Shown here: in pieces, positions 1-34,416 of the stretch
How positions within the stretch are numbered: the stretch's first letter is position 1
Layout of the letters: each line of letters opens with the position of its first letter
Source: Deltaproteobacteria bacterium
GTDB taxonomy: Bacteria > Desulfobacterota > WTBG01 > CAIYCZ01 > CAIRTM01
Length of the DNA stretch: 34,416 nt
Direction: 5' to 3'
Assembly (NCBI GenBank): GCA_016875025.1
Contig: VGSH01000021.1
Span: 1 to 34,416, forward strand
Notes under the pieces: generated by a model
Databases searched by the model: none
Told to the model about the DNA's origin: nothing
Seen by the model: only the letters and a program-made list of their open reading frames with translations
Made by a program: the position numbers and the translations under genes

Positions 1-1107
1 CCGGTTGCAGAATACGGACTCGGGCAGATTCTCGGCACTGCATTTCGTGCAGCGCCGCGCCTGAGGTTTTGTGTTTACCTGCTCAAGGCCGCAGTGCGAG
101 CAGAACCGGGCAGCGGGCGGCAGGTTCTTACCGCAGCTGGAACACTGAGAAAAGACCAGCATCTGATGACCGCAGGCCGGGCAGAAGCGCGCATCCCGGT
201 TGACCGGGTTTTTGCAGTCCGGACATGCCGGCTCTGCCTGCGCTGAGCCTTGGACTGCGGCCTGAAACATGGGCGCGCCCAGCATTGACGGCAGCATGAA
301 GCCGGCTCCCAAGCCCATGCCGGCCCCGGCCGCGCCCTCGTTGCCGGCCGCCTTTTCAAAGGCCATGGCCGCCTTCATTTGCATCAGTTTGTTCAGGTCA
401 TCGAATACGCCCAGCTTGCTCTTGTCGTCAATAGCCTGCTGCACCTCGGGCGGCGGGGTGATGGCGTTAATGTAGAGCGCCTGCAGGCCGAGGCCGAAGC
501 GTGAGAAGTCGCGCTCGAGGCGCTGTTGCAGGCCGACTGCCATTGCGTCGTATTTGCCGGGCAGGTTGATGAACGAGTCGAGTTCTTCGCCGATATAGTC
601 ATTGAAGCGTGATACGATCACGCGGCTGAGGTATTCCTCGATTTCTTCGGTTGTATATACGCCCTGCGTGCCGACAAGCGAGTTGATAAAAAGCACCGGC
701 TGGACAACTTGAATATTGAAAACTCCAAAAGCCCGCAGCCGGATCAGGCCCAGCTCGCTGTCCTTGAAAGCGACCGGGTCGCGGGTGCCCCATTTCAGGT
801 TGGCGAACACTTTCATGCTGGCGAAATAGACTTCGGCCCTGAGAGGGCTGGTGAAGCCCCAGGGCAGGCTGAGCGCCTTGGTCAAAATGGGAATGTTGGC
901 GGTTTTGAGGGTGTGGCGGCCGGCCGGAAACGCGTCATAGGCCTTGCCGTTGTAGAAGAATACGGCCGCCTGGCTTTCCCGAACAATCAGTTGCGCACCG
1001 AATTTGATTTCACCGGAGCCCTCCTCGGGAATGCGGTGCACGAGCTCCTGCCCGCTGTCGTCAAACCACTCGATGACCTCAAGAAAAACAAGATTGCTGG
1101 TGCCCAT
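1..1107 (-). CDS. SPFH-domain protein with C-terminal zinc ribbons (3' end outside window)
   Basis: Reading from ATG at 1107 the frame stays open for 369 codons to the window edge, so the C-terminus is missing. The N-terminal two thirds (about residues 20-245) read as an SPFH/band-7-like domain of the 'virion core protein' type, including segments such as SREAEVYF-like strands and GVFNIQVVQPVLFINSLVG. A Gly/Ala/Met-rich linker follows (about 250-290). Then come stacked CxxC zinc-ribbon motifs (CPDC, CPAC, CSSC, CSHC, CTKC), ending in FCNR at the edge. Proteins of this build are widespread in bacteria. They are thought to form membrane-associated or cytoplasmic oligomers, but their job is not settled. 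The start is supported by GAAAGGG about 6 bases upstream. It is divergent from the C45-type gene with a 236-base spacer. The architecture is clear; the function is unknown. Confidence 0.85.
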   Translation of the reverse strand, partial: MGTSNLVFLEVIEWFDDSGQELVHRIPEEGSGEIKFGAQLIVRESQAAVFFYNGKAYDAFPAGRHTLKTANIPILTKALSLPWGFTSPLRAEVYFASMKVFANLKWGTRDPVAFKDSELGLIRLRAFGVFNIQVVQPVLFINSLVGTQGVYTTEEIEEYLSRVIVSRFNDYIGEELDSFINLPGKYDAMAVGLQQRLERDFSRFGLGLQALYINAITPPPEVQQAIDDKSKLGVFDDLNKLMQMKAAMAFEKAAGNEGAAGAGMGLGAGFMLPSMLGAPMFQAAVQGSAQAEPACPDCKNPVNRDARFCPACGHQMLVFSQCSSCGKNLPPAARFCSHCGLEQVNTKPQARRCTKCSAENLPESVFCNR

Positions 1108-1247
1108 GGTCTGCCCTTTCAATAAGGTGAAACAGTTATGGTTTGTAGTATCATACAAGCGCCGATGATAAAAGCAGTTTTTAAAATACTGGTAAGCACT
1201 GCGGGAATGGGATTGAACAGCCGCTGTGGCGGTCTGGCTCCGGGGAT

Positions 1248-1276
1248 TTGCGCTCCGGGGTGTTTTAGCCTATACT
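1248..1276 (+). promoter_or_regulatory. Putative sigma-70 promoter for the C45-type secreted protein
   Basis: TTGCGC at 1248-1253 and TATACT at 1271-1276 are separated by 17 bases, about 65 bases before the GTG start at 1344. The -35 lies between two direct copies of GCTCCGGGG (1237-1245 and 1252-1260), which could be coincidence or a regulator site. Predicted from consensus only. Confidence 0.45.
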
Positions 1277-1343
1277 GTTTACATGTAGCTGCTGCAGGAA
1301 GGCATTTTTGAACGTAAAAATGTAGAGATAAGGAGTGTGTGCC

Positions 1344-3293
1344 GTGAACAGAATATCGGGCGTTCTGGTGTCAGGGGTTATTATGTTTGCTTTATGTGCC
1401 ACGCAGGCGGCAGCAGATGAGTGTTTTATAAGCCTGCCTGCCGGAAAGGCGTTACGCGAAGCAGTTGCTGTCGGATCAGCGCCTGCGGATGTGACGGACA
1501 CTATCGAGCTGCCGGACACAGACTGTGACGGGGTGCCGGATCAAGCCTGCCCTGAGTGCAGCCCGCCGCTTGCGGCGGATAACTGCCGCAGGACTCCCAA
1601 CGGTCCTGATCTGGGGACCTGTACAGCAGGGCTGCAGGACAACCGCGGCGAGACCTGCAGTGCTGACATGGATTGCGGAGCGGGAGGGGTGTGCAGCATG
1701 GCGCAGGAGGATGCAGACAGTGATGGTTTTGGCGATGCCTGCGACTACTGCAGCGGCAGCGGCGCATATGATATTGACAGTGACGGCCTGTGTGATGCTG
1801 ATGACAACTGTCCTACAGCGCCAAATCCCGGCCAGGAAGACTTCGACAGCGATGGGCTCGGTAATGAATGCAGCGGGGGCATTGACCGGATCGCGCCGGT
1901 GGCATCCTTCAGCGGCACCTGGTATGAAATCGGCCGTCAGGTCGGCCGTGCATACCCTGATAATATTATCCAGTTCGGCAAGCTCTTTCAAAACATCCTT
2001 GCAGGCTTCGGGCCTCCGGGCTGGGCAGCCCAGGGCTTTTATAACGAAACCGAGGCCTTGATCCCGCAGAGTGTGAAGGATCACATGGCGGGCATGGCAC
2101 AGGGGCTTGTCGAGGTTCGTCCGATAAGCCCTGCCATTGCGTGGGACCTTGTGCTTACGCAAAACATGGCCGTTGATCTGCTCAACATGGCGCGCAACAT
2201 GTCGCCGGTGCCTGATCCCCCTGTTGCGGAAATTCTGAAGCTGCTGCGCGGCTGCACGGGGTTTGCGGTATCCTCGAGTGCGGGGACCTTTCTGGCGCAT
2301 AATACGGACGCGCAGGGAACGGCCGGGGTTAATACGTCAGTCATTATGTACTGGCGGCCTTCAAACGGCGACTATGCCTATCTCACGTTTGATCCTCCGG
2401 GATGGGCTGATGTGGCATTCGGGCTGAATGAAAAGGGGATCGGAGCAACCGTGAACGCGGGCAGCCCGAATACCGATGCTGTGTTCGGGTATTATTACAC
2501 CTTCATGGTCAGGCATGCCATGGAGCATGCCGCTACGCTTGATGAGGCCGTGGCGGTTTTTGAAGACGTGTTTGACCGGGGCGAGAGCTTCGGCCCGACG
2601 GGGGCGCTTATTCATTTTGTCGACTTCAATACGGGCAGGATGGCGAAAATCCAGCTGCGTTCCGAGGTGATTGATGTGAGCTACGGAGAGGAGCGGGTTC
2701 CGGGTGTTGTCAGTATCGGCTCGGCGAATCATTTTGTCGGCGATTTCAATCCTGACCCCTCGTACTATTATGAATCTTCGTGGATGCGCTATGACCGTCT
2801 GTTTGATCTGCTTGCAGACCCTGCTTCAGCATATGACCTGGAAGCCTGCTGGGCAATTCTGAGTGATACCAACGAAGGGCTGGCCGACGACAATACCATT
2901 TCGAAGCAGGGCGATTTCGGCGGCAGTTCCACCACCTTCGGAACTATATTTACAAAAGACGGCTTGTACTATGCTCTCGGGCGTCCTGATGCCTATTTCG
3001 TGCAATACCCGGATGCACAGTTCGTCGCGGGCCTGTGCGGCCTGAGCGTCAGGCATAAGCCGCTGCGCGCAGAGAAACTGTTCAAACCGCGTACAATTGT
3101 GCTGCACATTGCCGGCGGGCATGGTTTTGATATCCATGGAGCAATCGACCTGGGCCCGCTCACCTGGCGGAAAGTATCTTTCAATAAGAAGAAAAACAGA
3201 CTGAAGGTTGTTGCCGTTGCGCCGGCAGGGCTTGAGCCGGGAGCCATACAGATCGGTGTCGGCGACTGCTTCGGTTGGGTCATGATAGAATAA
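1344..3293 (+). CDS. Secreted thrombospondin-3-repeat / C45-type Ntn-hydrolase (acyltransferase-like)
   Basis: The predicted protein has 649 residues. The GTG at 1344 is preferred because AAGGAG (1330-1335) sits 8 bases upstream; the frame is open from a GTG at 1335, but that codon overlaps the Shine-Dalgarno. A signal peptide (MNRISGVLVSGVIMFALCAT, cleavage near AAA-DE) indicates export. Residues about 50-180 are rich in Asp/Cys repeats (DTDCDGVPDQ, DADSDGFGDAC, DIDSDGLCDADDNC, DFDSDGLGNEC), as in calcium-binding thrombospondin type 3 repeats. From about residue 190 the protein resembles the C45 / acyl-CoA:6-aminopenicillanate acyltransferase group of N-terminal-nucleophile hydrolases. GCTGFAVS with Cys304 is the expected autocleavage/nucleophile site, followed by FLAHNTDA. 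These enzymes cleave or form amide bonds. The substrate is unknown; an extracellular amidase or acyltransferase is the best guess. Confidence 0.8.
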   Translation: MNRISGVLVSGVIMFALCATQAAADECFISLPAGKALREAVAVGSAPADVTDTIELPDTDCDGVPDQACPECSPPLAADNCRRTPNGPDLGTCTAGLQDNRGETCSADMDCGAGGVCSMAQEDADSDGFGDACDYCSGSGAYDIDSDGLCDADDNCPTAPNPGQEDFDSDGLGNECSGGIDRIAPVASFSGTWYEIGRQVGRAYPDNIIQFGKLFQNILAGFGPPGWAAQGFYNETEALIPQSVKDHMAGMAQGLVEVRPISPAIAWDLVLTQNMAVDLLNMARNMSPVPDPPVAEILKLLRGCTGFAVSSSAGTFLAHNTDAQGTAGVNTSVIMYWRPSNGDYAYLTFDPPGWADVAFGLNEKGIGATVNAGSPNTDAVFGYYYTFMVRHAMEHAATLDEAVAVFEDVFDRGESFGPTGALIHFVDFNTGRMAKIQLRSEVIDVSYGEERVPGVVSIGSANHFVGDFNPDPSYYYESSWMRYDRLFDLLADPASAYDLEACWAILSDTNEGLADDNTISKQGDFGGSSTTFGTIFTKDGLYYALGRPDAYFVQYPDAQFVAGLCGLSVRHKPLRAEKLFKPRTIVLHIAGGHGFDIHGAIDLGPLTWRKVSFNKKKNRLKVVAVAPAGLEPGAIQIGVGDCFGWVMIE

Positions 3294-3490
3294 TACGCCA
3301 GGATGCCCGGGCGTTGGAGCGCATCGTTGCAGAGCGGCTGAGAGAAGGGGCCCTTCAGACCGGCACCTTGCGGAATGTGTTCATGCAGTTAAAACAGGAC
3401 AAAAATGTTCTTTTTTGCCCGTGGACCGGTGCGCAGTTGCCGATGGCCGATATTCGGATTGCCATGCAGGCAGCTCAAGTCCTCAATTAG
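3275..3490 (+). CDS. Possible small hypothetical protein, overlapping the end of the C45 gene
   Basis: This is a 71-codon frame opening at TTG 3275, overlapping the upstream stop by 19 bases. From about residue 9 the sequence is protein-like (ARALERIVAERLREGALQTG) and amphipathic, and contains FCPWTGAQLP. Third positions look biased like the neighbours. There is no convincing Shine-Dalgarno, so expression would need translational coupling. It could also be the remnant of a decayed gene. I do not recognise a family. Confidence 0.3.
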   Translation: MGHDRIIRQDARALERIVAERLREGALQTGTLRNVFMQLKQDKNVLFCPWTGAQLPMADIRIAMQAAQVLN

Positions 3491-3683
3491 GTGTCACAGA
3501 TTTCAAACTGGTATCATCCTTGCAATATACAGGGGCATCAGTCGGCAGAATCCGGGAGATGTCGTGGTGTTGAGAAAAAGATATTTTCCCTTTGGTCGAC
3601 ATGGAAACGTGCTTACAGCAGTTCGTTACAGGCCATGTGAGCCGTTCCATAAACCCTGATCCACGATAAAGGATGCGGCTGTC

Positions 3684-5078
3684 ATGCACTACGGCGATGA
3701 TCACTGGCATGAGGAATGCGGTGTGTTCGGGATATATGGTGACCCGGAAGCGGCTGAAAAAACCTACCTGGGCCTGTATGCCCTTCAGCATCGCGGGCAG
3801 GAGAGCGCCGGCATCGCATCGACCGACGGCAGCTCCATTGCTCTAAAAAAAGGACTTGGGCTTTTGTGGTCCGTGTTTGCAGACCCGGCTGCCATGCCGC
3901 GCCTGCGCGGCAGCGCGGCCATCGGGCATAATCGCTATTCCACCCGGGGCGCAAGCGACATCATCAACGCGCAACCCATCTATATCGAGTCGCGCCTGGG
4001 CGAGATGGCCCTTGCCCATAACGGCACCATCACGAATGCCACTGATCTGCGCCGCAGCCTGCAGGAGCGGGGCGCCATCTTCCAGACAACCTCGGACAGC
4101 GAGATCATGCTCCATCTCATGGCCCATTCACGCGAGGAGTCGTTCATGGCCATTCTCAGGGATGCGCTCACGCAGCTGCAGGGAGCTTTCAGCCTCGTAT
4201 TGCTTACCCCTGAGCGCCTTATTGCCGTGCGCGATCCGTTCGGGTTCAGGCCCCTGTCGCTCGGCAGGCTGGGGCAGGCTCATGTTGTTGCCTCAGAATC
4301 CTGCGCCTTTGATATTATCGGTGCCGAGTATATCCGTTCGGTCGGTCCCGGTGAAATTCTTGAAATTGATGCTGCCGGCATGCGCACGCACCGTCTCAAT
4401 CCCGCTCCGCGCCTGTGCGCCTGCATTTTTGAGCATATCTATTTCGCGCGGCCCGACAGCCTGGTGTTCGGTGAAAAGGTTGATAAGGTCCGCAGGCGCC
4501 TGGGCAAAGAGCTTGCGCGCGAGGCGCCCTGCGAGGCTGATATCGTGATCGCAGTGCCGGACTCGGGCAATACGGCAGCGCTCGGGTATGCGCGCGAATC
4601 GGGCCTGCGCTATGAAATCGGCCTCATCCGCAATCACTATATCGGCCGCACCTTCATCGCCCCGCATCAGGACAAGCGCAATCTCGACGTGCGGGTCAAG
4701 CTCAACCCGGTCAGGGGCGTGATCGAGGGCAGGCGCGTGGTGTTGATCGATGACTCCATCGTGCGCGGTACCACCATGCGCCAGATCGTGCACCTGCTGC
4801 GTTCAAAGGGCGCAGCAGAGGTGCATGTCCGGATAAGTTCGCCGCCCATCGGGTATGCCTGCTATTACGGCATTGATATTTCCGATAAAGCCGAGCTGAT
4901 AGCCAATGCGCACAGCATTGAGTATGTCAGGGACTATATCGAGGCCGACTCGCTCGCCTATCTTTCAACGCAGGCCATGCTGCGCACGGTTGAGGACGGC
5001 AGCCAATACTGCACGGCCTGCTTCACCGGAGAATATCCCGGCCCGGTGCCGGAAGGGTTTCGCAAGATCGGGTTTTAG
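3684..5078 (+). CDS. purF: Amidophosphoribosyltransferase (glutamine PRPP amidotransferase)
   Basis: The product has 464 residues. PurF makes phosphoribosylamine from PRPP and glutamine, the first committed step of de novo purine synthesis, in the cytoplasm. The start is a class II glutamine amidotransferase: the EECGVFGIYG motif puts the catalytic Cys at residue 12 after an 11-residue propeptide that must be removed. The C-terminal phosphoribosyltransferase domain carries the PRPP loop VVLIDDSIVRGTT (about 352-364). Cysteines in CIFEHIYFARPDS (Cys247), YACYYGID and the C-terminal CTAC match the [4Fe-4S] ligands of the B. subtilis-type enzyme, so this is the Fe-S, propeptide-bearing class and not the E. 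coli class. AAAGGAT precedes the ATG. No other pur gene is adjacent; it stands alone before the synthetase-like gene. Confidence 0.95.
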   Translation: MHYGDDHWHEECGVFGIYGDPEAAEKTYLGLYALQHRGQESAGIASTDGSSIALKKGLGLLWSVFADPAAMPRLRGSAAIGHNRYSTRGASDIINAQPIYIESRLGEMALAHNGTITNATDLRRSLQERGAIFQTTSDSEIMLHLMAHSREESFMAILRDALTQLQGAFSLVLLTPERLIAVRDPFGFRPLSLGRLGQAHVVASESCAFDIIGAEYIRSVGPGEILEIDAAGMRTHRLNPAPRLCACIFEHIYFARPDSLVFGEKVDKVRRRLGKELAREAPCEADIVIAVPDSGNTAALGYARESGLRYEIGLIRNHYIGRTFIAPHQDKRNLDVRVKLNPVRGVIEGRRVVLIDDSIVRGTTMRQIVHLLRSKGAAEVHVRISSPPIGYACYYGIDISDKAELIANAHSIEYVRDYIEADSLAYLSTQAMLRTVEDGSQYCTACFTGEYPGPVPEGFRKIGF

Positions 5079-5437
5079 CAGACTGCAGCATCAATTTTTT
5101 TGTAACAAAAATGAACCTCGGTATGTTTTCTCAACAAAATTGTTGAAATATGCGGCGCACACCATAGTGCCTGAAGAAAAAACACCATCCCCTCACTCTG
5201 AGCCTGGCGAAGGCAGAACGGAGGCGGCATCTCACAGCAGGGTCGTTCATGGTTCGACAGGCTCTTCACGAACGGGAAAGCACATCCCCGGAAAGGTAAC
5301 CACAAACGGGTTGAACAGCCTGTCTGATGGCATGGGGGTTGCATTAAATAGAGGCTTGAATTATGATATGCGCTGTTTTGAGGTGCAGCCCGTGCCGGGC
5401 TGCCGGAGAGCACAACGTTTTATCGTGAGGAGATGTC
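5079..5437. other. Intergenic region with one dispersed-repeat copy
   Basis: This gap holds a T-rich stretch right after the purF stop (5092-5102) without a convincing hairpin. It also holds the composite dispersed repeat at 5189-5275 and the GAGGAG Shine-Dalgarno of the next gene at 5426-5431. I see no gene in it. Confidence 0.6.
5189..5275 (+). repeat. Composite dispersed repeat, copy 1 (diverged)
   Basis: This copy consists of a degenerate CTCTGAGCCTGGCGAAGG half (5189-5220) and a well-preserved GTTCATGGTTCGACAGGCTC..CACGAACGG half (5245-5275). The same two-part order occurs at 6811-6900 and, inverted, at 24194-24281. Each half is an imperfect palindrome. Confidence 0.75.
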
Positions 5438-6661
5438 ATGGCGTCGATCGGTGAGGAACTATTTCGTTTTCAGGCGGCTATCGTTCAGTCCGGCAATTCT
5501 TTTGAAGATTTTATCCGGCAGAACTATGTGCGCAACTGGATGAACGATACGATCCCGGCAGCCATGGCCGTGCGCACGAGCATGGTGACCGCAATCCACA
5601 ATTTCCTTGTTGATGAAGGCCTGATGAATCTTGAGCGCGTGCAGATGAGCCCGGTGACCGACCCTCTGGCCCATGACGTCGAGCATGTGCCTACGATTCA
5701 CTACAAGGGCATGCCCTATGTGTCAACGCATTCGATGATTTATTCAAAGTTCCTGGCGTGCTTCAACCCCGCGATTAAGGGTATTTTCGTCGATTCGCCC
5801 AATATCCGCCTTGAGCTTGAAAGTCCCTACCGGCAGCAGCGCGGCAAGTATCTGATCGATTTTTCACAGATCGATATCGAGCTCAGGCGCAACCGCGGGA
5901 TTGACCTTGCGACCTACAAGAGCTCGCCCAAAAAAGTGCAGGCAATTCTGCGTGAGGATTACGAAAAAATAATTGATTTCTTCGAGCGCATGATCATTGC
6001 GGCCTGCACGCGCATTGTTGAGAAAAACGAAACCGAGCTCAAGACGCTCGGCATAGCCATTGAGGTGCCAAAGCAGCCGTTCCCGCGGGTGACGCTTGCT
6101 GAGAGCGTTAAAAAATTCGGCAAGGCCGCGGTTGAGGCTCAGGTCGGTGAAACCATTGCCGGCCAGTTTTTCTGGATCACCGGGCTGATGCGCGAGAACT
6201 ACGACCTGATTTACCCCTACCTGCTGCCTGACGGCTCAAAGGTGCCCCTCGATGCGTTTACCTCGGACATGATCTACAACTATGATATATGCGCGAAATC
6301 GCTTCTGCGCGGCACCAACAAGTATACCCCGGCGCTTGAGATACTCTCCGGAGCGATCCGCGAATGGCTCTATGAGCCGATCGTGCAGCGCCTGCTTGAT
6401 AACCGCATCATTGCCGAGGCGCCGGTGTTCAGGGCCGGCGTGCTTGAAAATATTGAGGCCATGCAGGGTTACGGACCGTTCCTGACCGCTGTTCACATGA
6501 AGGATTCTGAAGGACGGCCGTATTTTCCTGAAACCATGGGCGGCGGAATCGGCGTGGAGCGCACGCTGTACGCGCTTTTGAAGGGCGCGAAGGTGGAAAA
6601 AATTGACGATGTCACCTGCTTCGGAAAAAATCCGGACACGTTCCCGATTTTTCTGTTTTGA
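5438..6661 (+). CDS. Stand-alone class II aminoacyl-tRNA-synthetase-like enzyme (Asp/Asn/Lys type core; possible asparagine-synthetase relative)
   Basis: The product has 407 residues, starting at ATG 5438 with GAGGAG 6 bases upstream. It has the three class II catalytic motifs. Motif 1 is around residues 43-73 (MAVRTSMVTAIHNFLVDEGL ending in SPVTDP). Motif 2 is around 122-150 (NIRLELESPYR then DFSQIDIELR). Motif 3 is GGGIGVER at 368-375. The order and flavour resemble AspRS/AsnRS cores, but no OB-fold anticodon-binding domain precedes the core. Known paralogs of this type include AsnA and the archaeal asparagine-synthetase-related proteins, which amidate free aspartate instead of charging tRNA. 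Lying between purF and an NrpR/Gdh pair, a role in amino-acid amidation is plausible but unproven. A tRNA- or protein-modifying ligase is an alternative. Confidence 0.7.
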   Translation: MASIGEELFRFQAAIVQSGNSFEDFIRQNYVRNWMNDTIPAAMAVRTSMVTAIHNFLVDEGLMNLERVQMSPVTDPLAHDVEHVPTIHYKGMPYVSTHSMIYSKFLACFNPAIKGIFVDSPNIRLELESPYRQQRGKYLIDFSQIDIELRRNRGIDLATYKSSPKKVQAILREDYEKIIDFFERMIIAACTRIVEKNETELKTLGIAIEVPKQPFPRVTLAESVKKFGKAAVEAQVGETIAGQFFWITGLMRENYDLIYPYLLPDGSKVPLDAFTSDMIYNYDICAKSLLRGTNKYTPALEILSGAIREWLYEPIVQRLLDNRIIAEAPVFRAGVLENIEAMQGYGPFLTAVHMKDSEGRPYFPETMGGGIGVERTLYALLKGAKVEKIDDVTCFGKNPDTFPIFLF

Positions 6662-6682
6662 TGCGTCCGCGCATCATTTATT
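6659..6682 (+). terminator. Weak hairpin terminator at the stop of the synthetase-like gene
   Basis: TGATGCG-TCCG-CGCATCA forms a 7-base-pair stem that includes the TGA stop codon and is followed by TTTATT. The stem is short and the T-run imperfect. Confidence 0.35.
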
Positions 6683-6737
6683 CGGCAGGCGGTTGAAAAA
6701 AACCCGGACGCGCGGTGCATGAAATTATGAGTTGTAG

Positions 6738-6757
6738 GGGCACGGCATGCCGTGCCC
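6738..6757. repeat. GGCATGCC-centred palindrome, copy 1
   Basis: This is a perfect 20-base palindrome (GGGCACGGCA plus its reverse complement), preceded by GTA. The same core recurs at 16131-16152 and 30692-30713, with a paired-change variant at 25511-25532. Confidence 0.85.
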
Positions 6758-6810
6758 TTGTTTTTTTCAATACATGAGAGCGTGTATCTGAACACTCCTG
6801 CCTGAAAAAA

Positions 6811-6900
6811 GTCCGTTCGCCCTGAGCCTGTCGAAGGGCGGAAAGGACAACGCATGTCACGCTGAGCCCGTTCATGGTTCGACAGGCTCACCACGAACGG
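6811..6900 (+). repeat. Composite dispersed repeat, copy 2
   Basis: GTCCGTTCGCCCTGAGCCTG..CGAAGGG is joined by about 30 bases to CCGTTCATGGTTCGACAGGC..CACCACGAACGG. It aligns along its whole length with the reverse complement of 24194-24281. Both halves are imperfect palindromes able to form cruciforms or RNA hairpins. Confidence 0.85.
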
Positions 6901-6928
6901 GGTTGTATGTGACCATTGAAGCGTGTTG

Positions 6929-6985
6929 CAGGGGCAGGCCTCTGTGCCTGCCCGGGTAGGGGCGAAAAATTTTCGCCCCTGCAGA
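6929..6985. repeat. Two adjacent hairpins of the GGGGC...GCCCC family
   Basis: The first hairpin is GGGGCAGGC-CTCTGT-GCCTGCCC (close match to 32692-32718). It is followed at once by GTAGGGGCGAAAA and its reverse complement TTTTCGCCCCTGC. Both share the outer GGGGC/GCCCC of the other palindromes but have different inner stems. Confidence 0.75.
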
Positions 6986-7022
6986 TAACGCCCTGATGAA
7001 TGATGCGCGCTCCGTGGGACGG

Positions 7023-7049
7023 GTCCGTCCTGCGCAGGACGGACGTTTT
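7023..7049. terminator. Palindromic terminator between convergent genes
   Basis: GTCCGTCCTG-CG-CAGGACGGAC is a perfect 22-base palindrome followed by GTTTTT on the plus strand, 10 bases from the stop of the minus-strand NrpR-like gene. The T-run favours plus-strand termination. No A-run precedes it for the minus direction. Confidence 0.55.
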
Positions 7050-7058
7050 TCAGGAGTC

Positions 7059-8066
7059 TTATAAGAACTCCTGCAGCCGCTGCTCCATCTGGTCATAGTG
7101 AAACAGCCTGTTAAAATCGATCAGCCCTGAGAGCGCACGTGAATACACGCGGTAGCCGGTTTCCTCAAGGATTGAAACCGGATTGAGCCCCCCGATGACA
7201 AGCGCACCGACCCTGCCTTCGCCGACCGGGATATCCAGCAGCGGCTGCCCCGGCCTTCCGATGCTCATAAATGCGCCCAGACCCGCCAGCTCAAGCTTTT
7301 CGGCAAGCTCGGCAACCCTGCTTCGGCTTTCAGCGGGAAATTCACGAAAGCCCACGCCGATGCGGCCGTTGCCGGTTTTGATGGCGCCCAGATAATTGGT
7401 CATGCCGCTGCGGATGAACACTTCGAGCGGATCGATGCTGGTGCCGTCGTACATGATGATTTCAACAAAGCGCACGGGTTTTTTATCACGCAGCTCGAGC
7501 ACCCCGCCGAAGCGCGAGTGTGTGGGAATGCCGTGCTGTAGAAGCACCCCGTTGACCGTAATGGAGCACACCGTGCAAATGCCGATCATACCTTTCGGCA
7601 CGGTCAGCTGACCCGTGCGCTCGCCGGGAGAGAGAAAGGCGATGAGATGTCCCATTGCATAGCCTTCTGCAAAAACCTTATGGATCATGGGCAGGCAGCT
7701 GTGCACCTGCCGGGGATCGGCAAGCGTGGTGTTGACAAGGACAGAGCCGGTGCGGGTCGCAAGGTCGAAACTCATACGGTAGGTCATCTGATCGATTTTC
7801 GCGGAAAGAAACCCCACACGCTCAATCGTATTGGTTGCCTCAAACTCGAACAGGCCACGCTCGGTAATACGATGGCCGCGCTTTTCGGTCTTCTCGATCA
7901 AGCCTTCATCGCACATATCCTGCAGATACAGCCGCACCGTGCGCTCGCTGATATCGTGACCCTGGGCGAGCAGTTCCTGGGCAACACGGGAGCTGCGCAG
8001 GGGTTTTTCAAAATCTCTCAGGATGCTCAAGATGGCATTTTTTTTTCTGGCGGTTTTTTCAAGCAT
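7059..8066 (-). CDS. nrpR: NrpR-family nitrogen-responsive transcriptional repressor
   Basis: The product has 335 residues, starting at ATG 8066 with AAAGG upstream. Residues 1-75 form a winged helix-turn-helix (RKKNAILSILRDFEKPLRSS, then ISERTVRLYLQDMCDEGLIE and KRGHRITERG). The rest is one NrpR regulatory domain (DUF128), with features such as IGICTVCSITVNGVLLQHGI and GALVIGGLNPVSILEETG. In methanogens NrpR senses 2-oxoglutarate and represses nitrogen-assimilation genes; those proteins commonly carry two regulatory domains, whereas this one has a single copy. It is divergent from gdhA, and the shared spacer has an NrpR-like palindrome, so repression of gdhA that is relieved when 2-oxoglutarate is high is the natural prediction. 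Family assignment is strong; target and ligand are inferred. Confidence 0.85.
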   Translation of the reverse strand: MLEKTARKKNAILSILRDFEKPLRSSRVAQELLAQGHDISERTVRLYLQDMCDEGLIEKTEKRGHRITERGLFEFEATNTIERVGFLSAKIDQMTYRMSFDLATRTGSVLVNTTLADPRQVHSCLPMIHKVFAEGYAMGHLIAFLSPGERTGQLTVPKGMIGICTVCSITVNGVLLQHGIPTHSRFGGVLELRDKKPVRFVEIIMYDGTSIDPLEVFIRSGMTNYLGAIKTGNGRIGVGFREFPAESRSRVAELAEKLELAGLGAFMSIGRPGQPLLDIPVGEGRVGALVIGGLNPVSILEETGYRVYSRALSGLIDFNRLFHYDQMEQRLQEFL

Positions 8067-8320
8067 TCCGGCAAAACCTTTCTGTTTAATTGCTGCAAAG
8101 TCAGGTCTTCAATTGCCGTTTTTTTGCTTGAAGCCTGGTGCGTGTGTTTCAGGGTAGCAAAAAATATATCGTTATACAAAGTGATTTTTACAACATAAAC
8201 ACAGAAAGACACACAAGCAAAGCGGTAAAGTCGCCGTTATTAAAAATTATTTAATGGCATTATTGCCGAAAAATTCAACAGTTCTTTATTGCGTCATTTA
8301 TCATAAGTATTTAATATTAA

Positions 8321-8349
8321 TTGACTATTCCAGAATTTCCATTTAGAAT
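8321..8349 (+). promoter_or_regulatory. Sigma-70 promoter of gdhA
   Basis: TTGACT (8321-8326) and TAGAAT (8344-8349) are spaced by exactly 17 bases in an AT-rich stretch. This predicts a start near 8356 and a leader of about 140 bases before the gdhA ATG at 8495. Confidence 0.65.
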
Positions 8350-8362
8350 ACTTTAAAACAAA

Positions 8363-8376
8363 GGCAACCAGTTGCC
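8363..8376. promoter_or_regulatory. Candidate NrpR operator (GGCA-N6-TGCC)
   Basis: GGCAACCAGTTGCC is a palindrome with 6-base arms. It fits GGCA-N6-TGCC, the same layout as the archaeal NrpR operators GGAA-N6-TTCC and GGTA-N6-TACC. It begins 13 bases after the -10 box, at about +7 to +20 of the predicted transcript, where a repressor would block gdhA. A related GGCA-N4-TGCC sequence lies at 8256-8267. The binding protein is inferred from the divergent nrpR. Confidence 0.55.
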
Positions 8377-8494
8377 GATTAAAAGGTGTGAGTTTGCGTT
8401 TTTCAAAAACACGGCTGTCAACGAAACCTGCTGCAAGGCCACGCGCAACCCGGCGCTGCAGCCAAACGAAACATTCAGTGCATGGAGGCTAAAA

Positions 8495-9853
8495 ATGTCT
8501 GTAATCAATGAAGTTCTCGAAAAAATCAAGCAGCAGGATCCGAACCAGCCTGAATTTCACCAGGCTGCCGAGGAGGTTCTCGAGACACTCGAGCCCACCG
8601 TAAAAAAACATCCGGAATTCGTGAAGGCAAAAATCTATGAGCGCATCGTTGAGCCCGAGCGGGTTATAATATTCCGCATTCCCTGGGTCGATGACAGGGG
8701 CGAGGTTCAGGTTAACCGCGGTTATCGCGTACAGTTTAATAATGCCATCGGCCCGTTCAAGGGCGGCCTGCGCTTTCACCCGTCAGTCAACCTCGGCATC
8801 CTGAAATTCCTGGGTTTTGAGCAGGTATTTAAAAATTCGCTTACCACGCTTCCCATGGGCGGCGGCAAGGGCGGATCAGATTTCGATCCCAAGGGTAAAT
8901 CGGATATGGAAGTCATGCGTTTCTGCCATGCACTGATGCGCGAGCTGTACCGCCATATCGGTCCGGATACGGATGTGCCGGCCGGCGATATCGGCGTGGG
9001 CGGGCGCGAAATCGGCTATATGAACGGCTATTACAAAAAGATTCGCAACGAGCATACCTGCGTGCTGACCGGCAAGGGCCTTGAATACGGCGGAAGCCTG
9101 ATCCGGCCCGAGGCGACCGGCTACGGCTGCGTATATTTTGCGGCGGAAATGCTCGCCACGCGCGGCCTTGACTTTAAGGGCAAAAAAGTCGCTGTCAGCG
9201 GCGCGGGGAACGTGGCCCAGTACACGATCGAGAAAGTCAATCAGCTTGGCGGCACGTGCATCTCAGTGTGTGACTCCAATGCCACGATTATCGATGAGGA
9301 AGGCATTGACGCCGCAAAGCTCAACTACATTATGGAGCTGAAAAACGTGCGCCGCGGCAGGATCAGCGAGTATGCCGAGAAATATCCCAAGGCTGTGTGC
9401 TACAAAGGCCAGAGCATCTGGGACGTCATTCAGAGCCAGGGCATCAAGGTCGACATCGCGCTCCCCTCGGCAACCCAGAATGAAATCAACGGCGATCATG
9501 CGGCCGCGCTGGTTAAAAACGGCTGTTTCTGCGTGGCCGAAGGCGCCAATATGCCTTCCACGCCTGATGCTGTCAGGACATATCAGGACAATAAGATTCT
9601 GTACGGCCCCGGCAAAGCCGCAAACGCAGGCGGCGTTGCGACCTCCGGGCTTGAAATGTCACAGAACAGCCTGCGCCTTTCCTGGACCCGCGAAGAGGTC
9701 GACAGCCGGCTGCATGGTATCATGAAAAGCATTCACAAGGCCTGCATGGATGCCTCAGAGGTCTACGCCACCAAGGGCGATTATGTCGCGGGCGCCAATA
9801 TTGCCGGCTTCCTCAAGGTTGCAAAGGCCATGCTTGCAAACGGTATCGTCTAA
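8495..9853 (+). CDS. gdhA: Glutamate dehydrogenase (hexameric, probably NADP-type)
   Basis: The product has 452 residues. It interconverts 2-oxoglutarate plus ammonium and glutamate in the cytoplasm, a main entry point for ammonia. The ATG at 8495 is preferred over an in-frame upstream start at 8372: GGAGG is 6 bases upstream, and MSVINEVLEKIKQQDPNQPE matches the family N-terminus. Visible motifs are the glutamate-binding FKGGLRFHPSVN, the catalytic-lysine segment PMGGGKGGSDFDPKG (Lys about 125), DVPAGDIGVGGREIGYM, the Rossmann loop VAVSGAGNVAQYTIEK and GANMPSTPDA. The length is typical of the roughly 450-residue bacterial biosynthetic enzymes. It is monocistronic: own promoter, strong terminator, divergent from nrpR, and therefore probably controlled by it. 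Confidence 0.95.
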   Translation: MSVINEVLEKIKQQDPNQPEFHQAAEEVLETLEPTVKKHPEFVKAKIYERIVEPERVIIFRIPWVDDRGEVQVNRGYRVQFNNAIGPFKGGLRFHPSVNLGILKFLGFEQVFKNSLTTLPMGGGKGGSDFDPKGKSDMEVMRFCHALMRELYRHIGPDTDVPAGDIGVGGREIGYMNGYYKKIRNEHTCVLTGKGLEYGGSLIRPEATGYGCVYFAAEMLATRGLDFKGKKVAVSGAGNVAQYTIEKVNQLGGTCISVCDSNATIIDEEGIDAAKLNYIMELKNVRRGRISEYAEKYPKAVCYKGQSIWDVIQSQGIKVDIALPSATQNEINGDHAAALVKNGCFCVAEGANMPSTPDAVRTYQDNKILYGPGKAANAGGVATSGLEMSQNSLRLSWTREEVDSRLHGIMKSIHKACMDASEVYATKGDYVAGANIAGFLKVAKAMLANGIV

Positions 9854-9880
9854 TCAGGCTGCTCTTGCTGCGCTGCACGG

Positions 9881-9912
9881 AAAGCCCCTTCACATGGAAG
9901 GGGCTTTTTTTA
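9881..9912 (+). terminator. Rho-independent terminator of gdhA
   Basis: AAAGCCCCTTC-ACATG-GAAGGGGCTTT forms an 11-base-pair stem with a 5-base loop and runs into a T-tract, starting 27 bases after the gdhA stop. Confidence 0.9.
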
Positions 9913-10341
9913 TTGTGTCTGCCTGGCACAGAATTGTGGCGTATGGCATAAAGGTTGCAAACTTGTTAAAAAGGGCAGGGTGTGCAGGGAGTTCGGAGCG
10001 CAGGGGCGGTCCCCTGTGGCCGGACGTTGTGGCTATGTCGCAATGTAGTTTTTCTGCCATTTCGACCGAAGGGAGAAATAACTGCTTTAAGAAAATCAAC
10101 TAGTTAAGATTCCTCATCCCGCTCAAGCGGCATTAGGAATGACATATACAGCTATTGCAACACAGTCTCGAAAAAAGCTGCCCTCTGTCTTTTTAAACCG
10201 CAGATCGCAATAAAAAAGTAACAATATTGTTCCATTGCTGGATTTATGGTATGAAATGGTTGTCGGGTATTCGCAGGAAGATTTTTTTGCCGCCCCGGCA
10301 GCCCGGACGAGCTTTTTCATCTTAGCGTATCAGGAGGCAGT
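9913..10341. other. Intergenic region with a repeat-like remnant and a promoter
   Basis: No gene is visible. At 10058-10144, TTTCGACCGAAGGGAGAAAT and AGATTCCTCATCCCGCTCAA..GGAATGACA resemble parts of 'TGTCATTTCGA / GGAATGACA' dispersed repeats seen in many environmental genomes. The last 115 bases are AT-rich and carry the promoter of the next operon. Confidence 0.45.
10227..10255 (+). promoter_or_regulatory. Putative extended -10 sigma-70 promoter for the KaiC-like/NifA-like operon
   Basis: TTGTTC (10227-10232), 17 bases, then TATGAA (10250-10255) preceded by TGG, giving an extended -10. The start codon is about 87 bases downstream of the -10. No sigma-54 -24/-12 element was found in this gap, so the operon seems not to be controlled by its own activator class. 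Confidence 0.45.
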
Positions 10342-12957
10342 ATGAAGAATTTGAACCGCGCGAGCACCGGGCTTGAAAGTCTGGATACGGTTATCGATAA
10401 CCTGCGCATCGGGGATAATGTTGTCTGGCAGGTTGATGACATTGCCGGCTATGAGTCCATGGTCCGGCCCTTTGTCGAGTGCTCCCTGCAGGAGGGCCGC
10501 AACGTCATTTATATGCGTTTTGCGCAGCACGAGCCGCTGCTTGAGGCCCGATCCGGTCTGACCATTTACCGGCTGGATTCCTCGGAGGGGTTTGAATCCT
10601 TCGCCACCCGGGTACACGAAATCATCACCCGCGAGGGCCGCGGCGCCTATTATGTATTCGACTCCCTGTCGGACCTGCTGCCGGCCTGGGGCTCGGACCT
10701 CATGATCGGCAACTTTTTCATGATCACCTGTCCGTACCTGTTCGAGCTGGATACCGTCGCCTACTTCGCCCTCATGCGCAGCCAGCACTGCTATGCCACG
10801 GTGGCGCGCATCCGCGAAACAACCCAGGTGCTCTTTGACGCCTACAGCTGCGGCTCCGGCTCCGAGAGCAGCAACAATTTTTACGTGCAGCCTATGAAGG
10901 TCTGGAAGCGCTACGCTCCCACCATGTTTCTGCCGCATCTGCACAAAGACGGAACCTTTATCCCGGTCACCAACAGCCTTGATGCCTCGATGCTGTTTCA
11001 GCACCTGTCGCGCTTCACCGAGAACCCGCGCCGCAACCTTGATTACTGGGACCGGCTGTTCATGGATGCCGATGATCTGATCACCGGCAATGCCGATCAG
11101 CAGGCGCGCACAAACATGCTCGCCCGGCTGTGCGACTTCATGATCTCGCGCGAGCCCCGCATGTCGCGCCTGGTGCGCGAGAACTTCACGCTTGAAAATC
11201 TGCTGGACATCAAGTCGCGTCTGATCGGATCGGGGTTTATCGGCGGCAAGACGGTCGGCATGCTGCTTGCGCGCAAAATACTGCAGCGTGACACGGCCGA
11301 GGACTGGGGCTCAGTCCTTGAGCAGCATGATTCCTTCTACATCGGCGCGGATGTTTTTTATTCCTACCTAGTCAATAATAACTGCTGGAAGCTGCGCATG
11401 CAGCAGAAAACTCCGGAGGGCTACTTTTCAGCCGCACCCGTGCTTGCCGAAGAGATACTGAACGGCACATTCCCCGATGATATCCGGGAGCAGTTCCTGC
11501 AGATCATAGAATATTTCGGGCAGTCCCCGATCATCGTGCGCTCAAGCTCACTGCTGGAAGACGCCTTCGGCAATGCCTTTGCAGGCAAGTACGAAAGCGC
11601 TTTCTGCGCCAACCAGGGCTCGCCCGAGGAGCGCTACGCGGCCTTTGAGCAGGCAGTCAGGCGCATCTATGCCGGCACCATGAATGAAGACGCGCTCATC
11701 TACCGCAGGCAGCGCGGTCTTGAAACCCAGGACGAGCAGATGGCGCTGCTGGTGCAGCGCGTTTCAGGCTCGTACCGCAAGCATTACTTCTTTCCTGATA
11801 TCGGCGGTGTGGGCGTCTCCTACAACACCTTTGTGTGGAAAAAAGGAATGGACCCGAAGGCGGGCATGCTGCGCATGGTGTTCGGCCTGGGCACCCGCGC
11901 CGTTGACCGCGTGGAGGGCGATTATCCCAGGCTTGTCGCGCTCGATGACCCCATGTCGCGCCCCTTTTCAAAAAAAGATGATCTGCGCACATTCTCCCAG
12001 CACAGCGTTGACGTGATCAACACGGCCGAGAATACGCTGCAGACAGTCCCGTTCCTCGATCTTGCCAACAGTGATCTTGCTCTGCCGCTTGAGCGGTTTG
12101 CCGAGCATGACCATGAATCAACGCAGCGCCTGCGCGATTACGGCAAGGCCGGTCGTCAGGCCTGGATTATAACCTTTGACGATCTGCTGAACAATTCGCG
12201 TTTTACCTCCCTTATGCAGGCCATGCTCAAACGGCTCGAACAGCAGTACGACTATCCGGTTGACATTGAGTTTACGGTCAATTTCACGCGCGACGGGGAC
12301 TTTCGCATCAACCTCGTTCAGTGCCGCCCGCTGCAGACCTTCGGCGAGGCGCGCACGGTAAAAATGCCGGATGAGTCCCGGGGCACCAGCGTTTTGTTCC
12401 GGCTTGAGGGCAATTTCATGGGCGGCAGCATTTCACAGACCATCGACCGGATCATTTTCATTGAGCCCGACGCCTATATCAATCTGCCGCTGTATCAGAA
12501 ATACGAGGTCGCGCGCGTGGTGGGCGCCCTGAACCGGCAGATAGCCTCGCGCAGCGAGCTGCCCACCATGCTGCTGGGTCCCGGGCGCTGGGGCACAACC
12601 ACGCCGACACTGGGCGTGCCGGTGCATTTTGCCGATATCAGCAACATGACCGTGCTGGGAGAGATCGCCTCCATGGAGGGCAACTTCATGCCCGAGCTGT
12701 CATTCGGCACGCATTTCTTCCAGGATCTGGTGGAAAACCGCATTTTCTTTGTGGCGATATTTCCCTGGAAAGAGGGCGTGGTCTATGATACGTCCTGGCT
12801 GGCAGGGCTGCCGAGCGTCTTGAGCGAGGTCGCTCCGGACAAGGCGGCATTCGCTCCGGTGGTCAAGGTGTATGACGTGCGCGCCTGGGGTGTGCGCATC
12901 ATCGCCGACGTGGTCAAGCAGCAGCTTGTCTGCCTGCGGTCTGAAAGGCGTCCATGA
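10342..12957 (+). CDS. KaiC-like (P-loop-less) / PEP-synthase N-terminal ATP-grasp fusion protein
   Basis: The product has 871 residues. The ATG at 10342 has AGGAGG 5 bases upstream. Residues 1-240 resemble a KaiC/RecA fold (STGLESLDTVIDNLRIGDNV), but the expected Walker A GxxGxGKT is replaced by DDIAGYES, while a Walker-B-like YYVFDSLSDLL remains. From about 285 to 650 it looks like the ATP-grasp domain of PEP synthase / pyruvate phosphate dikinase (GFIGGKTVGMLLARK near 296, SPIIVRSSSLLEDAFGNAFA near 394, LVQCRPLQ at its end). The phosphohistidine swivelling domain and PEP-binding barrel are absent, so it cannot be a normal PEP synthase. The last 200 residues (GPGRWGTTTPTLGVPVHFAD) I do not recognise. 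It overlaps the NifA-like gene by 4 bases (ATGA), implying coupled synthesis and perhaps a nucleotide-sensing partner role. Confidence 0.75.
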   Translation: MKNLNRASTGLESLDTVIDNLRIGDNVVWQVDDIAGYESMVRPFVECSLQEGRNVIYMRFAQHEPLLEARSGLTIYRLDSSEGFESFATRVHEIITREGRGAYYVFDSLSDLLPAWGSDLMIGNFFMITCPYLFELDTVAYFALMRSQHCYATVARIRETTQVLFDAYSCGSGSESSNNFYVQPMKVWKRYAPTMFLPHLHKDGTFIPVTNSLDASMLFQHLSRFTENPRRNLDYWDRLFMDADDLITGNADQQARTNMLARLCDFMISREPRMSRLVRENFTLENLLDIKSRLIGSGFIGGKTVGMLLARKILQRDTAEDWGSVLEQHDSFYIGADVFYSYLVNNNCWKLRMQQKTPEGYFSAAPVLAEEILNGTFPDDIREQFLQIIEYFGQSPIIVRSSSLLEDAFGNAFAGKYESAFCANQGSPEERYAAFEQAVRRIYAGTMNEDALIYRRQRGLETQDEQMALLVQRVSGSYRKHYFFPDIGGVGVSYNTFVWKKGMDPKAGMLRMVFGLGTRAVDRVEGDYPRLVALDDPMSRPFSKKDDLRTFSQHSVDVINTAENTLQTVPFLDLANSDLALPLERFAEHDHESTQRLRDYGKAGRQAWIITFDDLLNNSRFTSLMQAMLKRLEQQYDYPVDIEFTVNFTRDGDFRINLVQCRPLQTFGEARTVKMPDESRGTSVLFRLEGNFMGGSISQTIDRIIFIEPDAYINLPLYQKYEVARVVGALNRQIASRSELPTMLLGPGRWGTTTPTLGVPVHFADISNMTVLGEIASMEGNFMPELSFGTHFFQDLVENRIFFVAIFPWKEGVVYDTSWLAGLPSVLSEVAPDKAAFAPVVKVYDVRAWGVRIIADVVKQQLVCLRSERRP

Positions 12958-14474
12958 AGCAGTTTACCTATGCCGAGCTCGAGGTGCTCTATAATCTTGC
13001 CCGGATTTTCACCGGGCCGCAGGATCTGCGCGAGCAACTCGAGCAGGCCCTGAAGGTGCTCAGCGAGCAGACCGGCATGGATCGCGGCATGATTGCGATT
13101 CTCGACCGGGATTCGGGCGAGGCCGTACTCGATATCGCCCACGGGGTCGATATCGAGGGGCTCGATATCAGCTACAAGCCGGGCGAAGGCATCACCGGCA
13201 AGGTTGCCCAGACCGGCAAGCCCATGATTGTCCGGAATCTCGGGGCCGAGGATCAGTTCCTCGACCGTACCGGGGCCCGGCGCAATCTCGACCGCTCCGA
13301 GCTTTCCTTTATCTGCGTTCCCATCATCTATGACGAACGCGTCGTGGGCGTGCTCTCGGCCGACAAGGTTACCCGGGAAATCGACTCACCCGATGATGAT
13401 ATCGCCTTTCTCTGCGAGGTGGCCAACCTGATCGCCCAGGCCGTGCACATGCGCGCGGTTGAGGAGGATAACCGGCGCCTGAAAAGCATTCTCGGTCGCA
13501 GCCAGCGCCCGTCCTGCGACCTGGTCGGCAACTCCAAGGAGATGAAGGAGGTGTTCGGCCAGATTTTCCAGGTGGCCGATTCAAACGCAACCGTGCTCAT
13601 TCACGGCGAGACCGGCACGGGCAAGGAGCTGGTGGCGCGCGCCATTCACCGCAATTCGCCGAGGGCTACAGGGCCGTTTGTCGAGGTAAACTGCGCGGCC
13701 ATGCCGGACACGCTGATCGAGAGCGAGCTTTTCGGCCATGAAAAAGGCGCTTTCACGGGCGCGCACCAGCGCCGAAGCGGCCGGTTTGAGGAGGCCAACG
13801 GCGGCACGATTTTTCTCGACGAGGTCGGCGAGCTCTCCCCCCTGGCGCAGGCAAAGCTTTTGCGGGTTTTGCAGGAGCGCCAGTTCCAGCCCCTGGGCAC
13901 CGCGCGCATGGTCAAGGTCAATGTGCGCATCATCGTCGCCACCAACCGCAATCTTGAGAAGGACTCTGCCGCCGGAAAGTTTCGCCCGGATCTGTATTAC
14001 CGGCTGAACGTGTTTCCGATCTACATGCCGCCCCTGCGCGAGCGCGGCAGCGACATCATCATGCTGTCGGATTTTTTTGTTGAGAAATACGCCGGCCAGC
14101 TCAATAAAACCATCACGCGCATCTCAACGCCCGCTATCGACCTGCTGCTCGCCTATCACTGGCCCGGCAACGTGCGCGAGCTTGAAAACTGCATCGAGCG
14201 CGCCACGCTGCTTGCCGGCGGCGATACCATCGAGAGCGTGCATCTGCCTCCCTCTCTGCAGATGAAGGTGGTTGCTCCGCAGGGAAAGAAGCAGCAGGGT
14301 AAACTCGCAAGCCTCATCAGCATCTACGAGCGATCCCTGATCGTGGACGCGCTCAAGGACGCCAAAGGCAACCAGAGTAAGGCTGCGCGCATTCTGGGTA
14401 CCACCAAGCGCATCATGCAGTACAAGGTCGAAAAACTCGGCATTGATGTTGAGCGCTTCAAGGCGCGCAGCTGA
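12954..14474 (+). CDS. NifA-like sigma-54-dependent activator (GAF-AAA+-Fis)
   Basis: The product has 506 residues, starting inside the stop of the previous gene (ATGA). The N-terminal GAF domain (about 20-175) contains MDRGMIAILDRDSGEAVLDI and GEGITGKVAQTGKPMIV. The AAA+ domain has Walker A GETGTGKE (about 219-226), the sigma-54 contact loop GAFTGA (about 265-270), FLDEVGELSP and the R-finger region YYRLNVFPIYMPPLRER. The C-terminal Fis-type helix-turn-helix is NQSKAARILGTTKRIMQYKV. The order matches NifA-type activators, which bind enhancers and drive RpoN-dependent genes. The Cys-rich linker typical of oxygen-sensitive NifA is not evident, and no nif gene is in view, so the target is unknown. 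The coupled upstream protein is a likely regulator or sensor. Confidence 0.9.
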   Translation: MKQFTYAELEVLYNLARIFTGPQDLREQLEQALKVLSEQTGMDRGMIAILDRDSGEAVLDIAHGVDIEGLDISYKPGEGITGKVAQTGKPMIVRNLGAEDQFLDRTGARRNLDRSELSFICVPIIYDERVVGVLSADKVTREIDSPDDDIAFLCEVANLIAQAVHMRAVEEDNRRLKSILGRSQRPSCDLVGNSKEMKEVFGQIFQVADSNATVLIHGETGTGKELVARAIHRNSPRATGPFVEVNCAAMPDTLIESELFGHEKGAFTGAHQRRSGRFEEANGGTIFLDEVGELSPLAQAKLLRVLQERQFQPLGTARMVKVNVRIIVATNRNLEKDSAAGKFRPDLYYRLNVFPIYMPPLRERGSDIIMLSDFFVEKYAGQLNKTITRISTPAIDLLLAYHWPGNVRELENCIERATLLAGGDTIESVHLPPSLQMKVVAPQGKKQQGKLASLISIYERSLIVDALKDAKGNQSKAARILGTTKRIMQYKVEKLGIDVERFKARS

Positions 14475-15055
14475 GGGGCTGTAGTCTGCCGTCCGGAGCG
14501 GGAACAGTTTGGATTTCGGAGTTTGGAGTAACAACGGTTAGGCTTTGGATGTATCTATCTCCGGGCTACAAAAGCCAGACTGCGAACTGTAGCGCCCTGC
14601 GCTGCACGCTCCGAACACCGAACTCCCGACTTCGAACTATCCTGGCTGCGCAACGATGGGGTTTTAAAACCCAAACCAGCACACCTGAAACAAAGCCCTG
14701 AATTTTAAAACAGGTCCCCCCCCGTCGAGGGGGGATAAAGGGGGGAGCAATGCGCCTGTCATGCCTGGCCTGACCCGGTCGCATCCAGCAGGTTTCTGCT
14801 TATTTCATCTTTTGGGCTAACCATCATCGCTCTAGTACAGCAGAAAAAATCGAACCCTAAAACCGAACAGGTACTGCAGCCGACCGGCTTACCTTCGCGT
14901 TAGCCCCCAAAAAAAAGCGCAACTCCAGCCCCGGCGCTGAAGGCGGCGTCCGGCTGCATTTTTGTGCACACACTATGTTTGCTGTTTATCCCTGAATTTG
15001 ATATGGTTGGGGCACAATCAACTGCCGCCATACACCAGCGCTCACGGGGAACGGC
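14475..15055. other. Long intergenic region with low-complexity repeat fragments
   Basis: No gene or tRNA is visible. It contains CGGAGTTTGGAG-type (14517-14530) and, inverted, CTCCGAACACCGAACTCCCG (14609-14639) short-unit repeats that could pair. A C-run/G-run hairpin lies at 14715-14747 (CCCCCCCC-GTCGAG-GGGGG, then GGGGGGAG). A weak GGGGAA before the next start is the only expression signal I see. Confidence 0.55.
14715..14747. repeat. C-run/G-run hairpin
   Basis: Eight C residues face two G runs (GAGGGGGGATAAAGGGGGGAG), giving a stable hairpin. Similar 'CCCTCGACGGGGG' motifs occur as dispersed repeats in other environmental genomes. No T-run follows, so it is not a classical terminator. 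Confidence 0.45.
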
Positions 15056-16030
15056 ATGCCTGATTTAAAAGCCATAGCAGAGATACTGATCCACAAAGGG
15101 AAAGTCCGGGGCAAGCCGGTCGGTATAACCCTGTTTCGCGACACCCCGCCATCATCATACGAGCCGATCAATGAGGAGCCCTGCACCATTGTGCGCCTGG
15201 CAATGGATGAGGGCAAAGCCGTATACTTTGACGCCGAGCATCACGATTGCCTTGTCGGGGTGTATCATTGCGGCATGATACCGGGAAAGCGCGAAATCAT
15301 GTCCGGCGAATACCTCTCCTCGACCAGCAGTTTTTTTACCTGCGAGGGCGCGGCCCGGCTCAAGTCGGGCATGCTGAACCTGCCGCCCGGCATGGTGCGG
15401 GCCATCGGGGCCGCACCGCTCGATGCCGTGCCCGCAGGCGTTCAGGTTGACTGGATCGTTGTTGTCGCCAACCCGCATAACGCGAACCAGATCGCGGGAT
15501 GCCGGGTGGTGCAGGACGGCATGGTAGCCCATGGGGCATTCGGCACATCGCTGTGCGGCGATATCTTTTCAAGTCCGTGGCATAAAAAAAACATCATCAT
15601 TACCTTCGGCGATTTCGGCGGCAGGATGAACAACAGGATCAAGCAGGACCAGCTCTTCGTTGTCATTCCGATCGAATTTGCAGACTGCATTCCAAGGCTT
15701 TTCAATGATATGAAAATCGATGTGAACGCAAACCTCGCATTCACGAAACCGGAGTGGTCGCCCTTCTGGAACAAAAAGGGTGTGAAGACAGAAGACTATG
15801 TCAAACAGGCGGAACATCCAGATGCAGCGGCGGGCCCCTACACGATGGACTGGGATGAGGAAGCAAAGGAACTGGTGCACAAAGCCCCTGAGGGGATGAC
15901 GGAATTCATTATTGAAAATTCCGAAACGTATGCGCGCGAAAAAGGCTATCCGAAAGTCACGCGCGCTTCCATTGCAGAACAGATGGAGTCACTGGGCATG
16001 AGTCTTGATGAAATGATTGCTGATATCTAA
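15056..16030 (+). CDS. DUF169 protein fused to a C-terminal PCP_red domain
   Basis: The product has 324 residues. Residues about 1-235 match the DUF169 (COG2043) pattern shared with two other proteins in this window: GKPVGITLFRDTPP, an MLNLPPGMVRAIGAAPLDAV segment, the second conserved cysteine in TSLCGDIFSS, and GDFGGRMNNRIKQDQLFVVIP. Residues about 262-315 (DWDEEAKELVHKAPEGMTEF then ARASI-like KVTRASIAEQMESLGMS) match PCP_red, a small helical domain also found in light-independent protochlorophyllide reductase and other redox proteins. No enzymatic activity is established for DUF169. The conserved cysteines and the PCP_red / ferredoxin fusions suggest redox or metal work. The stop codon lies inside a TIR-like repeat fragment. 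Confidence 0.8.
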   Translation: MPDLKAIAEILIHKGKVRGKPVGITLFRDTPPSSYEPINEEPCTIVRLAMDEGKAVYFDAEHHDCLVGVYHCGMIPGKREIMSGEYLSSTSSFFTCEGAARLKSGMLNLPPGMVRAIGAAPLDAVPAGVQVDWIVVVANPHNANQIAGCRVVQDGMVAHGAFGTSLCGDIFSSPWHKKNIIITFGDFGGRMNNRIKQDQLFVVIPIEFADCIPRLFNDMKIDVNANLAFTKPEWSPFWNKKGVKTEDYVKQAEHPDAAAGPYTMDWDEEAKELVHKAPEGMTEFIIENSETYAREKGYPKVTRASIAEQMESLGMSLDEMIADI

Positions 16031-16110
16031 CGGGCTGTTGAAAAACATCCATCCTTCGTAGCAGCTCTACTGCGGAGGACGGGTCCATGTGCTGCGTTGT
16101 GCTTATTTTC
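16028..16110. repeat. TIR-element fragment at the DUF169 stop codon
   Basis: TAACGGGCTGTTGAAAAAC begins with the TAA stop of the DUF169-PCP_red gene. It matches the 18-base terminal inverted repeat of the 24321-24477 element with one mismatch. Further on, GTGCTGCGTTGTGCTTA resembles the element's internal CTGCTGCGTTGCGCTCA (minus strand). The second end is missing. Confidence 0.65.
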
Positions 16111-16130
16111 GCTGTAGCGGGATCACGGTA

Positions 16131-16152
16131 GGGGCACGGCATGCCGTGCCCC
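16131..16152. repeat. GGCATGCC-centred palindrome, copy 2
   Basis: This is a perfect 22-base palindrome with arms GGGGCACGGCA, preceded by GTA and followed by TGC. It sits next to the TIR fragment at 16028. Confidence 0.85.
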
Positions 16153-16227
16153 TGCAAAAAAGCCTGTAAAATAATTTTTTAACGCCGGGTCACATTACAA
16201 TGAATGTATGGCAACGATGGGGAAGCG

Positions 16228-16914
16228 ATGAGCACAAACAAAGAATATGCCGAGCAGTTCGAGGCGATGGGCTGCACACGAAAAGTAATCGCTTTCAAGC
16301 TGTGCAATGAGGTGCCACCGGATGCGGAGGACTATGGCGATGGCCAGTCGTTTATGTGCGCCATAACCGCCGAGGCCTGGGAGGACGGGCGCAGGCCCTT
16401 TTATATTACGGCCAAAAACAGCCTGTGCGGCGGGCCGGTCTATGCCGGGATCGGTGCGCGCACAATTGATAAAGAAGAGTTCGACGCAGGCATGTCCCAG
16501 ACCATCGGCGTGGGCCGCGGCTATGAAACACGTGCCCAGTTCAGGCGCGTCAACCAGCAGGTGCCGCATGTTTTTCTGGCGCACAGGTATCTGCTGATCG
16601 GCCTGCTTGACGATATCGAAGATCCGGATCTGGTGATGGCCGTTGCGCCGGCATATAGAATCATGCGCCTGTGCAAGGCCTATACCTGGAAAACCGGCGA
16701 GCTTGTGCAGGGCCTGTCAGGTTCGGCCTGGTGCACCTGCTCGTTTCCGCATGTGTACCGGACACAGACAATGGCGTTCACCACCGGGGATGAGCAGTCG
16801 CGGATTCTGATGGGCCTGGAGGAAGGCGAGCTCTATGCGCTTATTCACCGGGAGGCGCTGCCGGTCATCATGAAAAATTATAAAAACATACAAACCGGGC
16901 TGATGGGGATGTGA
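16228..16914 (+). CDS. DUF169 family protein (stand-alone)
   Basis: The product has 228 residues from ATG 16228 (MSTNKEYAEQFEAMGCTRKV). An in-frame ATG at 16204 would add 8 residues; GGGGAA just before 16228 favours the shorter form, though spacing is tight. It shares with the ferredoxin-fused copy at 24573-25442 the segment SLCGGPVYAGIGA (there SMCGGCANMGLGA), a KEEFDAGMS/REEFDAAIE helix, FRRVN/FRRVH and DIEDPDLVMAVAP. It also carries the second family cysteine in SAWCTCSF. The domain is intact and of family length. Function unknown. The SDR gene follows after 30 bases, so the two are probably cotranscribed. Confidence 0.8.
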   Translation: MSTNKEYAEQFEAMGCTRKVIAFKLCNEVPPDAEDYGDGQSFMCAITAEAWEDGRRPFYITAKNSLCGGPVYAGIGARTIDKEEFDAGMSQTIGVGRGYETRAQFRRVNQQVPHVFLAHRYLLIGLLDDIEDPDLVMAVAPAYRIMRLCKAYTWKTGELVQGLSGSAWCTCSFPHVYRTQTMAFTTGDEQSRILMGLEEGELYALIHREALPVIMKNYKNIQTGLMGM

Positions 16915-16944
16915 CACGGCAGTGCATGCGCGGGAGAGGTTTTT

Positions 16945-17799
16945 ATGATGCGCGGGAAAACAGTGCTCATAACCGGAGCTGACGGCGGCATCGGTCGATG
17001 CACCACACAGGGTATCGCGTTTACAGGCGCTCGTATCGTTATGGCATGCCTTGACGAGCAGCTGGCTGAACCGGTCCGTGATGAAATCGCCAGGCAAACC
17101 GGTAACGACGATATAGCAATAATGCAGCTCGATCTTGCTTCACAGGCGGACATCCGCAGGTTTGCAGGGGAGTTTGCGGCACGCTATGACCGCCTTGACG
17201 TACTGATCAACAATGCCGGGGTGTTCTCCCTGAAACGGTTTGAAACCGCAGACGGCCTGGAGAGAACAATCGGCATCAACTATTTCGGCCATTGTCTTTT
17301 GACATGCCTGCTGCTGCCCGTTATCAAAAGGGGCGGAAAGGCCCGTATCATCAATGTTTCTTCAGATTCATACAAACAGGCAAAATTTGATCCTGATAAT
17401 CTGCAGACACGCGGTAACTATAAAACCGGCATGGAGGCCTACTCCCTGTCTAAGCTCGCCATTATCCTGTTCACACAGGAGCTGGCCGAGCAGCTGCAGG
17501 GCACCGGCATAACAGTGAACGCGGTGCATCCCGGGCATGTTGCAACCGGCATATGGAATATGTGGGAGCACCCGAAATGGTATCAGCGGCTGCTCATTAC
17601 ACTACTTCACCTGTTTCTTATCTCTCCGGACAAAGGCGCGCTCACCAGCATTTATCTTGCCTGCTCCGAAGAGGTCGCCGGTATTACCGGACAATATTTT
17701 TCAAAGCAGAAACCGGTGGCGGTCAAATCAAAACATACTACACCGCAGATGCAGAAAGAGCTCTGGGAGACGACTAATAAACTTTTAAACCTTGTATGA
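16945..17799 (+). CDS. Short-chain dehydrogenase/reductase (retinol-dehydrogenase-like)
   Basis: The product has 284 residues. The ATG at 16945 has GAGAGG 5 bases upstream; a second ATG follows immediately. It is a classical SDR: the TGADGGIG cofactor loop at 10-17, DRLDVLINNAGVF near 85-97, the catalytic Ser in IINVSSDS and the YSLSK catalytic Tyr/Lys near 165. The sequence after PGHVATGIW resembles the WW-oxidoreductase/retinol dehydrogenase branch, which acts on lipophilic alcohols or ketones using NAD(P)H. It lies between a DUF169 gene and a membrane protein, probably in one operon. The substrate cannot be told. Confidence 0.9.
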   Translation: MMRGKTVLITGADGGIGRCTTQGIAFTGARIVMACLDEQLAEPVRDEIARQTGNDDIAIMQLDLASQADIRRFAGEFAARYDRLDVLINNAGVFSLKRFETADGLERTIGINYFGHCLLTCLLLPVIKRGGKARIINVSSDSYKQAKFDPDNLQTRGNYKTGMEAYSLSKLAIILFTQELAEQLQGTGITVNAVHPGHVATGIWNMWEHPKWYQRLLITLLHLFLISPDKGALTSIYLACSEEVAGITGQYFSKQKPVAVKSKHTTPQMQKELWETTNKLLNLV

Positions 17800-17842
17800 T
17801 TTTTCAACGAAACATCGACCGCGGTTTTTAGAGGAGGATGCA

Positions 17843-18610
17843 ATGGTTACCGTGCTCATGACCGGCGTTGTTATTCTTTTGGTTTTTCTGCTGAGAGTGT
17901 ACGTGAAGAATTACCGGGGTCTGGCGCAGACTGATTTCAGGCCCAAGGCAATCTGGCTCAGGGCCCTGATTGTTTTTTGCGTCTTTTCCATTATCTCCTG
18001 GCATGCTGGAACCATAGACACGCTGCTTGCCAATCCCCTTGTCACGCCCGGGCAGCTGCAAAGCACGGCCTGGATCATCTTCACCGCCTTTTGCTTTGTA
18101 TTCGTCTTTATCGCCTACTGGATCGTGTGGGCCGGCATGACGCTTCAGTTTAACCGTAAGCGCTACTGGATAGTCCAGATCGGCTTTGGGCTCGTGTGGG
18201 GAGCCTGTACGTCGCTGGTATTCCTCACCATTTGGAACGTGTGCCGTTCTTTTGACTGGCCCATGTGGGGCAGGTGGATCGCGGGCTATGTTCTGCTGAG
18301 TGCGTTCATGGGCCTGTGGCAGGACTTGTACTGGGATGTGTGGGTCGTGCCCGAACATGACACGCCGCGCTCTTTAAAACTGAAAGTGATATGCTCGCAT
18401 GTGCCCAACATGACGATTTGCCTGACCTACCTGGCTATCTATGACAATCAGTGGATATTTCTCATTCTGCAGACCATGGCGCTGACCGGAGCGTCGATAT
18501 TCCTGCGCTGGCCGCCGTGGTGGGAAACAATCGACGTGGTCGCCCCAAGAACCGAACCCGGGCTTTGGGGCCTGCCGCATGCGGCCGGATATATCGGGGA
18601 AGAGAAGTAG
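17843..18610 (+). CDS. Integral membrane protein of unknown function
   Basis: The product has 255 residues. The ATG at 17843 is chosen because GAGGAGG is 5 bases upstream; the frame extends back to 17792 without a better signal. About six hydrophobic segments are visible: MVTVLMTGVVILLVFLLRV, ALIVFCVFSIISW, AWIIFTAFCFVFVFIAYWIV, FGLVWGACTSLVFLTIW, WIAGYVLLSAFMGLW and TICLTYLAIYDN. Tryptophan-rich loops include a DLYWDVWVVPEHD motif. I do not recognise the family. It starts 43 bases after the SDR stop, so it is probably in the same transcript. Confidence 0.75.
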   Translation: MVTVLMTGVVILLVFLLRVYVKNYRGLAQTDFRPKAIWLRALIVFCVFSIISWHAGTIDTLLANPLVTPGQLQSTAWIIFTAFCFVFVFIAYWIVWAGMTLQFNRKRYWIVQIGFGLVWGACTSLVFLTIWNVCRSFDWPMWGRWIAGYVLLSAFMGLWQDLYWDVWVVPEHDTPRSLKLKVICSHVPNMTICLTYLAIYDNQWIFLILQTMALTGASIFLRWPPWWETIDVVAPRTEPGLWGLPHAAGYIGEEK

Positions 18611-18732
18611 CCGCGTCTGGCCGCAGGCGATCGGGGCCATGGGGGAGCGCTACGCGGCAGAATTATCGCGAAATATTTTGGGCGGTAACGCTGTTCTCAT
18701 GGTGTGCGGATTTTTGCAGCAGGAGATGAATT

Positions 18733-19578
18733 ATGAAAAGAGCCATGATTGCTTTGATTGCCGTTGTGCTTTTCAGTTCCGCGGTCCATGCCGGGTCCTG
18801 CCCTGTGAAGGAATATACGGATTATTTGTCCAAAATCAGGGCGCAGGACGTGAATGCCGTCGTTAAGGCGGCCAATGAATTGATCAAAGTTTCACTTGAT
18901 AAGAATGATCCCTGCAGGGATCAATTAATGCACGAGTTCAGGAAGTACTACCATGCGACGATGTCCGCATATGAAAAGAAAAGCAAAGTCGGTCAATGGG
19001 AATATCCGGCTGCGGATTCAGACAGGCTGGAATTTGAGCAAACGATAGCAAGCGCCGGCTGGTCGCTCAGGGAATCCGAGGGTATGTATTGCCTCGGCGA
19101 AAAGGCCGGCTGGTTCGAGGAAAGGTTCCGCACGATCCTTACCCGGCCATTCAAAAAATATCTGCGCATCAGGGCGGATGAGATACAGCAGGGCTTTGCC
19201 AGGGATGCCGGCCTGCTCATCTCCTGGGATCAGCTCGGAGAGCGTATCGCGATGTGGGAACAATTCCTCAGGACGTATCCCGGCTTTGTCGCGAAGGACG
19301 AGATCAGGGATCGTCTGGATGTTTATGTGAGGACATTTGTGACCGGTATGGACAACTCCCGGATTAACAATTTTAATTCGAAAAAACTGCGGCCCGATGT
19401 CAGGGCCGCCTATGAAGTTTTTATACGGGAAAACAGGGATTCGGCCTATTACACGCTGGTCAGGGATTATTACGAGATGCTGAAACGCAAACAGTTCAAT
19501 GTGCCGGATGACCTTAAAGGCTATTTCAAAAAAGCAGGCTTCGCGGCGATGCTTGACGCGCAGCTGCCGGCATATTGA
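18733..19578 (+). CDS. Exported hypothetical protein, helical
   Basis: The product has 281 residues, with AGGAG before ATG 18733. MKRAMIALIAVVLFSSAVHA is a clear signal peptide, with cleavage before GSCPVKEY. The mature protein is charged and mostly helical by eye, with a few cysteines (CPV, PCRDQ, YCLGEK) that could pair in the periplasm. No catalytic motif is visible and I do not recognise a family. Repetitive segments such as FKKYLRIRADE and DQLGERIAMWEQFL suggest a TPR-like or scaffold fold, but this is weak. Confidence 0.7.
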   Translation: MKRAMIALIAVVLFSSAVHAGSCPVKEYTDYLSKIRAQDVNAVVKAANELIKVSLDKNDPCRDQLMHEFRKYYHATMSAYEKKSKVGQWEYPAADSDRLEFEQTIASAGWSLRESEGMYCLGEKAGWFEERFRTILTRPFKKYLRIRADEIQQGFARDAGLLISWDQLGERIAMWEQFLRTYPGFVAKDEIRDRLDVYVRTFVTGMDNSRINNFNSKKLRPDVRAAYEVFIRENRDSAYYTLVRDYYEMLKRKQFNVPDDLKGYFKKAGFAAMLDAQLPAY

Positions 19579-19623
19579 ACATGTGCGTCAGGCAATCCGG
19601 GATTCATCTTTCATAAGGACTGC

Positions 19624-19657
19624 GGTGCAGGGAACGCGCGACCCCGTTCCCTGCACC
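19624..19657. terminator. Hairpin between convergent genes
   Basis: GGTGCAGGGAACG and CGTTCCCTGCACC form a 13-base-pair stem with an 8-base loop between the exported protein (+) and the small MORN-like gene (-). T-runs are lacking on both sides, so termination is likely but not classical. Confidence 0.5.
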
Positions 19658-19678
19658 GTGCGGGTAAAAACGGGGGCA

Positions 19679-19894
19679 CTACATGAAAAGCTGTTTCGGC
19701 GGGCGCTGGGGCAGGCAGTATTCGATGCTCTGCTCCCGGCCGTTAACGCAGTACTGCTTTGCCCACAGCCTGCCGTCTTTTTTGTAGTATTTGCTGACGC
19801 CGTCAAGCTTGCCGTCTTTAACACATTTTTCAGCCATAAGCGCGCCACAGGGGTAATACTCTTTCATAACTGTGTTCTGGTTCATGTCGGACAT
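19679..19894 (-). CDS. Small MORN/YwqK-like repeat protein
   Basis: The product has 71 residues. ATG 19894 is chosen because GGGAGC lies 6 bases upstream; an upstream in-frame start at 19933 lacks a ribosome site. The segments KEYYPCGALMAEKCVKDGKL and SKYYKKDGRLWAKQYCVNG follow the tandem 'yy.nG.l..e....dGk..G..k.Y' pattern of MORN-like variants, as in YwqK-type proteins. It is much shorter than full YwqK proteins and may be a minimal or truncated member. Some relatives are labelled antitoxins, but no toxin gene is adjacent. Confidence 0.6.
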   Translation of the reverse strand: MSDMNQNTVMKEYYPCGALMAEKCVKDGKLDGVSKYYKKDGRLWAKQYCVNGREQSIEYCLPQRPPKQLFM

Positions 19895-20065
19895 GGCAAT
19901 GCTCCCTGATGTAAAGTTAATTGTCACACTCATGTACTTTACAAAAAGGATGCCAGCGTGCCGCTGTTTGTCATTTTTAAAAACGATTTATATTTCAATA
20001 TCATAAAAGCGTTGCGGGATGCTGACCGGCGGACTGTTTCAAGAAGCGGGCGTTCGTTGACATAT

Positions 20066-20099
20066 GTGTAACGTTACGTTTATGTAAAATTCGTTACAC
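20066..20099. promoter_or_regulatory. GTGTAACG...CGTTACAC inverted repeat
   Basis: GTGTAACG (20066-20073) and CGTTACAC (20092-20099) are perfect 8-base arms 18 bases apart, and GTAACGTTAC (20068-20077) is itself a palindrome. It overlaps the stop of the sigma-54 regulator gene. A TTGACA (20057-20062) and TATGTA (20081-20086) lie across it on the plus strand. It could be an operator pair or a terminator stem; undecided. Confidence 0.35.
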
Positions 20100-21935
20100 T
20101 TGCTCGGGCTTTTCCTGCAAGGCGTAGCTGTGGATGAGGCGGTAGAGCGTAGGTCTGCTCACGCCGAGCAACCGGGCGGCTTTGGCCTTGTTCCATCCTG
20201 CCTGCCTGAGGGCACTGACTACGTTTCCGGCAGTAGGGGAGCGGGAGGGGGCTTGAGCCGGTGCGCCATTGGATGGCGTTTCAAGCAGCTCGATGGGCAG
20301 ATGTGCGGGTATGATGATTGAGCCGTGACACAGGATGAAGGCATGTTCAAGCGCGTGTTCGAGCTCGCGGACATTGCCGGGCCAGGCGTGCTTCATGAAA
20401 ATATCGATGACTTCTTTTGAAACACGCCTGATAGTGCGTTTGTATTTTTCGTTAAACAGAGAGATGAAATAATCGAGCAGCAGCGGCATGTCGTCGAGGC
20501 GTTCGCGCAGCGGCGGAATGATGACCTCGACGACTTTCAGGCGGTAGTAAAGGTCTTCACGGAACGCGCCCGCGCGCACCAGCTCGGTCAGGTTGCGGTT
20601 GGTAGCGGCAAGCACGCGCACGTCTGCTTTTCGCGGACTTGATTCTCCCACGCGCTCAAATTCCTTTTCCTGCAGGATGCGCAGCAGCTTTACCTGCATG
20701 CCGGGCGGAATATCGCCGATTTCATCAAGCAGAATCGTGCCGCCCTCGGCCAGCTCGAAGCGGCCGACTTTATCCTTGAGGGCGCCGGTAAATGCGCCCT
20801 TTACATGGCCGAAAAGTTCGCTTTCAAGCAGAGACTCGGTCAGGGCCGAGCAGTTCACCGTTACCATGGGGCGCGCGGCCCGGTCTCCGCTGTAGTGCAG
20901 CGCCTTGGCAACCAGCTCTTTGCCGGTGCCGCTTTCTCCCCGGATAAGCACGGTGGTGTCGGTGTCCGCCAGGTTCTTGAGCAGGGCGTACATTTTCTGC
21001 ATGCAGCTGCTTTTGCCGATGATGCTTTCGAAACGGAACCGGCCCTTGAGCTCCTGCTCAAGCCCGGCAAGCTCGCAGCGCAAATCCTCCTCGGCCTCCT
21101 TGCGTTGCGTGACATCCTGCAGCGTTTCAATGGCGCCGATCACTTCGCCGTGCATGTTTTTGAGCGGCGAGGCCGTAAAATAGACCCACCGGCCGCGGGG
21201 CCCGAGATCGGGGAAGAAATATTCCACCTCATAGGCGCCGTCCATGATGACCGAGCGGTAGGCCTTGCCGCCGTAGTGCTCGATAATCGCCTGTTCCGGG
21301 ACCTGGTCGACCATGAGGTCGGCCAGCACCGGTTTTTCCTCAGCATAAAATGCTTTCCAATGCATGTCCGTACCGATAACATCGGCGGCCTGCACGCCGG
21401 TCAGGTTTTCGCAGGCCCGGTTCCAGTGCGTGGTGCGGTGGCGGGCGTCGATGACGAAGGTGGCAATGGGGTTGCTGTGCACGATCTGGGCGAGCCGGTT
21501 TTCACCCTCTGAAGAAAGCGGCGCTGTTTGACGGGTTTCCAGAGTGTTTCCCGTCCAGCTGGCGGCCATTCTGATAAGGTGCTGTTCAGCGGGTGTAAGG
21601 GGTTCGGCGCGGGAGCAGAATGCCTGAAGGAATCCAACCTTGCGGCCTCTGGCCGCAATATCGGCTCTGAACGTTGCGCCGGCTGCTGCGCATGCGCCCC
21701 CTGTAAAAACCTTCTCACCGAGCTTAAGTCGGCAACTGATATTTCCCGGACGGTTCAGCGCGGCAGTGATAAGGTCGACGATGATCTGCAGGAGTTCTTC
21801 GGTCGCACCGGCGCAGCCTGCGGCCGCCTTTTCAAGGGCATACAGGCATGCAAGCTCAGGCGTGCGCTCACGGAGCGCCTGCTGCAGCTCACGGCAGATA
21901 CCACCCGCTGAATAGGGATCTTTCACAGAATGCAC
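20094..21935 (-). CDS. PAS-containing sigma-54-dependent activator
   Basis: The product has 613 residues from GTG 21935; the start is uncertain because no clear ribosome site is present and another GTG lies three codons in. The N-terminal 130 residues contain several cysteines and could be a diverged GAF domain. A PAS domain follows (about 145-280: IVHSNPIATFVIDARHRTTH, WKAFYAEEKPVLADLMV, ending in LQDVTQRKEAEEDL) and then a short coiled coil. The AAA+ domain has GESGTGKE (about 330), GAFTGA (about 380), LLDEIGDIPPGMQ and YYRLKVVEVIIPPLRER. The C-terminus is a Fis helix-turn-helix (KAKAARLLGVSRPTLYRLI). It should activate RpoN-dependent promoters in response to a small molecule or redox cue. 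No sigma-54 promoter was found nearby. Confidence 0.9.
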   Translation of the reverse strand: MHSVKDPYSAGGICRELQQALRERTPELACLYALEKAAAGCAGATEELLQIIVDLITAALNRPGNISCRLKLGEKVFTGGACAAAGATFRADIAARGRKVGFLQAFCSRAEPLTPAEQHLIRMAASWTGNTLETRQTAPLSSEGENRLAQIVHSNPIATFVIDARHRTTHWNRACENLTGVQAADVIGTDMHWKAFYAEEKPVLADLMVDQVPEQAIIEHYGGKAYRSVIMDGAYEVEYFFPDLGPRGRWVYFTASPLKNMHGEVIGAIETLQDVTQRKEAEEDLRCELAGLEQELKGRFRFESIIGKSSCMQKMYALLKNLADTDTTVLIRGESGTGKELVAKALHYSGDRAARPMVTVNCSALTESLLESELFGHVKGAFTGALKDKVGRFELAEGGTILLDEIGDIPPGMQVKLLRILQEKEFERVGESSPRKADVRVLAATNRNLTELVRAGAFREDLYYRLKVVEVIIPPLRERLDDMPLLLDYFISLFNEKYKRTIRRVSKEVIDIFMKHAWPGNVRELEHALEHAFILCHGSIIIPAHLPIELLETPSNGAPAQAPSRSPTAGNVVSALRQAGWNKAKAARLLGVSRPTLYRLIHSYALQEKPEQV

Positions 21936-22644
21936 TCACAGATTGTATGGGCTGATTGTATTCACAGGGCTGCGCACCTCATTGTAGACACCTTTATCAC
22001 GCCTGTGCTGCAGATTAAATTAACACAGTAGCGCAGTATGTCATGCGTTTTTTTTTGATAACGTCGTAAAAAGTTTTTTCCGGTGTCATTGCCTTTTGGG
22101 AGACTTTTACAGGGGCATAAATTTCAAGGTAGTTACAAGACCTAATTAAAAATACCTGTTTTTAGCCAGTATTGGGCAGATGTTTTTTTAGTATTGTTTT
22201 TCATGCGGTTGTCATGTTTAATGCAGCTTCAATATGTAAAGTTTTTAATGTCAAGAATTGCTGAGGGGTTCTCACGGCGACCACAGGCCGGTCGCAGTTC
22301 AGGATAGCCGCTGGTTAAGATTTTGTGAAGTTTCTTCAATGTGTTGTGCGGAAATTGTTCGTTGCGGGATTCCGCACGGATCCGGGCATCAGGGCGAAGC
22401 AAACCCAGAGCAGCAGTTCCTGCAGGTGCAGACTGCAGTATGCCGGAACGTTGACCACTGCCGTTTGCGTGCCGTATGTTCAGCCAAACCGCGGCTGTCG
22501 ATGCGCTTACTACCGCAAAACAGCATATCGGCGTATAATGGCAATATTTTTTTTGAAATAATCTGGTATAATCGCAGCGTTTCCCTTCAGGGGAGAATTC
22601 CCTTTGCCATAATGGTGCAGGTATCCCGGAAAGAAAGAGGATCT
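21936..22644. other. Long AT-rich intergenic region
   Basis: This is the divergent spacer between the PAS regulator (-) and the sulfatase-fold gene (+). 22020-22260 is markedly AT-rich with T-tracts, and I see no GG-N10-GC sigma-54 element. The frame of the downstream gene is open back to 22258, but that part (Cys/Arg-rich, no ribosome site) does not look like protein. The promoter at 22564-22572 lies near the right end. Confidence 0.5.
22564..22572 (+). promoter_or_regulatory. Putative extended -10 promoter for the sulfatase-fold gene
   Basis: TGGTATAAT is a perfect extended -10 about 72 bases before the ATG at 22645. No good -35 lies 17 bases upstream, which extended -10 promoters can do without. 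A second TATAAT occurs at 22534-22539. Confidence 0.4.
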
Positions 22645-24069
22645 ATGGCCGTCTTGAGATGGTTATTTGCAGGCTATGGTGCGGCCGTGTTTCTGTTCAT
22701 GGCCTCCGATGCGCGAGCGCTGCAGGCATCGGCAGTTTCGCCTGCCGCCCGGCCGAACATTCTGCTGGTTACGATCGATACGCTGCGCGCCGACCATGTG
22801 GGCTGCTACGGCTACCGGCGCGCAACAACCCCGACGATCGACCGGCTTGCAGGGCAGGGCACTGTTTTTACCCGCGCCTTTTCGAACACACCCTGGACTA
22901 CCCCGTCGCACTATTGTTTCATGACCGGGGCGCTTGTGTCGCGGCACGGCTCACGGGACAACCTGAGGAACCGTACGGGCGTGCAGGGCAGCGTGCCGGT
23001 GATGATTTCAGAGGTGCTGCGCTCGGCCGGTTATGATACGGCAGCTTTCGTGAGCGGGTATCCGCTTCTCAGGCGCTCGGGACTTGCAGCCGGGTTCAGC
23101 GTCTATGACGATACGATGCAGGATAAATTGTTTGGCGGCACATGGAAGGTCGAACGGCGCGCCCCGCAGACTGCCGATGCATTCAAACGGTGGTGGAAGG
23201 CTCGCGGGGCAGGGGCGCCCTGGTTCGTGTGGGTGCATTTCTATGATCCTCACGGACCCTATACACCTTTGCCGGAATACGCAAACATGTTCGTTGATGA
23301 CGGGCTTGGTCCCCGCGATGAGGTGCTTGATGCGCCCGGCAATGAACCAAAACCGCCCGGGTGGACAAAAATTGCCGGTGAGCGCCAGGACCGCCAGTAT
23401 TATATCAGCCAGTATGACGCCGAAATCCGGATGGCCGATGACGGCGTGAAGGCTATTGTCAGCCTGCTGGAACAGGCCGCTCAGCTTGAGTCCACGATTA
23501 TAGTCGTGTCAGCCGACCACGGCGAGTACCTGGGCGAGCATGGCCGCTGGTTCGTGCATGATGATCTCTACAGCCAGTCGCTGATGATACCGATGGTGTT
23601 CAGCGGACCCGGCGTGCCCCGGGGCGAGCGGAGCGATGCCATCACGGAAAGCATTGATGTGGCCCCGACCCTGCTCAGCCTGGCCGGTATTGCGCCGCCT
23701 GCAAGCATGATGGGTACCAAGCTTTTCACCGGTGACGGCAATGTGCGCAGGCACGCCAGGGATCTCGTGTTGAGCGAATCGCCCCGGACCAATCGCTGTT
23801 CGGTCACAGGCGGGTCGCTGCAGTGGATCGGCACGCACCCGCATACCGAGCTGCATGACTATCGCCATGATCCGCTCAGGCGCAGGAACTTGATCGGCGA
23901 GCTTGCCTACGAGTCAAAGATGATGCGGCAGTTCGCCGGAGATGCCGTCAGCCGGGCGCGCCGGCCCTGGACGGCCGACAACGCACCTTCCCCGGCGCCG
24001 ACGCAGCAGACGTCACCCCTGAACCCTAAAGACCGCGACGCGCTCAGGTCGCTGGGCTATATAGAATAG
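22645..24069 (+). CDS. Exported sulfatase-fold hydrolase (alkaline-phosphatase superfamily) with Thr at the nucleophile site
   Basis: The product has 474 residues from ATG 22645 (AAAGAGG just upstream). MAVLRWLFAGYGAAVFLFMA then SDARA is a signal peptide, so the enzyme works outside the cytoplasm. The metal-binding start PNILLVTIDTLRADHVGCYG (residues 37-56) and DHGEYLGEHG near 290 place it in the sulfatase family. The usual (C/S)xPxR signature, where Cys or Ser becomes formylglycine, reads T85-T-P-S-H89, and the C-terminus (DALRSLGYIE) is typical of this branch. It therefore probably does not use formylglycine and may be a phosphoester hydrolase or phospho-/sulfo-transferase instead of a true sulfatase. 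No sulfatase-maturation gene is in the window. Confidence 0.85.
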   Translation: MAVLRWLFAGYGAAVFLFMASDARALQASAVSPAARPNILLVTIDTLRADHVGCYGYRRATTPTIDRLAGQGTVFTRAFSNTPWTTPSHYCFMTGALVSRHGSRDNLRNRTGVQGSVPVMISEVLRSAGYDTAAFVSGYPLLRRSGLAAGFSVYDDTMQDKLFGGTWKVERRAPQTADAFKRWWKARGAGAPWFVWVHFYDPHGPYTPLPEYANMFVDDGLGPRDEVLDAPGNEPKPPGWTKIAGERQDRQYYISQYDAEIRMADDGVKAIVSLLEQAAQLESTIIVVSADHGEYLGEHGRWFVHDDLYSQSLMIPMVFSGPGVPRGERSDAITESIDVAPTLLSLAGIAPPASMMGTKLFTGDGNVRRHARDLVLSESPRTNRCSVTGGSLQWIGTHPHTELHDYRHDPLRRRNLIGELAYESKMMRQFAGDAVSRARRPWTADNAPSPAPTQQTSPLNPKDRDALRSLGYIE

Positions 24070-24193
24070 CAGGGCGGACTTTTTTCCTGTTTGTATAAAG
24101 CCGGGACGCTCATGTGGGGGTATGGGTTCATCCATGCATATATTAGAGCTTTTATCTTTTTTCTATAGCCTTTTCAAAAAGAAGATGTTCTCA

Positions 24194-24281
24194 CGTTCGT
24201 GGTGAGCTTGTCGAACCATGAGCGGGTTTCAGTATCAAATACGTTGTCCGCCACCCTTCGACAGGCTCAGGGCGAACGGAC
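24194..24281 (-). repeat. Composite dispersed repeat, copy 3 (inverted)
   Basis: The reverse complement reads GTCCGTTCGCCCTGAGCCTG..CGAAGGG, a 30-base spacer, then CATGGTTCGACAAGCTCACC..ACG. It has the same order as 6811-6900 with scattered changes. Confidence 0.85.
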
Positions 24282-24320
24282 GGTGTTGTATCGCAGGCTA
24301 TAGTATTTAGATAAATGCTC

Positions 24321-24477
24321 TAACAGGCTGTTGAAAAAGTCCGTGCGTACAGGCTGTTCAAAAACATACAGATGCAAGGCGCGCAAAATCATGAGGAATG
24401 AGGTGTGCTTTTGCGTACGCCGCAGTGACGAATGATGAGCGCAACGCAGCAGCTGTGTGTTTTTCAACAGCCTGTTA
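24321..24477. mobile_element. MITE-like element with 18-base perfect terminal inverted repeats
   Basis: TAACAGGCTGTTGAAAAA (24321-24338) is repeated in perfect inverse at 24460-24477, bounding 157 bases without coding capacity. An inner ACAGGCTGTTCAAAAACATAC at 24349 is a third, imperfect copy of the end, suggesting nesting. Fragments of the same sequence occur at 16028, 30731 and probably 6690 and 25533. No transposase is nearby, so any mobility would be in trans. No clear target-site duplication was identified. Confidence 0.65.
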
Positions 24478-24572
24478 ATTACTTTTCCGGGATGGAGTAC
24501 GCATGAACCGCTGCGGGCAGAGCAGGGGGGTACCACAGAGTCGGTGATATCCGCCAGCGCCGGGCGTCTTTT

Positions 24573-25442
24573 TTACGGGCCGTGCTGCGCGAAGACGGTC
24601 CGGTCGAAATTGGCTACCAGCCCCGGCAGCAGGCTGAAGGGCAGTCCGATCAGCAGTTCTTCGGGCTTAAGGCGCATGAACATACGGCCCCCGTGGTCGG
24701 CGGCGGTGAACACGGGCCGTTTGGCCTCAAGCATTACCGGAATGCTCATCAGGCAGGTCGACTTGCCTGCGTATCCTGTGATCACCTCGCCGGTCTCATA
24801 GGCCAGGGCCGTTGAAACGATGGTCAGCTGCCCGGGCGTTGCCGGAAACAGCACGATGTCGGGCGCATCGATCGCCTCGAGCGCGCCGATGATCATGGCG
24901 CGGTGAACGCGCCGGAACTGCGGGAATATGTCGCGGTTCTTGGTCATGGATTCGCGCGAGGCATAGAGGTTGCCCTCGCCCACGACCGAGGCCTCAATCG
25001 CCGCATCGAATTCCTCCCGCGCTACGCGCTTTGCGCCCAGACCCATATTGGCGCAGCCTCCGCACATGCTCGCATGCGCTGTAAATACCAGGGGTGATGC
25101 CTGCCCGTCGAAAATATCTCCGCACATCGCGCACCAGAACTGCGGCCCCGCTTCGAGCGGGATGTTCTCTGGCGGCCTCTCGCTGAACTTCATGGCGGCA
25201 ACGCCCCGCGTCAGGCCGAGTTTTTCTTTCAGGAGAGCGCACAGTCTGGCGCTGTCGCGCTCTGCCTTTACCGGCCCCGGCGCAATCGCGCCCACCGGGC
25301 AGTAGCGCAGGCACACGCTGCAGTCGCAGCACATGCCGGTGATGCACACAAGGTCACCGCGCCGCACGATGGCGCGGTTGGGGCAGTTGCCGATGCAGGA
25401 GCCGCAGCGTGCGCAGAGTTCAGTATCGATTATAAATGGCAT
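24573..25442 (-). CDS. Two-[4Fe-4S] ferredoxin domain fused to DUF169
   Basis: The product has 289 residues from ATG 25442, with AGGGAG upstream; an in-frame extension to 25544 lacks a ribosome site. Residues 10-20 (CARCGSCIGNC-P) and 38-48 (CDCSVCLRYC region, C38-C41-C44-C48) are two CxxCxxCxxxC(P) clusters of a bacterial ferredoxin. DUF169 follows from about 80: FWCAMCGDIF, SMCGGCANMGLGA, REEFDAAIE, STCLMSIP, GGRMFMRLKPEELLIGLPFS. The extra cysteines beyond the ferredoxin clusters suggest another metal or cluster site. It is the third DUF169 protein in the window. It lies 159 bases downstream of potD on the same strand and may share or follow the pot transcript, without an obvious functional link. 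Confidence 0.85.
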   Translation of the reverse strand: MPFIIDTELCARCGSCIGNCPNRAIVRRGDLVCITGMCCDCSVCLRYCPVGAIAPGPVKAERDSARLCALLKEKLGLTRGVAAMKFSERPPENIPLEAGPQFWCAMCGDIFDGQASPLVFTAHASMCGGCANMGLGAKRVAREEFDAAIEASVVGEGNLYASRESMTKNRDIFPQFRRVHRAMIIGALEAIDAPDIVLFPATPGQLTIVSTALAYETGEVITGYAGKSTCLMSIPVMLEAKRPVFTAADHGGRMFMRLKPEELLIGLPFSLLPGLVANFDRTVFAQHGP

Positions 25443-25510
25443 AGCTGATTCTCCCTGTACCAGACCGTTGCTATGTTTTCTTGCGCTGCGCTTCACGCGT
25501 CGCACTATAG

Positions 25511-25532
25511 GGGGTACGGCATGCCGTACCCC
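25511..25532. repeat. GGCATGCC-centred palindrome, paired-change variant
   Basis: This is a perfect 22-base palindrome with arms GGGGTACGGCA. Compared with the other copies, one C-to-T change is matched by the G-to-A change in the opposite arm. Followed by CTACAAGGCGCATTTTAAACAG, which resembles the inner TIR-element end. Confidence 0.85.
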
Positions 25533-25601
25533 TACAAGGCGCATTTTAAACAGACGTTAAAAATTTTTTTCCACCCAGGGTTTTGAAAATTTCGCGTCCC
25601 G

Positions 25602-26630
25602 TCAGGGCGCGGCCTTGATCTGGTCCCACATGGCTGTGTAGAGTGCCAGCGCCGGGCCCACATCGTTGATGACCTCGCATTTTTTCTTTATTTCTTCAGG
25701 CAGGAAAATCGTCGGGTCATCCAGGATCTCCTGCGGGAGCAGTTTGTAGCATGCAACGTTGGGGCACAGGTAGCATATCGCCACGGTGTTTTCGGCTGCT
25801 ACGTCGGGCTCGTGCAGGAAATTTATGAACCGGTGCGCCAGTTCGACCTGGCGCGCCGACGTGAGAATTACGAAATCATCACAGGAAATCGAGGTGCCCT
25901 CAACGGGAGCGGCATAAGCGATGTCATCGTTTTCCTCCTGCACGGCCATGACGTCGCCGCTGTAGCCGTGCACGATAAAAAATTCCTGCGAGGCAAGGCC
26001 GGTTTTGTACTGTTCGTTTTCGAACTTGGCGAGGTTTTTCTTCCATCCGATGACCACGTCGCGCGCTTTCTCGAGCTCCTGCCGGTCGGTTGAGTTGATG
26101 CTGAAGCCAAGGGATTTCAGAGCTGCGCCGATGGTCTCGCGCATGTCGTTGAGCATGGTCATGCGCCCGCGGTATTCCGGGCGGCTGAACATGGCCCAGC
26201 TGGGCTCGAAATCGGGGACCCTGCTTTGCAGATAGGCAATGACCGAAGTGGTGAGCATGTAGGGCACGCTGTGCTCCATTGCCGAATCGATCGCGATTTC
26301 AAGATAGCCGGGGTCGATATGTTTCAGGTTGGGCAGCAGGCTGTGGTCGAGCTTTTGCAGCATTCCCTGGTCGTTCATGACCTTGACCATATAGCTGCTG
26401 GGGGTGACAAGGTCATAACCGGCGGCGCCGGCCTTCAGCTTGGCGTACATGACTTCGTTGGAGTCAAAGGTGTCGATCACAACCCGGCAGCTGTTTTCGC
26501 GCTCAAAGCGCTCGATCAGCTCGGGCTTGATGTAATCGGCCCAGGTATAGATGTGCAGAACGGGTGTTTCCCGGCCGCAGCCGAAGGAGCAGGCGATCAG
26601 GGCCACGATGAGCAGGATGGTTTTCTTCAT
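25602..26630 (-). CDS. potD: Spermidine/putrescine ABC transporter, substrate-binding lipoprotein
   Basis: The product has 342 residues. MKKTILLIVALIAC ends in a good lipobox (LIAC, Cys14; Cys18 is an alternative), so it is probably anchored in the membrane. The mature part begins LHIYTWADYIKPELIERFER, the classical PotD/PotF opening with the polyamine-contacting Trp. Family segments YDLVTPSSYMVKVMNDQGML, FINFLHEPDVAAEN and CPNVACYKLLPQEI follow. It delivers polyamine to PotBC. It is the last of four pot genes, overlapping potC by 4 bases. Whether spermidine or putrescine is preferred cannot be told. Confidence 0.92.
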   Translation of the reverse strand: MKKTILLIVALIACSFGCGRETPVLHIYTWADYIKPELIERFERENSCRVVIDTFDSNEVMYAKLKAGAAGYDLVTPSSYMVKVMNDQGMLQKLDHSLLPNLKHIDPGYLEIAIDSAMEHSVPYMLTTSVIAYLQSRVPDFEPSWAMFSRPEYRGRMTMLNDMRETIGAALKSLGFSINSTDRQELEKARDVVIGWKKNLAKFENEQYKTGLASQEFFIVHGYSGDVMAVQEENDDIAYAAPVEGTSISCDDFVILTSARQVELAHRFINFLHEPDVAAENTVAICYLCPNVACYKLLPQEILDDPTIFLPEEIKKKCEVINDVGPALALYTAMWDQIKAAP

Positions 26631-27397
26631 TTTTTGTCCTCCAGTACGTGTTGGCTGATATATACCGCTGCAAAGGTTACGACCAGCAGTATGGTGGAAA
26701 GGGCATTGATCAGGGGCGGTGAGCCGTGCTTGATCATGCTGTAAATCCTGATGGGCAGGGTTGTCGAGCCGGGCCCGGCCACGAAAAACGTGATGACGAA
26801 ATCATCGATCGAGAGCGTAAAGGCGAGTAGCCCCCCGGCAACCAGTCCCGGCATGAGCAGCGGCACCAGTACTTTCCAGGTTGACTGCCACCAGTTGGCG
26901 CCAAGGTCCTGGGCCGCCTCGATGATGGAGAAATCAAAATCCTGAAGGCGCCCCAGCACCACCATGGCCACGAAGCTGATGCAGAAGGTGACATGCGCCA
27001 GGAAAATGGTGGCCAGGCCGAGCTGCATGCCCGCGGCGATGAAAAAAAGCAGCATGCTTATGCCCATGAGAATTTCGGGCATAACCAGCGGGGTGTAGAT
27101 CAGCATGTAGTGCGCTTTTTGCAGCCGTGTAGCGTAGCGGTGCAGGGCAAGGGCGGCCGTTGTGCCCAGCAGCACGGACACGATCGAAGAGCTGACGGCG
27201 ATGATGAGGCTGTTGGTGAGCGCGTGCCAGATTTCGCGGTGACCCAGCAGGCGACCGTACCACACAAGCGAAAAGCCCTCCCAGGAGCCGCCGAAGCGCG
27301 AGGCGTTGAATGAGTTGACCACCAGCACGAGTATCGGCAGATAGAAGAACACCAGGATGGCTGCGGTGATACAGTAGGGAACGAAGCTGCGCTTCAT
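26627..27397 (-). CDS. potC: Spermidine/putrescine ABC transporter permease
   Basis: The product has 256 residues with about six membrane segments, starting ITAAILVFFYLPILVLVVNS. The ABC-permease EAA loop is visible as EAAQDLGANWWQSTWKVLVP. With PotB it forms the inner-membrane channel. It overlaps both neighbours by 4 bases (ATGA type), showing tight translational coupling in the pot operon. Confidence 0.92.
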   Translation of the reverse strand: MKRSFVPYCITAAILVFFYLPILVLVVNSFNASRFGGSWEGFSLVWYGRLLGHREIWHALTNSLIIAVSSSIVSVLLGTTAALALHRYATRLQKAHYMLIYTPLVMPEILMGISMLLFFIAAGMQLGLATIFLAHVTFCISFVAMVVLGRLQDFDFSIIEAAQDLGANWWQSTWKVLVPLLMPGLVAGGLLAFTLSIDDFVITFFVAGPGSTTLPIRIYSMIKHGSPPLINALSTILLVVTFAAVYISQHVLEDKK

Positions 27398-28269
27398 GCG
27401 CCCTCCTCGATAATCGGCCGGGCTTTATCCTTTGCACCCTGCAGCGCGAGCACGGCTATCAGGGGCAGCAGCACGGCCAGGATCAGCAGCAGGGACAGGG
27501 CGCAGGCATGCGGCAGATTGCGGTCGACGAAAACCCTCTGGGCAATTTTGTTGCCGAGCATTTCCGCGCCCGGGCCGCCGACGATATCGGGAATGACGTA
27601 TGAGCCGAGCGCGGGTATGAAGACGATCAGCAGGGCGGTGAACAGGCCGCGCCTGATGCCGGGCAGGAAAACCCTGCAGAATGCCTGGAACCGGCGCGCG
27701 CCCAGGTCTCGGGCCGCCTCAATGAGCCGGAAGTCGAATTTCTCCGCGGCGGCATACACCGGCAGGATGGCAAAGGGCAGAAACGTGTACACCATGACCA
27801 GCAGCACGGCCCATTGATTGTAGAGAAGGGGCGTTTCCGGGGCCACGATGCGCAGGCTCACCAGCATCTGTTTGATAAATCCTTCAGGGTGCAGCAGCAT
27901 CTTCCAGGCGAAGATGCGGATCAGAAAACTTGTCCAGAACGGCACGACCACCAGCAGCAGCACCATCTGCCGCCATTTTTTTTCGAGCCGCGCAAGGCAG
28001 TAGCCCACGGGAGTCGCCAGCATGATGCACAGGGCGGTCGTTGTGATGCTCAGCCAGAGCGTTCGCCACAGAATCGCCGGGTAGTTGGGGTTGCCCAAGC
28101 TGCGCAGGGTCTCAAGCGTCCAGCCCGCACCGGCACCGCCCAGCGGGTCGGTGGGCTTGAACGAGATGGCGACGACAATCAGCGCGGGCACCACGAACAG
28201 CACCGCGAGCCATCCGGCCGAGGGCAGTGTTACCAGGATTTCATTGAGACGCGCGCGCGAGGTTGCCAT
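27394..28269 (-). CDS. potB: Spermidine/putrescine ABC transporter permease
   Basis: The product has 291 residues. Hydrophobic segments include GWLAVLFVVPALIVVAISF and ALLIVFIPALGSYVIPDIVG. The EAA loop is EAARDLGARRFQAFCRVFLP. YNQWAVLLVMVYTFLPFAIL is typical of PotB. The gene starts 30 bases after the potA stop; the ribosome site is weak (GGAG about 13 bases upstream), so coupling to potA is likely. Confidence 0.92.
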   Translation of the reverse strand: MATSRARLNEILVTLPSAGWLAVLFVVPALIVVAISFKPTDPLGGAGAGWTLETLRSLGNPNYPAILWRTLWLSITTTALCIMLATPVGYCLARLEKKWRQMVLLLVVVPFWTSFLIRIFAWKMLLHPEGFIKQMLVSLRIVAPETPLLYNQWAVLLVMVYTFLPFAILPVYAAAEKFDFRLIEAARDLGARRFQAFCRVFLPGIRRGLFTALLIVFIPALGSYVIPDIVGGPGAEMLGNKIAQRVFVDRNLPHACALSLLLILAVLLPLIAVLALQGAKDKARPIIEEGA

Positions 28270-28299
28270 GGATCAGAACATGCTCCGTGCTTGTGTGCT

Positions 28300-29439
28300 T
28301 TATTCGGGCAGGGTCACCAGCTGCTCATCCGACTGGCTGTAGCGCTCAAGCATGAACCCGTCATCGGCATGCCATGAAATCCACACGTTTTCATCCCAGG
28401 TGATGGGCTTTTCGTCGAGCAGAAAACGGCTGTGCTGCTGCACGATGGCGATGCGGTATTCCTGCACGCGCACCCAGTAGCGGGTCTGCGAGCCCTGGTA
28501 GATAACCTCCTCAACCCGGCCCGGCGCTGCGTTGCGTTTCGGAATGCTTTCGGGCTGCTCGCGCGAGATGTAAAATTTTTCAGGGCGTACGCTCAGGAAC
28601 ACCGGGTTGCCGACGGCAAGCTGCTTGTCGTTGAAAACCACCGTGTCGGGGAATCCATCAATGACGAGGCGGCTGTATTCGCTTCCGACGAATTCGGCGA
28701 CCCTGCCTTCGAAAAAATTCGTATCGCCGATGAATGCGGCAACAAAGCTGCTGCGGGGCGCTTCATAGATTTCAGCCGGCGTGCCCACCTGCTCAATGAT
28801 GCCATTGTTCATGACCGCGATGCGGTCAGACAGGCTCATGGCTTCGCCCTGGTCGTGGGTTACGTACAGAAACGTGATGCCGACCTCGTCGTGGATGAGG
28901 TCGAGCTCGATCAGCATGCGCTGGCGCAGCTTCAGGTCAAGGGCCGCCAGGGGCTCATCCAGCAGCAGCACCTGCGGCTTCTTGATCAGGGCCCGGGCAA
29001 TGGCCACGCGCTGCTTCTGGCCGCCGCTGATCGTGTCAGGGAATTTTGCGGCCTCGGCCTTCATCTGGATCAGCTCAAGCATGCGGTCGACCTCATGGTC
29101 GATTTCGCGCTGCGGCCGCTTTTCAATGCGCAGGCCGAAGGCGATATTGTCGCGCACCGTGAGGTGAGGGAACAGGGCATAGCTTTGAAAGATGGTGTTG
29201 ACCTTGCGGCGGTTGGGCGGCAGCTGCGTGATGTCCTGACCGTTCAGGATGACGCAGCCGGTGTCAGGGCGCTCAAAGCCGGCCAGAATGCGCAGCAGCG
29301 TGGTTTTGCCGCAGCCGCTGGGACCGAGCAGGGAGAAGAACTCGCCCCTGCGGATGGAAAGCGACACCTGGTCAACCGCCCGCACGTTGCCGAAATGCCG
29401 TGATACGTTTTTAAATTCGAGAAAATCAGGAGCGTTCAT
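28300..29439 (-). CDS. potA: Spermidine/putrescine ABC transporter ATP-binding protein
   Basis: The product has 379 residues from ATG 29439 (MNAPDFLEFKNVSRHFGNVR), chosen because homologs begin this way; the frame is open to 29640, but the promoter sits inside that extension. Walker A GPSGCGKTT is at 39-47, the signature SGGQKQRVAIARAL near 135-148, Walker B VLLLDEPLAALD just after, and the switch His is in LYVTHDQGEAMSL. The C-terminal 130 residues form the TOBE regulatory domain (GRVEEVIYQGSQTRYWVRVQ). First gene of the pot operon; a consensus promoter lies upstream. Confidence 0.93.
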   Translation of the reverse strand: MNAPDFLEFKNVSRHFGNVRAVDQVSLSIRRGEFFSLLGPSGCGKTTLLRILAGFERPDTGCVILNGQDITQLPPNRRKVNTIFQSYALFPHLTVRDNIAFGLRIEKRPQREIDHEVDRMLELIQMKAEAAKFPDTISGGQKQRVAIARALIKKPQVLLLDEPLAALDLKLRQRMLIELDLIHDEVGITFLYVTHDQGEAMSLSDRIAVMNNGIIEQVGTPAEIYEAPRSSFVAAFIGDTNFFEGRVAEFVGSEYSRLVIDGFPDTVVFNDKQLAVGNPVFLSVRPEKFYISREQPESIPKRNAAPGRVEEVIYQGSQTRYWVRVQEYRIAIVQQHSRFLLDEKPITWDENVWISWHADDGFMLERYSQSDEQLVTLPE

Positions 29440-29511
29440 CGCGGCTGCAGCACCCCGGTTTTTCGACTGGTCGGTTGTAGTCTCTGGTCTCCCTTTGATG
29501 AAGGAACGTGC

Positions 29512-29540
29512 ATTATAGGTCCAAGGGCCGCCCCTGTCAA
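29512..29540 (-). promoter_or_regulatory. Consensus sigma-70 promoter of the pot operon
   Basis: On the minus strand, TTGACA (29540-29535), exactly 17 bases, then TATAAT (29517-29512): a full 12-of-12 consensus match. It lies 73 bases before the potA ATG. Such a promoter is strong unless repressed. Confidence 0.8.
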
Positions 29541-29608
29541 GAACGAACGAGCTCAACGAAATATGCGCCGGAGACTTCCGCCGCCGCGCTTCCGGCCGGC
29601 AGTTGCTC

Positions 29609-29633
29609 ATCATTGGCAATTGCAATTGGCAAT
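29609..29633. repeat. Overlapping GCAATTGC palindromes / direct repeat
   Basis: ATTGGCAATTGC occurs twice in tandem (about 29609-29620 and 29622-29633), and each copy contains the 8-base palindrome GCAATTGC. It sits 5 bases before the cysD -35 box. It may be an operator or a dispersed low-complexity repeat. Confidence 0.5.
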
Positions 29634-29637
29634 TGCA

Positions 29638-29666
29638 CACTTGACGTTCGTCGTAAAATCCGCTAC
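29638..29666 (+). promoter_or_regulatory. Putative sigma-70 promoter for cysD
   Basis: TTGACG (29638-29643), 17 bases, TACAAC (29661-29666). The leader to the cysD ATG is about 110 bases. Confidence 0.5.
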
Positions 29667-29780
29667 AACTTCAAGACTTTGCGGCCTGCTGATTGCAGGG
29701 GTTTTCGTGTGCTGAGCCTGCCGGTGCCGCACCCGAATGGTGGTTTGAAAAACGCTGTTTGCAGAGAAAGAGATGCGTAT

Positions 29781-30662
29781 ATGGATCATTTAGAGCAGCT
29801 CGAGAGCTTGAGCGTACACATTCTGCGCGAGGCCTACGCCAGTTTCAAGAACCTGTGCATGCTGTGGTCGATCGGCAAGGACAGCACGGTTCTGCTGTGG
29901 CTGGCGCGTAAGGCCTTTTACGGGCATGTCCCGTTTCCGCTGGTGCACATCGATACGAATTTCAAAATACCCGAGATGATAGCCTATCGCGACCGGCTGG
30001 CGCGCGAGTGGGGCCTTGAGATGGTCTACGGCATGAATGAGGAGGCCCTGCGCGAAAAGCAGACCTTCCCGGACGGCGCGATCGACCGGATCGCCTGCTG
30101 TCGCAACCTGAAAAGCACTGCTTTGGCCAACACCCTCAGCGGCAAATGGCCGCGCTACGTGCTCAATCACAAGACCGGCTCCTATGAAGTCTATAAGAAC
30201 ACCGAGCCTTATACCGGGGTGATCGTGGGCGTGCGCGCCGATGAAGAGGGATCGCGCTCCAAGGAGCGCTACTTTTCACCCCGCGATCGCGAAAACTCCT
30301 GGGATTTCGGCGATCAGCCGCCTGAGTTCTGGAATCAGTTCAAGACCGATTTTCCGCCCGGAACGCATTTGCGCATACATCCGCTGCTGGACTGGACCGA
30401 GCTCAATATCTGGGAATACATCGAGCGCGAGAACATCCCCACGGTGTCGCTGTATTACAATCAGGGCGACGGGAAACGCTACCGATCACTTGGCTGTTAT
30501 CCCTGCACCACGCCGATCGAATCGCCTTCGCGCAATGTGGCCGAGATCATCGAGGAGTTGAAAAGCGGCGGTCTGAAAAATGTCGCCGAGCGCTCAGGGC
30601 GCGCGCAGGACAAGGATGACGGCGGAGGGCTTGAGACATTGCGCCGTGACGGCTACATGTAA
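29781..30662 (+). CDS. cysD: Sulfate adenylyltransferase subunit 2
   Basis: The product has 293 residues from ATG 29781 (AAAGAG upstream); the frame runs back to 29508 but that part is non-protein-like and overlaps the promoters. CysD is the PP-loop ATP-pyrophosphatase subunit that makes APS from sulfate and ATP with the CysN GTPase. [20 protein letters not shown] carries the PP-loop. [40 protein letters not shown] and the C-terminal [16 protein letters not shown] are hallmark segments. Length and motifs are intact. It is followed by cysN after 186 bases that contain a palindrome and a TIR-element fragment, so the operon has been invaded or spaced by repeats. Confidence 0.93.
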
Positions 30663-30691
30663 CGGGTGCCTAAATACCTCTTGCGCACGTA

Positions 30692-30713
30692 GGGGCACGG
30701 CATGCCGTGCCCC
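30692..30713. repeat. GGCATGCC-centred palindrome, copy 3
   Basis: This is a perfect 22-base palindrome with arms GGGGCACGGCA between cysD and cysN, 30 bases after the cysD stop. In mRNA it would fold into a strong hairpin that could shield or attenuate the cysDN message. Confidence 0.85.
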
Positions 30714-30730
30714 TATAAGGCGTGAAGAAA

Positions 30731-30765
30731 GCGCGCCTTGCATACGGGGCATTTTTGAACAGCCC
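30731..30765 (-). repeat. TIR-element fragment between cysD and cysN
   Basis: GCGCGCCTTGCAT then TTTTTGAACAGCC matches the reverse complement of the inner part of the 24321-24477 element (24351-24385). Confidence 0.6.
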
Positions 30766-30848
30766 GGAAAAGGTGCTTTTTAACAAGCTGGTTGAAATGA
30801 CACTACGAACATTCCCATGCGAACCATATGGCTGAGAGGCACTCGGAA

Positions 30849-32657
30849 ATGGCTGAAATATTGGAAAAACAAAAAATGAATATCGTGATCGCAGGCCATG
30901 TTGATCACGGCAAGAGCACGGTTATCGGTCGTCTGCTTGCTGACACCGGTTCCCTGCCCGATGGAAAACTCGAGCAGGTGCAGGAGAACTGCCGGCGCAA
31001 CTCCAAGCCGTTCGAATATGCCTTCCTGATCGACGCCCTCAAAGATGAGCAGTCCCAGGGCATCACCATTGACACGGCCCGGGTGTTTTTTAAAACAGTC
31101 AAGCGCAATTACATTATCCTGGACGCGCCGGGCCATATCGAGTTTTTGAAGAACATGGTCACGGGCGCGGCCCGGGCCGAGGCTGCGCTGCTGGTGATCG
31201 ATGCCGATGAGGGCGTGCGCGAGAATTCGCGGCGGCACGGCTACATGATGTCCATGCTCGGCATCCGCCAGATTGCCATCCTCGTGAACAAGATGGATTT
31301 GAAAGCCTACAGCCGGGATGTGTTTGAGGCGATCGTGAAGGAATACACGGCGTTTTTAAAAGAGATTAATGTTGTTCCGGCGTGCTTCATCCCGGTGAGC
31401 GCCATGCTGGGCGACAATATCGCCGCTCTTTCTCCGCAGCACATGCCCTGGTATACGGGCAAAACCGTGCTGGACATGCTGGACGCCTTTGAAAAAGAGC
31501 CGCCGCCCTTGGATAAGCCCTTCCGCATGCCCGTGCAGGATGTGTACAAATTTACGCGCTTCGGGGACAATCGCCGCATCGTCGCCGGCACGATTGAAAC
31601 CGGCAGCCTGGCCCTCGGCGATGAGGTCGTGTTCTACCCCTCGGGTAAAAAAAGCCGGGTGAAGACCATCGAGTGTTTCAATGCGCCTGCGCAGACGCAG
31701 GCAGTGTGCGGTACGGCCGCCGGTTTCACGCTTGAAGAGCAGATCTATGTCACCCGCGGCGAGCTGGCCACAAAGGCCGGCGAGCCCAAGCCCCGGGTGT
31801 CGTCGCGCATACGGGTCAATCTTTTTTGGCTCGGCCGTGATCCGCTGGTGCAGAAAAAGGACTATCTTTTCAAGCTGGGAACCGCGCGTGTGACCGCGCG
31901 GCTTGAGGAGGTGCGCCGGGTTATCGATGCCTCGGATTTGAATGCCGCCAGCAAGAATCAGGTCGAGCGCCATGATGTGGCCGAGTGTGTGTTTAAACTT
32001 AACCGGGCCATTGCTTTCGACCCGACGTCGGACATCGGCGCAACGGGGCGCTTCGTAATCGTGGACAATTATGAGATCCGCGGCGGCGGCATTATCGCCG
32101 AGGGCTTGGACGACCGCCAGACCTGGCTGCGCGAGACCGTGATGCTGCGCAATTACAAGTGGGAAAAAAGCATTATTTCACCGGAAAAGCGCGCTGAGAA
32201 ATACAACCAGAAATCAACCCTGCTGGTGCTTACCGGCGAAAAGCAGGTGGACCGCAAGGCGATTGCCAAGCAGTTGGAGGACCGCCTGTTTGAAGACGGC
32301 AAGGTCGTGTATTTTCTGGGGATCGGCAATGTGCTCTACGGTATCGATGCCGACATTAAGGGCCGCGACGGCAATCAGCATCAGGAGCATATGCGCAGGC
32401 TTTCCGAGGTGGCCAACATACTGCTGGATGCCGGCATCATTCTGCTGCTGACCGCTGTTGAGCTGACGCAGGATGATCTTGAGATCATGAAGACCACGGT
32501 CAGCCCCGAGAAGATCGAGACAGTGTGGGTCGGGGAAAATGTCACGACCGACATTGCCTACGACCTGCAGCTCACCCAGCATGAGAACGTAGAAGAATCG
32601 GTCGATATCCTGAAAGCCTATCTGCAGGACAAGGGAATTATATTCAGGCCGTGGTAG
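30849..32657 (+). CDS. cysN: Sulfate adenylyltransferase subunit 1 fused to a degenerate APS-kinase domain
   Basis: The product has 602 residues from ATG 30849 (GAGAGG 9 bases upstream; an ATG at 30828 lacks a site). The N-terminal EF-Tu-like GTPase is intact: GHVDHGKS (16-23), DAPGH near 92, NKMD near 147, plus the beta-barrel domains. It drives APS formation with CysD. From about 453 a CysC (APS kinase)-like fold follows, as in NodQ/CysNC fusions. However, the P-loop GLSGSGKST is replaced by [11 protein letters not shown] and the DGDxVR motif by LGIGNVLYG. The remaining helices ([20 protein letters not shown]) still align. The kinase half is therefore probably inactive and structural or regulatory, and PAPS would have to come from elsewhere, if it is made. 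Confidence 0.9.
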
Positions 32658-32670
32658 GGGAGAGAGACTG

Positions 32671-32691
32671 GTTCAAAGTTCAAGGTTCAAT
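32671..32691 (+). repeat. Three tandem 7-base units
   Basis: GTTCAAA GTTCAAG GTTCAAT, a three-copy heptamer repeat 13 bases after the cysN stop. Confidence 0.8.
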
Positions 32692-32718
32692 GCAGGGGCA
32701 GGCCTTCGTGCCTGCCCT
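32692..32718. repeat. GGGGCAGGC hairpin
   Basis: TGCAGGGGCAGGC-CTTCGT-GCCTGCCC followed by TTTG; nearly identical to the hairpin at 6929-6950. It may serve as a weak terminator for cysN. Confidence 0.7.
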
Positions 32719-32742
32719 TTGTTCCTACAGCCAGCGCAGCGC

Positions 32743-32787
32743 GTCCATTCAGTCCACTGCGTCCACCGCGTCCACAAAGTCCACCTA
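32743..32787. repeat. Five tandem 9-base units (GTCCAnnnn)
   Basis: The units GTCCATTCA, GTCCACTGC, GTCCACCGC, GTCCACAAA and GTCCACCTA run in exact 9-base register. The first five bases are constant and the last four vary. It lies in the 146-base gap between convergent cysN and the symporter gene. Confidence 0.85.
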
Positions 32788-32803
32788 TCACCCACAGCGC
32801 TGT

Positions 32804-34156
32804 TCAGTCTCTTTGTTTTTCCCCGCCGCTGAAGTAGTGCACGGTTTCCTGGTACACGACGTAGCTCAAGCCCAGCAGCCCCACCAGATTGGGGATAGCC
32901 ATGGCGCCATTGGTCACATCTGAAAACGTCCACACGATTTTCACTTCCTGCACAGCCCCGACAATAACCAGCAGGCAGAATACGACGCGGTAGGGGATGC
33001 GGGCTTTGATCCCCAGCAGAAATTCGATACACTCCTCCCCGTAGTAGGACCAGCCCACGAGTGTTGAATACGCGAACAGGCACAGCCCGATGGAGACAAC
33101 ATATTTTCCTAAGCCCGGCAGGAAGGTCTCGAATGCACGCGCGGTGAGACTTGAGCTCTGCAGGCCGCTCTGCCATACATCGGGTGCGAGCAGGATAACG
33201 AAAGCCGTCATCGAACAGATCACCAGCGTGTCGATAAACACTTCGGTCATGGCGATCAGTCCCTGGCGCACCGGGCTGTCGGTCCGGGCGGCGGCATGCG
33301 CGATCGGTGAACTTCCCAGTCCGGCCTCATTTGAAAACACGCCGCGGGCGAAACCGAACCGTATGGCCTGCGCGACGGTGGCTCCCAGAAAGCCGCCGCC
33401 GGCCGCGCAGGGCGTGAAGGCATGGGTAATGATCAGCTGCAGGACCGACGGTATGGCCGCAAGGTTGGTGATAAGGATGAAAGCGGCGAAGCCGATGTAG
33501 AAAACGGCCATGAAGGGGACTATTTTTGAGGTGAAACTGCCGATACGCCTGATGCCGCCGATGATAACCAACGCGGTCAGGGCCGCCAGAACAGTGCCGG
33601 TAACACCCGGCGGCACCTTGAATGTTTCATGCAGGGCAAGCGCAACCGAATTCGACTGCGCCATATTGCCGATGCCGAACGAGGCCAGCACGCCGAAGAA
33701 AGAAAAAATAAATCCGAGCCACTTCAGGCCCAACCCCTGCGTCAGATAGTGCATGGGCCCGCCGCAGATCGTTCCGTCGGGCAGGTGGCGGCGGTACTTG
33801 ACCGCCAGCACCGCTTCGCTGTACTTGGTGGCCATGCCGAAAAAAGCGCAGACCCACATCCAGAAAATTGCACCCGGACCTCCCAGGCTGATGGCGGTTG
33901 CCACGCCAGCGATATTGCCTGTGCCGACTGTGGCTGACAGCGCGGTTGTGAGCGCCTGAAACGGGCTGATGTCGCCCTCGCCGGACGTTTTGGAGCCGGG
34001 GGTGAACGCCAGCTTGATGGCTGCCGGCAGCTTGCGTACGTTGATAAAGCGCAGCATGATTGACAGGATACAGCCGGTGCCGACCAGCAGTATCAGCATG
34101 TACGGCCCCCAGACCAGATCACTGAGTGCAGTAAGAAAATTCTGTACGGTTTCCAT
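32804..34156 (-). CDS. Alanine/glycine:cation symporter (AGCS family)
   Basis: The product has 450 residues, within the usual AGCS range. It is a multi-spanning inner-membrane carrier importing alanine or glycine with Na+ or H+. It has the family start FLTALSDLVWGPYMLILLVG, the signature TTALSATVGTGNIAGVATAI with GGPGAIFWMW, and GVFSNEAGLGSSPIAHAAAR. About ten hydrophobic helices are visible. The ribosome site before ATG 34156 is weak. It is convergent with cysN and downstream of the peroxidase gene on the same strand, 78 bases away. Confidence 0.93.
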   Translation of the reverse strand: METVQNFLTALSDLVWGPYMLILLVGTGCILSIMLRFINVRKLPAAIKLAFTPGSKTSGEGDISPFQALTTALSATVGTGNIAGVATAISLGGPGAIFWMWVCAFFGMATKYSEAVLAVKYRRHLPDGTICGGPMHYLTQGLGLKWLGFIFSFFGVLASFGIGNMAQSNSVALALHETFKVPPGVTGTVLAALTALVIIGGIRRIGSFTSKIVPFMAVFYIGFAAFILITNLAAIPSVLQLIITHAFTPCAAGGGFLGATVAQAIRFGFARGVFSNEAGLGSSPIAHAAARTDSPVRQGLIAMTEVFIDTLVICSMTAFVILLAPDVWQSGLQSSSLTARAFETFLPGLGKYVVSIGLCLFAYSTLVGWSYYGEECIEFLLGIKARIPYRVVFCLLVIVGAVQEVKIVWTFSDVTNGAMAIPNLVGLLGLSYVVYQETVHYFSGGEKQRD

Positions 34157-34234
34157 CGGTCAGTTCGTTGTGTGTATTTCCAATGAATCAGGCTCTCTGC
34201 GGTGGATTTTGAGATTCGTGTGGTATGCCTAACT

Positions 34235-34416
34235 TCAATCAAGCACCGGCAGCGGTGTTGTTTTTGTCGGCGGCGGCAGAATCGGGTACGTTATCTGCGG
34301 CTGTTTGCCGGTGGTGGCCTTGAGAAATGCTTCAATGTTCAGTACATCGGCATCATTCAGGCTGATTCCCAGCTGGGCCGAGCTCATGATGGCGACGGCT
34401 TCTTTCAGGCACCAGA
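34235..34416 (-). CDS. Cytochrome c peroxidase / MauG-type diheme protein (C-terminal fragment)
   Basis: Only the last 60 codons are in the window; the gene continues past the right edge. The frame reads AVAIMSSAQLGISLNDADVL, then IEAFLKATTGKQP and a Pro-rich tail ending PLPVLD. This matches the typical end of periplasmic diheme peroxidases (QLG..L...I.aFL.aLTG..P...LP). The heme-binding CxxCH motifs would lie outside the window. Such enzymes reduce hydrogen peroxide using cytochrome c. Assignment rests on this short tail. Confidence 0.6.
   Translation of the reverse strand, partial: WCLKEAVAIMSSAQLGISLNDADVLNIEAFLKATTGKQPQITYPILPPPTKTTPLPVLD

Follow-up and report, generated by a model that had tools for sequence, protein, structure and literature searches.

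A predicted NrpR operator at a deltaproteobacterial gdhA promoter and two palindrome classes recurring upstream of bacterial nrpR genes

The nrpR-gdhA spacer

The window, by which we mean the whole 34,416-nt stretch of DNA analysed, carries an nrpR homolog and gdhA on opposite strands, with the features of interest in the spacer between them (Table 1). The regulator satisfies both domain expectations of its family: an NrpR regulatory domain (PF01995, 273 bits, E 2e-81) and an N-terminal winged helix-turn-helix (HTH_12, E 1.4e-13; both Pfam). It is the only PF01995 gene in the genome, and its residues 89-327 match the regulatory-domain structure of MJ0159 from Methanocaldococcus jannaschii (PDB 3nek, E 3e-34), a homologous but archaeal protein to which the match is limited to that domain. 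An AlphaFold2 model of modest quality (mean pLDDT 70, from an alignment of seven sequences) places helices at residues 2-18, 25-34 and 41-53 and wing strands at 57-59 and 65-67. Judged by its sequence, the protein adjoining gdhA is a genuine NrpR-type protein, one of the bacterial homologs whose existence in "certain Bacteria" has been reported (PMC2723118). A separate relative with only the regulatory domain (30% identity, apparently without a helix-turn-helix) adjoins a gdhA end at another locus (L012, G003:C159).

Table 1. Genes and predicted regulatory features of the nrpR-gdhA region
Feature	Positions	Strand	Remarks
nrpR homolog, 335 aa	7059-8066	-	Pfam HTH_12 residues 11-73, PF01995 residues 84-321
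Degenerate N4-type site GGTAAAGTCGCC	8224-8235		Tentative; differs at 2 positions; 32 bp away from GGCATTATTGCC, the better N4 match
N4-type predicted operator GGCATTATTGCC (GGCA-N4-TGCC)	8256-8267		Precedes the nrpR start codon by about 190-200 bp
Predicted gdhA promoter, -35 hexamer TTGACT	8321-8326	+	Kept in same genus
Predicted gdhA promoter, -10 hexamer TAGAAT	8344-8349	+	Kept in same genus
N6-type predicted NrpR operator GGCAACCAGTTGCC	8363-8376		13 nt after TAGAAT; conserved half-sites, recurrent place after -10
Degenerate second N6 site GGTGTGAGTTTGCG	8385-8398		Exactly 22 bp downstream of GGCAACCAGTTGCC
gdhA, glutamate dehydrogenase, 452 aa	8495-9853	+	Pfam PF00208 E 1.2e-85, PF02812 E 2.5e-51

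The best promoter-like match of the spacer, TTGACT-N17-TAGAAT (10 of 12 matches), is followed by the 6+6 inverted repeat GGCAACCAGTTGCC (GGCAAC-CA-GTTGCC), which would span positions +8 to +21, approximately, of a gdhA transcript whose predicted start is near 8356. This layout, as described in the first-pass annotation, is exact to the base. We take gdhA to be the gene regulated through GGCAACCAGTTGCC, with repression itself inferred. Alignment with a genome of the same genus showed the promoter hexamers and half-sites retained and the centre of the palindrome altered (GGCAACCAGTTGCC versus GGCAATCATTTGCC). That genome also has GGCAATTTTGCC at the position aligned with GGCATTATTGCC, an intact GGCA-N6-TGCC in the register of GGTGTGAGTTTGCG (GGCATCGATTTGCC on the gdhA strand), and a counterpart of GGTAAAGTCGCC that is likewise degenerate.

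The palindrome of this window, taken alone, is at chance level and proves little: GGCA-N6-TGCC matches twice in the window against 1.56 expected, and 179 times in the 3.25-Mb genome. The stricter GGCAA-N4-TTGCC occurs in four copies, of which only GGCAACCAGTTGCC is intergenic. The significance of the site therefore rests on its conservation across nrpR loci and not on its count in the window.

Two palindrome classes upstream of bacterial nrpR

Our NrpR homologs came from the order, from the phylum, where 79 of 395 genomes had one above the Pfam cut-off, and from a named collection of genomes; several other phyla also have them. All 4-bp palindromes with gaps of 0 to 16 were then ranked de novo in 106 nrpR upstream regions against 20 shuffles. 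GGCA-N4-TGCC came first (70 regions), followed by GGCA-N6-TGCC (64 regions); in the shuffled regions the N6 palindrome averaged 1.05 with a maximum of 5, and the best of any palindrome reached 17. Among 133 non-redundant nrpR loci, N6 lay upstream in 81 and N4 in 88; of 1144 other windows taken from these loci, each class was present in 28. As those control windows are mostly coding, fairer yardsticks are the shuffles and the promoter controls given below, and Fisher p-values are too small since the loci are related. The first-pass annotation had named absence of conservation beside nrpR homologs as what would refute its proposal; that test was run and, with the N6 palindrome at 81 of 133 loci, failed to refute it. 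An exact site was lacking from the 520 bp upstream in 29 of the 133, mostly loci without a divergent gltB or gdhA. By record title, 27 loci belong to non-desulfobacterial phyla (Planctomycetota, Hydrogenedentota, Elusimicrobia, FCPU426, Poribacteria, Firestonebacteria and relatives of Lentisphaerae/Kiritimatiellae), and 18 of these have N6 and 20 have N6 or N4; most are metagenome-assembled genomes, whose titles may be wrong.

The proposal that bacterial sites carry C in the variable position also held. GGxA-N6-TyCC sequences upstream of bacterial nrpR had the variable-position pairs CG 94, TG 18, AG 11, TA 4 and AT 1, so that GGCA/TGCC (94) far exceeded GGTA/TACC (4) and the GGAA/TTCC (1) of the Methanococcus maripaludis operator, a species-level trait that does not define the family. 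The N6 palindrome follows a sigma-70-like promoter (TTGACA/TATAAT-like) directed at gltB or gdhA, and in most clear cases its first base is either 6-8 or about 16-25 nt downstream of the first base of the -10 element. Such placement is the geometry of repression, although repression itself remains an inference from the sequence.

The N4 class (consensus yGGCAA-WW-TTGCCr), absent from the first-pass annotation, is new here. Most of its members are found on the nrpR side, many of them near -56, with others near -130 or -200. Both classes have a common extended half-site, [C/T]GGCAA (N6/N4 frequencies: C, 0.54/0.63; A, 0.81/0.79), and the recognition helix of the protein is nearly invariant (S40-E-R42-T-V-R45, with R42 and R45 in 133 of 133 homologs), as expected for an invariant half-site. 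A further feature missing from the first-pass annotation is phased tandem sites. Among repeated N6 sites, a distance of 22 bp was seen 17 times and one of 32 bp twice, and among repeated N4 sites one of 42 bp four times. These distances correspond to roughly two, three and four turns of the helix; no single phase was apparent at longer spacings. Scanning 11 genomes of the order for tandem N6-N8-N6 returned perfect tandems only at nrpR (G001, G006), the remainder being chance-like.

Dependence of the sites on nrpR and its gltB or gdhA partner

The sites are tied to a particular gene arrangement. Of 84 loci in which nrpR and gltB or gdhA are divergent, 69 had the exact N6 palindrome, as the NrpR family's placing of palindromes at nitrogen-assimilation promoters would have it, and 82 had N6 or N4; where neither gene adjoins nrpR, N6 was found in only 3 of 26. 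The commoner partner is gltB, which the first-pass annotation did not mention. In nrpR-gdhA operons of distant homologs (about 34-37% identity), N6 lies 16-39 nt upstream of nrpR, and where gdhA precedes nrpR in the same direction no N6 was found upstream of nrpR (0 of 8). N4 also occurs upstream of nrpR genes standing alone. In nrpR-bearing genomes with an unlinked gltB, 7 of 9 gltB upstream regions contained N6, N4 or both (N6 in two of them), compared with none of 26 gltB/gdhA upstream regions in genomes without nrpR (Fisher 5e-6). One member of the window's own family (G008) has the N6 site GGCAAGCTGTTGCC 78 bp before its gltB match, with nrpR on another contig. The link between palindrome and NrpR, which had been an inference, is thereby supported by comparison (69/84 versus 3/26, 0/26 without nrpR and 7/9 in trans), without a binding assay.

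Taken together, we regard it as highly probable that GGCAACCAGTTGCC is the operator through which the adjacent NrpR represses gdhA and that a two-class code of this kind extends across bacteria; binding, repression and the 2-oxoglutarate signal are all inferred. Because N6 and N4 share their extended half-site, both classes are most simply explained by one protein that reads two spacings, although these sequence data do not exclude another reader of N4. A single NrpR would then need to recognise half-sites whose centres are either 8 or 10 bp apart, an ability not yet proven.

Alternatively, only N6 may be the NrpR operator, with N4 serving another factor or acting as a control element specific to nrpR. 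The 2-bp difference in spacing and the different placement of the classes (N6 with the promoters of gltB/gdhA, N4 towards nrpR) are compatible with such a division, as are the nrpR-gdhA operons, which have N6 only (N4 in 0 of 12). The shared [C/T]GGCAA half-site, the absence of both classes upstream of gltB/gdhA in nrpR-less genomes and the presence of both at unlinked gltB where nrpR is encoded all argue for a common reader, and we judge a separate N4 factor unlikely while keeping it in view.

It is more improbable still that an unseen regulator of the same genes owns the sites and that nrpR is a mere neighbour. A site cannot be assigned to a protein by proximity alone, and genomes without nrpR contain N4-type sequences too; yet nearly all of the N4 matches elsewhere, in 30 loci inspected, fell within coding sequence, and the sites track the presence of nrpR even when gltB is unlinked, appear as N4 at lone nrpR genes, and are missing upstream of every gltB/gdhA inspected in nrpR-less genomes. 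It is scarcely credible that the palindrome arose by chance or is some other known element, be it a sigma-54 promoter, an RNA leader or a terminator. The unremarkable window count and a weak terminator-like hairpin of GGCAACCAGTTGCC on the - strand would allow this, but conservation, the shuffles, the nrpR-less controls and the retention of half-sites around changing centre bases disfavour it. The sigma-54 -24/-12 consensus is GGCA-N7-TGC; the present sites are symmetric, have a spacing of N6 or N4, and do not meet the GG/GC requirement of such promoters. No Rfam family was found at the palindrome, and the leader and terminator readings were rejected along with sigma-54.

Regulon extent and the proposed circuit

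The predicted NrpR regulon looks local. A broad N6 regulon was rejected, as genome-wide counts of exact sites were near the control pattern and the other exact copies were almost all intragenic. The same holds for a suspected second target in G010 (L147), where the site lies inside a small gene and encodes GNKLP, and for N4 as the mark of another regulon, since the inspected matches elsewhere were mostly coding. No convincing operator was found in the loci of glnA (GSIII) or P-II genes.

A P-II protein (PF00543) was not detected in the draft assemblies of the window's genome (G000) or of G001, G008 and G010; of 14 control genomes, 13 were positive in the same search. The presence of NrpR does not preclude P-II, since several P-II genes were seen in two further genomes that carry nrpR. 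A bacterium without detected P-II, with a GSIII-type enzyme as its only glutamine synthetase, is unusual. In G000 and G008 the sole glutamine synthetase match looks GSIII-type, and in G010 none exceeded the threshold.

The archaeal counterpart offers a template. NrpR of M. maripaludis (nif/glnA repressor) binds GGAAN6TTCC, the sole archaeal operator form that we found in the literature, and its regulon comprises nif, glnK-amtB, glnA, molybdate transport and an alanine symporter (PMC2723118); 2-oxoglutarate releases archaeal NrpR (PMC9765008). The archaeal and bacterial systems have in common the NrpR regulatory domain, a 14-bp GGxA-N6-TxCC palindrome and operators at nitrogen-assimilation promoters. 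They differ in that the bacterial sites read GGCA-N6-TGCC, include the extra N4 class and appear confined to a local gdhA/gltB regulon. In the literature searched, which largely excluded subscription papers, we found no operator, regulon or GGCA-N6-TGCC consensus for bacterial NrpR.

We propose that NrpR would bind GGCAACCAGTTGCC through its winged helix-turn-helix and, lying over the transcription start just after the -10 box, would keep gdhA from being transcribed. Under nitrogen shortage, with 2-oxoglutarate rising, the repressor would come off the DNA and gdhA would be made; this signal is inferred from archaeal NrpR. The N4 site on the nrpR side probably serves autoregulation or cooperative binding, and the same two-class code may govern gdhA or gltB across bacteria, usually beside nrpR. 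The suggestion of a bacterial NrpR-Gdh circuit with its own operator code is supported by the conservation of GGCA-N6-TGCC at gltB/gdhA promoters. Our confidence is evenly balanced on the wider model, in which several phyla share this NrpR circuit (half-site yGGCAA, N6 at the gltB/gdhA promoter, N4 at nrpR and helically phased tandems) and NrpR is possibly the main 2-oxoglutarate sensor of ammonium assimilation where no P-II is detected. On that model NrpR would be the candidate for such a sensor in G000, G001, G008 and G010, sensing again being inferred.

Bacterial NrpR, known by its sequence, thus gains a predicted operator and target with a testable consensus, and the data indicate that an archaeal-type nitrogen repressor controls genes for glutamate dehydrogenase or GOGAT in several phyla of bacteria. 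How a single winged helix-turn-helix protein could read both spacings is a question that the paired classes raise, and the contrast between archaeal GGAA and bacterial GGCA provides a natural system for studying DNA-recognition specificity.

Several minor observations concern gene content. Some genomes (loci L323-L325) have two nrpR genes a few kb apart: the first is divergent from gltB and has N4 sites (L324 also N6), and the second is downstream of gdhA and co-directional with it, with a small ORF lacking these sites in front. Three ORFs near gdhA in the window (15056-16914 and 24573-25544) encode proteins that, by eye alone, resemble DUF169-type relatives. In a genome of the same family without detected nrpR, a gdhA-like gene (L189, G005:C22) contains an in-frame TAA.
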